From contig JANWZN010000009.1 of the NCBI GenBank assembly GCA_025054575.1, positions 1-40,710 of the forward strand: a stretch of DNA of 40,710 nucleotides, read 5' to 3'. Under the pieces are notes generated by a model, which worked only from the letters and a program-made list of their open reading frames with translations, was not told the origin of the DNA and ran no database searches. Positions within the stretch are counted from its first letter, which is position 1, and every line of letters begins with the position of its first letter. Shown one piece after another: positions 1 through 40,710 of this stretch. The stretch is from Geminicoccaceae bacterium. Lineage in GTDB: Bacteria > Pseudomonadota > Alphaproteobacteria > Geminicoccales > Geminicoccaceae. The position numbers and the translations under genes are program-made.

Positions 1-33
1 TCTAAGCCCCTTGGCCGGCCGACGGAGGTCCGC

Positions 34-1089
34 ATGCCCGAACTCCTGCTCTGCCTCGATTGGCATCTCGACGGGCCGCCCGATCTCGAGCGGGAGGTGT
101 TCGGGCCGGGTTTCCGGTTCGAGGTGTTCCGCTGGAGCGAGCGCGACCGGGTCCCCGCCGAGCTCCTCGCCGCGGCGCGCGGGCTCTTGTGCAACTACGC
201 GGTCCGGGTGGACGCCGCGCTGCTCGCCCGCATGCCACGGCTTCGGGTCGTGACCCGCTGCGGGGTCGGCTTCGACAATATCGACATCGAAGCCGCGGGA
301 CGCGCCGGCGTGGCCGTCCTCAACGTGCCCGACTACGGCACGATGGACATCGCCGACCACGCCATCGGCCTGGCCCTCGCCTTCCTGCGCGGCATCTCGT
401 TCTACACGAGCGCGCTGCACGAGGATCCGGTCGGCAACTGGACGTTTGCAGCCGCTCCCACCGTCCGCCGACTCGCTACGCTGACCTTCGGGGTGGTCGG
501 CCTCGGGCGGATCGGCACCGCCACGGCACTGCGGGCCAGAGCACTCGGTATGCGCGTCCTCTTCTACGACCCCTATCGGCCGACCGGCACCGAGCTCGCG
601 CTCGGCATCGAGCGGCGCGAGCGCCTCGAGGATCTGCTGGCCGAAGCCGACGTGGTTTCGATCCACACCCCGCTCACGCCCGAGACCCGGGGCATGATCG
701 GTGCAGCGGCGCTCGCCGCGATCAAGCCGGGCGCGATCCTCATCAACACGGCACGCGGCCCGATCGTCGATCTCGACGCGGTGCTCGCAGCACTGCGCTC
801 GGGCCGGCTCGCCGGCGCCGGCCTCGACGTCCTGCCCGAGGAGCCGCCCTCCCCCGACCATCCCCTGATCCGCGCCTGGCGGGAACCCGGCTCGCCCTTG
901 CGCCACCGGCTGATCCTCACCCCGCACGCCGCCTGGTACACGCCCTCCGGGGTCATCGACGTGCGGCGCAAGTCGGCGGTCGCGACTCGAGCGTTTCTCG
1001 AGACCGGCCGCTCGCGCGATCTGGTCAACGAACCGTTCCTCGATCGTGCCGCGGCGGCAGCACGGCTCGCTTCGGGAGGGCCCGCATGA
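34..1089 (+). CDS. D-2-hydroxyacid dehydrogenase, CtBP-like
   Basis: NAD-dependent oxidoreductase of the D-isomer-specific 2-hydroxyacid dehydrogenase family, 351 residues, close to the family norm. The substrate-domain signature GVGFDNID lies near residue 77 and the Rossmann dinucleotide motif GVVGLGRIG near residue 153. The catalytic Arg sits in INTARG (R241), the acidic residue in LPEEP (about E269/E270) and the catalytic His in TPHAAW (H298), so the active site looks complete. The ATG at 34 has a GGAGGT ribosome site just upstream. The stop overlaps the start of the next gene (ATGA), which implies translational coupling with the M20 peptidase. The C-terminal part resembles the C-terminal-binding-protein subgroup; the actual 2-keto/2-hydroxy acid substrate cannot be told from sequence. 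Family assignment is firm, substrate unknown. Confidence 0.93.
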   Translation: MPELLLCLDWHLDGPPDLEREVFGPGFRFEVFRWSERDRVPAELLAAARGLLCNYAVRVDAALLARMPRLRVVTRCGVGFDNIDIEAAGRAGVAVLNVPDYGTMDIADHAIGLALAFLRGISFYTSALHEDPVGNWTFAAAPTVRRLATLTFGVVGLGRIGTATALRARALGMRVLFYDPYRPTGTELALGIERRERLEDLLAEADVVSIHTPLTPETRGMIGAAALAAIKPGAILINTARGPIVDLDAVLAALRSGRLAGAGLDVLPEEPPSPDHPLIRAWREPGSPLRHRLILTPHAAWYTPSGVIDVRRKSAVATRAFLETGRSRDLVNEPFLDRAAAAARLASGGPA

Positions 1090-2237
1090 GCACGGAAGAT
1101 CGCCTCGACGCCTGGCTCGCCGAGCAGGAGGGCGCGATGCTCGCGCTGCTCGAGCGGATCGTGAACATCGACAGCGGCTCGCACGACCATGCCGGGGTCA
1201 CGGCGGTAGCCGAGACGATCGCGGCCTTTCTCGAGGGTGAGGGCGTGGCCTGCGAATGGCTCCGCCAGAGCCGCTCGGGCCACATCCTGCGTGCCCGGGT
1301 AGAGGGGCCCGGCAACGCGCCGGTGCTGCTCATGGGCCACTGCGATACGGTGTTCCCGGCGGGCGAGGCGGCGCGGCGGCCGTTTCGGATCGCCGACGGG
1401 CGCGCCTACGGGCCCGGCGTCGCCGACATGAAGGCCGGGCTCGTGATGAACGCCTTCCTGCTCGCGGCTTTCGCCCGCCACGGCGGTCTCCCCTGCCCGC
1501 TCCTCGGCCTTTTCACGAGCGACGAAGAGATCGCGAGCCCGGTGAGCCGGCCGGTGATCGAGGCCACCGCCAAGGGCTGCCGGGCGGTCTACAACGCCGA
1601 GCCCGGTCGGCCCTCCGGCAATGTCTGCAACGCCCGTAAGGGCGGGGTCTTCGCCAGCTTGCGGATCGAGGGTCGCGCGGCGCATGCCGGCTCGGCCTGG
1701 GCCGAGGGCCGCAGTGCGGTCCTCGAGCTCGCCCACAAGACGATCGCGCTCGCAGCACTCAGCGATCCCGCGCGCGGGATCACGGTCAATGTCGGGATCG
1801 TGCGCGGCGGCCAGTCGGTCAACACGGTGGCCCCTTGGGCCGAGGCCGAAATCGATCTGCGCTACGTCGCACTGGCCGACCGCGGCCCCCTGCTCGCCTC
1901 GGTCGAGAGGATCGTCGGCCAATCGACCGTGCCCGAGACGCGCGCGCGCTTCGCGATCGAGGGAGAGTTCCTGCCGCTCGAGCCGTCGCCGGCCTCGGAC
2001 CGGCTGCTCGCGATCTATCGCGAGGCGGCGCGTGCGGTGGGCTTCACGGTCGAGGGCGAGTTCTCGGGCGGCTGCGCCGATTCGGGTTTCACCGCCGCTT
2101 TGGGCGTGCCGACCCTCTGCTCGACCGGTCCCGTGGGCGGCAAAGGGCACACTCCCGAGGAGTACATGGAGATCGCCACACTCGTGCCGCGGGCGCGCGC
2201 GCTCGCCCGCGCGATCCTGGCCACGCCACCCGCCTGA
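1086..2237 (+). CDS. M20 family metallopeptidase (carboxypeptidase G2-like)
   Basis: Zinc-dependent exopeptidase or deacylase of the M20/ArgE/DapE family, 383 residues. The metal-binding His-Asp pair is visible in GHCDTVF (H85, D87), the bridging Asp in GPGVADMKAG (D114), the general-base and metal Glu pair in SDEEI (E147, E148), and the last zinc His in GGKGHTPEEYME near the C-terminus. The closest named group is probably the glutamate carboxypeptidase (CPG2) type rather than ArgE, judging by GVADMKAG and NAEPGRPSGN. No signal peptide is seen, so it should be cytoplasmic. The ATG overlaps the preceding TGA by four bases, so it is probably co-translated with the hydroxyacid dehydrogenase. Together they may break down an N-acylated or peptide-linked compound; that role is inference. 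Confidence 0.93.
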   Translation: MSTEDRLDAWLAEQEGAMLALLERIVNIDSGSHDHAGVTAVAETIAAFLEGEGVACEWLRQSRSGHILRARVEGPGNAPVLLMGHCDTVFPAGEAARRPFRIADGRAYGPGVADMKAGLVMNAFLLAAFARHGGLPCPLLGLFTSDEEIASPVSRPVIEATAKGCRAVYNAEPGRPSGNVCNARKGGVFASLRIEGRAAHAGSAWAEGRSAVLELAHKTIALAALSDPARGITVNVGIVRGGQSVNTVAPWAEAEIDLRYVALADRGPLLASVERIVGQSTVPETRARFAIEGEFLPLEPSPASDRLLAIYREAARAVGFTVEGEFSGGCADSGFTAALGVPTLCSTGPVGGKGHTPEEYMEIATLVPRARALARAILATPPA

Positions 2238-2241
2238 GCGA

Positions 2242-3327
2242 TCAATACAATCCCGGCAAGCCCGAGGGGGGCACCACGACCAGAGGCTCGGGGGCCGGCG
2301 CTGGCTCGGCCGTCGGCGGTTCGGGTTCGAGCGGCTCTTCCAGCGGCGCCACGGGCCGCGTTACGCGCACGGGAATACCGCGGCGGGCCACGAGCTCGGC
2401 CTCGACCAGATCCCAATCGACCCGGTCGATCTCGCTCGCGGCCCTGCGCCGGACGAGCGCCAGCACGGCCTCGTCAATGGCACCCGGACGCGGCGTGAAG
2501 GCGTAGGTCTCTTCGAGTTCCTCGAGCTGACCGAAATCGGGGTGTGCTTCGAGATAGAGCTCGCCCTCGTGCCAGCCGACCTTCACTTGCTGCTCGACGA
2601 CCGTCACCCGCGTGCCGATCGGCACCTCCTCGAAGAGGCGCTCGACCGCCGCGGGATACATGCGGATGCAGCCTCGGCTCACCCGCCGGCCGACGCCGTA
2701 GGGCTTGTTGGTACCGTGGATCAGATAGGTCGGCCAGCCGAGATAGAGGGCGTGCCGGCCGAGCGGGTTGTCCGGGCCCGGCGGGACCACGGGCGGGAGT
2801 TCCGGCCGGTCGGCGCGGGTGCTCGCGGTCGGGTACCAGGTCGGGTCTTTTTGCTTGCGGACCACCCGCGTCTCGCCCACGGGCGTATCGAAACCCTCGC
2901 GGCCGACCCCGATCGCGTGTCGGCGCACGGGCCCGCCGCGCGGGAACCAGTAGAGGCCGAGCTCGGCCTTGTTGATGACGATGCCCTCGCGCGGGCCCTC
3001 CGGCAACAGATGCGCCTTGGGCAGCAAGATCAGCCGATCCGCGCCCGGGATCCAGGGATCGACCCCGGGGTTGGCGGCCGAGATCGCGAGGATGCCGACA
3101 TCGTTGGCCACCGCGATGTCGAGCAACGTGTCGGCGTGCTCGGTGAGGTGCCAGCGCAGCGCGCCGATCAGGTCGCCGGTCCGGCGATCCTGGGCCACGG
3201 GCGCACGCGCTCGCGCCGCCAGGCCGAGGGCGGCGAGACCCAGGAGCAGCGAACGGCGGGCGAGCACAGCGGGGCCGAGCGCGCGATCGAGCCCCGGCCC
3301 GGTCGAGCCGGGGCTCGATCTCCTCAA
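2242..3327 (-). CDS. L,D-transpeptidase (YkuD) with LysM domain, ErfK/YbiS type
   Basis: Periplasmic cysteine transpeptidase of 361 residues. After a hydrophobic export signal (RRSLLLGLAALG) comes a LysM-like peptidoglycan-binding region (about residues 55-110, ending RLILLPK). The YkuD catalytic domain has His in IHGTNKPYG (H204) and the nucleophile in SRGCIRM (C220). The Pro-rich tail (about 320-361) is probably disordered. In E. coli the ErfK/YbiS/YcfS relatives attach the C-terminal Lys of Braun lipoprotein to meso-diaminopimelate. Here the gene lies four bases downstream of an OprI/Lpp-like lipoprotein gene, which strongly suggests the same job. Start choice is uncertain: TTG at 3327 gives the longest form, while GTG at 3267 would leave a short n-region directly before the signal helix. 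Confidence 0.9.
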   Translation of the reverse strand: MRRSSPGSTGPGLDRALGPAVLARRSLLLGLAALGLAARARAPVAQDRRTGDLIGALRWHLTEHADTLLDIAVANDVGILAISAANPGVDPWIPGADRLILLPKAHLLPEGPREGIVINKAELGLYWFPRGGPVRRHAIGVGREGFDTPVGETRVVRKQKDPTWYPTASTRADRPELPPVVPPGPDNPLGRHALYLGWPTYLIHGTNKPYGVGRRVSRGCIRMYPAAVERLFEEVPIGTRVTVVEQQVKVGWHEGELYLEAHPDFGQLEELEETYAFTPRPGAIDEAVLALVRRRAASEIDRVDWDLVEAELVARRGIPVRVTRPVAPLEEPLEPEPPTAEPAPAPEPLVVVPPSGLPGLY

Positions 3328-3331
3328 GAGA

Positions 3332-3586
3332 TCACTTGCGCAGGCCAGCGCGGAAGATCCGGTCGGCCTTCTCGCCGGCGATCTGCGCGTCCTGCGCCGC
3401 CCGCTGGGCGTCGGCTGCCGCCTGGCGCGAATTGGCCTCGGCCGCGGCTGCCTTCTGCTCGGCGCTCTGGGCGATCGCCCGGACCCCGGCGATCTCCTGC
3501 CGCAGGGTCTCGATGTCGCCCTTAGTGGCGCAGCCGCCCAGCAGAACGAGCGGGGCAGCGGCCGCGAGCAGTGCGATCCTCTTCAT
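3332..3586 (-). CDS. Lpp/OprI-like outer-membrane lipoprotein
   Basis: Small lipoprotein of 84 residues. The signal peptide ends in the lipobox LGGC, with Cys19 as the lipidated residue. The mature chain of 66 residues is almost entirely Ala-rich helix with a heptad-like pattern of Ala, Gln and Lys, typical of the trimeric coiled coil ('alanine zipper') of OprI and Braun lipoprotein. It ends in GLRK, and a C-terminal Lys is the residue that L,D-transpeptidases join to peptidoglycan in Lpp. OprI of Pseudomonas has nearly the same length and also ends in Arg-Lys. The ATG has a strong GGAGGAGG site. Genes for YkuD transpeptidases lie on both sides in the same orientation. Covalent anchoring is inferred, not shown. 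Confidence 0.88.
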   Translation of the reverse strand: MKRIALLAAAAPLVLLGGCATKGDIETLRQEIAGVRAIAQSAEQKAAAAEANSRQAAADAQRAAQDAQIAGEKADRIFRAGLRK

Positions 3587-3656
3587 CGTGCTTCCTCCTC
3601 CTTCGATGATGATCGTCGAGACGGACCGGATCGCGCGGGAGCCCGCCGCGACCCAC

Positions 3657-4160
3657 TCAGGGATGGATGTCGATGGGCGTGCCGGGAACGACGCTCGCCC
3701 ACAAGATGTCCATCTCTTCGTCGGTCACGGCGATACAGCCGCGGGTCCAATTGAACAACCAGTGATCTCTGCGGAATTGCCTCGCGATCGCCGGGTCGAG
3801 CCCGTGGATCATGATGTCGCCCCCGGGCCGCACGCCCAGCCGGCGCGCGCGTTCGCGATCCTGCTCGTTCGGGTAGGAGATCCGGATCGCCTTGTAATAG
3901 TAGCTGTTGGGCACGAAGTCCGAGAGTTCGTAACGTCCCTCCGGCGTCCGCCCGTCGCCCTCGCGGACCTTGTGTCCCTCCGGCCGGCGACCGAGCGCCA
4001 CGCGGCAGCTCCAGACCACGCGGTCCTCGACGATCAGCTCCAGCACCCGGGCCCGCTTCTTGACCTCGACCCGCTCGACGCGCGGCAGCCCCGCGACCGC
4101 GGAAGCGGGCGCGACCAGGGTCGAAGCGAGCAGCGGCAGGAGCGCGCGGCGCGTCGGCAT
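3657..4160 (-). CDS. L,D-transpeptidase (YkuD), short form
   Basis: A second YkuD-domain protein, 167 residues from the ATG at 4160. A weak signal sequence (LLPLLASTLVAPASAVAG) is followed directly by the catalytic domain, without LysM. Catalytic residues are His in IMIHG (H119) and Cys in NWTRGCIAV (C142). The Trp-Thr-x-Gly-Cys-Ile-Ala form of the motif is typical of the short 'murein L,D-transpeptidase' subgroup, whereas the neighbouring transpeptidase has the SRGCIRM form. The frame stays open far upstream, but the homology and signal begin at 4160. It lies 70 bases upstream of the Lpp-like gene and 68 bases downstream of a phosphoesterase gene, all on the same strand. It could make 3-3 crosslinks, attach the lipoprotein or trim stem peptides. 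Confidence 0.9.
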   Translation of the reverse strand: MPTRRALLPLLASTLVAPASAVAGLPRVERVEVKKRARVLELIVEDRVVWSCRVALGRRPEGHKVREGDGRTPEGRYELSDFVPNSYYYKAIRISYPNEQDRERARRLGVRPGGDIMIHGLDPAIARQFRRDHWLFNWTRGCIAVTDEEMDILWASVVPGTPIDIHP

Positions 4161-4228
4161 CGGTGATCGACAGGATCCGGACGTGCAGGTCCCGAACGAC
4201 CCGGATGATAGGGTGCACGGACCGATCT

Positions 4229-5152
4229 TCAAGAAGAACCGGGCGCGATCGCAGGGACTTGCTGCACAGCAGCAACGGCGCCCGAGGCCACGCGGGCGGC
4301 ACCGTCCGGGCCGAGCGCGTCGGTCGTCGAGCCGAGCGGCGGCAACCAGCGTCGCCGGGGGCCGGCGAACGGCAACGTACAGGCGAACGGATCGTTCCCC
4401 TCGACGCGGAAGCTCGCCTCGCCCCCGAGCTCGAGGAGGGCGAAGGCGCCGGCCGGCGCCGGCGCCGTCGTGAAGGTTTCGGTCAGCGACTGGAGCGTGA
4501 GGTGGGCGATGCCGTCGACCAGGGTCAGGCTGTTCCAGTGGACGTGCCCGGCCACACAGAGAAGCGGGACCGGACAGCGGGCGAGCGCCGAGCGGATCGC
4601 GGGCTGCTCGTCGTAGCGCGCGAGCTCGGGCTGGCGCTCGAAATAATAGTTGCCGGTCTGTGCCTGACCCGAAAGCGGCACGTGGGTCGCCAGCAGCACC
4701 GGCCGATCGGCGGCGGCGAGCGTCGCTTCGAGCCAGGCGAGGTCGCCCTCGGCCAAGGCGAAGCCACGATTGGGGGCGAGCCGTGCGTCGGCTTGCCAGA
4801 CGATCAGGAGGAGGCCGGGCAGGTCGAGGATACGGTGGCGCATCGGCTGGCCGAGGAGCGCACCGTTCTCCTCGGCCGGGAGGTAGACGAGATCGTGGTT
4901 GCCGCACAGGCTCGCTACGGGTGACGCGAGCGCCCGCAGCGCGTCGGCCACCTCGGCCATGCGGCGGCGATCTAGGTCGGGTGCCTCGTCCGAGATCCGG
5001 TCGCCGAGCTCGAGCACGAGATCGGGGGCACTCGCGCGCACGAAGGCCGCGAACCGCTCCAGGAGCGGCAGAGCCGCCGAGCCGCGCTTGGTCGGCAGAT
5101 CGGGGCCGTGATGGATGTCGGTGATCAGGGCGATGCGGGTGGTCGGGTGCAT
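4229..5152 (-). CDS. Calcineurin-like metallophosphoesterase
   Basis: Two-metal phosphoesterase of 307 residues. All five motifs are present in order: ITDIHHG, ELGDRI, CGNHD, ATHVPL and AGHVHWN. This is the pattern of the class III cyclic nucleotide phosphodiesterase/CpdA group and many other phosphoesterases, so substrate cannot be assigned. No signal peptide is evident. The ATG at 5152 was preferred over an upstream in-frame start because the homology begins at once (MHPTTRIALITD) and a CAGGAG ribosome site lies 7 bases upstream. It is the first gene of a same-strand series running into the two L,D-transpeptidases and the lipoprotein, with a 68-base gap to the next gene, so co-transcription is possible. 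Confidence 0.85.
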   Translation of the reverse strand: MHPTTRIALITDIHHGPDLPTKRGSAALPLLERFAAFVRASAPDLVLELGDRISDEAPDLDRRRMAEVADALRALASPVASLCGNHDLVYLPAEENGALLGQPMRHRILDLPGLLLIVWQADARLAPNRGFALAEGDLAWLEATLAAADRPVLLATHVPLSGQAQTGNYYFERQPELARYDEQPAIRSALARCPVPLLCVAGHVHWNSLTLVDGIAHLTLQSLTETFTTAPAPAGAFALLELGGEASFRVEGNDPFACTLPFAGPRRRWLPPLGSTTDALGPDGAARVASGAVAAVQQVPAIAPGSS

Positions 5153-5350
5153 GCTCGCTCCTGCCTTGCGATCTCCGCCCTGTGCGATCGCACCAGCGGC
5201 GACAGGGTCGCGACGGCATGGTGACGGTTCGTCGGGAACGGGCGATCCTCCGCCGACCGTGGCCCGCGCGCCACGGCCCAAGGCCGGGCGGCGCGGCGCA
5301 GCGTCGGCGCGGCTTCCCGGCCGCTCGTCCCGGCCTTAGGCGCGAGGGGC

Positions 5351-6205
5351 ATGACCTGCGCCACGATCCGCCTCGGCCCTTGGGTCGAGCTCGTCAACCC
5401 GGACGGCCGTCTCGAGGTCTTGTTGCTCGCCGATCACGCCGGCAACGCCGTTCCGGCGGAGCTCGACGACCTCGGCCTGCCGGCCGAGGAGCGGGCTCGC
5501 CACATCGCCTTCGACATCGGCATCGCGCCGCTTGCCCGCCGGCTCGCCGCTCTGCTCGACGCGCCCGCGCTCTTGAACGGGTGTTCGCGGCTCGTGATCG
5601 ATCCGAACCGCCGTCCGGGCGAGCCCTCCTCGATCCCGGAGCGCAGCGACGGCACGCTCGTGCCGGGCAATCTCGGCTTGGATCCGGCAGCCCGAGCCGA
5701 GCGGGTCCGACGCTTCTTTCTCCCCTGGCACCGGGCGATCGCCCGGCGGATCGCCGCCGCTCGACGGGTCGGGATCTTCCCCGTGCTGCTCTCGCTGCAC
5801 AGCTTCACCCCGCGCCTCGGCGGGGTCGACCGCCCCTGGCAGGTGGGCGTGCTATGGCGCGGCGACGATCGCCTCGCCCGGCCGATGCTCAACGCGTTGC
5901 GTGCCCGCGGCGATCTCGTGGTCGGCGACAACGAGCCCTATTCGGGCAAGGACGCTTTCGGATACACGGTCGAGTTCCACGCCCAGCGGACCCGTCTGCC
6001 GCATCTCATGCTCGAGATACGCCAAGACGAGATCGATACGGTCGCCAAGGCCGAAGCCTGGGCCTCGCTCCTGGCCGGGCATCTTCAGCCGCTGCTGGCC
6101 CGGGCCTTGAGCCTCGGTCTGTGGGAGGGTCCGACCCTGCCGCGGTCGTGGAAACATCCGACCGGCGGGGGCTCCTCGCGCCAGGCGCGGCACGACCGCA
6201 GCTGA
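5351..6205 (+). CDS. N-formylglutamate amidohydrolase family protein
   Basis: Putative metal-dependent amidohydrolase of 284 residues in the N-formylglutamate deformylase (FGase) family, whose founding members act in histidine degradation. Recognisable blocks are LLADHAGNAVP (about residues 25-35), HIAFDIGIAPLA, SRLVIDPNR, LLSLHSFTP and NEPYSG, followed by LEIRQDEI. No other hut gene is nearby, so a role in histidine use is not supported by context. Many alphaproteobacterial members of this family are isolated genes of unknown substrate. It is transcribed divergently from the phosphoesterase gene, with about 200 bases between them in which I see no further gene. The last 20 or so residues look unstructured. 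Confidence 0.85.
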   Translation: MTCATIRLGPWVELVNPDGRLEVLLLADHAGNAVPAELDDLGLPAEERARHIAFDIGIAPLARRLAALLDAPALLNGCSRLVIDPNRRPGEPSSIPERSDGTLVPGNLGLDPAARAERVRRFFLPWHRAIARRIAAARRVGIFPVLLSLHSFTPRLGGVDRPWQVGVLWRGDDRLARPMLNALRARGDLVVGDNEPYSGKDAFGYTVEFHAQRTRLPHLMLEIRQDEIDTVAKAEAWASLLAGHLQPLLARALSLGLWEGPTLPRSWKHPTGGGSSRQARHDRS

Positions 6206-6225
6206 CCGGCCCTGGGGTCGGACTC

Positions 6226-6390
6226 TCAGCAGGTTCCCTTCTTGGCCTGGCCGGGCGGGCAGAAGCGACCCCGCTCCTCGCCAACCGTGACCCGAACCGG
6301 TGGCGGGTCGACCGTGACATCGGCGTTCCGCACGCGCGCCGTGCAAGCGGTCGATGCGAGGAAAAGGGAAACCAGCACAACGAGGCGCAT
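6226..6390 (-). CDS. Small lipoprotein with CPPGQAKKG motif
   Basis: A 54-codon gene. The ATG at 6390 is preceded by a GGGGGAG ribosome site. The translation starts MRLVVLVSLFLASTAC, a short lipoprotein signal with Cys16 as the probable lipidated residue (the -3 position is Ser, slightly off consensus). A short polar middle section leads to the C-terminal block FCPPGQAKKGTC, with a Cys at each end that could form a disulfide. I recognise this CPPGQAKKG-type ending from small uncharacterised lipoproteins of proteobacteria, but no function is known to me. It stands alone between a formylglutamate amidohydrolase gene and tRNA-His. Confidence 0.75.
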   Translation of the reverse strand: MRLVVLVSLFLASTACTARVRNADVTVDPPPVRVTVGEERGRFCPPGQAKKGTC

Positions 6391-6441
6391 GAGCGAGGGC
6401 TCCCCCGGCGTTTCGCGCCCAATCTAGCCCGCGCTGCCTAA

Positions 6442-6588
<147 letters not shown>

Positions 6589-6686
6589 TGACCGAAGCAC
6601 CCGGGGTCGTCAAGCCGGACCGCTGATTGGTCGTGGTCGCACTGCCTAGTGTTCGGGCATTTTGCCTAAACAATCGGCAGCCGTAA

Positions 6687-7145
<459 letters not shown>

Positions 7146-7248
7146 CGTTTCCGTTTCTCGTCCGAACAACCGACGCTGCGCGAAGGCGTCGGCCGGGCCA
7201 GGCCCCGGCCACGGGGCATCGTCAACCGAGCAACGAGGAAGAAGGTCG

Positions 7249-8679
7249 ATGAGCTTGGGGTGCAAGACGTCCGCGGACGTCATGAAGGCGATCAAGGAGC
7301 ACGGCGTGGAGATGGTGGACATCCGGTTCACCGACATGCCGGGCATGTGGCAGCACACCTCGTACCCGGTCCAGTGCTTCGATCAGGAGGCGATCGACGA
7401 AGGTCTCGGGTTCGACGGCTCCTCGATCCGCGGCTTCAAGGTCATCAACGAGTCCGATATGTTGTTGATGCCGGACCCGACCACCGCCTTCATCGACCCC
7501 TTCTTCCAGCACAAGACGCTGGTGATGATCGCCGACGTCAAGGATCCGGTTACCAAAGAGTTCTATTCGCGCGATCCACGCGGGGTCGCGAAGAAAGCCG
7601 AGGCCTACCTCAAGAGCACCGGAATCGCCGATACGGCCTATTTCGGCCCTGAAGCCGAGTTTTTCGTGTTCGACAACGTTCAATACGGCACTGGCCAGTA
7701 CCATTCCTCCTACCTCGTCGATTCGGCCGAGGGGCACTGGAACACCAACCGGGCCGAGGGTCCCAATCTCGGCTACAAGGTCCGGCCCAAAGAGGGCTAC
7801 TTCCCCTGCCCGCCCAACGACACGCTCCAGGATCTGCGTGCCGAGATGGCGATGACGATGATCCAGTGCGGGCTCGTCGTCGAGTGCCAACACCACGAGG
7901 TCGCGACCGCCGGCCAGTGCGAGATCGACATGAAATTCGACTCGCTGCTGGCGATGGCCGACCACCAGATGCTTTACAAGTACATCGTCAAGAACGTCGC
8001 GCGGAAGCGGGGAAAGACCGCAACCTTCATGCCCAAGCCGCTCTACGGTGACAACGGCTCGGGCATGCACTGCCATCAGTCGATCTGGAAAGACGGCAAG
8101 CCGCTCTTCTCGGACCCAGCCGGCTATGCCGGTCTGTCGCAGATCGCCCGCTGGTACATCGGCGGCCTCTTGCGGCACGCGCCGGCGATCCTCGCCTTCG
8201 CCGCACCGACGACCAACAGCTATCGCCGGTTGGTCCCCGGCTACGAGGCGCCGGTCAACCTCGCCTGGTCGCTGCGCAACCGCTCGGCCGCCTGCCGCAT
8301 CCCGATGTACAGCGAGAGCCCGAAGGCCAAGCGGGTCGAGTTCCGCTGCCCGGATCCGTCCTGCAACCCGTATCTCGCCTTCGCGGCGATGCTGATGGCC
8401 GGGATCGACGGTATCAAGAATAAGATCGATCCGGGCGAGCCGGTCGACAAGAACATCTACGACCTGCCACCGGAAGAGGCTGCGCTGATCAAGCAGGTCC
8501 CGGGCTCGCTCGCCGAGAGCCTAGCAGCGCTCGAAGCGGATCACGAGTTCCTGCTCGAGGGTGGTGTCTTCACCCCCGACCTGATCGCGACCTACATCGA
8601 TTACAAAAAGAGCGCGGAGGTGGACCCGATCCGGCTGCGGCCGCACCCCTACGAATTCTTCCTTTACTACGACTGCTGA
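7249..8679 (+). CDS. glnA: Glutamine synthetase type I
   Basis: Glutamine synthetase I, 476 residues, making glutamine from glutamate, ammonia and ATP. The N-terminal beta-grasp starts at residue 1. Catalytic-domain signatures include [32 protein letters not shown] in the form [11 protein letters not shown], and the ATP-binding [12 protein letters not shown]. The adenylylation loop reads NIYDLPPEE with the target Tyr404, so the enzyme should be controlled by GlnE as in the beta subtype. It is the second gene of the sigma-54-driven glnB-glnA operon, preceded by a GAGGAAGAAGG ribosome site, and a hairpin terminator follows the stop. Confidence 0.98.
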
Positions 8680-8703
8680 ACACTGTTCCCCGGTGCCGCA
8701 GTG

Positions 8704-8733
8704 CGGGGCCCCTCGCGGGCCCCGTCATCGTTT
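8704..8733 (+). terminator. Rho-independent terminator after glnA
   Basis: A perfect 8-bp stem (8704-8711 with 8717-8724, CGGGGCCC/GGGCCCCG) with a 5-base loop lies 24 bases after the glnA stop and is followed by TCATCGTTTT. The T-tract is short and interrupted, so strength is uncertain. The minus-strand pilus operon ends just beyond it. Confidence 0.65.
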
Positions 8734-9177
8734 TCTGCGCGCGATCGGCCCCGGCAAGAGGCGGAGGCTGACGGGCAGCTGGTCGACATACTGGCCCTCG
8801 AGGACCGCCCGCTGGCGGGGGATCAGCCCGTAGACGGTGAGCCGCGTCGGCCGGCGGCCGTCGTTCTCGGCCTCGACCGCTGCCCCCTCCCGCCCGCCGT
8901 CGCCCCACGGACGGCGATGGCCCGGATCGGCGTAGAGCCGATAGCGCAGTCTTCCGCCCGCAGGGCCGACGAGCTCGCGTTCGGGGCCGCCCGGGATCGC
9001 CACCGCGAAGCTGGTCGGCCGATCGCAGCGGACGACGATTTCACCCTTGCCGAAGCTCTTGCGGGACAGATCGATCCGGCCGAAGGCGACCGGGCGGACG
9101 TCGACCGAGCAGTCGGCGGCGATCGCCGGCGTTGCGGCCAGAAGGACGATCAGCGCAGCGAGCCGCCACCGGATCAT
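8725..9177 (-). CDS. Csu-type pilus subunit (spore coat U domain), terminal gene
   Basis: Secreted single-domain protein of 150 residues with a Sec signal (LAALIVLLAATPAIAA). It is related to the spore-coat-U/CsuA-B family of archaic chaperone-usher subunits: an early Cys (ADCSVDV), a second Cys after about 30 residues (VVRCDRP), and a late YVDQLPVSL strand like the YSDTITIT of CsuA/B. The ATG at 9177 overlaps the usher stop as ATGA, so translation is coupled; a GTG two codons upstream is an alternative. In Acinetobacter the last gene, csuE, encodes a longer two-domain tip adhesin. This one is too short for two domains, so it is either a minor pilin or a reduced tip subunit. Confidence 0.8.
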   Translation of the reverse strand: MIRWRLAALIVLLAATPAIAADCSVDVRPVAFGRIDLSRKSFGKGEIVVRCDRPTSFAVAIPGGPERELVGPAGGRLRYRLYADPGHRRPWGDGGREGAAVEAENDGRRPTRLTVYGLIPRQRAVLEGQYVDQLPVSLRLLPGPIARRKR

Positions 9178-11882
9178 CGGCACGCGATGGTCCCGAGATC
9201 GGGCAGGAGCTCGCCCTCGGCGCCGGCCGGGAGCGCGCAGCGCACGATGGCGCCGGCAGCGAGCCGAGCCTGGAGCTCGACCGGTCGGTCGAGCGGCCCC
9301 TCGACCTGGGCGAAGCCGTCCCGGCCGAGGAGGGCGGTGGTCGTGCCGTCGGCGCTCGCGAGCTCGAGCCCGGCCGGCAGCGGGCGGCCGTCGGGCCCGC
9401 GCAGGATCGCGGTCGCCTGGCGTCGCCGGTCGACGGGAAAGCCGATGCGGACCCCGCTGCGGTCGTAGGGCACGGCTGCGACCTCGGTCTTGGCGATACC
9501 CGCTTCGAGCGGCAGATCGTCGAGTTCGAGGCGGACCTTGTTGACCTCGTAAGGCCGCAGACCGGGCAGCAGGAGCTTGCCGTCGGCATCGGTCCGGCCG
9601 ACCTCGCGATTGTCGAGGTACACTCGAACGTTGGGGAAGCCGGGGACGTCGACGAGGCCGAAGGCCTGCCCCAACCGGCGCGAAGCGCGCAGCGTGCCGT
9701 CGACCAGTGCCAAGCTGCCCTCGACCCCGAGGCGGGCCCGGTTCTCCTCGTCGAAGCGCTCGGCATCGAGCGCGACCGCGCCGAGGCTGCCCTGGTAGCT
9801 CACGCGCGCATCGTAGCTGCGGGGCGCATCGCCCACCTCGGCAGCCAGGCGCACATCGAAGCCGAGATCGGAAGCGCCGCGGGTCCGGCGATATTGGATG
9901 CGGCCGTTCTGGCGCTCGTCGCGCAGCCGCGCCTCGGCCGTCACGCTGCTCTGCGGGCCGAGCGGGACGGTGTAGATCGCGGTCACGGCCAGGTCCCGAT
10001 CCGGCCGTATGGTCTGGCCGGCATTCACGAGCAGGGTGCCCGGTCCGATCGGGAGCGACCAGGAGGCGGCCGCGATCGTTCGATCCTCGCGACCCTCGTT
10101 GTCCTCGTTGGCGAGCAGAAGGCCCAGTCGGCCGACGGCGCCGAGATCGACGCCGAGATTGACCTGGTCGACGCGCCGGGTGTCGGCGCGGCCCCCGAGC
10201 TCGCGCCAGTCATCGCTCGTCAGGCGGGTGCGGGCGCCGAAGCTCCAATCCCGGCCGAGATATTCGTAGGCGAGCTGGCCCATGAGGCCCGGCCCGTCGT
10301 CGGCGTCGTGGCTGGCGCCGAGCCCGGCCGTGAGCGTGCCCCACAAGCCCAGGCGCAGAGCACCGCCCAGAACGAGACCCTGGCGCTCGGCCTGGACGAC
10401 GGCGCGGACCTCGCCCGTGAGCTCGTCGGTGAGCCCGTAACGATGGGTTGCGGAGAGCAGCGCATCGCCGTAGCGGAAGCTCTCGCGGCCGTAGCGGCGG
10501 CGCTCGAAGCCCGCCTCGTAAGAATAGTCGTGCAGGCCGGCCTTGAGGTTGCGCGCACTCACGTAATAGGGCTGGGTGACGATCCGCTCGCGGCCCAGCA
10601 GATCGGTGACGCGGAGCTGAACCTCGCCGGCCCCGGTCACGACCGGCAGGTTCTGGAAGCGGAACGGTCCCGGCGGCAGCTCACCGGTCGAGCGCTTGAG
10701 ATTGTCGATGAAGACCTCGACGACCGAGGATTGCTCGACCAGGCCGCCGATCGCCGGCAGGGGGAAGGTGACGAAGCCCGGGTCGGTGGCGAAGTTGGTG
10801 GCCCACTGGAGGCCGCCGAAGCGAACCGGTGCCGCGAAGCTCCCTGCGCCAGTGAGGCTGTCGCCGATCCGCAAGGACGCTCGCCATTCCGGAAAATCCT
10901 TGGTGAACCGGCTCTCGAGGCGGATCGCCTCGGGATCGTCGAGGAGATCGTCGAAGAGCGCGCTCGTCGTGAGCACGCCCGGAGGGCCGAACAGGCCGAG
11001 CTCGACGAGCCCGTCGATCCGCTCCTCGACCCCCTGACCCACGGTCGCGAGCAGATCGTAGTCGAGAAAGGCGCCGACGCCCGTCGAGGGCGGTGGCCCC
11101 GGCTCCGGACCCTCCTCGAGCGCGAAGGTCTCGAACGCCTCGGCCGGGAGGTCGAGGGCGAGCGTCAGCGCCTCGCGATCGAGCAGGACGCGGGTGGCAC
11201 CCAGTCGGTCTAGCGGCACGAACGGCTCGCCCTGGAGGGTGAGCACGTCCGCAGGATCGATCCGCACCCGCCAGAGCCGGAGCTGGGCGACGGCCAAGGC
11301 GAGTCGGCCGCTCCCCGGCTCTTCGGCGACCAGGCTACCCGGCGACACCTCCTGGCCGTTCAGGGTCACGGCCAACACCCACTCGCGCCAGCCCTCCTCG
11401 GTCAGCGGCGGCTCGATCGGGTCGCGGCGCAGCTCGCGGCGCGGCGGCACGAGCGGACCCGGCTCGCCGACCGGCGGGGTGACGAGCGCTCCCGGCGGCG
11501 GCAAAGGCAGCCGGCTGCGGCGCAGCGCCGGTGCTGCGGGCACCGGGTGATGCTCGGTCGGCGCGCTGGTCGCGGCGGGTGCGGGCGGCGTCGCGTCGGG
11601 CGCCGCCTCCTCCGCCGAAGACGCGGCAGGCTCTTGGGGTACCGATGGTACGGCGGTCGGTCCGGCCGCAGCACGCTCCGGCAACGGAACCGCCCCGTCT
11701 CCCTGGCGGTTGGCGACGATTAGGCGCAGCAAGCGCGCGTCGGCCGGTGTGGCAGTTCCGCTCGCGCGCTCCAGCGCGTCCTCGGGGCCGCTCGCCGACA
11801 GCCCGGACCAGAGGGCGAACAGGCCGGCCGCTCCCGCGAGGCTAGCCGCCCTGAAGGGGGACGACGAGGTCGAGATCGCCAA
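9174..11882 (-). CDS. Outer-membrane usher, FimD/CsuD type, with long Pro-rich N-terminal extension
   Basis: Pilus assembly usher of about 900 residues. The N-terminal domain begins near residue 164 (WREWVLAVTLNGQEV) and is followed by a barrel with usher landmarks such as LGDSLTGAGSF-like RIGDSLTGAGSF, FPLPAIGG, VEVFIDN, GPFRFQNLPVV and QPYYVSARNL. The plug and C-terminal domains follow (NVRVYLDN, LPGLRPYEVNKV). Before this is an unusual stretch of about 130 residues rich in Pro, Ala and Glu after a hydrophobic segment (LAGAAGLFALWSGL). The start is uncertain: I chose TTG at 11882, which overlaps the chaperone gene by 41 bases, because no ATG or GTG lies suitably close to the hydrophobic segment. 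Ends in a final Cys pair region. Confidence 0.85.
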   Translation of the reverse strand: MAISTSSSPFRAASLAGAAGLFALWSGLSASGPEDALERASGTATPADARLLRLIVANRQGDGAVPLPERAAAGPTAVPSVPQEPAASSAEEAAPDATPPAPAATSAPTEHHPVPAAPALRRSRLPLPPPGALVTPPVGEPGPLVPPRRELRRDPIEPPLTEEGWREWVLAVTLNGQEVSPGSLVAEEPGSGRLALAVAQLRLWRVRIDPADVLTLQGEPFVPLDRLGATRVLLDREALTLALDLPAEAFETFALEEGPEPGPPPSTGVGAFLDYDLLATVGQGVEERIDGLVELGLFGPPGVLTTSALFDDLLDDPEAIRLESRFTKDFPEWRASLRIGDSLTGAGSFAAPVRFGGLQWATNFATDPGFVTFPLPAIGGLVEQSSVVEVFIDNLKRSTGELPPGPFRFQNLPVVTGAGEVQLRVTDLLGRERIVTQPYYVSARNLKAGLHDYSYEAGFERRRYGRESFRYGDALLSATHRYGLTDELTGEVRAVVQAERQGLVLGGALRLGLWGTLTAGLGASHDADDGPGLMGQLAYEYLGRDWSFGARTRLTSDDWRELGGRADTRRVDQVNLGVDLGAVGRLGLLLANEDNEGREDRTIAAASWSLPIGPGTLLVNAGQTIRPDRDLAVTAIYTVPLGPQSSVTAEARLRDERQNGRIQYRRTRGASDLGFDVRLAAEVGDAPRSYDARVSYQGSLGAVALDAERFDEENRARLGVEGSLALVDGTLRASRRLGQAFGLVDVPGFPNVRVYLDNREVGRTDADGKLLLPGLRPYEVNKVRLELDDLPLEAGIAKTEVAAVPYDRSGVRIGFPVDRRRQATAILRGPDGRPLPAGLELASADGTTTALLGRDGFAQVEGPLDRPVELQARLAAGAIVRCALPAGAEGELLPDLGTIACR

Positions 11883-12552
11883 GGTTGGTCTCGGCGCGCA
11901 GGGCCAAGGCGCGCGTGCCGTCGAGCCGGAGCCCGGCCAACGACCAGCGATGCGAACGGCCGGCCAGCACATAGGTCGGGCCGTCGCCGACCGGCACGGC
12001 ACGGCCGCCCAGAACGAGCTCGAGACGGCGGACGTGGAGGTGGGCGCGACCACCGTTCGCGACGACCAGGCTCGGGCCGTCGGCGCCGCGCTCGGCCGTC
12101 CACCGCGGCTCGGCGCGGGCATCGGGCGGGGTCACGAACACCGGCAGGCTGATTCGCAACGCCAGACGGACACCCCCCGCGCCCTCGGTCTGCGGTACCT
12201 CCGTGACCAGGACACGATAGGTCTCTTCCACCGCCGGCGGCTCGGTGCTGCGGCGCGCCACGCGAACGATCTGCCGCTCGCCCGCTGCCAGTCGGACCAT
12301 CGGTGGGACCGCGACGATCGCCCTGGTCGGCTCGAGCTCCTCGCTCGCCGGGCCGGACCGCCAGGCGAAGGTCTCGACCTGCAGCAAGAGCGGCGCGTCG
12401 CCGTCGTTGGTGACCGTAAGGGCGGCTGCCGGTCGGCCGGGCACCAGCTCGAGCCGGGTGGGCGAGACCCCGAGGGTCGCCGCCCAGGGCCCTTCGCCCG
12501 AGACGTTCGAGACGACCACGAGCCCGACTAGAAGAAACCGGCACCACCGCAT
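11842..12552 (-). CDS. Periplasmic pilus chaperone (PapD/CsuC type)
   Basis: Fimbrial chaperone of 236 residues. It starts MRWCRFLLVGLVVVSNVSG, an export signal. The first immunoglobulin-like domain has SPTRLELVPGRPAAALTVTN-type strands, then VETFAWR and the subunit-binding G1 region VPPMVRLAAGERQIVRVARR, which ends in the conserved basic residue. The second domain includes LPVFVTPPDA and LVVANGGRAHLHVRRL. The family donates a strand to pilins to stop premature folding and delivers them to the usher. The gene lies 8 bases after the pilin gene and overlaps the usher. The true start was placed at the ATG at 12552 because the frame upstream overlaps the pilin gene. Confidence 0.9.
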   Translation of the reverse strand: MRWCRFLLVGLVVVSNVSGEGPWAATLGVSPTRLELVPGRPAAALTVTNDGDAPLLLQVETFAWRSGPASEELEPTRAIVAVPPMVRLAAGERQIVRVARRSTEPPAVEETYRVLVTEVPQTEGAGGVRLALRISLPVFVTPPDARAEPRWTAERGADGPSLVVANGGRAHLHVRRLELVLGGRAVPVGDGPTYVLAGRSHRWSLAGLRLDGTRALALRAETNLGDLDLVVPLQGG

Positions 12553-12560
12553 GGCGCGGC

Positions 12561-13061
12561 TCAAAAGCGAAGGGTGATCGTGATCGTGTCGCTGTAGCTG
12601 CCCGGCGGAACCGATTGGTTTCTCGGGATCCGGCCGTAGACGGGCACCGAGCCGTTGCCGGCCGCGAGGAGCTGCTGCGCGTTGGCCTCGCTTCCCGATC
12701 CCCACCTGAGGGTACGACCTGCGTTCCGGAAAATCTCGTAGACGAGGAAGTTGCTACCGGACCTCATCCGTCGCTGGGTACCATTCGCGTTCTGCCCGTT
12801 GTCGAGCTCGAAGGTGAGCGTACCGGTCGGGCAGTTCGTGTAGTCGATCTGCCCCTGGGCATCGAGATCGGTCGACTGTCCGGAGCCGTAGGCCCTGAAC
12901 GCCAGGGTACCGCCCGAGATCGAGCAACTGCTCTCGACGGTCGCCGTGACCGTCAAGGTTCCGGTCACCGTCTGCGTCTGCGTCTGGGCCGCGGCCGTAA
13001 AAGCGCACGCCCAGCTCGCCACGAGCCCTGCCGCGGCGATCCCGATCCTCCTCCGAGCCAT
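12561..13061 (-). CDS. Major pilin, spore coat U domain (CsuA/B-like)
   Basis: Secreted pilin of 166 residues. The signal peptide (IGIAAAGLVASWACAFTAAAQ) is followed by Thr-rich strands and the SCPU core: VESSCSISGGTLAF, a second Cys in YTNCPTG, and the C-terminal YSDTITITLRF, the classic ending of CsuA/B-like subunits. Two Cys can form the subunit disulfide. The ATG has a GGGAG site about 9 bases upstream. It is the first gene of a four-gene set (pilin, chaperone, usher, second subunit) whose homologues build thin archaic chaperone-usher pili used in attachment and biofilm formation. Confidence 0.88.
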   Translation of the reverse strand: MARRRIGIAAAGLVASWACAFTAAAQTQTQTVTGTLTVTATVESSCSISGGTLAFRAYGSGQSTDLDAQGQIDYTNCPTGTLTFELDNGQNANGTQRRMRSGSNFLVYEIFRNAGRTLRWGSGSEANAQQLLAAGNGSVPVYGRIPRNQSVPPGSYSDTITITLRF

Positions 13062-13131
13062 GATCCTGTCTCCCTTCGCGTTGCGTTGGCGAGGGCTCGA
13101 CGTTCCTTGGTCGCGCAAGGCGACGCCCGCG

Positions 13132-13160
13132 AAGATACCTTTATGGTTGAGCAAAATCAA
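13132..13160 (-). promoter_or_regulatory. Candidate sigma-70 promoter of the pilus operon
   Basis: On the minus strand TTGATT (13160-13155) and TATCTT (13137-13132) are separated by 17 bases in an AT-rich island unusual for this GC-rich window. Transcription would start near 13125, about 65 bases before the pilin start. The -35 element lies inside the last codons of the upstream kinase gene. No mapping data. Confidence 0.4.
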
Positions 13161-14835
13161 GGATACTCTCGCTTTGGGAGAGACGCTCTGGCCGCGCGTG
13201 CCGCTCGACCGCCGCCGCGAGGCTCGCGCCGTCGATCGGCTTGGTGAGACAGCCGTCCATGCCGGCCGCCCGACAACGCTGCTCGTCGCCAGGCATCGCA
13301 TTGGCGGTCACCGCGACCACCGGGACGCGGGCCTTGCCAAGATCGGGCAGGGCGCGGATCCGCCGGGTCGTCTCGAGCCCGTCGAGCCCCGGCATCTGCA
13401 TGTCCATGAGCACGAGGTCGAAGGGCTCGGCGGCCAGGCGAGCGAGCGCCGCCTCGCCGCTCTGCACGCTCGCGACACGGTGACCGGCGCGCTCGAGCAG
13501 CAAGCCGAGCAGCCTGCAGTTGAGGGGATTGTCGTCGACCACGAGGATCCGCAGCGCCGGTCCGCCTCGCTCGACCAGGCTGTGGCGGGTCACGATCGCA
13601 GAGGGTGGCCCGCCGCGCAGCGCCCGCAGGCAGGCCATCAAGGTCTCGGCTGCGAGCGGCTTTTCGAGATAGGCAGCGAACCCGGCCGCTTCGGCTCGCC
13701 GCGCGTCGCCTCGCAGACCGGCCGGTGCGGCGAGCACGAGGCGGGTTGCGGCCAGTGCCGGCGCGTTGCGGATCCGTTGGGCGAGCTCGGCCGGCTCGGG
13801 GTCGCGGAGTTGGGCGTCGATCAAGGCGAGATCGAAGGGCGATCCCCGGTCGGCCGCCTCGTTGAGGAGCGCCAGCGCCTCCCGCCCGGTGGCCGCGGTC
13901 CGCACGGTCATGCCCCACAGACTCGCGAGATCGCGCATCGCGGTGCGGGTGCGCTCGAGCGGGTCGGCGATCAAGAGCTGAGCGCCGGCAAGCGCTGGAG
14001 CAATTTCCGATTGAGTACCGGCTCGTCCGACCGGCAGGCCGACCGGCAGCGCGATTGAGAAGGTCGTCCCGACACCCGGCCGGCTCGTGCAAGCGAGCGT
14101 GCCCCCCATCGCCTCGACGATCCGGCGTGCCAGAACGAGCCCGAGGCCGCTCCCACCATAGAGCCGCCCAGTCGCGGCCGAGGCCTGCGCCCAGGGTCGG
14201 AACAGCCGCGCCAGCTCGGCTTCGCCGATGCCGGGCCCGGTATCGGTTACCGAGAGCAGGAGCAGGACGTCGCGCTGCCCGAGCGTGCGCGCACGGATCG
14301 CCAGGCCGACGCGGCCGCGCTCGGTGAACTTCACCGCGTTGCCGAGCAGGTTGAGGAGGACCTGCCGGAGCCTGCCCGGATCGACCAGCACGCGTTCGGG
14401 CACCGAGCGATCGACCGCCAGCTCGACGGTCAGGCCCTTCTGCCGAGCGCGCGGCGCGACCAGGGCGACCACCCGCTCGACGAACGGCCGCGGCGCGACC
14501 TCGACCGGCGCGAGCTCGAGCCGGCCGGCGTCGATCCGCGAGAGATCGAGAACGTCGTTGACGAGCGTCAAGAGCGCTTCGCCGGAGTCGAGGATCGCCT
14601 CGAGATAGCCACGCTGCTCGGCGTCGAGCGGGGTGTCGCGCAAGAGCCGCCCCATGCCGAGCACGCCGTTCAAGGGCTCGCGCAGCTCGTGGCTCATCGT
14701 CGCGAGGAAATCGGCGCGCGCTCGCGCGACCGCCTCGGCCCGCCGAGCGCGCCGGCGCAGACAAGAGCGCTCACGCCGCACGATGCGCTCGCGGCGCGCC
14801 GTGCCGTCCCCGTTCCCGCCCCTCGCCCCGGTCAT
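13141..14835 (-). CDS. Hybrid sensor histidine kinase with two receiver domains
   Basis: Cytoplasmic hybrid histidine kinase of 564 residues. There is no membrane segment or PAS sensor: after about 40 basic residues comes the dimerisation/phosphoacceptor helix with H49 in ATMSHELREPLNG. The ATPase domain has an N box (LLNLLGNAVKFTE) and glycine boxes (VTDTGPGIG, GSGLGLVLARR). Two receiver domains follow. The first (about residues 285-400) is divergent, with IADPLE in place of the usual acidic pair and a candidate Asp in FDLALIDAQ. The second is canonical (LVVDDNP, LVLMDMQMPG, LTKPI). The ATG at 14835 has a strong AGGAGA site. It lies 79 bases upstream of the pilus operon in the same orientation, so control of pilus production is plausible but unproven. 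No Hpt domain is present. Confidence 0.9.
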   Translation of the reverse strand: MTGARGGNGDGTARRERIVRRERSCLRRRARRAEAVARARADFLATMSHELREPLNGVLGMGRLLRDTPLDAEQRGYLEAILDSGEALLTLVNDVLDLSRIDAGRLELAPVEVAPRPFVERVVALVAPRARQKGLTVELAVDRSVPERVLVDPGRLRQVLLNLLGNAVKFTERGRVGLAIRARTLGQRDVLLLLSVTDTGPGIGEAELARLFRPWAQASAATGRLYGGSGLGLVLARRIVEAMGGTLACTSRPGVGTTFSIALPVGLPVGRAGTQSEIAPALAGAQLLIADPLERTRTAMRDLASLWGMTVRTAATGREALALLNEAADRGSPFDLALIDAQLRDPEPAELAQRIRNAPALAATRLVLAAPAGLRGDARRAEAAGFAAYLEKPLAAETLMACLRALRGGPPSAIVTRHSLVERGGPALRILVVDDNPLNCRLLGLLLERAGHRVASVQSGEAALARLAAEPFDLVLMDMQMPGLDGLETTRRIRALPDLGKARVPVVAVTANAMPGDEQRCRAAGMDGCLTKPIDGASLAAAVERHARPERLSQSESILDFAQP

Positions 14836-14971
14836 GCCCGTCTCCTGCGCCCTGTCGGGCGTCGAGACGGACCTTACACCGCTCCTAGCCGGCGGCTGTG
14901 GGAAAAACCAACCAGGGCGGGATTCCGGAGAGCTAGGCTCCCGTTTTGCGCGAGCGCTACACGCGCCCGCC

Positions 14972-15874
14972 TCACTCCTTGACCGCGCCCGTGAGGCTCG
15001 AGACGTAGTACTCGACGAAGAACGAATAGAAGAGCGCCACCGGGATCGAGCCGAGCAGGGCACCGGCCATCAACGAGCCCCAGTGGTAGACATCGCCTTC
15101 TACGAGCTGGGTCAGGACGGCGACCGGGACCGTCTTCTTCTCTGCCGACTGGATGAAGGCGAGTGCGTAGATGAATTCGTTCCAGGACAGCGTGAAGGCG
15201 AAGATACCAGCCGAAATCAGGCCTGGCACGGCGAGTGGTAGCGTGATCTTCCACAAGATTTGCAACCGAGTCGCTCCGTCGATCAGAGCGCATTCCTCGA
15301 GCTCGTAGGGAATCGACTTGAAATAGCCGATCAAGAGCCACGTACAGAACGGGATGAGGAAGGTCGGGTAGGTGAGAATGAGCGCCATGGGGCTGTCGAA
15401 CAGCCCGAGCTGGAAGACCATGGTCGCGAGCGGGATGAACAGGATCGAGGGCGGCACCAAATAGGCCAGATAGATGGCGAGGCCGACCCACTGCGAGCCC
15501 TTGAAACGCAGCCGCTGGATCGCGTACGCCGCGAGCACGCTCGCGAAGATCGACAAGAACGTCGAGACGACGGCCACGGTCATCGTGGTGACCAGCCAGC
15601 TCGGGTAGTCGGTCTCGAACAGGAGTTTGTTGATGTTGGCGAGCGTCGGAGAGCTCACCCAGAACGGATTGAAGTTCTTGTAGTCGTAGAGCTCCTCGTT
15701 CGATTTGAAGGTCGTTATCGCCATCCAATAGAACGGAAACAGCAGGATCACCACGAAGCAGGCGAGCGGCACGTAGATCGTCACGACCCGCCGTGGAAGG
15801 CTGGTCCACTCGATCACCCCGGACCGCTCGGCGTAATAGGCCGGGGCCGGTGCGGTCGCGGCCGACTCAGTCAT
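14972..15874 (-). CDS. Sugar-type ABC transporter permease, MalG-like
   Basis: Inner-membrane permease of 300 residues in the carbohydrate uptake (CUT1) class. Six hydrophobic segments are visible, the first at about residues 30-50 (IYVPLACFVVILLFPFYWM). The EAA loop that docks to the ATPase reads EECALIDGATRLQILWKI. The early segment ITTFKSNEELY is typical of MalG-type subunits. The ATG at 15874 overlaps the end of the MalF-like gene by 8 bases and has a GGAGG site inside it, so the two are translated together. No periplasmic binding protein or ATPase gene lies in the window, so the substrate cannot be inferred. Confidence 0.94.
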   Translation of the reverse strand: MTESAATAPAPAYYAERSGVIEWTSLPRRVVTIYVPLACFVVILLFPFYWMAITTFKSNEELYDYKNFNPFWVSSPTLANINKLLFETDYPSWLVTTMTVAVVSTFLSIFASVLAAYAIQRLRFKGSQWVGLAIYLAYLVPPSILFIPLATMVFQLGLFDSPMALILTYPTFLIPFCTWLLIGYFKSIPYELEECALIDGATRLQILWKITLPLAVPGLISAGIFAFTLSWNEFIYALAFIQSAEKKTVPVAVLTQLVEGDVYHWGSLMAGALLGSIPVALFYSFFVEYYVSSLTGAVKE

Positions 15875-16820
15875 CCTTGCCTCCCTGCTGCCACTTCCGC
15901 CGAGCGAGCGCGAAATAGCTGAAGACCGTGGCGAAGACGAGGAACGGGATCATCGAGACTGCGATGGCCGCTCCCTCGCCGAGCTGGCCGCCCGGGATCG
16001 CCCGCTGGAAGGCGAGCGTCGCCATCAGGTGGGTCGAGTTGGCCGGTCCACCGCGCGTGATCGCGTAGACGAGCTGGAAATCGGTGAAGGTGAAGATCAC
16101 CGAGAAGGTCAGGACGACTGCCAGGATCGGCATCAGCATGGGCAGCGTGATGTGCCAGAACCGCTGCCAGGGCGTAGCACCGTCGATCATCGCCGCTTCG
16201 TAGAGCGAGGGCGAGATCGTCTGCAGCCCGGCCAGGAGGCAGATCGCGACGAACGGGATCCCGCGCCAGACATTGGCGGCAATCAACGACCAACGCGCGT
16301 TCCAGGCGTCGCCCAAGAAATCGATGTACTGGTCGAGCAGGCCGAGGCGATCGACCAAAATATAGGAAATGATGGAGAACTGCGGGTCGTAGATCCACCA
16401 GAAAGCGATCGCCGACAGCACGGTCGGAACGATCCAGGGAATGAGGATGATCGCCCGCAGGAACGACTTGAACGGCAAGTGATGATTGAGCAGGAGCGCG
16501 AGCCAGAGGCCAAGGACGAATTTCCCGATCGTCGCCACGAGCGTGTAGAAAAACGTCCACCAGACCGCCGTCAGGTAGGTCCGATCCTCCAGTAACGAGA
16601 TGTAGTTTTCGAGGCCGATCCACTCCCCGGGCCGGCCTATCCGGGTATCGGTGAACCCCAACCAGATGCCGAGACCCAACGGGTAGGTCAAGAACACTAG
16701 CAACAGGCCCAACGCGGGCAACATGCAGATGAAGACGAGGAACGGCTTCCAGTCGAAGAGCCGCGCGAGCCAGCTCTGCTCGATCGGCGGGAGAGCCACC
16801 CGCTCCGTCCGAGTCGCCAC
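15867..16820 (-). CDS. Sugar-type ABC transporter permease, MalF-like
   Basis: Partner permease of 317 residues. The first membrane helix (about residues 27-50) is FLVFICMLPALGLLLVFLTY, followed by GFTDTRIG and ENYISLLEDRTY, typical of UgpA/MalF-type subunits. The EAA loop is YEAAMIDGATPWQRFWHI. The start is GTG at 16820, preceded by an AGGGGG ribosome site; the frame stays open far upstream, but no homology lies there. This is the first gene of a two-gene unit transcribed away from the RtcA fusion gene. The missing binding protein and ATPase must be encoded elsewhere, or this is a remnant or split operon. Confidence 0.92.
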   Translation of the reverse strand: MATRTERVALPPIEQSWLARLFDWKPFLVFICMLPALGLLLVFLTYPLGLGIWLGFTDTRIGRPGEWIGLENYISLLEDRTYLTAVWWTFFYTLVATIGKFVLGLWLALLLNHHLPFKSFLRAIILIPWIVPTVLSAIAFWWIYDPQFSIISYILVDRLGLLDQYIDFLGDAWNARWSLIAANVWRGIPFVAICLLAGLQTISPSLYEAAMIDGATPWQRFWHITLPMLMPILAVVLTFSVIFTFTDFQLVYAITRGGPANSTHLMATLAFQRAIPGGQLGEGAAIAVSMIPFLVFATVFSYFALARRKWQQGGKDD

Positions 16821-17002
16821 GTCGTCCCCCTGACCTCGTCCCAACCCGCGCGCCCACCGCGCCCGCGACAAGAGGTAGCGCAGCGAGGCCCCGGCGGATA
16901 GATCGAAGCGTGCGCCGGGTCGATAGCGGGGAATGCCGAGGGGGGACATGCGCCTGGCGCAGAGCTCGCCCTCGGGCTGTCGACCAGCGCTGCGAGGAGG
17001 CG

Positions 17003-18760
17003 ATGCCGGTGTTGGAGACGATCCGGATCGACGGCTCCACGGGTGAAGGCGGCGGCCAGATCTTGCGCACGGCGCTGGCCGTAGCCGCCCTCGCCGCACG
17101 GCCGGTCGAGATCGTACGCATCCGCGAGAGACGGCCGATCCCGGGCCTCGCGGCCCAGCACCTGACCGCCGTGCGCGCGCTCGCCGCCTTGTGCGACGCT
17201 TCGCTCGAGGGCGATGCGCTCGGCTCGCGCGAGCTCCTGTTCGCGCCGCGCGGGCCGGTCCGTGCGGGCAGCTACACGATCGACGTGGGTGCGGCGCGCA
17301 AAGGCGGCAGCGCCGGGGCCGTTTCCTTGGTCCTCCAGGCGATCGCCGTACCCCTGGCACTCGCCCGCGGCAGCTCCGAGCTGCGCCTTTTCGGTGGGAC
17401 GCACGTCCCGTGGAGCCCGAGCTTCGACTATCTCGCCGAGGTCTGGGCCCCCACCCTCGCCCGGACCGGCCTCGCGATCGGCCTCGAGCTCGAGATCTCC
17501 GGCTGGTTTCCGGTCGGACGTGGTGCCGTGCGGGCGCGAATCGAAGGGCGTGCCGGCGCACCACCCTCCCCCGTCTCGCTCATTGAGCGGCCGCCGCTCG
17601 GGCGGATCGAGGGGCATGCGCTCGCCGCCAACCTACCGGCCGAGATCCCCCAGCGGATCGCCGACCGTGCTCGCAAGCTGCTCGAGCCCACCGGTGTGCC
17701 GCTCGCCATCCGGCCCGAACGGGTCAAAGCCGCCTCGCCAGGTGCGGCCTTGTGTCTGGTCGCGCATCACGATACCTGGCGGGCGGGGTTCGATTCCCTG
17801 GGCGCGCCGGGCAAGGCGTCGGAGGTGGTCGCCGAGGAAGCCGCCCACGCCCTGCTCGCGTTCGAGGCCGGCACCGCCGCGCTCGACCGGCACCTGGCCG
17901 ATCAGCTTCTTCTTCCGCTCGCGCTCGCTTCGGGACCCTCGCGCTTCACCACCGAGACGGCGACCGGCCATCTCGAGACCTGCGCCTGGCTCTTGGCCGA
18001 GCTCGGCGTCGCCCGTGTGGTGCTCGAGCCCCGGCCCGAGGGTGGTGTACTCGTCACCGTCGAGCCTCGCGGTCTCGCGATCCCGCACGGCGAGCCCCGC
18101 AGCACCCCGCACGTCCGCGCCGCCCAACCGGAGCCCGACGAGGGCGAGCGCGTGCCCCGACGGCGGGAGCATCGCGCCGCTGTCGAGGTCGGCGCGAGCC
18201 ACGGGCCCCCGCCTCCCGCCCCGATCCCCTGGAACCTGGTCGCGACCGTGCACGCCCAAGCCTGGCGCGAGGCGCTCGGGGTCCTCGGCCGTTACGGGAA
18301 GGTCCGCAAGACCCCCTACTACAACGTCGTCGTGATGGCGGTGGACGATCCGAGAGCCGTGGCCGAAGACCTCGCGCGGCGGATCGCGGCCGAGCCAGGG
18401 CTCATGAACTTCATCTCTCGCGTCGTGCCGCTCGATGCGGCCCTCGAGCTCGGTCCGCTCGAACAGGCCGAAGAGCGCCTGTTCGCGGCCTTCCTCCCGT
18501 TCCTGCCGCGCCTGGCCGGCAAGACCTTCCATGTGCGCGTGCACAAGCGCGGGCCCGGCAAGGCCCTCTCGGCGCACGCGCTCGAACGTGCGCTGGGCGA
18601 GCGGCTGCTGCGGGCGCTCGAGGCCGCCGGCACGCCCGGCCGCCTCGCCTTCGACGATGTCGATCTGATCCTGGTCGTCGAGATCGTCGACCAGCGCGCA
18701 GGTATCGCCGCATTCGATCGCGACGATCGCGCCCGCTTCCCGTTCCTGCGGCTCGATTGA
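17003..18760 (+). CDS. rtcA: RNA 3'-terminal phosphate cyclase fused to TAN1-like THUMP domain
   Basis: One uninterrupted frame of 585 residues with two RNA-related modules. Residues 1 to about 350 are RtcA, which converts an RNA 3'-phosphate to a 2',3'-cyclic phosphate through a covalent His-AMP. The motifs GEGGGQILR (14-22), HLTAVRAL, GGSAGAVSLVLQ and the nucleophile in DRHLADQLLLPLA (H297) are intact. A Pro/Arg-rich linker covers about 355-407. Residues 408-585 resemble the TAN1/archaeal THUMP family: NLVATVHAQAWREAL, then NFISRVVPLDA, then the THUMP core KTFHVRVHKRGPGK (from 507) and DDVDLILVVEIVDQRAGI. THUMP domains bind tRNA acceptor regions. E. coli RtcA has about 338 residues. The start is ATG 17003, but AGGAGG is only 2 bases upstream; GTG at 17009 has better spacing. 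Confidence 0.88.
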   Translation: MPVLETIRIDGSTGEGGGQILRTALAVAALAARPVEIVRIRERRPIPGLAAQHLTAVRALAALCDASLEGDALGSRELLFAPRGPVRAGSYTIDVGAARKGGSAGAVSLVLQAIAVPLALARGSSELRLFGGTHVPWSPSFDYLAEVWAPTLARTGLAIGLELEISGWFPVGRGAVRARIEGRAGAPPSPVSLIERPPLGRIEGHALAANLPAEIPQRIADRARKLLEPTGVPLAIRPERVKAASPGAALCLVAHHDTWRAGFDSLGAPGKASEVVAEEAAHALLAFEAGTAALDRHLADQLLLPLALASGPSRFTTETATGHLETCAWLLAELGVARVVLEPRPEGGVLVTVEPRGLAIPHGEPRSTPHVRAAQPEPDEGERVPRRREHRAAVEVGASHGPPPPAPIPWNLVATVHAQAWREALGVLGRYGKVRKTPYYNVVVMAVDDPRAVAEDLARRIAAEPGLMNFISRVVPLDAALELGPLEQAEERLFAAFLPFLPRLAGKTFHVRVHKRGPGKALSAHALERALGERLLRALEAAGTPGRLAFDDVDLILVVEIVDQRAGIAAFDRDDRARFPFLRLD

Positions 18761-18765
18761 CCGGC

Positions 18766-19620
18766 TCAGCAGACCGTCGCGGTCCCGAGCATCGCGAGCG
18801 CGCCGTCTGGTCCGGTGATCCAGAGGCGAACCGTGCCGTTGCCGGTTTCGGGATCACCGTGGACGGTGAGCTCCTCGCCGGCGAACAGGGGTGCCGTCGC
18901 GCGGAAGTCGAAGCGGGCGACGCCCGCATCCGGCCGTTCGCGACGCAGGAGATCGAGCATCAGCGTGGCCAGAAGCGGCCCGTGGACGATCACGCCGCGA
19001 TACCCCTCGACCTCGGTCGCGTAGCGATGGTCGTAGTGGATGCGATGGCCGTTGTAGGTCAGCGCACTGTAGCGGAACAGGAGGACGGGATCCGGTTGCC
19101 AGCGCCGCCGCCACGGGCCGGGCGACGGCGCGAGCGGCGGCGCCGCCGCTTCTTCGGGCCGGGGCAGCTCACGATAGACGATGTCGTGCTCCTCGACCAG
19201 TACCGGATGTCCGTCGGCCATGAAGCGATGCTCGACCAGGACGAAGACGAGCGGCCCGCTCCGCCCCTGCTTGAGCGACACCGCGCGCACGGTCGACACG
19301 CGTTCGAGCGTCTCGCCGATCCGAAGCGGCCGCTGCCAGGCGAGCCGGCCGCCGGCCCACATCCGCCGCGGCAACGGTACCGGCGGCAGGAAGTCGCCGC
19401 GCCGGGGGTGACCGTCGGGCCCGGTTCGGGAGGCCGCCACCACCGGACGGAAGTAGAGATGATGCCAGAAGGGCGGCAAGGGTGCGCCAGGCCCGGGCGG
19501 ATCCTCGCGGTCGAGCGCGGCGGTGAGGGCGGCTGCCGGCCAGGGATCGAGCGTGTCGACCCGCCGCTCCTCGCGGCCGACCCAGCGCTGCAGCTGGGCG
19601 AGATCGAGCCCCTCGCTCAC
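18766..19620 (-). CDS. MaoC-family dehydratase / HTD2-like acyl-CoA hydratase
   Basis: Hot-dog fold hydratase of 284 residues, similar to the COG3777 (HTD2/mesaconyl-C4-CoA hydratase-like) group. The N-terminal half is the 'FAS1-like dehydratase' domain (VSEGLDLAQLQRWVG; PLPRRMWAGGR; ERVSTVRAV). The C-terminal half carries the MaoC-like hydratase motif FRYSALTYNGHRIHYDHRYA with the catalytic Asn/His region, then YRGVIVHGPLLATLMLDL. It probably acts on a methyl-branched or C4-linked unsaturated acyl-CoA; the exact substrate is not deducible. The GTG start overlaps the stop of metZ (GTGA), so its translation depends on metZ and it would share metZ's SAM riboswitch control, which is unexpected for such an enzyme. 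Confidence 0.85.
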   Translation of the reverse strand: MSEGLDLAQLQRWVGREERRVDTLDPWPAAALTAALDREDPPGPGAPLPPFWHHLYFRPVVAASRTGPDGHPRRGDFLPPVPLPRRMWAGGRLAWQRPLRIGETLERVSTVRAVSLKQGRSGPLVFVLVEHRFMADGHPVLVEEHDIVYRELPRPEEAAAPPLAPSPGPWRRRWQPDPVLLFRYSALTYNGHRIHYDHRYATEVEGYRGVIVHGPLLATLMLDLLRRERPDAGVARFDFRATAPLFAGEELTVHGDPETGNGTVRLWITGPDGALAMLGTATVC

Positions 19621-20792
19621 GGTGCCAACGCCCGATCTAGATCGGCCATCAGGTCCTCCACCTCCTCGAGCCCGACCGAGAGCCGAATCAGGTCCTCGCT
19701 GACCCCGAGCTTCTCCCGCAGCTCGGCCGGCACCTTGGCGTGGGTGGTCGTGGCCGGATGGGTCGCGAGCGAGCGGGTGTCGCCAAGGTTGTTCGAGATC
19801 TTGACGAGCCGCAACCGGTTCAGCGCCGCAAAGGCACGCGCCCGGCCGCCACCCACACGGATCGCGATCATCGTCCCGGGCCCGCTCATCTGGCGTCGGG
19901 CGACCTCGGCCTGCGGGTGCGAGGCGAGGCCGGGATAGAGGACTTCCTCGACGCCGGGATGTTCGGCGAGCCACGCGGCGATCCGCTGCGCGCTCGCCTG
20001 TTGCGTTTCGACCCGGAGCCCGAGGGTTTCGAGGCCCTTCAAGAGCACCCAGGCGTTGAAGGGCGAGAGGGTCGGGCCCGTGTTTCGAATATAGGGCCGC
20101 AGCGTGTCTTTGATGAACGCCGACCCGCCGGCCACGAGCCCGCCCAGGCAGCGGCCCTGGCCGTCGATCAGCTTGGTCGCGGAATAGACCGAGAGGTCCG
20201 CCCCAAGCTCCAAGGGCCGCTGCAGCCAGGGTGTCGCGAAGGCGTTGTCGACCACGAGCCGGGCGCCGGCCTCCTTGGCGAGCCTCGCCACGTGGGCGAT
20301 GTCGACGAGCTCCAGCGTGGGGTTGGCGGGGCTCTCCACCAGCACGACATCAGCGGGCCGCGCGAGTGCTCGCTCCCAGCCCTCCCGGTCGGCAGCGCGC
20401 ACGAGCGCCGTCTCGACCCCGAAGCGCGGCAGAAGGTCGCCAACGATCCACTGGCAGGCGCCGAACAGCGGAGCCGAAGCGACCACGCGAGCACCCGCCC
20501 GGAGCTGGCAGAACAGGGCCGCGTGGACCGCGGCCATCCCGGTCGCGACCGCCGCGCAGTCTTCCGCCCCTTCGAGCTGCGCGAACCGCTCCTCGAGCAT
20601 CCGCACGGTGGGGTTGGCGATCCGCGTGTACTGGTAGCCGACGGCGCGGTCGGCGACCCGCGCCTCCGCTTCTTCGGCGCTCGCGTAGACGAAGCCCGAA
20701 GTCAAGAAGATCGCTTCGGAGGTCTCGCCGAAGGCGGACCGCGCCGCTCCACCGTGGACCAACCTGGTGCGCAGCCGCCAGCCCTCGCTCAT
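19617..20792 (-). CDS. metZ: O-succinylhomoserine sulfhydrylase
   Basis: PLP-dependent enzyme of the Cys/Met metabolism gamma-family, 391 residues. It opens MSEGWRLRTRLVHGG and has the family blocks YQYTRIANPTVRMLEERFA, VESPANPTLELVDI and the PLP-binding Lys in SATKLIDGQGR (K207). SNNLGDTRSLATHPATTTH is the typical C-terminal signature. The sequence best fits MetZ, which makes homocysteine from O-succinylhomoserine and sulfide; the closely related O-acetylhomoserine and cystathionine enzymes cannot be fully excluded. The ATG at 20792 has GGAGG five bases upstream, and a SAM-II riboswitch sits in the leader, which independently supports a methionine-pathway role. Confidence 0.94.
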   Translation of the reverse strand: MSEGWRLRTRLVHGGAARSAFGETSEAIFLTSGFVYASAEEAEARVADRAVGYQYTRIANPTVRMLEERFAQLEGAEDCAAVATGMAAVHAALFCQLRAGARVVASAPLFGACQWIVGDLLPRFGVETALVRAADREGWERALARPADVVLVESPANPTLELVDIAHVARLAKEAGARLVVDNAFATPWLQRPLELGADLSVYSATKLIDGQGRCLGGLVAGGSAFIKDTLRPYIRNTGPTLSPFNAWVLLKGLETLGLRVETQQASAQRIAAWLAEHPGVEEVLYPGLASHPQAEVARRQMSGPGTMIAIRVGGGRARAFAALNRLRLVKISNNLGDTRSLATHPATTTHAKVPAELREKLGVSEDLIRLSVGLEEVEDLMADLDRALAP

Positions 20793-20840
20793 CGCATCCT
20801 CCGCCGCGACGGCCGGCGGTCGGGCCCCGCGGCGCTCCGA

Positions 20841-20895
20841 CCTTTTAGCGGCTTCTTTAACGTGGCCCGCAAGCCGGCCGGCCCAAATCGCCACG
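20841..20895 (-). ncRNA. SAM-II riboswitch in the metZ leader
   Basis: On the minus strand the leader reads CGTGGCGATTTG, then a GC-rich loop, then GCCACGTTAAAGAAGCC and GCTAAAAGG. P1 pairs CGTGGC (20895-20890) with GCCACG (20866-20861). The pseudoknot pairs GGCTT (20875-20871) with AAGCC (20854-20850). The unpaired GATTTG, GTTAAAG and GCTAAA elements match the SAM-II (metA) motif known from Alphaproteobacteria. Downstream, GGTCGG (20842-20837) can pair with CCGACC (20823-20818), and CCGCC (20819-20815) with GGCGG (20805-20801). The latter overlaps the metZ ribosome site (20802-20798), suggesting control of translation by S-adenosylmethionine. This is recognition by eye, not a covariance-model score. 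Confidence 0.88.
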
Positions 20896-20927
20896 TGCCT
20901 CGCGCTTGCGCTCGCCGCCTGCGCTTG

Positions 20928-21980
20928 TCAATCGTGGCGGTCGCGCAGGTCGAGACCGATCGCGTCCTCGAGCCGCTCGAGCCGGTCACGGTCGAGCAGC
21001 CGTTCGAGCCCGTCCAAGATGCGCCGCACGAGCCGGGGCCCCTCGTAGACCAGGCCCGTGTAGAGCTGGACCGCCGAGGCGCCGGCACGGATCTTCGCAT
21101 AAGCGCGCTCGGGCGAATCGATCCCGCCCACGCCCACGAGCGCGAGCCGGCCGCGAACGCGCGCCGCGACCCGACGCAAGAGCTCGGTCGAGGGGGCGAA
21201 GAGCGGATCGCCGCTCAGGCCGCCGACCTCCCTCTTGAAAGGCGAGCGCAGCGACTCGGGCCGCGCGGTCGTCGTGTTGGAAATAACGAGACCGTCGATC
21301 CCGGCCTCCAGCGCGGTCGCCACGATCGTCGCTTCCTGCCCGTTTTCCAGATCCGGGGCGATCTTGAGGAAAAGCGGTGGTCGCCGCCCCGAGCCGACCC
21401 GCTCGCGAAGCCCACGCATCAACGTGGCCAAGAGCGGAGCGAGCCGCTCCGGGCGCTGCCAGTCCCGCAGGCCGGGCGTGTTCGGCGAGGAGACGTTGAC
21501 GACCAGATAATCGACGAGCGGGGCGAGCCGCTCGATGCCCAAGACGTAATCGGCGATCGGATCGTCACTGTCGCGGTTGACGCCGATATTGGCTCCGACC
21601 ACACCCGCGGCGCGGTCGCGGCGGGCGAGCCGTGCTGCCACCGCCTCGAGGCCGTCGTTGTTGAAGCCCATCCGGTTGACGAGCGCCCGGTCCTCGACCA
21701 AGCGGAAGAGCCGCGGCGGCGGGTTGCCGGCCTGCGGCCGCGGGGTGACCGTGCCGACCTCGACGAAGGCGAAGCCGAGCCGCAGGAGCCCCGCGAAGGC
21801 CTCGGCGTTCTTGTCGAAGCCGGCTGCCAGTCCGACGGGGTGCGGCAGCGCGAGGCCGGCGAGGCGGGTGGCGAGCCGCGGTCGAGTTCGGCGAGGGATC
21901 GGCGGTGCCATGCGCGCGAGTGCCAGGGCGAGCGCGTGTGCCCGCTCCGGCGGCAGCGGGCGCAAGAGCTCGGCGAGCAC
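20928..21980 (-). CDS. pyrD: Dihydroorotate dehydrogenase (quinone), class 2
   Basis: FMN enzyme of pyrimidine synthesis, 350 residues, oxidising dihydroorotate to orotate with quinone. The N-terminal helical region (LAELLRPLPPERAHALALAL) is the membrane-associating quinone tunnel of class 2 enzymes. The barrel follows with AAGFDKNAEAF, GTVTPRPQAGNPPPRLFRL and RMGFNNDG. The active-site Ser lies in NVSSPNTPGLR (class 1 enzymes use Cys). Later motifs are LKIAPDL, ISNTTT, GVGGIDSP and LYTGLVYEGP. The start is GTG at 21980, six bases after cysQ. The metZ riboswitch begins 33 bases after the stop, so pyrD is upstream of and outside SAM control. Confidence 0.95.
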   Translation of the reverse strand: MLAELLRPLPPERAHALALALARMAPPIPRRTRPRLATRLAGLALPHPVGLAAGFDKNAEAFAGLLRLGFAFVEVGTVTPRPQAGNPPPRLFRLVEDRALVNRMGFNNDGLEAVAARLARRDRAAGVVGANIGVNRDSDDPIADYVLGIERLAPLVDYLVVNVSSPNTPGLRDWQRPERLAPLLATLMRGLRERVGSGRRPPLFLKIAPDLENGQEATIVATALEAGIDGLVISNTTTARPESLRSPFKREVGGLSGDPLFAPSTELLRRVAARVRGRLALVGVGGIDSPERAYAKIRAGASAVQLYTGLVYEGPRLVRRILDGLERLLDRDRLERLEDAIGLDLRDRHD

Positions 21981-21986
21981 GGTCGG

Positions 21987-22751
21987 TTACGCGCCCCAGG
22001 CGATGAAGCCCGGGTTGGCGAAGCCGGGCTTGCCGTAGACGAGCGGCCGGCCATCGACCGTCTCGACCCGGCCGCCCGCCGCAGCGAGCACCGCATGGCC
22101 GGCGGCGGTGTCCCACTCCATCGTCCGACCGAAGCGCGGATAGACGTCCGCCCGCCCCTCGGCCACGAGACAGAACTTCAGGGCGCTCCCGGCCGAGACC
22201 GTCTCGCGGATGCCGTTGCGGGCCAGCCAGGCATCGGTCTCGGCGTCGCGATGCGAGCGGCTCGCGACCGCGACGAGCCCCTGGGCAGGCGGCCGGCGAC
22301 AGCGGATCGGGCGCTCTTGAGCGCCGTTGTGGCGCACCGCCCCCTGGCCTCGTATCCCCCACCAGAGCAGGCCCAGCGCCGGTGCCGCGACCACGCCCAA
22401 GACCGGCGTTTGGCCCTCCACGAGCCCGACATTGACCGTGAACTCGCCGTTGCGGGAGAGGAACTCGCGCGTTCCGTCGAGCGGATCCACGAGCCAGAAC
22501 GCCGCTCCCGCCGCGACCTCCGGGATCCGGCCGGCGGCGACCGCTTCTTCCGCCACGACCGGCACGTCCGGCGCGAGCGTTCTCAGACCCTCTTCGAGCA
22601 GCTGCTCGGCAGCGTGGTCGGCCGCGGTGACCGGCGAGTCGTCCGCCTTGCGCCCGGCCTCGGCCGGGCGGCCGTAATGATCGAGGACGACCGCGCCGGC
22701 GCGGGCGACGAGCTCTAGGACGGCCGGAAGCAGACGGGTCGGATCGGGCAT
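21987..22751 (-). CDS. cysQ: 3'(2'),5'-bisphosphate nucleotidase
   Basis: Inositol-monophosphatase-fold enzyme of 254 residues, most like CysQ, which hydrolyses 3'-phosphoadenosine 5'-phosphate left over from sulfate assimilation. Metal-binding motifs are DDSPVTAADHAAE, EEAVAAG (with the metal Glu), WLVDPLDGTREFLSRNGEF and EWDTAAGHAVL; LDGTREF is characteristic of CysQ rather than SuhB. The ATG at 22751 is the first gene of a same-strand run cysQ-pyrD-metZ-hydratase. The link to metZ makes sense because both serve assimilation of sulfur. Confidence 0.92.
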   Translation of the reverse strand: MPDPTRLLPAVLELVARAGAVVLDHYGRPAEAGRKADDSPVTAADHAAEQLLEEGLRTLAPDVPVVAEEAVAAGRIPEVAAGAAFWLVDPLDGTREFLSRNGEFTVNVGLVEGQTPVLGVVAAPALGLLWWGIRGQGAVRHNGAQERPIRCRRPPAQGLVAVASRSHRDAETDAWLARNGIRETVSAGSALKFCLVAEGRADVYPRFGRTMEWDTAAGHAVLAAAGGRVETVDGRPLVYGKPGFANPGFIAWGA

Positions 22752-22886
22752 CGGCGGCTCGCAAGAGAGGGCCCGCGTCCCGTTCGCGCCACCTTAACGA
22801 ACCGTCAACCCGAGGGGCGCAGAGTGCGTTCGGATGCCGCGGCGCCCCTCGGCGGCGCCGGCTCCGCCGAAGGAAGGGCACGGGAG

Positions 22887-24176
22887 ATGGACGCGCCCGA
22901 GGTCGAGGTCCGCGCGCGACGGTTCGAGCTCTACCCGCCCCGCACCCGCTGCGGTCTCGACCCCCGACTGCCCGGCGACTTCGCTGCCCGCCTCGCTCGC
23001 CTGCGCAAAGCCTATCTCGAGCTGCGCCGGCCCTGCGAGCCGAGCAGCCTGCGGGTCGTCGATCTGGCTCCGCTCAAAGAGCGGCTCGGTCCACGCTGGA
23101 GCGATCTGCGCCCGCTGCTGTTCGCGAATGTCGAGGCCTGCATCGCCCGCCGCCTCGAGGCCGACGAGCTCTACGTCGCCGCCGACGAGACCACGCTCTG
23201 GGTCTTCCTTCTCGGGCCGAGCCGTGCCGACCTCGACCGCCGCGGCGCGCTGATCGCGGCCGACATCACCGAGCGGCTTTTGGGGGTGGCACCAGGCGCC
23301 TGCTCGGTCGACGTTCGTGCTCTGCCCTTCGACTACCAGAGCGAGCTCGCCACCGTGGCCGGCATGCTCGGCCTGCGCGAGCGGGTCCGTCGAGCCGAGC
23401 GTCGACGGGCCGAGGACGAGGCGCGGCTCCTCACCGATCACGCCGCCGAGCTCGTGGCCCTCTACCGACCGGTGCTGGCCCTGCGGCTGGCCCGCATCGT
23501 CGGCTACCGGGCCTTCGCCCGCTACGCCGCACCGGGCGGTGCCATGATCGTGCCGGCGACGCTCTGCCCCGAGCCCGCCACCGGTGCCTTCGACGCCGAG
23601 CTCGACCGCTGGCTGCTGGAACAGGCTTGCCGGCACCTCGCACCCGACAAGCCCAGCGAGGGGTTGCCGATGCTGGCCGTGCCGGTGCACCGCGCGACGC
23701 TCGCCACCCCCGGCTTCCGCAACCGCTGGCAAGAGACCCTTGCGACCGTGCCGCCGAGCCGCGCCGGACGGCTGATCCTCGAGCTCCTCGACCCTGGCCC
23801 GGGACGGTGTGCGGCCGATTTGCGAGCCCTCGTCGCACCGCTCGACGGCCGGTTCGGCTTCCTCGTCGTCCGCGTGCCTCCGAGCCCCGCGGCGATCGCC
23901 GCGCTCGCCTGCAGCGGCGCGCGCGCCGCCTCGATCGACGCATCGAGCGTCGATCCGGCCGATGCGGCGCTCTTGGACCGGCTTGCCGAGCTCGTGACGG
24001 CCTGCCGCGAGGCGGGCCTGCGCAGCCTGCTGGTCCCCGTGTCCACCGTGGCGATGGCCGAGCGGGCGCGTGCCGCGGGGATCGACTACATCTCGGGCGA
24101 CGCCTGCCTGCCGCCGTCGCGGACCCCGGGTCCGCCGTTCGACCTCTTCCCGCGGCAGGGCGCCGAGTCCGCCTGA
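22887..24176 (+). CDS. Degenerate GGDEF/EAL-like protein, probably inactive
   Basis: Protein of 429 residues from the ATG at 22887; an in-frame GTG at 22824 would add 21 residues. No signal or membrane segment. Residues about 90-160 (LLFANVEACIARR, then LYVAADETTLWVFLLGPS and ADITERLLG) follow the fold pattern of a GGDEF domain without a GGDEF motif. A possibly helical linker rich in Arg and Glu (RVRRAERRRAEDEARLL) leads to about 210-425, which follows the EAL pattern: LDRWLLEQACRHL, FRNRWQETLA, LILELLD, then YISGDACLPP. The metal-binding EAL, DDFG and KID residues are missing, so no c-di-GMP hydrolysis is expected; binding or scaffolding is possible. Remote-homology call by eye. Confidence 0.6.
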   Translation: MDAPEVEVRARRFELYPPRTRCGLDPRLPGDFAARLARLRKAYLELRRPCEPSSLRVVDLAPLKERLGPRWSDLRPLLFANVEACIARRLEADELYVAADETTLWVFLLGPSRADLDRRGALIAADITERLLGVAPGACSVDVRALPFDYQSELATVAGMLGLRERVRRAERRRAEDEARLLTDHAAELVALYRPVLALRLARIVGYRAFARYAAPGGAMIVPATLCPEPATGAFDAELDRWLLEQACRHLAPDKPSEGLPMLAVPVHRATLATPGFRNRWQETLATVPPSRAGRLILELLDPGPGRCAADLRALVAPLDGRFGFLVVRVPPSPAAIAALACSGARAASIDASSVDPADAALLDRLAELVTACREAGLRSLLVPVSTVAMAERARAAGIDYISGDACLPPSRTPGPPFDLFPRQGAESA

Positions 24177-24302
24177 CACGAAGAGCCCGGCAGAACACGT
24201 TCATCAATCGCTGCGGATCGGACCTATCCGGGGGCGCCCGCCGCGCGATGATGTCGCCAAGCCTCCTCCGTTCGCTCCATATCGGGCACGGAGGAACGCT
24301 CG

Positions 24303-24800
24303 ATGCGGGATCGCGGGGGATTCGGTCCGCGCCGCCTGTTGCCGGTCGTCGTGCTGGCGGCGACCGCGGCCGGTTTCGACCATCTCCGGGCGCAACCCAC
24401 CCAGCCCGCCGGACTCGTCGCCCTGCGCGGCCCGGCGACGCGTGTCCGCGACGGCGATACCCTCGAGCTTCTGGGCCACGTCGTCCGGCTGCAGGGCATC
24501 GCCGCCCCGGAGCTGCACGAGCCCCTGGGCCACGAGGCCAAGCTGGCGCTCGAGGCGCTGGTCGCCGGCCGGACGCTGACCTGCCTGCCCGACGGCACCC
24601 GCTCGCATGGCCGAATCGTCGCGATCTGTCGGGTCGACGGCGAGGATGTCGGCGCCCGACTGGTCGCCATGGGCCTCGCCCGCGACTGCCCGCGTTTCTC
24701 GGCCGGCCGCTACCGGGCGATCGAACGCGAGGCCGCCCGCCGCGGTGCGGAAATCGGTCGCCGCTACGACCTGCCTTCCTATTGTCTTACCGGCTTCTGA
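24303..24800 (+). CDS. Thermonuclease (SNase-like) family protein, exported
   Basis: Protein of 165 residues with an N-terminal hydrophobic export segment (LLPVVVLAATAAG) and one staphylococcal-nuclease OB-fold domain. RVRDGDTLEL and VRLQGIAAPEL correspond to the active-site strand of SNase (the usual form is DGDT...RLxGIDxPE; here the second Asp of GID is Ala, so one Ca-binding or catalytic position may be changed). GHEAKLALEALVAGR and VGARLVAMGLARDC follow. Two C-terminal Cys (DCPRF, SYCLTGF) may pair. A nuclease role is uncertain because of the Asp substitution. The gene stands alone, with a 126-base gap upstream. Confidence 0.85.
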   Translation: MRDRGGFGPRRLLPVVVLAATAAGFDHLRAQPTQPAGLVALRGPATRVRDGDTLELLGHVVRLQGIAAPELHEPLGHEAKLALEALVAGRTLTCLPDGTRSHGRIVAICRVDGEDVGARLVAMGLARDCPRFSAGRYRAIEREAARRGAEIGRRYDLPSYCLTGF

Positions 24801-24812
24801 AGCCGCACCCGA

Positions 24813-25397
24813 TCACAGCTGCGCGAGCTCGGCGCGCACGCGTTCGAGAAAGGCCGCGCGACGCGCCGCGTCGGCGGTGTTCATGTGGTAGAGTGCCAAA
24901 TAACGCACCCGCGCATCGCGGGCCACGAACCAACGCAGATACCGGGTGACGACCTTGCGCGGCGGATCGCCCATCCAGAGCGCCGTCCAGCGGTCGCGGC
25001 CATAGGTCGTGATCCCGACCAACGCTCGAATGTGGCCGAGCAGAGGCCGCACGCGCGCGGGATCGGAGAGATCGAACGCCACCCCCGGCATGAGCACCCG
25101 ATCGAAGAAGCCTTTGAGCATCGCCGGCAGGCCGAAGCACCAGGTCGGGAACTGCACGACCAGGGCCTCGGCCCGCTGCAGCCGCGCGATGTAGGGCTCG
25201 AGCCCGGCGCGGTTGCGGCTCGTGTCGTGATAGTGTCGGCGCGCCTCGGCCGAGAGCACCGGATCGAAACCCTCGGCGTAGAGATCCAACAGATCGACCT
25301 CGTGCCCCGCGCGCGCGAGCCCGTTGGTCGCCGCAGCCCGGATCGCCGCATGGAAGCTTTCGGGCAGTGGGTGGCAGTAGAGGTGGAGGACGCGCAA
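24813..25397 (-). CDS. NAD(P)H quinone oxidoreductase, flavodoxin-fold
   Basis: Soluble FMN/FAD oxidoreductase of 194 residues in the NQO1/MdaB/KefF group. It begins with the flavin-phosphate motif LHLYCHPLPESFHAA and continues with VVQFPTWCFGLPAMLKGFFDRVLMPG-type flavin and nicotinamide contacts, then GITTYGRDRW. The expected role is two-electron reduction of quinones. The start is TTG at 25397, chosen because homology starts there. It lies 6 bases after the RidA-family gene, so the two are probably co-translated from the phosphoesterase-RidA-oxidoreductase unit. Confidence 0.9.
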   Translation of the reverse strand: MRVLHLYCHPLPESFHAAIRAAATNGLARAGHEVDLLDLYAEGFDPVLSAEARRHYHDTSRNRAGLEPYIARLQRAEALVVQFPTWCFGLPAMLKGFFDRVLMPGVAFDLSDPARVRPLLGHIRALVGITTYGRDRWTALWMGDPPRKVVTRYLRWFVARDARVRYLALYHMNTADAARRAAFLERVRAELAQL

Positions 25398-25403
25398 GGC
25401 GGC

Positions 25404-25787
25404 TCAGGCCGCAGCCAGGATCTCGACCTCGATCCGCGCCTCGGGACGGACGAGCTCCTTGACGACGACGAGCGTCGAGGCCGGCGGCGGGTCCTCGACC
25501 CAGGCGTCGCGCACCTTCATGAACGCTGCCCGATCGGCGACATCGACCAGATAGGTGTTGAGGCGGAGCACGTGACGGCGGCCCATGCCCGCCTCGATCA
25601 GGCAACGGTCGAGCGCGGCGAAGATCAACCGGGCCTGTGCCTCGCAGCCCTCGGGCATCGAGCCGTCGGGCGCGATCCCGAGCTGACCAGAGACCGCGAG
25701 GAGCTTGTCGAAGCCGCGCACCAAGACGGCGTGGCTGTACTTGGCGACCGGTGCGGCGATGCCAGAGGGATTCCAATGACGACGCAC
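25404..25787 (-). CDS. RidA/YjgF family protein
   Basis: Single-domain protein of 127 residues in the Rid (YjgF/YER057c/UK114) family, whose best-known member RidA hydrolyses reactive enamine/imine intermediates. Recognised by KYSHAVLVRG, LLAVSGQLGIAPDG, VLRLNTYLVD and the C-terminal EARIEVEILA with an Arg at the position of the catalytic Arg of RidA. Rid subgroups differ in function, and this one sits with a quinone reductase, not with threonine or isoleucine genes. The GTG start at 25787 has a strong AGGAGG site. Confidence 0.9.
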   Translation of the reverse strand: MRRHWNPSGIAAPVAKYSHAVLVRGFDKLLAVSGQLGIAPDGSMPEGCEAQARLIFAALDRCLIEAGMGRRHVLRLNTYLVDVADRAAFMKVRDAWVEDPPPASTLVVVKELVRPEARIEVEILAAA

Positions 25788-25813
25788 GCGGCTTCCTCCT
25801 GTTTCTTCGGCCG

Positions 25814-26695
25814 TCAGACGGTGACCGGCGTTTCCCTGCGGACGCTGGGCGGGGAGGCGTGATCGGCGGCTGCGCGGATCGTGGCGATCACGTATTCCGG
25901 CGGCACGCCGAAGCGGACCGGCAAGAAGCTCGTGCCGATGCCCGAGGTCACCAGGAGGTGGCGCCGGCCGACCCGGTGCAGGCCACGGGCGAAGCGACGC
26001 GGCAGCGCACTCTCGGTGAACACGGGCCCGATCCGCGGCAGGACGATCTGGCCACCATGGGTGTGGCCCGCGACCGTCAAGAGCACGTGATCGGGCACGT
26101 AGGCAACCGCGTCCGGGACATGGGTCAAGAGGATGGTCGGTCGGTGCGGCTCCAGCCGGGCGAGAACCGCGGGCAGATCGGCGCGTCTGCTGGCGGGACA
26201 GCCGAGCCCCGCCAGCTGCACCGGACCACCGGCGAGCCGCAGCTCGAGGACCTCGTTCTCGAGCACCGCGATGCCGACCGCCTCGAGGGCGAGACGGACC
26301 GTCCGGCCGCGCCCGCGATGCCAGTCGTGATTGCCGAGCACGGCGACGGTCGGTGCCGCCTCGGCGAGCGGAGCAAGGGCCCGAGCGATCGCCTCGACCG
26401 GGAGCGGCCGCACGAAGGCGGTACGGTTGGCGAGGAAGTCGCCGGGCAGGAGCACGAGCTCCGGGTCTTCGGCCAGCACGCGCTCGACGATCCGAGCGAG
26501 CCTGGCCTCGGAGACGTGCGGCAGGGCCGCATGCAGATCGCCCAGGACCGCGAGCCGCAGCGCCGGCCTCGCGCCCGACCACGCATGCGAGCGAATCTCG
26601 TACCGGACCGCCACCAAGCGTCTGGGCTCGATCACCGCCGCCCATGCGCCAGCGGCAAGCGCGCCGGCAGCGCCCAAAAAGAGAGAATCGATCAT
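25814..26695 (-). CDS. Membrane-anchored metallophosphoesterase (YkuE/YaeI-like)
   Basis: Calcineurin-like phosphoesterase of 293 residues. The N-terminus MIDSLFLGAAGALAAGAWAA is a probable membrane anchor, followed by a catalytic domain with LGDLHA, LPGDFLANRTAF, LGNHDW, LLTHVPD and AGHTHGGQI, the full metal-ligand set. Homologues such as YkuE and YaeI act on lipid-linked or UDP-sugar substrates near the membrane, so a lipid-phosphate substrate is possible. The frame is open well beyond the ATG at 26695, but the anchor begins there. It is the first gene of the unit with RidA and the quinone reductase. Confidence 0.87.
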   Translation of the reverse strand: MIDSLFLGAAGALAAGAWAAVIEPRRLVAVRYEIRSHAWSGARPALRLAVLGDLHAALPHVSEARLARIVERVLAEDPELVLLPGDFLANRTAFVRPLPVEAIARALAPLAEAAPTVAVLGNHDWHRGRGRTVRLALEAVGIAVLENEVLELRLAGGPVQLAGLGCPASRRADLPAVLARLEPHRPTILLTHVPDAVAYVPDHVLLTVAGHTHGGQIVLPRIGPVFTESALPRRFARGLHRVGRRHLLVTSGIGTSFLPVRFGVPPEYVIATIRAAADHASPPSVRRETPVTV

Positions 26696-26890
26696 CCCGC
26701 CACGCCCGTCCGCCGGTCCTGCGCATAGCATCGCCTTCGACCACCGGCCAGAACGACGCGGGCCGTCCTTTCTAGCCTTGTGGCCGTGCTGCAACGAGCG
26801 AGTGCCAATCGCAGCCTCGCACCCGACGCTGTCACGAAGCGCAGCAGGGCCAAGCCGTAGACGGCCACATCGACGCTGCGGGAGAGTGCG

Positions 26891-27964
26891 ATGAGGACGG
26901 AACGGACGTCGGGCGCGAGCAAACGGTTGCTCGGCGGCACTGCGCTCGCCTCGGGGTTGCTGCTCGCATCGGGCGGGCCCGTCCTCGCCCAGTTGGGCCC
27001 CGCGGTCGGCCCGGGCGGCAAGCTCGATATCACCGTGGGCGGGTTCGCAAAGTTCTACTGGGTCGTGGGCGATGTCGCCAACCGCTTCGGCGGGCGTCAA
27101 TCGAGCTCGGACTTCCGCAACGACACCGAGGTCCACGTCAAGATCCAGGGCAAGGATGCCGCAACCGGCATCGTCTACGGCGCGGTCGTCGAGTTCGAGG
27201 CCGACACCAACCGTACCCTCAACACCGACGAAACCTATGTCTTCCTGCGCGGTGCCTTCGGTGATGTTCAGTTCGGCGACGATGACGGCATCGCCAAGGA
27301 CTTCGCGATCGGCGCCCACAAGGTGGCGGTCGCTACCGGCGGTCTCGACGGCGAGGCCGGCATCGACAATGCCGACACGATCTACCTCAGAGCACCCAAC
27401 AACGACGCCACCAAGATCAAGTACAAGTCCCCGACGCTCGCGGGTTTCCAGTTGGGCGCGAGCTACACGCCGAGCCCGGCGAGCGAGGGCGACAATCTCG
27501 CGGTGACGAACGCCGATGGCCTCGAGGACGTCATCGAGGGCGCTCTGCAATGGTCCGGCACCTTCGGCGAGATCGGGCTGCAGGCCAGCGTGGTCGGCGC
27601 CTACGCCCGGGAAGATTCGGGTAACGATACCTACAAAGGCTTTTACGTCGGAGGCAAGCTCAGCGCGTTCGGCTTTGCGATCGCCGGTGGTTGGGGCACC
27701 GAGGACAGCCCGCTGACCGGTGACCGCGATTTCGCCAATATCGGTGCCTCCGCATCCGTCGGGCCTGTCGGCATCTCGGTCAACTACGGCAATGCCTACG
27801 ACACCGACGGGGCCGAGCCGCGAGCCCTGATCCTGGGCGCCGATGTCGGCGTCTTCCCCGGCTTGGCGCTCGGGCTCGAAGTGTCGTTTTTCGACCAGAA
27901 GCGGCCCGGCGATCGCGACGACGACGGCGTGCTCGGGCTCACGAGCCTGCGGCTCGCGTTCTGA
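26891..27964 (+). CDS. General outer-membrane porin
   Basis: Porin of 357 residues. A signal peptide (LLGGTALASGLLLASGGPVLAQ) is followed by amphipathic beta strands alternating with polar turns (LDITVGGFAKFYWVVGD, TEVHVKIQGKD, VVEFEADTNRT). The external loop TDETYVFLRGAFGDVQFGDDDG is the constriction-loop style block seen in alphaproteobacterial porins of the Gram-negative porin family. The chain ends in LRLAF, with the terminal Phe required for barrel assembly. The ATG has GGGAGAG upstream. The 195-base gap before it should hold the promoter, but I cannot point to clear elements. Confidence 0.93.
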   Translation: MRTERTSGASKRLLGGTALASGLLLASGGPVLAQLGPAVGPGGKLDITVGGFAKFYWVVGDVANRFGGRQSSSDFRNDTEVHVKIQGKDAATGIVYGAVVEFEADTNRTLNTDETYVFLRGAFGDVQFGDDDGIAKDFAIGAHKVAVATGGLDGEAGIDNADTIYLRAPNNDATKIKYKSPTLAGFQLGASYTPSPASEGDNLAVTNADGLEDVIEGALQWSGTFGEIGLQASVVGAYAREDSGNDTYKGFYVGGKLSAFGFAIAGGWGTEDSPLTGDRDFANIGASASVGPVGISVNYGNAYDTDGAEPRALILGADVGVFPGLALGLEVSFFDQKRPGDRDDDGVLGLTSLRLAF

Positions 27965-27970
27965 GGTCGC

Positions 27971-28900
27971 TCAAGGGCCGGCTCGGCCCTCGCGAGCAGC
28001 GCCGCGCTCCTCGCGCAGGGCGCCGTTGAGCTGCGCCCCGAAGATGAAGATCGCCGCCGAGATGTAGAAGAAGAAGAGCGTGACAATGATCCCGGCCAAG
28101 CTGCCGTAGGTCACCGAATAGGAGGTCGGCAGCGAGGCAAGATAGGCAGAGTATAGATCGGCCGCGATCGCCCACAGCGCTACCGAGAGAAAGGTACCGG
28201 GCAATACCTCGACGAGCCGCAACGGCACGGTCGGTAGCGCCAAGTGGAGCGTGACGGTCAAGGCCAGGAGCATACCGAGGCCGAGTCCGTAGCGAACCAG
28301 GAACCAGAGATTGCGCTCGAACAGCGCGTGCTCGCCGAGCCACGCCGCGATCCGGGCGACCAGTGGAACCGCGACGAGCGCCAGCATCGCGATCAGGATG
28401 GCGAGCGCCACCATCACGACGAGAAACAGGCTCTGCAGGCGCGCGAGCAGAAAATTCGTGGGCTCGGGTGCACCATAGGCGCGATCGAGGACGTGGCGGA
28501 TCGCCTCCATCCCAGAGGACGCGAACCACAGGGAGACCAGGATGCCGAGGCCCAGCAGCCCGCGCGGCGCACCGCCGCGGATCTCGGCGATCACCGGCCG
28601 CAACACGGTCGCGACCTCGGCCGGCACGAGCTCGAGCCCGAGCTCGATCGAGGCCTGGGCCGCCTCGCTCTGGCCCAACATCCCGGCGATCGAAAGGAGC
28701 ACGATCAGGAAGGGAAACAGCGCGAAGAGCGCCGCGAAGGCGACGTAGCCGGCGACCACGAGGCCGTCCTCGAAAAAGAGGTGCCGCAGCGCCCGACCGA
28801 GCGCCCGCCACAACAGAAGGGCTCCGGCGAGCCCACGCGCCAACGGGGTCGCCGGCCTCGGCAGCGCCGTAGCCGGCTCGGGCTCACCCTCGGACGACAC
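27971..28900 (-). CDS. YihY/virulence factor BrkB family membrane protein
   Basis: Inner-membrane protein of about 309 residues with six long hydrophobic segments. Family landmarks are GYVAFAALFALFPFLIVLLS early in the chain, WFASSGMEAIRHVLDRAYG in the middle, and YGSLAGIIVTLFFFYISAAIFIFGAQLNG near the end. Physiological function of the family is not settled; older claims that it is RNase BN were withdrawn. The start is uncertain: I chose GTG at 28900, which overlaps the end of the transporter gene by 17 bases and gives a short cytoplasmic N-terminus. Confidence 0.9.
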   Translation of the reverse strand: MSSEGEPEPATALPRPATPLARGLAGALLLWRALGRALRHLFFEDGLVVAGYVAFAALFALFPFLIVLLSIAGMLGQSEAAQASIELGLELVPAEVATVLRPVIAEIRGGAPRGLLGLGILVSLWFASSGMEAIRHVLDRAYGAPEPTNFLLARLQSLFLVVMVALAILIAMLALVAVPLVARIAAWLGEHALFERNLWFLVRYGLGLGMLLALTVTLHLALPTVPLRLVEVLPGTFLSVALWAIAADLYSAYLASLPTSYSVTYGSLAGIIVTLFFFYISAAIFIFGAQLNGALREERGAAREGRAGP

Positions 28901-29654
28901 GAACCGCGGCGGACCCGGTCGCGGTTTCCCGCAGCTCGCCGCGCGCCTGCAAAAGGATGCGGGTCGAGCTGTGCAGGAACAGGGCCGCCATCGCCCCGGC
29001 CACGACGAGATCGGGCCAAGCACTGGCGGTCAGGGCGACCGCACCCGCGGCGGCGATCACCGCGAGGTTGCCGATCGCGTCGTTGCGCGAACAGAGCCAG
29101 ACCGAGCGGACATTGGCGTCGCCGTCGCGCCAGCGCATCAACAACAGGACGGAGCCGAGATTGGCGGCGAGCGCCAGGAACCCGACCCCGCCCATGAGCT
29201 CGGCCCGGGGCGTGCCGAGCACGAACACGCTCCAGAGCGTCGAGCCCAGCACCCAGAGCCCCATGAGCGACAGGCTCGCCCCCTTGACGAGCGCGGCCGT
29301 GGCGCGCGTGCGCGCCGAGCGGCCGACCGCCCAGAGCGTGAGGCCGTAGGTGAGGCTGTCGCCCAGGAAATCGAGCGCGTCGGCCTGCAGCGCACGCGAG
29401 CCGGCGAGATGACCGGCCAGCGTCTCGACCAGGAACATCGTGGCGTTGATCGCGACCACGGCGAAGAGCGCCGCGCGATAGCGCCGATCCTCGCCCGTGA
29501 AGGTCGCAGCCACCCGCTCGCAGCCGCAGCCCGCCGGCTCGGCGCGGGCGGCGCTGCAGGTGCCGGTCCCGGGGGCCTCGCCCGCGCACTGGTCAGCCCC
29601 GGGGACGCTGGCTAAGGTCCGCGCCGCCGCGCGAACGGAGGGAGAAAGGGCCAT
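28884..29654 (-). CDS. Cation diffusion facilitator-like transporter
   Basis: Membrane protein of about 256 residues related to cation diffusion facilitators. An N-terminal Cys-rich segment (CAGE, TCSA, AGCGCER) is followed by about six membrane helices. The metal-site helices read LQADALDFLGDSLTYG and SRNDAIGNLAVI, in which Asp replaces the His of the usual HxxxD pairs. There is no C-terminal cytoplasmic domain, so it is a short form. The start is doubtful: ATG at 29654 keeps the Cys-rich part and has an AGGGTGA site, but it overlaps the divergent ilvD start. GTG at 29513 would drop the Cys residues. Confidence 0.82.
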   Translation of the reverse strand: MALSPSVRAAARTLASVPGADQCAGEAPGTGTCSAARAEPAGCGCERVAATFTGEDRRYRAALFAVVAINATMFLVETLAGHLAGSRALQADALDFLGDSLTYGLTLWAVGRSARTRATAALVKGASLSLMGLWVLGSTLWSVFVLGTPRAELMGGVGFLALAANLGSVLLLMRWRDGDANVRSVWLCSRNDAIGNLAVIAAAGAVALTASAWPDLVVAGAMAALFLHSSTRILLQARGELRETATGSAAVRVVRG

Positions 29655-31377
29655 GGCGATCACCCTGTTCGACAAGTCGAAGCTGCCGAGCCGGCACAGC
29701 ACGGTCGGGCCCGAGCGCGCGCCGCACCGTTCCTACTACTACGCCATGGGCCTCGGGAAGGAGGACATCGCCCGCCCCTTCGTCGGTGTGGTGACGACCT
29801 GGAACGAGGCGGCGCCCTGCAACATCGCGCTGCACCGCCAGGCCCAGGCGGCCAAGATCGGTGTGAGCCGGGCGGGCGGCACGCCGCGCGAGTTCACCAC
29901 GATCACCGTGACCGACGGCATCGCCATGGGTCACCAGGGCATGAAGAGCTCCTTGGTGTCGCGCGAGGTGATCGCCGATTCGATCGAACTCACCGTGCGC
30001 GGGCACGGTTACGACGCGCTCGTGGGCTTCGCTGGCTGCGACAAGAGCCTGCCCGGCGTGATGATGGCGATGGTCCGCCTCAACGTGCCCTCCGTTTTCA
30101 TGTACGGCGGCTCGATCCTGCCCGGGAAGTACAAGGGCCGCGACGTCACCGTGGTCGACGTGTTCGAGGCGGTGGGCAAGCACGCGGTCGGGGCGATGAG
30201 CGAGGAGGAGCTCGAGGAGCTCGAGCGGGTCGCCTGCCCTTCCGCCGGCTCCTGCGGCGGCCAGTTCACCGCCAACACCATGGCCTGTGTCTCCGAGGCG
30301 ATCGGCTTGGCCCTGCCCTATTCGGCCGGCATCCCGGCGCCGCTCGAGGCGCGCGACCGCTACGCCGAACTCTCAGGCGAGGCGGTGATGCGCTGCCTCG
30401 AGCTCGGCATCCGGCCGCGCGACATCGTGACGAGAAAGAGCCTCGAGAACGCCGCCCGCATCGTCGCCTGCTCGGGCGGCTCGACCAACGCGGCGCTCCA
30501 CCTGCCGGCGATCGCGCACGAGGCCGGGATCGACTTCGACCTCCACGCGGTGGCCGAGATCTTCCGCTCCACCCCCTATATCGGCGACCTCAAGCCGGGC
30601 GGTCGCTACGTCATGGCCGATCTCGCCCAGGCCGGCGGCGTGCCGCTTCTCATGAAGGCGCTGCTCGACGGCGGTTACTTGCACGGCGACTGCATCACGG
30701 TGACCGGCAAGACCATCGCCGAGAACCTGGCCGATGTCCGCTGGAACCCGGACCAGGACGTGGTACGGCCGATCAGCGACCCGATCACCCCCTATGGCGG
30801 GGTGGTGGGCCTCAAGGGCTCGCTCGCGCCGGAGGGGGCGATCGTCAAGATCGCCGGCCTCAAGAACCTGAAGTTTCGTGGGCCCGCCCGCGTCTTCGAC
30901 TGCGAGGAGGACTGCATGAAGGCGGTCCAGAGCCGCGCCTACCGGGAGGGCGAGGTCCTCGTCATCCGCTACGAGGGCCCCAAGGGCGGCCCCGGCATGC
31001 GGGAGATGCTCTCGGTCACCTCGGCGCTTTACGGCCAGGGCATGGGGGAGAAGGTGGCGCTCGTCACCGACGGCCGCTTCTCGGGCGGCACGCGCGGCTT
31101 CTGCATCGGCCATGTCGGGCCCGAGGCAGCGGTCGGCGGCCCGATCGGGCTTCTTAAAGACGGCGACGTGATCGTGATCGACGCCGAGAAGGGTACGCTC
31201 GACGTCGAGCTCTCCGAGGAGGAACTCGCCCGCCGACGCGCCGCCTGGAAAGCGCCCTCGACCATCTACACGAGTGGTGCGCTCTACAAATACGCTCAGC
31301 TCGTCGGCCCCGCGGTCAAGGGGGCGGTGACTCATCCGGGGGCGGCAGCGGAGGTCGTCTGCTACGCCGATCTCTGA
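29653..31377 (+). CDS. ilvD: Dihydroxy-acid dehydratase
   Basis: Iron-sulfur dehydratase of branched-chain amino-acid synthesis, 574 residues, converting 2,3-dihydroxy-isovalerate or -methylvalerate to the 2-oxo acid. Cluster-ligand Cys residues are visible in WNEAAPCNIAL, GFAGCDKSLPG and PSAGSCGGQFTANTM. The substrate site includes GGSTNAALHLPAIAHEAG and DGRFSGGTRG. The ATG at 29653 has a strong GGAGGGAGAAAGG site. Its first base falls inside the reverse-strand ATG of the divergent transporter gene. No leader peptide or attenuator is seen, because the upstream bases are coding on the other strand. Confidence 0.98.
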   Translation: MAITLFDKSKLPSRHSTVGPERAPHRSYYYAMGLGKEDIARPFVGVVTTWNEAAPCNIALHRQAQAAKIGVSRAGGTPREFTTITVTDGIAMGHQGMKSSLVSREVIADSIELTVRGHGYDALVGFAGCDKSLPGVMMAMVRLNVPSVFMYGGSILPGKYKGRDVTVVDVFEAVGKHAVGAMSEEELEELERVACPSAGSCGGQFTANTMACVSEAIGLALPYSAGIPAPLEARDRYAELSGEAVMRCLELGIRPRDIVTRKSLENAARIVACSGGSTNAALHLPAIAHEAGIDFDLHAVAEIFRSTPYIGDLKPGGRYVMADLAQAGGVPLLMKALLDGGYLHGDCITVTGKTIAENLADVRWNPDQDVVRPISDPITPYGGVVGLKGSLAPEGAIVKIAGLKNLKFRGPARVFDCEEDCMKAVQSRAYREGEVLVIRYEGPKGGPGMREMLSVTSALYGQGMGEKVALVTDGRFSGGTRGFCIGHVGPEAAVGGPIGLLKDGDVIVIDAEKGTLDVELSEEELARRRAAWKAPSTIYTSGALYKYAQLVGPAVKGAVTHPGAAAEVVCYADL

Positions 31378-31398
31378 TTCCCGAGCCTTGGCAGCATC

Positions 31399-32415
31399 TC
31401 AGGGCGCTCGGAGCGTCTCGAACCGTCGGGCGAGCCGCTCCGCGAGCCCTTCTTCTTCTCCGGTGAGCGCGAGCGGCTCGAGCTCCGGCAACTGGTGACG
31501 GAAGAACGTCCGCTGGCGCTTGGCATAGGCCCGCACCTGGCGGGCGATCTCGGCCTCGGCCGTGGCCCGCTCGAGCCGGCCCTCGAGCACCGCGAGGAGC
31601 TCGCGGCAGCCATGAACTTTGAGGATCGGCCAGCCCTCGGGCCGGCCGGCCCGCGCCGCTTCGGCGAGGCCCGGCTGGCGCTCGGCGAGGGCGGCGACCT
31701 CGTCGAGGGCGCCGCCGGCGAGCTGGTGCTCGAGCCGGGCCACGATCCTCGGGCTGGTGATCGCAGCCGGTGGCAGGAGCGCCACCCCGAGCAGGGTGCG
31801 CGCGCGCACCGGAGGGTGCCGCGGCTCGGATTGCCAGAGGGCGAGCGGCCGGCCGGTCGCCTCCAAGACCTCGAGGGCGCGCAGCACGCGTTGTCGATCG
31901 GAGGGCCGCAGACGCGCGGCGGTCAGCGGATCGAGCCGGGCGAGCCGGGCGTGCAACGCGGGCGCCGGCAGATCACGGGTCTCGTCGAGGAGCCGGGCCC
32001 GCAGCGCCGCCGGGACCTCGGGGATCGGCGAGAGCCCGCGCACGAGCGCGTGAAGATAGAGGCCGGTCCCGCCGACCAGAATCGCCGCCCTGCCCGCCGC
32101 GGCGAGCTCGACGAGGACCGGCAGGACGAGCCCGAGCCAGCGTCCGGCCGAGGGCTGCTCGCGCGGCCCCAGGACACCGTAGAGCCGATGCGGCACGCGG
32201 GTTTCCTCCGCGGGCGTCGGGCGGGCCGTGAGAATCGCCAGATCGGCGAAGAGCTGCTGGCTGTCGGCGTTGACGATCACCGCCTCGAGCCGATCGGCTA
32301 GAGCCAAAGCGAGCGCCGACTTGCCACTCGCGGTGGTGCCGCCGAGCACGAAGAGCGGCCCGACCTCGACCGGACCTGCCGTCGCCTCTCGCGCAAGAGT
32401 TGTGGGAAAGCTCAC
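31399..32415 (-). CDS. miaA: tRNA dimethylallyltransferase
   Basis: Adds a dimethylallyl group to A37 of tRNAs that read codons starting with U; about 338 residues. The P-loop is GGTTASGKSALALALA, followed by VNADSQQLFADLAILTARPT (the usual form is DSxQxYRxMxIGTAKP). Then PHRLYGVLGP, ILVGGTGLYLHAL and RQRVLRALEVLEATGRP follow, and YAKRQRTFFRHQLPE (RNA contact) near the C-terminus. The start is GTG at 32415 by homology, leaving about 23 residues before the P-loop region; an upstream ATG at 32544 is possible but unlikely. It is transcribed divergently from the amino-acid dehydrogenase gene, with 58 bases between. Confidence 0.93.
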   Translation of the reverse strand: MSFPTTLAREATAGPVEVGPLFVLGGTTASGKSALALALADRLEAVIVNADSQQLFADLAILTARPTPAEETRVPHRLYGVLGPREQPSAGRWLGLVLPVLVELAAAGRAAILVGGTGLYLHALVRGLSPIPEVPAALRARLLDETRDLPAPALHARLARLDPLTAARLRPSDRQRVLRALEVLEATGRPLALWQSEPRHPPVRARTLLGVALLPPAAITSPRIVARLEHQLAGGALDEVAALAERQPGLAEAARAGRPEGWPILKVHGCRELLAVLEGRLERATAEAEIARQVRAYAKRQRTFFRHQLPELEPLALTGEEEGLAERLARRFETLRAP

Positions 32416-32473
32416 AGCCGATTCCCGCACCACCCGTCTATCGTCCGCTGGGGGGTGGAATCGGGGGAACGCC

Positions 32474-33589
32474 ATGCGCGCGAAGGGGGACGGCCGAGGA
32501 GACCTGGCGACGGGCGGCGCGCTGCACCCGGTTGTCGACCCGAGTGGACAAACCCTCGCGGTCATCGCCCTCGATGCACCCGAGCTCGGGCCCGCCGTGG
32601 GCGGCTGCCGCATGCGGCCCTATCCCGACCTCGACGCGGCGATCGCGGAAGCCCGCGCGCTCGCACGCGCCATGACGACCAAGGTCCTGCTCGCGGGCCT
32701 GCCCTATTCCGGCGGCAAAACGGTGGTGATCGGCGATCCAGCTCGCGACAAGTCGCCCGCTCTTTGGCGTGCCCTCGGCGTCGCGATCGAGCAGCTCGCG
32801 GGTCGCTACTGGACGGGCGAGGACAGCGGCACCACGCCCACCGACATGGATCGGCTCGCCCGCTTCTCTCGTTACGTGCTCGGGCGCAGCGCGGGTGCGG
32901 GCGATCTCGGGCCGATGACCGCCGAGGGCGTCCTGCTCGCGATGCGGGTGGCAGCACGTTACCGCTTCGGCGCCGACGGGCTCGACGGGCTGACCGTCGC
33001 CATCCAAGGCCTGGGAGCGGTCGGCCGGCCCTTGGCCGAGCGGCTGACCGCGGCGGGTGCGCGCCTGCTCGTCGCCGACCTCGAGCCCGTGCGTGTCGCC
33101 CGGGTCGTGGAGCGGCTTGGCGCGCGCGCGGTCGATCCCGCTTCGATCCTCCAAGCGCGAGCCGATATCCTGGCACCCTGTGCGTTCGGGCCGGTTTTCG
33201 ATTTGGACTCGGTGCCGCAGCTGCGCTGCGCCGTCGTCCTGGGTGCCGCCAACAACCAGCTCGCCGGGCCCGAGGTCGCCGACGGGCTGCAGGCGCGCGG
33301 CATCCTCTACGTACCGGATTACGTGGTGAACGCGGGCGGCGTGATCGCCGCCACGGCCGAGCTCGACCCGGGCGGCTACGACGGCGATCGGGTGCGCGCA
33401 AGGCTTTCCATCATCGAGGCAAGGGTCGCCCGGATCCTGGCCGAGGCGGCGCTGCACGGCCGAACCCCGCTCGCCGTCGCCGACGAGCTCGCTCGCAGGC
33501 TGTGGGCGGCCCGCCGCGCCGCGACCGGGCGCCGCGCTTCGCCGGCTCGACCGTACCGGGCCGAGCGGGAGGCTGCTAAGCTCGCGTGA
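32474..33589 (+). CDS. Leucine dehydrogenase-like Glu/Leu/Phe/Val dehydrogenase
   Basis: NAD-dependent amino-acid dehydrogenase of 371 residues. Active-site blocks match leucine/phenylalanine/valine dehydrogenases: MTTKVLLAGLPYSGGKTVV with the catalytic Lys in GGKTV (K82), GEDSGTTPTDMD, the dinucleotide site GLGAVGRPLAE, ILAPCAFG, and GAANNQLAGPEVADGLQARG-type substrate residues. VNAGGVIAA is also typical. It most likely interconverts a branched-chain or aromatic amino acid and its 2-oxo acid; exact specificity is open. The ATG at 32474 has a GGGGGAA site. The serB gene follows after 22 bases, so a two-gene operon is likely. Confidence 0.9.
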   Translation: MRAKGDGRGDLATGGALHPVVDPSGQTLAVIALDAPELGPAVGGCRMRPYPDLDAAIAEARALARAMTTKVLLAGLPYSGGKTVVIGDPARDKSPALWRALGVAIEQLAGRYWTGEDSGTTPTDMDRLARFSRYVLGRSAGAGDLGPMTAEGVLLAMRVAARYRFGADGLDGLTVAIQGLGAVGRPLAERLTAAGARLLVADLEPVRVARVVERLGARAVDPASILQARADILAPCAFGPVFDLDSVPQLRCAVVLGAANNQLAGPEVADGLQARGILYVPDYVVNAGGVIAATAELDPGGYDGDRVRARLSIIEARVARILAEAALHGRTPLAVADELARRLWAARRAATGRRASPARPYRAEREAAKLA

Positions 33590-33611
33590 GCTCGGTTCGA
33601 AGCGGATCCCC

Positions 33612-34493
33612 ATGTCCCACGTCCTGATCGTCCTCGGCGATCCCGCCGGCGCGCCGCTCGATCCCGTCCTCGTCCGCGAGCTCGAGACAGCCCTCGGCGG
33701 CCGCATCCGGTGGCTCGCCGAGGCCGAGGCGGTCGAGATCGAGAGCCAGCTGCCGGCCGCGACGATCGCCGCCCGCGCCGCCACGCTGCTCGAAGGCGAG
33801 CCCGTCGACCGCGCCGTGCTGCCGACCGCCGGTCGGGAGAAACGTCTGCTGCTGGCCGACATGGACAGCACGATGATCACCGTCGAGTGCCTCGACGAGC
33901 TCGCCGATTACGTGGGGTGCAAGGCCGAGGTCGCGGCGATCACCCGGGCGGCGATGAACGGCGAGATCGAGTACCGCGAATCGCTGCGCCGCCGGGTGGC
34001 GCTGCTCGAGGGCCTGCCCGAGCGAGTCATCGGCGAGGTGATCGCCGAGCGGGTGCGGGCGACACCGGGGGCGCGAACGCTGCTCGCGACGATGCGGGCG
34101 CGCGGAGCCAAGAGCGTGCTGGTCTCGTCGGGCTTTCGCCAGTTCACTCGGCACGTGGCCACGCTCCTGGGCTTCGACGAGGAGCGCGGCAACACCCTCC
34201 TGGCCGAAGCCGGGACGCTCACCGGCAAGGTCGCCGAGCCCATTCTCGACGCCTCGGCCAAGCTCGCGACTCTCGAGGAGATCCTGGCCCGCGAGAGCCT
34301 TCCCGCGGACGCCGCGCTCGCGGTGGGCGATGGCGCCAACGACCTGCCGATGCTCCTGCGCGCCGGTCTCGGGGTCGCCTACCGAGCCCACCCGAGGGTG
34401 CGCGAGCGCGCCCCGGTGAGCATCGTGCACGGCGACCTCACGGCCCTGCTCTATCTGCAGGGCATCGCCAAGCGCGACCACGTTGCGGCTTGA
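33612..34493 (+). CDS. serB: Phosphoserine phosphatase
   Basis: HAD-superfamily phosphatase of 293 residues that makes serine in the last step of the phosphorylated pathway. The phosphorylated Asp is D83 in LLADMDSTMIT, with D85 as acid-base. Later motifs are VLVSSGFRQFT and VGDGANDLPML with GIAK-type end. The first 75 residues form the N-terminal regulatory-like region seen in longer SerB proteins. It is the second gene of a unit with the dehydrogenase and converges on degP. Confidence 0.96.
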   Translation: MSHVLIVLGDPAGAPLDPVLVRELETALGGRIRWLAEAEAVEIESQLPAATIAARAATLLEGEPVDRAVLPTAGREKRLLLADMDSTMITVECLDELADYVGCKAEVAAITRAAMNGEIEYRESLRRRVALLEGLPERVIGEVIAERVRATPGARTLLATMRARGAKSVLVSSGFRQFTRHVATLLGFDEERGNTLLAEAGTLTGKVAEPILDASAKLATLEEILARESLPADAALAVGDGANDLPMLLRAGLGVAYRAHPRVRERAPVSIVHGDLTALLYLQGIAKRDHVAA

Positions 34494-34495
34494 GG

Positions 34496-34528
34496 GCGGG
34501 CGGCGGCCCGCTCCGGTGCGCCGCCCGC
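34496..34528. terminator. Hairpin between convergent serB and degP
   Basis: A perfect 10-bp inverted repeat (GCGGGCGGCG at 34496-34505 with CGCCGCCCGC at 34519-34528) and a 13-base loop fill the 42 bases between the two convergent stop codons. There is no T-tract on either side, so intrinsic termination is uncertain; the position fits a shared 3'-end structure. Confidence 0.45.
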
Positions 34529-34535
34529 GCCCCTC

Positions 34536-36053
34536 TCACTCTTTGAAACGCGGTGCCACGAAGCGGACGTCGCCCTGTCGTTCGACCAGGAGCAGCGCCG
34601 CCTTTCGGCCGGAACGCTTGGCCGCCTCGACCTTGGCCTTGAGCTCGCCCGGCGCCTTGATCTCTTCCTGCATCGCTTCGACGATCAGGTCGCCCGGCCG
34701 GATGCCTTCCTGGGCCGCAGGTCCGTCGGGATCGACCTCGACGACGACCACGCCCTTGGCGTTGTCGGGGAGCTGGAACCGGGTCTTGAGCTCGGGCGTG
34801 ATCGGGCTCACGACGATCCCGAACTCGCCCACCCGCGCGGTCGGCCCGGGGGCCGGCTTGCCCGGCTCCTGCGGCTTGCCGAGCTCGGCGATCTGCTCGT
34901 CGTCGGGCAGCTCGCCGAGCTTGACCCGCACGCTCTTCTTCTCGCCTTTGCGCCAGATCAGCACCTCGACCTCGCGGCCGACCGGCGTTTCGGCCACGAT
35001 CCGCGGCAGCGAGCGCATCTTGTCGATCTTCTTGCCGTCGAACTCGAGCACGACGTCACCGGGTTCGATCGCCGAGCTCGCCGCCGGGCCGCCTGGCGTG
35101 ACGCTCGCCACGAGCGCACCGGTCGTCTCCTTGAGCCCGATGCTCTCGGCGATCTCCTCGGTCACGGTCTGGATCCGCACGCCCAGCCAGCCTCGCGCCA
35201 CCCGTCCGGTCCGCTTGAGGCTGTCGATGACCGGCTTGGCGAGGTTGGAGGGAATCGCGAAGCCGATCCCGATATTGCCGCCCGAGGGCGAGAAGATCGC
35301 GGTGTTCACGCCGAACACCCGGCCGTCCATGGTGAAGGACGGGCCGCCGGAGTTGCCGCGATTGATCGCCGCATCGACCTGGATGTAGTCGTCGTAGGGA
35401 CCACTCCGGATGTCGCGGCCGCGTGCCGAAATGATGCCGGCGGTCACGGTGGAACCGAGGCCGAACGGGTTGCCGATCGCCAGCATCCAGTCGCCCACGC
35501 GGACCTGGTCGCTGTCAGCCCACTCGACGAACGGGAACGGCTTGTCGCCGTCGATCTTCAACAGTGCCAGATCCGTCTTCGGGTCGCGCCCGACGACTTT
35601 AGCCGGAACCTCTTTGTCATCCTGGAAGACGACCGAAATCTCGTCGGCATCCGCGATGACGTGGTTGTTGGTGACGACATAGCCGGCCGGATCGATGATG
35701 AAGCCGGAGCCGAGCGAAAAGCTGCGGCGCTGCTGTTGCTGCTGTTGCTCGCGCTCGCGGTCGCGGTCGAAGAATTCCTTGAAGAACTCCTCGAAGGGCG
35801 AGCCCGGCGGCACTTGTGGCAGGCTCGGTCCTTCGCCGCGCCCGGTCGACACTTTGCGGGTCGAGATGTTGACCACGGCCGGCGCCACCTGAGCCACGAG
35901 GTCGGCGAAGCCCGGGGGCCCGGCCGGCGCTGCCGAAACCCGGCTCGGCCCCGGCACCGCCAAGAGCGCAGCGAGAGCGAGCGCGGCCACCGCCCCGCCG
36001 CACCCCGACGCTCGACGCCCGGCCCCCGCACCGCGGATCACGAGCCTCTCCAT
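34536..36053 (-). CDS. degP: Do/DegP family periplasmic serine protease
   Basis: Trypsin-like envelope protease and chaperone of 505 residues. A signal segment (AVAALALAALLAVPG) is followed by the protease domain with triad His131 (TNNHVIA), Asp161 (KTDLALL) and Ser235 (NRGNSGGPS), then two PDZ domains (about 305-390 and 420-500; GVRIQTVTEE and VVVEVDPDGP). The LA-loop region has a run of six Gln after EREQ. The ATG at 36053 has a GGGAGA site. Its position downstream of hflK-hflC-DUF2065 matches other alphaproteobacteria, where the group acts in envelope protein quality control; a stress promoter upstream could not be identified. Confidence 0.95.
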   Translation of the reverse strand: MERLVIRGAGAGRRASGCGGAVAALALAALLAVPGPSRVSAAPAGPPGFADLVAQVAPAVVNISTRKVSTGRGEGPSLPQVPPGSPFEEFFKEFFDRDREREQQQQQQRRSFSLGSGFIIDPAGYVVTNNHVIADADEISVVFQDDKEVPAKVVGRDPKTDLALLKIDGDKPFPFVEWADSDQVRVGDWMLAIGNPFGLGSTVTAGIISARGRDIRSGPYDDYIQVDAAINRGNSGGPSFTMDGRVFGVNTAIFSPSGGNIGIGFAIPSNLAKPVIDSLKRTGRVARGWLGVRIQTVTEEIAESIGLKETTGALVASVTPGGPAASSAIEPGDVVLEFDGKKIDKMRSLPRIVAETPVGREVEVLIWRKGEKKSVRVKLGELPDDEQIAELGKPQEPGKPAPGPTARVGEFGIVVSPITPELKTRFQLPDNAKGVVVVEVDPDGPAAQEGIRPGDLIVEAMQEEIKAPGELKAKVEAAKRSGRKAALLLVERQGDVRFVAPRFKE

Positions 36054-36195
36054 CGTCCGATCTCCCGATTGTCGACCGGTCACCGGCCAACGGACCGCAA
36101 TACGCTACGCTGCCGGACCGGCCGCGCGCTCGCGCTCGCAGTGATGATGTCACCCCGACCTCGGCTCCGGCAAGAGCGGGACGGAAGGGTCGGGC

Positions 36196-36381
36196 TCACC
36201 CGCGAACCAGCCAAACACCGAGCACGCCGAGCCCGGCGGCGGCGAGCCCACCTACGCGCAGCACCGTCTCGTCGAGCTCGGCGAGGCGAATCGCTGCCCG
36301 CTTCAAGGCGCGTGGCGCCGACGCCCACGCCAATCCCTCGATCACCAACACGAGGGCGAGAGCCGTGCCGAAATCACGCAC
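36196..36381 (-). CDS. DUF2065 small membrane protein
   Basis: Small protein of 61 residues with two hydrophobic segments (ALALVLVIEGLAWA and VGGLAAAGLGVLGVWLV) joined by a charged loop (RALKRAAIRLAELDETVLR), the typical DUF2065/YjeT layout. In E. coli, yjeT also follows hflKC. Function is unknown. The start is a GTG at 36381 with a GGAAG site; the gene lies 79 bases after hflC and 142 before degP. Confidence 0.87.
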   Translation of the reverse strand: MRDFGTALALVLVIEGLAWASAPRALKRAAIRLAELDETVLRVGGLAAAGLGVLGVWLVRG

Positions 36382-36460
36382 GCATGCGCTTCCGAGACAG
36401 GGCGCGCGGCCCGATCCCGACCAGCGGGACCGGGCCGCGTCGGCCGATCGAAGCCTGGGC

Positions 36461-37435
36461 TCAGCGGCCGGCTGGCGCCGGAACTACGGGAACGGCCGCG
36501 GCCGCGGCCGTGCCGGCCGCCTGCCGTGCGAGATCCGCCCCCGCCGGCGCCTTTCCGGGTGCCCCGTCGACCAGACCCGGGCTTCCAAAGAACCGGAAGA
36601 AGTCGCTCTGCGGCGACATCACGATGCTGGTCTGTCCATCCCCGAGCGCCTGGCGATAGGCCTGCATCGTCCGGTAGAACTTGAAAAAGTCGACGTCCTG
36701 TCCGAACGCCTCGGCGAAGATCCGGATCACCTCGGCGTCGCCCTCGCCACGGAGGATCTCGGCCCGCTTCTGTGCTTCGGCGATCAGGACGCGCCGCTCG
36801 CGATCGGCGCGCGCCCGGATCCGCTGGGCGATCTCCGCACCTTGCGCCCTGAGCTCCTTGGCCTCGCGCTCGCGCTCGGTTTGCATCCGCCGGAAGATCG
36901 CCTGCGTGTTCTCGGCCGGCAAATCGGCCCGCTTGATCCGGACGTCGACGATTTCCACCCCGAACCGCGCCAGCGCTTTGTTGGCCTCGTCGCGGATCCG
37001 GTTCATGAGCGCCGCGCGATCCTTGCTCAACACTTCCATGAGCGAGGTCTCGCCCAACACGCTGCGCAGGGCCGCGAACACGGTCGGTTCCAGCCGCTGA
37101 CGGAACAGCGCCTCGTTGCCCGCCGCCTGGCGGAAGCGGAGCGGATCGACGATCCGGTAGCGGGTGAAGGTATCGACGACGAGCCGCCGCTGGTCACCCA
37201 GGATGAGCTCGACCGAGGGCGCATCGTAATCGAGGACCCGCCGCTCGAAGAACTCGACTTGCTGGATGAACGGCAGCTTGAAGCCGAGACCCGGCTCCTT
37301 GACGACCCGAACAGGGTTGCCGAACTGCAGGATGAGGGCCTGGCGGCTCTGATGCACGGTGTAAACCGAGCCGGCGAATAGGACGACGACGACGGCCAAG
37401 AGGACGCCGCCGAGAAGGACGATCCGCTGGTTCAT
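36461..37435 (-). CDS. hflC: HflC, subunit of the FtsH-regulating HflKC complex
   Basis: SPFH/prohibitin-domain membrane protein of 324 residues. The N-terminal helix (IVLLGGVLLAVVVVLFAGS) anchors it, the SPFH domain covers about 25-190 (QALILQFGNPVRVVKEPGLGFKLPF; DVRIKRADLP), and a long charged coiled coil (REREAKELRAQGAEIAQRIR) follows. The region FFKFYRTMQAYRQAL is conserved in HflC. An Ala/Pro-rich tail of about 40 residues ends the protein. HflC and HflK form a large membrane cage around FtsH. The ATG overlaps the hflK stop by four bases (ATGA). Confidence 0.96.
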   Translation of the reverse strand: MNQRIVLLGGVLLAVVVVLFAGSVYTVHQSRQALILQFGNPVRVVKEPGLGFKLPFIQQVEFFERRVLDYDAPSVELILGDQRRLVVDTFTRYRIVDPLRFRQAAGNEALFRQRLEPTVFAALRSVLGETSLMEVLSKDRAALMNRIRDEANKALARFGVEIVDVRIKRADLPAENTQAIFRRMQTEREREAKELRAQGAEIAQRIRARADRERRVLIAEAQKRAEILRGEGDAEVIRIFAEAFGQDVDFFKFYRTMQAYRQALGDGQTSIVMSPQSDFFRFFGSPGLVDGAPGKAPAGADLARQAAGTAAAAAVPVVPAPAGR

Positions 37436-38559
37436 TGGGCGGCTCCCTGGCCCTGGGTCGGTGCGGGCGCCCGGCGCTGCTGGAGTTCGGGCAGGGGCAG
37501 GTAGGGCACCACCGAGCCCACGCCGGCCTGCGCCTCGACGATGAGCTTGCTCATACCGCGCAGCACCTCCTCCATGGTCTCGAGGTAGAGACGCTGGACG
37601 GTGACATCTTGCGCTTTCTGGTACTCGGCGAGGATCGTCTTGAAGCGCTGTGCCTCACCGGTCGCGCGTGCCACCACCTCCTGCCGGTAGGCTTCGGCGT
37701 CCTGCAGCAACCGCTCGGCCTCGCCGCGGGCACGCGGAATGATGTCGTTGGCGAACGCCTCGGCGACGTTCTGCTCGCGCTCGCGGTCGGCCTGCGCCCG
37801 CTGCACGTCGCGGAACGCGTCGATCACCTCGCCCGGTGGATCGGCTTTCTGGAGCTGCACCTCCTGAATCTCGATGCCGGCGCCGTACTCCACCATAAGC
37901 TGCTGTAACATCTCCCGGACCCGCGCCTCGATCGCGCGACGGCCTTCGGTGGTGGCCTGGATGATCGGGGTCTGGCCGATGATCTCGCGCATCACGCTCT
38001 CGGCCGCCGCCGTAATCGTGATCTCGGGATCGCGAATGTTGAAGAGGAACTGGGCGGCGTCGGCGATCTTCCACTGAACGACGAAGTTGATGTCGACGAT
38101 GTTTTCGTCGCCGGTCAGCATCAGCGCCTGCTCGGGCAACTCGCGCCGGCCACCCCGCAACCCGGGCCCGGCCGTGGTGTAGCCGATCTCGATCCGGTTG
38201 ACCCGGGCGACCTCGGGGGTGAGCACGTCCTCGATCGGCCAGGGCAGGCGATAATTGAGGCCGGGCCCGGTCAGCCGATCGAGCTTACCGAACCGCAGCA
38301 CGACACCCTGCTGTTCGGGCCCGACCCGATAAAAGCCCGAAGCGAGCCACAAACCCAGCGCTGCCAGCGCCACGATCGCGATCGCCCGCCCCGAATAGCC
38401 GCCCGCGCCGCCGCCGCCGGGCAACAAGCGCTTCAAGCGCTCCTGCCCGCGCCGCAGCACCTCCTCGAGGTCGGGCGGCTGCTGGCCGCCGCCGGGCCGC
38501 CCGCCCCACGGCCCCTGTCCCCCCTGCCAGCCGCCGCCACCTTGCGTGTTCCAGGGCAT
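37432..38559 (-). CDS. hflK: HflK, subunit of the FtsH-regulating HflKC complex
   Basis: SPFH-domain membrane protein of 375 residues and partner of HflC. The N-terminus is Gly/Trp/Gln-rich (WNTQGGGGWQGGQGPWGG), a usual HflK trait, followed by a membrane helix (AIAIVALAALGLWLASGFY), the SPFH domain (GVVLRFGKLDRLTGPGLNYRLPWPIE; LMLTGDENIVDINFVVQW) and a coiled coil. It is the first gene of the hflK-hflC-DUF2065-degP series and is divergent from mrp, with 119 bases between. Confidence 0.96.
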   Translation of the reverse strand: MPWNTQGGGGWQGGQGPWGGRPGGGQQPPDLEEVLRRGQERLKRLLPGGGGAGGYSGRAIAIVALAALGLWLASGFYRVGPEQQGVVLRFGKLDRLTGPGLNYRLPWPIEDVLTPEVARVNRIEIGYTTAGPGLRGGRRELPEQALMLTGDENIVDINFVVQWKIADAAQFLFNIRDPEITITAAAESVMREIIGQTPIIQATTEGRRAIEARVREMLQQLMVEYGAGIEIQEVQLQKADPPGEVIDAFRDVQRAQADREREQNVAEAFANDIIPRARGEAERLLQDAEAYRQEVVARATGEAQRFKTILAEYQKAQDVTVQRLYLETMEEVLRGMSKLIVEAQAGVGSVVPYLPLPELQQRRAPAPTQGQGAAQ

Positions 38560-38678
38560 ACCGGCTCCCGAGTTCCGTTCATGCGTTCCATAGCCGCGTG
38601 GGCGCGCGCCCGAAGGGCGAGCCCTGGCACGTCCCCAGCACCCCCGCTATATCGCGCGCGCGGGCGAGGGGATCAACC

Positions 38679-39800
38679 ATGGCCGGATTAACAAAAGAAC
38701 ATGTTCTTCGGGCGCTCGGGTCGGTGCGCCATCCCACCCGTGACGGCGATGTCGTGAGCCTCGGAATGATCACGGGTGTGGTCATCAAGGGCGGGAACGT
38801 CGGGCTGTCGATCGAGATCGATCCGAGCGAGGCCCCCGTCTCCGAGCCCTTGCGGCGCGCTTGCGAGCAGGCGGTCAAGAACCTCGCGGGCGTGACTTCG
38901 GTGACCGCCGTGCTGACGGCCGAACGGGCCCCGGGCGACCGCCCGGCAGCACCGCCGCCGACGCTCGGCCGCCAGGAGACGCCTGCCCGCCCGGCCGTGC
39001 CCGGCGTCGGCGCGATCGTCGCGGTGGCTTCGGGCAAAGGTGGGGTCGGCAAATCGACGACCGCGGTCAACCTCGCCATGGGCCTGGCCGCCCTCGGCCA
39101 ACGGGTCGGCCTCTTGGACGCCGACATCTACGGGCCGTCCTTGCCGCGGATGACTGGTGCCGCCGGCCGGCCGAATGCCACGAGCGGCCAGAAGCTGCGG
39201 CCGATGGAGAGCTACGGCGTCAAGATCATGTCGATGGGCTTCCTAGTCGAGGAAGACACCCCCATGATCTGGCGCGGGCCCATGGTGCAGAGTGCCATCC
39301 AGCAAATGCTTTCCGACGTCGAGTGGGGCGAGCTCGACGTCATGGTCGTCGATCTCCCGCCCGGAACCGGCGATGCCCAGCTCACCATGGCGCAGCGTGT
39401 GCCGTTGACCGGGGCGGTGATCGTCTCGACGCCACAAGACATCGCGCTCCTCGATGCCAGAAAGGCGATCAACATGTTCCGCAAGGTCGACGTCCCGATC
39501 CTCGGGATCGTCGAGAACATGTCCTATTACTGCTGCCCGAAATGCGGCCACCGGGCCGAGATTTTCGCGCACGGCGGGGCACGGCTCTGCGCCGAACGCT
39601 ACGGGGTCGATTTCCTGGCCGAGATCCCGCTCGATGCCGAGATCCGCGAGCTCTCCGATGCCGGCCGACCGATCGTGCTCGCGCGTCCCGAAAGCCCCCA
39701 GGCGCAAGCCTATCTCCGCCTCGCGATGAGCGTGCGCGACAAGCTCGCCGAACTCGCGGGCGGCAAGGCCCGTCGCTTCCCGCGGATCGTCTGGGCCTGA
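38679..39800 (+). CDS. mrp: Mrp/ApbC family iron-sulfur cluster carrier ATPase
   Basis: P-loop Fe-S scaffold/carrier of 373 residues. The N-terminal MIP18-like domain (VLRALGSVRHPTRDGDVVSLGMI) is joined by a Pro-rich linker to the ATPase, with the deviant Walker A SGKGGVGKST, LLDADIYGPSLPRM, VDLPPGTGDAQLT and the cluster-binding CCPKCG near the C-terminal half. The family delivers Fe-S clusters to target enzymes and would be relevant to IlvD. The ATG at 38679 has GAGGGGA seven bases upstream. An mrp gene divergent from hflK is a plausible local arrangement. Confidence 0.96.
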   Translation: MAGLTKEHVLRALGSVRHPTRDGDVVSLGMITGVVIKGGNVGLSIEIDPSEAPVSEPLRRACEQAVKNLAGVTSVTAVLTAERAPGDRPAAPPPTLGRQETPARPAVPGVGAIVAVASGKGGVGKSTTAVNLAMGLAALGQRVGLLDADIYGPSLPRMTGAAGRPNATSGQKLRPMESYGVKIMSMGFLVEEDTPMIWRGPMVQSAIQQMLSDVEWGELDVMVVDLPPGTGDAQLTMAQRVPLTGAVIVSTPQDIALLDARKAINMFRKVDVPILGIVENMSYYCCPKCGHRAEIFAHGGARLCAERYGVDFLAEIPLDAEIRELSDAGRPIVLARPESPQAQAYLRLAMSVRDKLAELAGGKARRFPRIVWA

Positions 39801-40343
39801 GCCCGGGGCACAAGAGCGCCGTCGCCGCGGCGCACGGACAGCCGGATGCCGACCGGGGCCGCCCCCTGTCGCATCGGAGCGACCGCGAAGGCGCCCGCCC
39901 GCCCCAGCGGACCGACACCACGTCCCTGCGCCCGATAACCTCACCCTCGTGAGCGGCGCCGCGTCCCGGGTCGCGACCCGGTCGAGCCGTGGACCCGCGT
40001 CGTCGATCGCCGCGAGCTCGGCTGTCGCCTGGAGCAGGGCTCGGCCCCAGCGGCGTGGCCGAGATCGATCGCGACGGCCGCCAGCTCGCCGGGCACGGGC
40101 AGCGTCGAGGGGCCCTCGCTCGCCGATCTCGCAAGGTGCGCATGGTGCGTCGTCCGCAGCCACGCGGCCGCGCCCTGCCCACTTCTCTCTCGTCCTTCGC
40201 GCGTGCCGCCCTCGGCGCGCGACGGCGAGGACGAGCTCGGCTCCCGCCTAACCGAAAGCGTGCGGCTTGACCGACGGGGCCGTTCCGATCATGGTGACGC
40301 TGCGGCGCAGCATCGGCGCTGCACTGCACAGATCGGACCTGCG
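39801..40343. other. Intergenic region without an identifiable gene
   Basis: About 540 bases between mrp and the acetyltransferase. Several frames are open on both strands, as expected at this GC content, but their translations are Arg/Pro/Ala-rich without a recognisable fold, signal or ribosome site. The acetyltransferase frame itself stays open back through much of the region. No terminator with a T-tract is visible after mrp. Confidence 0.5.
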
Positions 40344-40710
40344 ATGCCGTGCTCGTGCCGGGCCGGCACAGTCCGGTTCCGCCGCCTCGATGCACGGGAC
40401 CGGGCCGCCCGGCTCGCCCATATCGACCGTTTGGGTGCCGAAGCCCGCCGCGCTCGCTTTCTCGGTGGCGGCCCACCACAGACCCTGCCCCAGCCGCATC
40501 TGGCGGTGGGCGCTTTCGTCGGCCCGCGGCTCATTGCACTCGGCGAGCTCTACGCGCTCCCCGATCGCACGGCGGCCGAGCTCGCGTTGAGCGTCGAGCC
40601 GAGGTTTCAGAACCGTGGGATCGGCCGGAGGCTGTTGGAGCGGTTGCTCGTCCTCGCGCGCAACCGCGGCTTTCGCGAGGTCCGCACCCTCTGCGCCGTG
40701 GACAATGACA
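40344..40710 (+). CDS. GNAT family N-acetyltransferase (5' part, cut by window end)
   Basis: Partial gene: 122 codons are present and the frame is open at the right edge. The translation from the ATG at 40344 has FRRLDARDRAARLAHIDRL at its start, LIALGELYALPD (beta strands), AAELALSVEPRFQNRGIG with the acetyl-CoA pyrophosphate-binding QNRGIG, RRLLERLLVLARNRGF, and VRTLCAVDND, the classic order of the GNAT fold. Substrate unknown. The start is tentative, since the ribosome site is weak and the frame extends upstream to at least a GTG at 40260. Confidence 0.8.
   Translation, partial: MPCSCRAGTVRFRRLDARDRAARLAHIDRLGAEARRARFLGGGPPQTLPQPHLAVGAFVGPRLIALGELYALPDRTAAELALSVEPRFQNRGIGRRLLERLLVLARNRGFREVRTLCAVDND

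Follow-up and report, generated by a model that had tools for sequence, protein, structure and literature searches.

The window, by which we mean the whole stretch of 40,710 nucleotides that was analysed, corresponds to one contig of 40.7 kb (C429) in an assembly of 3.55 Mb that is 95.9% complete, and the nearest named relatives of its genome are Geminicoccaceae bacteria, e.g., KatS3mg117 (AP024683.1), which places the host among the alphaproteobacteria. The initial annotation had placed three open reading frames on one strand at this locus, and all three are found there, on the minus strand, in the transcription order short YkuD gene, lipoprotein gene, LysM-YkuD gene (Table 1). The first two genes are separated by 70 bp, while the gap between the second and the third measures 4 or 64 bp, according to whether the LysM-YkuD gene starts with TTG at 3327 (as listed) or with GTG at 3267 (likelier by inspection).

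Table 1. Genes and features of the locus, with the evidence for each assignment.
Feature	Position	Strand	Basis
Short YkuD gene, DpaA/YafK-type, 167 aa	3657..4160	-	Family models, motifs, profiles
Lpp/OprI-type alanine-zipper lipoprotein, 84 aa	3332..3586	-	NF040598 and PF11839 matches
Lipoprotein signal peptide and lipobox LGGC	3530..3586	-	Sequence
Predicted attachment site, C-terminal Arg83-Lys84 of the lipoprotein	3335..3340	-	Lys conservation in relatives
LdtA/B/C/E-type L,D-transpeptidase: LysM-like unit, YkuD domain, helical C-terminal part	2242..3267	-	Family models, motif, structure model
LysM-like N-terminal unit of the transpeptidase	3013..3165	-	Secondary structure of the model; full-length match to 4lzh
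16-bp G+C-rich hairpin, without a T run, directly after the lipoprotein stop codon	3285..3320	-	Folding z-score

The length of the lipoprotein, its lipobox and its C-terminal Arg-Lys are all as originally described (the C-terminus reads ...GLRK). The protein passes the model NF040598, 'Lpp/OprI family alanine-zipper lipoprotein' (50.9 bits against a cut-off of 43), as well as Pfam PF11839 (32.5 bits against 23.1), and exhibits a heptad-like Ala pattern; a profile comparison with E. coli Lpp structures gives a weak hit (1jcc, E 4e-4). Judged by the two models, it belongs to the Lpp/OprI family, and the window genome contains only this one match of the type. The mature protein comprises 66 residues, from the predicted lipidated Cys19 (codon 3532..3530) to Lys84; the residue at +2 is Ala, with no Asp inner-membrane retention signal, and +2 Asp was found in none of 88 distinct relatives. 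The initial annotation had regarded absence of Lys from the C-terminus of orthologues as evidence against tethering. Among the relatives, which come from alpha-, gamma- and other proteobacteria, Lys is terminal in 86 of the 88 distinct mature lipoproteins, a figure somewhat favoured by the collecting profile, which spans the C-terminal region, while the position of the stop codon is independent of it. The two without a terminal Lys belong to Azospirillum brasilense (RKTRS) and to one member of the family (G026, ALRQ). The A. brasilense lipoprotein (L081:3624-3884) lies beside an L,D-transpeptidase (LDT) gene and ends in ...SQRKTRS, with the Lys internal.

Both flanking proteins pass the YkuD cut-off of 23.4 bits, with scores of 83.0 and 65.7 bits. 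The LysM-YkuD protein carries the motif VSRGCIRM, of the SXGChR type (catalytic Cys codon 2670..2668), in which Cys and Arg are invariant in 12 and 21 relatives. Its residues 47-327 align with almost all of the LdtE model NF047955 (E 3e-52), the best NCBIfam match, at a score under the equivalog cut-off. Another two LDT models of the E. coli type match nearly the whole protein, likewise under their equivalog cut-offs. No Pfam match to LysM was obtained for this protein; however, its structure model (mean pLDDT 88) contains a beta-alpha-alpha-beta N-terminal unit, and the best solved structural match is the full-length K. pneumoniae L,D-transpeptidase 4lzh (35% identity, TM 0.71/0.85, 290 columns). 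Hence, given this match and the LdtE alignment, the original 'LysM-YkuD' label holds. The family models and the motif assign the protein as a full-length LdtA/B/C/E-type transpeptidase, which we do not call LdtE itself because it scores below the NF047955 equivalog cut-off. The window genome encodes four YkuD proteins in total, including the linked short YkuD as its only DpaA-like protein. Since the two YkuD proteins encoded outside the locus are long and, by inspection, YcbB-like (motifs LSHGCVRV and FSHGCMRV), the linked LDT is the sole candidate of the anchoring lineage in this genome. The LDT tree groups the Geminicoccaceae sequences in a single clade (16 rows, support 100/98) within a mainly alphaproteobacterial part, which suggests a single origin of the three-gene arrangement. 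We also considered acquisition of the gene set from gammaproteobacteria; the position of the Geminicoccaceae clade among alphaproteobacteria gives no sign of a recent transfer.

A survey of the neighbourhood, proposed together with the initial annotation, showed that 21 of the 31 family genomes preserve the three-gene order on a single strand. In a further genome (G002) the three genes lie together in a different orientation, and in another (G019) the lipoprotein match sits on a separate contig. Per-gene profiles revealed that 23 of the 31 genomes possess all three genes and 7 possess none, while one (G026) retains only a lipoprotein homologue; Fisher tests that ignore kinship gave P values of 3e-6 for lipoprotein versus LDT and 1e-7 for LDT versus the DpaA-like gene. 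The homologue in G026 (G026:C1:1414117-1414317; L210, L025) ends in Gln, and no YkuD domain was detectable in this genome (5.4 Mb, 3 contigs, 98% complete). Such an ending is what would be expected if Lys serves only as an LDT substrate, although this is a single case. The genome thus constitutes a natural control, having a lipoprotein without the terminal Lys and no detectable YkuD gene.

We extended the counts to 387 evenly drawn alphaproteobacterial genomes, taking E below 1e-6 as a clear lipoprotein match. Clear lipoproteins were present in 29 genomes from 17 families, and an LdtA/B/C/E-type LDT accompanied them in 29 of 29, versus 17 of the 358 other genomes, although these genome counts are not phylogenetically independent. 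The two genes lie within 1 kb of each other in 27 of the 29 genomes, the exceptions being G110 and G407, the latter with its lipoprotein gene at the end of a contig. Another six, weak lipoprotein matches also adjoin an LDT gene, while the remaining weak ones (E above 7e-6, without LDT) are probably due to chance. Eleven LDT-positive genomes (G036, G043, G090, G146, G228, G236, G269, G297, G335, G360 and G378) gave no lipoprotein match; they would contain either divergent lipoproteins or other LDT substrates. The pair is convergent in many alpha- and gammaproteobacteria and co-directional in Geminicoccaceae, and many gammaproteobacteria have the two genes as neighbours, including E. coli with lpp-ldtE. 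A plasmid search for named alphaproteobacterial copies returned mostly Azospirillum sequences and enteric LDTs and brought nothing new. Since 21 of the 31 family genomes share the trio in this order and the lipoprotein-LDT adjacency recurs across the class, the arrangement is more than a chance one. The remark in the initial annotation that such a set is notable for the lineage is justified with respect to the class, in which Lpp is mostly reported missing, but the set is not peculiar to this lineage: neighbouring lipoprotein and LDT genes are found in no fewer than 17 families of alphaproteobacteria as well as in many gammaproteobacteria.

The short YkuD enzyme differs from its neighbour at the active site. 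Its motif is WTRGCIAV (TRGCIA; catalytic Cys142, codon 3737..3735), and the Ala at Cys+2 is invariant in 16 and 19 relatives. According to previous studies, an Arg two residues past the Cys marks transpeptidases, while Ala or Asn there marks DpaA-like proteins (PMC8263019), and a difference of the S-x-G-C-I-R versus T-x-G-C-I-A type splits LD-transpeptidases from DpaA-like hydrolases (PMC8263019, PMC10434034). Moreover, in the profile alignment Lys64, invariant in the family, corresponds to DpaA Lys83, which is essential for DpaA activity (PMC10653827), and Met117 corresponds to DpaA Met133, at a position that is Met, Leu or Val across the family and Trp in carboxypeptidases. The enzyme misses the cut-off of the DpaA/YafK model NF040599 (38.9 versus 365 bits, partial match), and DpaA Tyr131 of loop L3, an important residue in E. 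coli, is not kept: it is replaced by Asp115, at a position that is variable in the family (aligned by eye via the conserved IHG motif). For these two reasons we describe the protein as DpaA-like and do not file it as DpaA. The initial annotation had envisaged a substrate with one or two attaching enzymes; the LysM-YkuD protein remains the likely attacher, but the short YkuD, with Ala two residues after the Cys and the DpaA-type Lys and Met, does not, and we rejected on the motifs the possibility that both enzymes attach. We consider it more likely that the short YkuD, judged by these residues, releases the lipoprotein by hydrolysis rather than attaches it.

The best-surviving alternative, which we regard as unlikely while giving it real weight, is that the short YkuD acts as an L,D-carboxypeptidase, converting tetrapeptides to tripeptides and so limiting the acyl-donor pool, rather than as an amidase releasing the lipoprotein. 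Ala at Cys+2 is also found in L,D-carboxypeptidases and, like the active-site Lys, is common to Csd6 and Pgp2, and the missing Tyr131 fits this explanation as well. Structural comparisons lean slightly the same way but separate the two kinds of enzyme poorly: Foldseek places Bd1075, Pgp2 and Csd6 a little ahead of DpaA, with carboxypeptidases and DpaA close together, and DpaA is not among the 50 matches listed by VIA-align. In a profile search of the PDB, however, DpaA (8ikr) is the top match (E 5e-16) and L,D-carboxypeptidases follow at E 7e-7 or weaker, so the sequence profile favours DpaA by nine orders of magnitude, and, like DpaA, the family has no Trp at the D-Ala-pocket position but Met, Leu or Val. 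In the Limibaculum order, all 41 of 41 genomes contain relatives of the short enzyme, although 100 of the 101 sampled lack a clear lipoprotein match, which argues for the carboxypeptidase and means that other substrates are possible. Within Geminicoccaceae, by contrast, the short YkuD and the LDT are present or absent together in 31 of 31 genomes, and G026 is the only genome in which the short YkuD and the lipoprotein do not coincide.

Taken together, the sequence families, motifs, conservation, co-inheritance and linkage, which are observed directly, lead us to propose with a probability of roughly 0.77 that the three genes encode a Braun/OprI-type outer-membrane tether with its own attaching and probably its own releasing enzyme. 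The core of the initial annotation, a linked tethering set of substrate and attaching enzyme, is likely to be correct in view of the family models, motifs, co-inheritance and terminal Lys. From these features we infer covalent attachment and assign each enzyme to a step as follows. After lipidation at Cys19, the lipoprotein would be delivered to the outer membrane and folded as an alanine-zipper coiled coil, probably a trimer, with a length close to the depth of the periplasm, so presenting its C-terminal Arg-Lys. The LysM-YkuD enzyme would take a tetrapeptide stem, form a thioester with diaminopimelate under release of D-Ala and link the stem, via meso-diaminopimelate, to the terminal Lys at its side chain. 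As a DpaA-type amidase, the short YkuD could cut this bond again, making the degree of tethering adjustable.

Adjacency alone is no proof of attachment, because LdtE, although encoded by a convergent neighbour of lpp in E. coli, is reported to make 3-3 cross-links (PMC8263019). A second alternative is accordingly that the LysM-YkuD protein is a cross-linker like E. coli LdtE, with the lipoprotein free or attached by another enzyme, and the LdtE model is indeed its best NCBIfam match; anchoring and cross-linking LDTs, moreover, do not form separate lineages (PMC10434034). We nonetheless hold this explanation to be improbable: the genome has no other LdtA/B/C-type enzyme, while its two YcbB-like proteins could perform cross-linking; the presence of the LDT tracks the lipoprotein across the class; the Lys is lost in G026, where no YkuD gene was detected; and LdtPae2, a P. 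aeruginosa enzyme belonging to the same lineage, is the one that anchors OprI (PMC10434034). The least probable alternative, to which we assign very little weight, is a lipoprotein that is not covalently bound and acts as a free spacer or LDT partner, as proposed for R. sphaeroides DalA, which lies beside two predicted LDT genes and is reported to bind peptidoglycan non-covalently (PMC10470522), but the window lipoprotein passes the Lpp/OprI model and has a terminal Lys that is nearly universal in its relatives, while the Limibaculum-order locus that we take for the DalA locus encodes an unrelated, longer lipoprotein without a terminal Lys.

The hairpin after the lipoprotein gene is strong, with a z-score of -3.1 in the window. 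Six relatives were examined for it, and five of them have one with z-scores from -3 to -5.6, L031 being the exception. In several relatives the hairpins are similar while their sequences are unrelated. Tentatively, the hairpin may serve as a transcript 3' end or stabiliser, letting the lipoprotein outnumber the LDT. Elsewhere in the window we noted by eye what looks like a chaperone-usher-type fimbrial cluster (8725-13301, minus strand), comprising an usher-like 982-aa ORF (9174..12122), a chaperone-like ORF and small secreted subunits, as well as an ORF similar to RNA 3'-terminal phosphate cyclase (RtcA; 16910-18760, plus strand). A porin-like ORF (26891-27964, plus strand) has the likely mature N-terminus LGPAVGPGG..., without the Ala-Asp start reported for barrel tethers.

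In a published survey of DpaA, Lpp (PF04728) was confined to part of the Gammaproteobacteria (PMC8263019), and Lpp is stated or implied to be missing from most or from the studied alphaproteobacteria (PMC8263019, PMC10470522, PMC10787603), with homologues reported absent from R. sphaeroides and from Brucella and its relatives. The absence from most of the class agrees with our counts (29 of 387 genomes with a clear match). The occurrence of the OprI-type (PF11839/NF040598) lipoprotein with its LDT in so many families suggests that the survey overlooked it by relying on a single Pfam model. We found no literature on the gene set in Geminicoccaceae, and no paper on an OprI-type lipoprotein with an LDT in alphaproteobacteria in a search that left most subscription journals outside; priority is thus uncertain, and the NCBI model NF040598 already covers such lipoproteins. 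Each part is of a known kind, and what appears to be new is the compact, co-inherited unit and the tether in at least 17 alphaproteobacterial families. Alphaproteobacteria have mostly been treated as Lpp-free and barrel-tethered. The unit offers a compact set of substrate, writer and likely eraser for studying the control of tether density. We speculate, with somewhat less than even confidence, that terminal-Lys Braun-type tethering arose early in Proteobacteria and has been retained by a scattering of alphaproteobacterial families, becoming a single co-inherited attach-and-release unit in Geminicoccaceae, and that the rest of the class dispensed with it or turned to barrel tethers, loss of the LDT being followed by loss of the terminal Lys.

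Among known systems, the barrel tethers of Brucella and Agrobacterium come from the same bacterial class and, like the proposed tether, are covalent links between outer membrane and peptidoglycan made by LDTs, but there the N-terminus of a beta-barrel is attached (Ala-Asp motif), without Lpp (PMC10787603, PMC11527210). The R. sphaeroides DalA locus is similar in having an alphaproteobacterial lipoprotein gene beside YkuD genes, and Tri-Lys-Arg falls in the dalA mutant (PMC10470522); DalA was concluded to bind non-covalently, in an assay with C-terminal tags, whereas covalent binding is proposed for the window lipoprotein. In the Limibaculum order, taken to include Rhodobacterales, a DpaA-like YkuD gene is often found beside a gene for a ~165-aa lipoprotein (CAP-domain-like by eye) and a YkuD gene with SSNGCIGL (L155, L162, L167, L170, L173 and L174), an arrangement that is probably the DalA locus. 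Given its place between two predicted LDT genes and the fall of Tri-Lys-Arg in its mutant, DalA was also considered as an orthologue of the window lipoprotein and rejected: among 101 genomes of the order only the centre genome gave a strong match, and the ~165-aa lipoprotein adjoining the DpaA-like gene there, if indeed DalA, is unrelated.

The closest parallels are found in Gammaproteobacteria. E. coli LdtA, LdtB and LdtC anchor Lpp, and DpaA releases it (PMC8263019); the window set resembles this system in lipoprotein type, attachment residue and enzyme families (PMC8263019, PMC10653827). E. coli lpp also adjoins an LDT gene, ldtE, but the two are convergent, while the window genes share one strand, and only ldtE is reported as a neighbour of lpp, neither the anchoring enzymes nor dpaA. 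The window lipoprotein matches PF11839 and not PF04728, and with 66 mature residues it is longer than E. coli Lpp, the mature form of which has 58. In P. aeruginosa, LdtPae2 anchors OprI via Tri->Lys-Arg, with LdtPae3 (SXGChA) put forward as the releasing enzyme (PMC10434034). The window trio is composed likewise, with an Lpp/OprI-family lipoprotein that ends in Arg-Lys, one counterpart of the anchoring SXGChR enzyme and one of the SXGChA enzyme. However, the P. aeruginosa genes, which are gammaproteobacterial, are not described as one cluster, whereas those of the window form a compact, co-directional and co-inherited alphaproteobacterial trio.

Follow-up and report, generated by a model that had tools for sequence, protein, structure and literature searches.

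A fused RtcA-THUMP gene in Geminicoccaceae and its possible place in bacterial tRNA repair

The RNA 3'-phosphate cyclase RtcA has a broad RNA-end specificity: by itself it acts on many kinds of RNA terminus, which has long obscured its physiological substrate. In a contig of 40,710 nucleotides from a Geminicoccaceae bacterium (GCA_025054575.1, JANWZN010000009.1; the whole stretch is referred to as the window), a cyclase gene had been predicted to continue in frame into a TAN1-like RNA-binding module. This architecture raises the question of whether the cyclase is a genuine fusion protein and, if so, to which RNA the added module directs it.

The fusion gene and its cyclase part

The gene (17003..18760, forward strand) runs from the ATG at 17003 to the TGA at 18758-18760 in one uninterrupted frame of 585 codons, corresponding to 585 amino acids plus the stop. 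From N- to C-terminus, it encodes an entire RtcA cyclase, a Pro/Arg linker predicted to be disordered, and a module consisting of an N-terminal ferredoxin-like part (NFLD) and a THUMP domain. The original prediction of RtcA joined in frame through a linker to a TAN1-like module was thereby upheld, the module being NFLD plus THUMP without a catalytic domain. The same two-domain fusion was found in all genomes of this genus within the Geminicoccaceae (6/6), with sister proteins 74-77% identical to the window protein over their full length. Several of the fusion-bearing Geminicoccaceae are known only from metagenomes. In the Geminicoccaceae bacterium KatS3mg117, the fusion lies on a single complete contig of 3.76 Mb. 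Since the frame is unbroken in six genomes, one of them a single complete contig, the gene does not result from an assembly frameshift that merged two genes, which had been named as a possible artefact.

Among 31 genomes of the family, the fusion was present in six, all of this genus, and a stand-alone RtcA in five others; no RtcA was seen in the remaining genomes of this set. In a tree of RtcA sequences, the fusions group as a single clade (support 100/100), which is sister to four stand-alone RtcAs from the same family, and the next branches outward are alphaproteobacterial RtcAs adjoining a THUMP gene. No relative was found in the viral contigs searched. A literature search of incomplete coverage returned no description of an RtcA-THUMP fusion, in line with the original prediction, according to which none is known to have been described. 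The parts and their chemistry are known already, and it is the combination of RtcA and THUMP that appears to be new.

The cyclase domain (residues about 5-355, 17015..18067, forward strand) was assigned by Pfam RTC (E-value 7e-67, 225 bits versus a cut-off of 27, N-terminal part), by NCBIfam TIGR03399 (345 bits versus a cut-off of 250, E-value 3.6e-103) and by matches to the structures 4o89 (archaeal, 5.5e-56) and 1qmh (Escherichia coli, 1.5e-43). The RTC insert domain (PF05189) occupies residues 195-286 (17585..17860, forward strand; E-value 2e-19, 70 bits versus a cut-off of 23). Like the RtcAs of these two structures, the fusion has the whole cyclase, the insert domain, the GEGGGQ motif (GEGGGQILR at residues 14-22), the DQ motif (D300 and Q301) and the catalytic histidine; it differs from them by the C-terminal NFLD and THUMP and by an inserted AARKGG. 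The catalytic residue had been placed at H297, which was incorrect: H297 aligns with a tyrosine of E. coli RtcA, and the alignment to 1qmh assigns the catalytic His309 of that enzyme to H323 in the motif TGHLET (codon 17969..17971, forward strand). H323 and the DQ motif are invariant in all six fusions. Judged by its residues, the RtcA active site is intact in the fusion, and cyclisation activity is predicted.

The six-residue insertion AARKGG (window 17285-17310, about residues 95-102) lies ahead of SAG in a loop whose sequence in other RtcAs is IGSAGS or DIGTAGS. A six-residue insertion at this place is shared by the RtcAs of the genus and those of related alphaproteobacteria.

The C-terminal module and the linker

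The C-terminal 176 residues score 14 bits against the Pfam THUMP family (PF02926), for which the gathering cut-off is 20.6 bits, and on account of this sub-threshold score the assignment was probed by further methods. Pfam THUMP is matched by 29 of 52 relatives (best 3.9e-6), and one stand-alone relative clears the cut-off with 22.2 bits. When 398 genomes were scanned with a profile of the family, ThiI was recovered in two unrelated ones (9e-10 and 8e-9), and hhalign to ThiI reached a probability of 96.9%. The C-terminal part gave no useful match in sequence searches of the PDB. The AlphaFold model of the module has a mean pLDDT of 95.2 and matches TrmN (Z 13.3), CDAT8 (13.1), Trm14 (12.0), RNA-bound ThiI (11.8), Trm11 (11.7) and human THUMPD1 (2dir, 9.8). 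These matches span both the ferredoxin-like part and the THUMP domain, and the VIA-align alignments to TrmN, Trm14 and ThiI begin at model residue 1 or 2. Profile and fold comparison both returned THUMP, and according to the model the C-terminal part has the NFLD and THUMP fold. The NFLD corresponds to model residues 1-70 (18230..18439, forward strand; AlphaFold model and VIA-align), the THUMP domain with its FHVRVHKRG motif to model residues 77-172 (18458..18745, forward strand; Foldseek, VIA and hhalign to ThiI). No ThiI or other separate THUMP enzyme turned up in the window's genome, in a weak search that missed the fused domain as well.

This arrangement resembles ThiI, Trm14/TrmN, Trm11 and CDAT8, in which a module binding the tRNA 3' end, as predicted for the fusion, is joined to a catalytic domain, and CDAT8 likewise carries its THUMP at the C-terminus. 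Unlike in these enzymes, the catalytic partner is an RNA-end cyclase and the linker is long and disordered. A second resemblance is to TAN1/THUMPD1, where NFLD is followed by THUMP in a module without its own modification domain. Together with the fold match to THUMPD1 (2dir), it would allow the fused part to be a TAN1-type cytidine-acetylation adaptor that was joined to RtcA by happenstance. However, a match to the NAT10/TmcA helicase family (PF05127) was found neither in the window's genome (a draft, 96% complete) nor in four sister genomes, one of them a single contig, and among 32 other THUMP-bearing genomes only two gave a strong match, the rest none or a weak one. With the partner not found in these five genomes of the genus, the acetylation analogy drawn in the original prediction is unsupported, and we regard such a role as next to negligible in probability. 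The module also differs from TAN1/THUMPD1 in being joined to a cyclase, in belonging to a bacterial family and in its low identity; TAN1/THUMPD1 carry no other catalytic domain, which is true of the stand-alone relatives and not of the fusion.

The Pro/Arg/Ala-rich linker (residues about 370-408, 18110..18226, forward strand) is mostly predicted to be disordered and varies in length. A model of the full-length protein contains two well-predicted domains separated by disordered residues 378-404 (pLDDT under 50). Pairwise dN/dS was 0.17-0.33 for the cyclase and 0.09-0.33 for the THUMP part, compared to about 0.5-1.4 for the linker (residues 356-408). These values indicate purifying selection on the two domains and nearly neutral evolution of the linker, which argues that both domains are used.

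The branch of the fused THUMP domain is long (1.05 changes per site), and the domain has HKRGPGK in place of the HRRGFKG of the stand-alone family, retaining FHVRxHxRG; therefore, its ligand or function may have changed. This divergence, together with the breadth of RNA ends that RtcA accepts, would fit a module that confers general RNA affinity or stability without selecting tRNA, so that RtcA is boosted on any RNA with a 3'-phosphate. We consider this quite unlikely, as the THUMP part is as conserved among the fusions as the cyclase (mean identity 78% versus 76%), FHVRxHxRG is kept, and the stand-alone form is repeatedly linked to RNA-repair and tRNA-processing genes, as described below.

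Stand-alone relatives and their gene neighbourhoods

A scan of 84,980 species genomes yielded 69 loci, of which five were the fusion and 64 encoded the THUMP module without RtcA. The named organisms belong to Pseudomonadota, Thermodesulfobacteriota, Nitrospirota, Cyanobacteriota, Myxococcota, Acidobacteriota and Planctomycetota. TAN1-like proteins had been described at the outset as known mainly from archaea and eukaryotes; the module instead is a member of a THUMP family that spans bacteria of at least seven phyla. Once one duplicate genome and the fusion genome had been removed, 32 distinct genomes carrying a stand-alone THUMP gene were compared. RtcA was encoded in 26 of them, versus 19/398 in a sample of the phylum, RtcB in 30/32 and archease in 18/21, all counts ignoring the kinship of the genomes. 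RtcB is common in bacteria anyway, and some genomes with a stand-alone THUMP gene lack RtcA.

Six loci, representing about three separate lineages, have rtcA at most 100 bp away from the stand-alone THUMP gene; the other 58 of the 64 have no rtcA at this distance. The two genes are convergent in three alphaproteobacterial loci (L028, L036, L050), THUMP precedes rtcA on the same strand in L038 and L070, and in L072 rtcA comes first on the same strand, as in the fusion. The adjacency in related alphaproteobacteria means that a chance rearrangement could have fused neighbouring genes without any functional coupling. We judge a neutral fusion of this kind to be very improbable: six species have kept it, the dN/dS of both domains is low, and the genes are convergent in the relatives, so that simple read-through would not suffice.

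The neighbourhoods extend to further RNA-repair genes. In L070, THUMP, rtcA, archease and rtcB stand in one row; in L080, archease and rtcB follow about 1 kb downstream of THUMP, and in L057 rtcB lies just upstream of it. RNase Z-like metallo-beta-lactamases of family NF002558 (PRK02126) are encoded directly upstream of rtcA in the three convergent loci (L028:4649-5665, L036:9605-10792, L050:9601-10782), and their relatives directly upstream of THUMP in three others (L077:6979-7992, L081:220-1260, L084:6673-7992). The HxHxDH motif is intact in all six, and the three stand-alone genes tested (L028, L036, L077) scored 393-440 bits versus a cut-off of 315. In three further loci, next to or near THUMP, a CLP1_P polynucleotide kinase domain is fused in frame to an NF002558-like RNase Z-like domain (L072:3454-5508, L073:9633-11762, L082:5523-7517). 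The metal-binding HxHxDH and Walker A motifs are intact in these RNase Z-like and CLP1_P proteins, and the fused form is possibly an enzyme that cuts and phosphorylates RNA. Bacterial Clp1 proteins are rare, reported for about 0.9% of complete genomes (PMC6777427). ARAGORN detected no tRNA gene near the THUMP loci.

The natural fusion and the recurrent proximity of the free module to genes for RtcA, RtcB-archease, RNase Z-like and Clp1-like proteins suggest a new bacterial RNA-repair accessory protein. No paper tying THUMP to RtcB or archease was found in a search of incomplete coverage, and the linkage of the stand-alone THUMP gene may have been noticed earlier.

Two observations on these genomes stand apart. 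In the genome of L038 (G326), rtcA is present twice: one copy lies on another contig with genes for RtcB and RtcR next to it, and the second adjoins the THUMP gene; archease was not found in this genome. In addition, a CapA-type metallophosphatase gene (PGA_cap) lies next to or near the THUMP gene in 15 loci from several phyla (L076:8550-9764, L051:2473-4320, L040:5583-6797 and about 12 others), in Nitrosomonas directly downstream of it.

A cyclase directed to broken tRNA

RtcB was found on another contig of the window's genome and in four sister genomes, and in KatS3mg117 an archease gene lies immediately upstream of rtcB. RtcB and archease thus occur together in the genus, with archease seen in KatS3mg117, and as in known RtcB/archease and RtcR-rtcBA systems the same chemistry is expected. 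The fusion gene itself is solitary throughout the genus, with rtcB on another contig or far away and no shared operon. No RtcR (PF06956) turned up in any of the genus's six genomes; on this result, and with rtcA not beside rtcB, we rejected an RtcR-regulated rtcBA operon for the genus. Unlike in that arrangement, the cyclase gene stands apart from rtcB and is fused to THUMP.

RtcA and RtcB act on cleaved tRNA and have been implicated in tRNA repair in Salmonella (PMC7790460). RtcB is activated by archease (PMC3973293), and THUMP folds bind the 3'/CCA end of tRNA, a mode of binding that was reported for ThiI and Trm11 and, from modelling, for CDAT8 (reviewed in PMC9957541). Given that THUMP and rtcA adjoin other RNA-repair genes in other bacteria, the fusion is probably a cyclase delivered to broken tRNA. 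More specifically, we propose, with a probability of roughly 0.55, that it is a tRNA-targeted 3'-phosphate cyclase acting upstream of archease-activated RtcB, its tRNA specificity being read from module and gene context. The original prediction of a cyclase targeted to tRNA is strengthened by the rtcA, archease-rtcB, RNase Z-like and Clp1-like neighbours and by the tRNA-end binding of THUMP, whereas its example of a toxin-cut tRNA as substrate is something we infer.

In the proposed mechanism, whose docking, linker reach, cyclisation and sealing steps we infer, NFLD and THUMP would dock on a damaged tRNA at its acceptor/CCA end, in the manner of ThiI, Trm14, Trm11 and CDAT8. The flexible linker would then allow the cyclase to reach the 3'-phosphate (or 2'-phosphate) that a nuclease left on the broken strand and, with ATP, to convert this terminal phosphate to a 2',3'-cyclic phosphate. 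Archease-activated RtcB, for which the cyclic phosphate is a substrate, would finally seal the break. In most other bacteria with the module, a separate THUMP protein may act in trans with RtcA or RtcB.

The break in the damaged tRNA may lie in the anticodon loop or at the acceptor end. THUMP and RtcA may compete when they meet on one terminus, and therefore action away from the CCA end is favoured. The alternative is an enzyme that cyclises 3'-phosphorylated, truncated or misprocessed acceptor ends instead of anticodon-loop breaks and belongs, with an RNase Z-like nuclease, to a set for the maturation or quality control of tRNA 3' ends. Such a set would account for the stand-alone THUMP genes with a neighbour of the RNase Z-like family NF002558, a tRNA 3'-end enzyme class with HxHxDH intact, and for the recognition of 3' ends by THUMP (PMC9957541). 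We nevertheless find it unlikely, given that no RNase Z-like gene was found in the fusion's own neighbourhood and that the co-occurrence with RtcB and archease points to ligation. Moreover, RNase Z normally leaves a 3'-OH and not a 3'-phosphate.

Returning to the tRNA-repair reading, the natural fusion and the repeated linkage of the free module to repair genes make tRNA a concrete, testable substrate of RtcA. Gene linkage and co-occurrence also suggest a general accessory role of NFLD and THUMP in Rtc repair. In its widest form, which we hold to be possible but less likely than not, the bacterial NFLD-THUMP protein would serve archease-type Rtc repair as a dedicated subunit for tRNA docking, hitherto unrecognised and revealed by the Geminicoccaceae fusion. 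In some lineages a nuclease resembling RNase Z and a kinase of the Clp1 type would take part, and the fused cyclase would hold the broken tRNA by its intact CCA end and heal the break elsewhere.

The only tRNA gene of the window, a tRNA-His (GTG) at 6497-6573 on the reverse strand, is far from the fusion. An apparent chaperone-usher fimbrial cluster with usher, chaperone and pilin-like genes (9174-13301, reverse strand) is adjoined by a hybrid histidine kinase gene (13141-15063). A single-sequence search had also returned four matches in sister genera and one further member of the class (L007-L010), which were rejected as spurious: they fall in GC-rich sequence and have no RtcA frame, L007-L009 lying on histidine-kinase genes and L010 on another unrelated gene. 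A similar order of kinase, pilin and chaperone genes is found in a sister genus (L008, L009).
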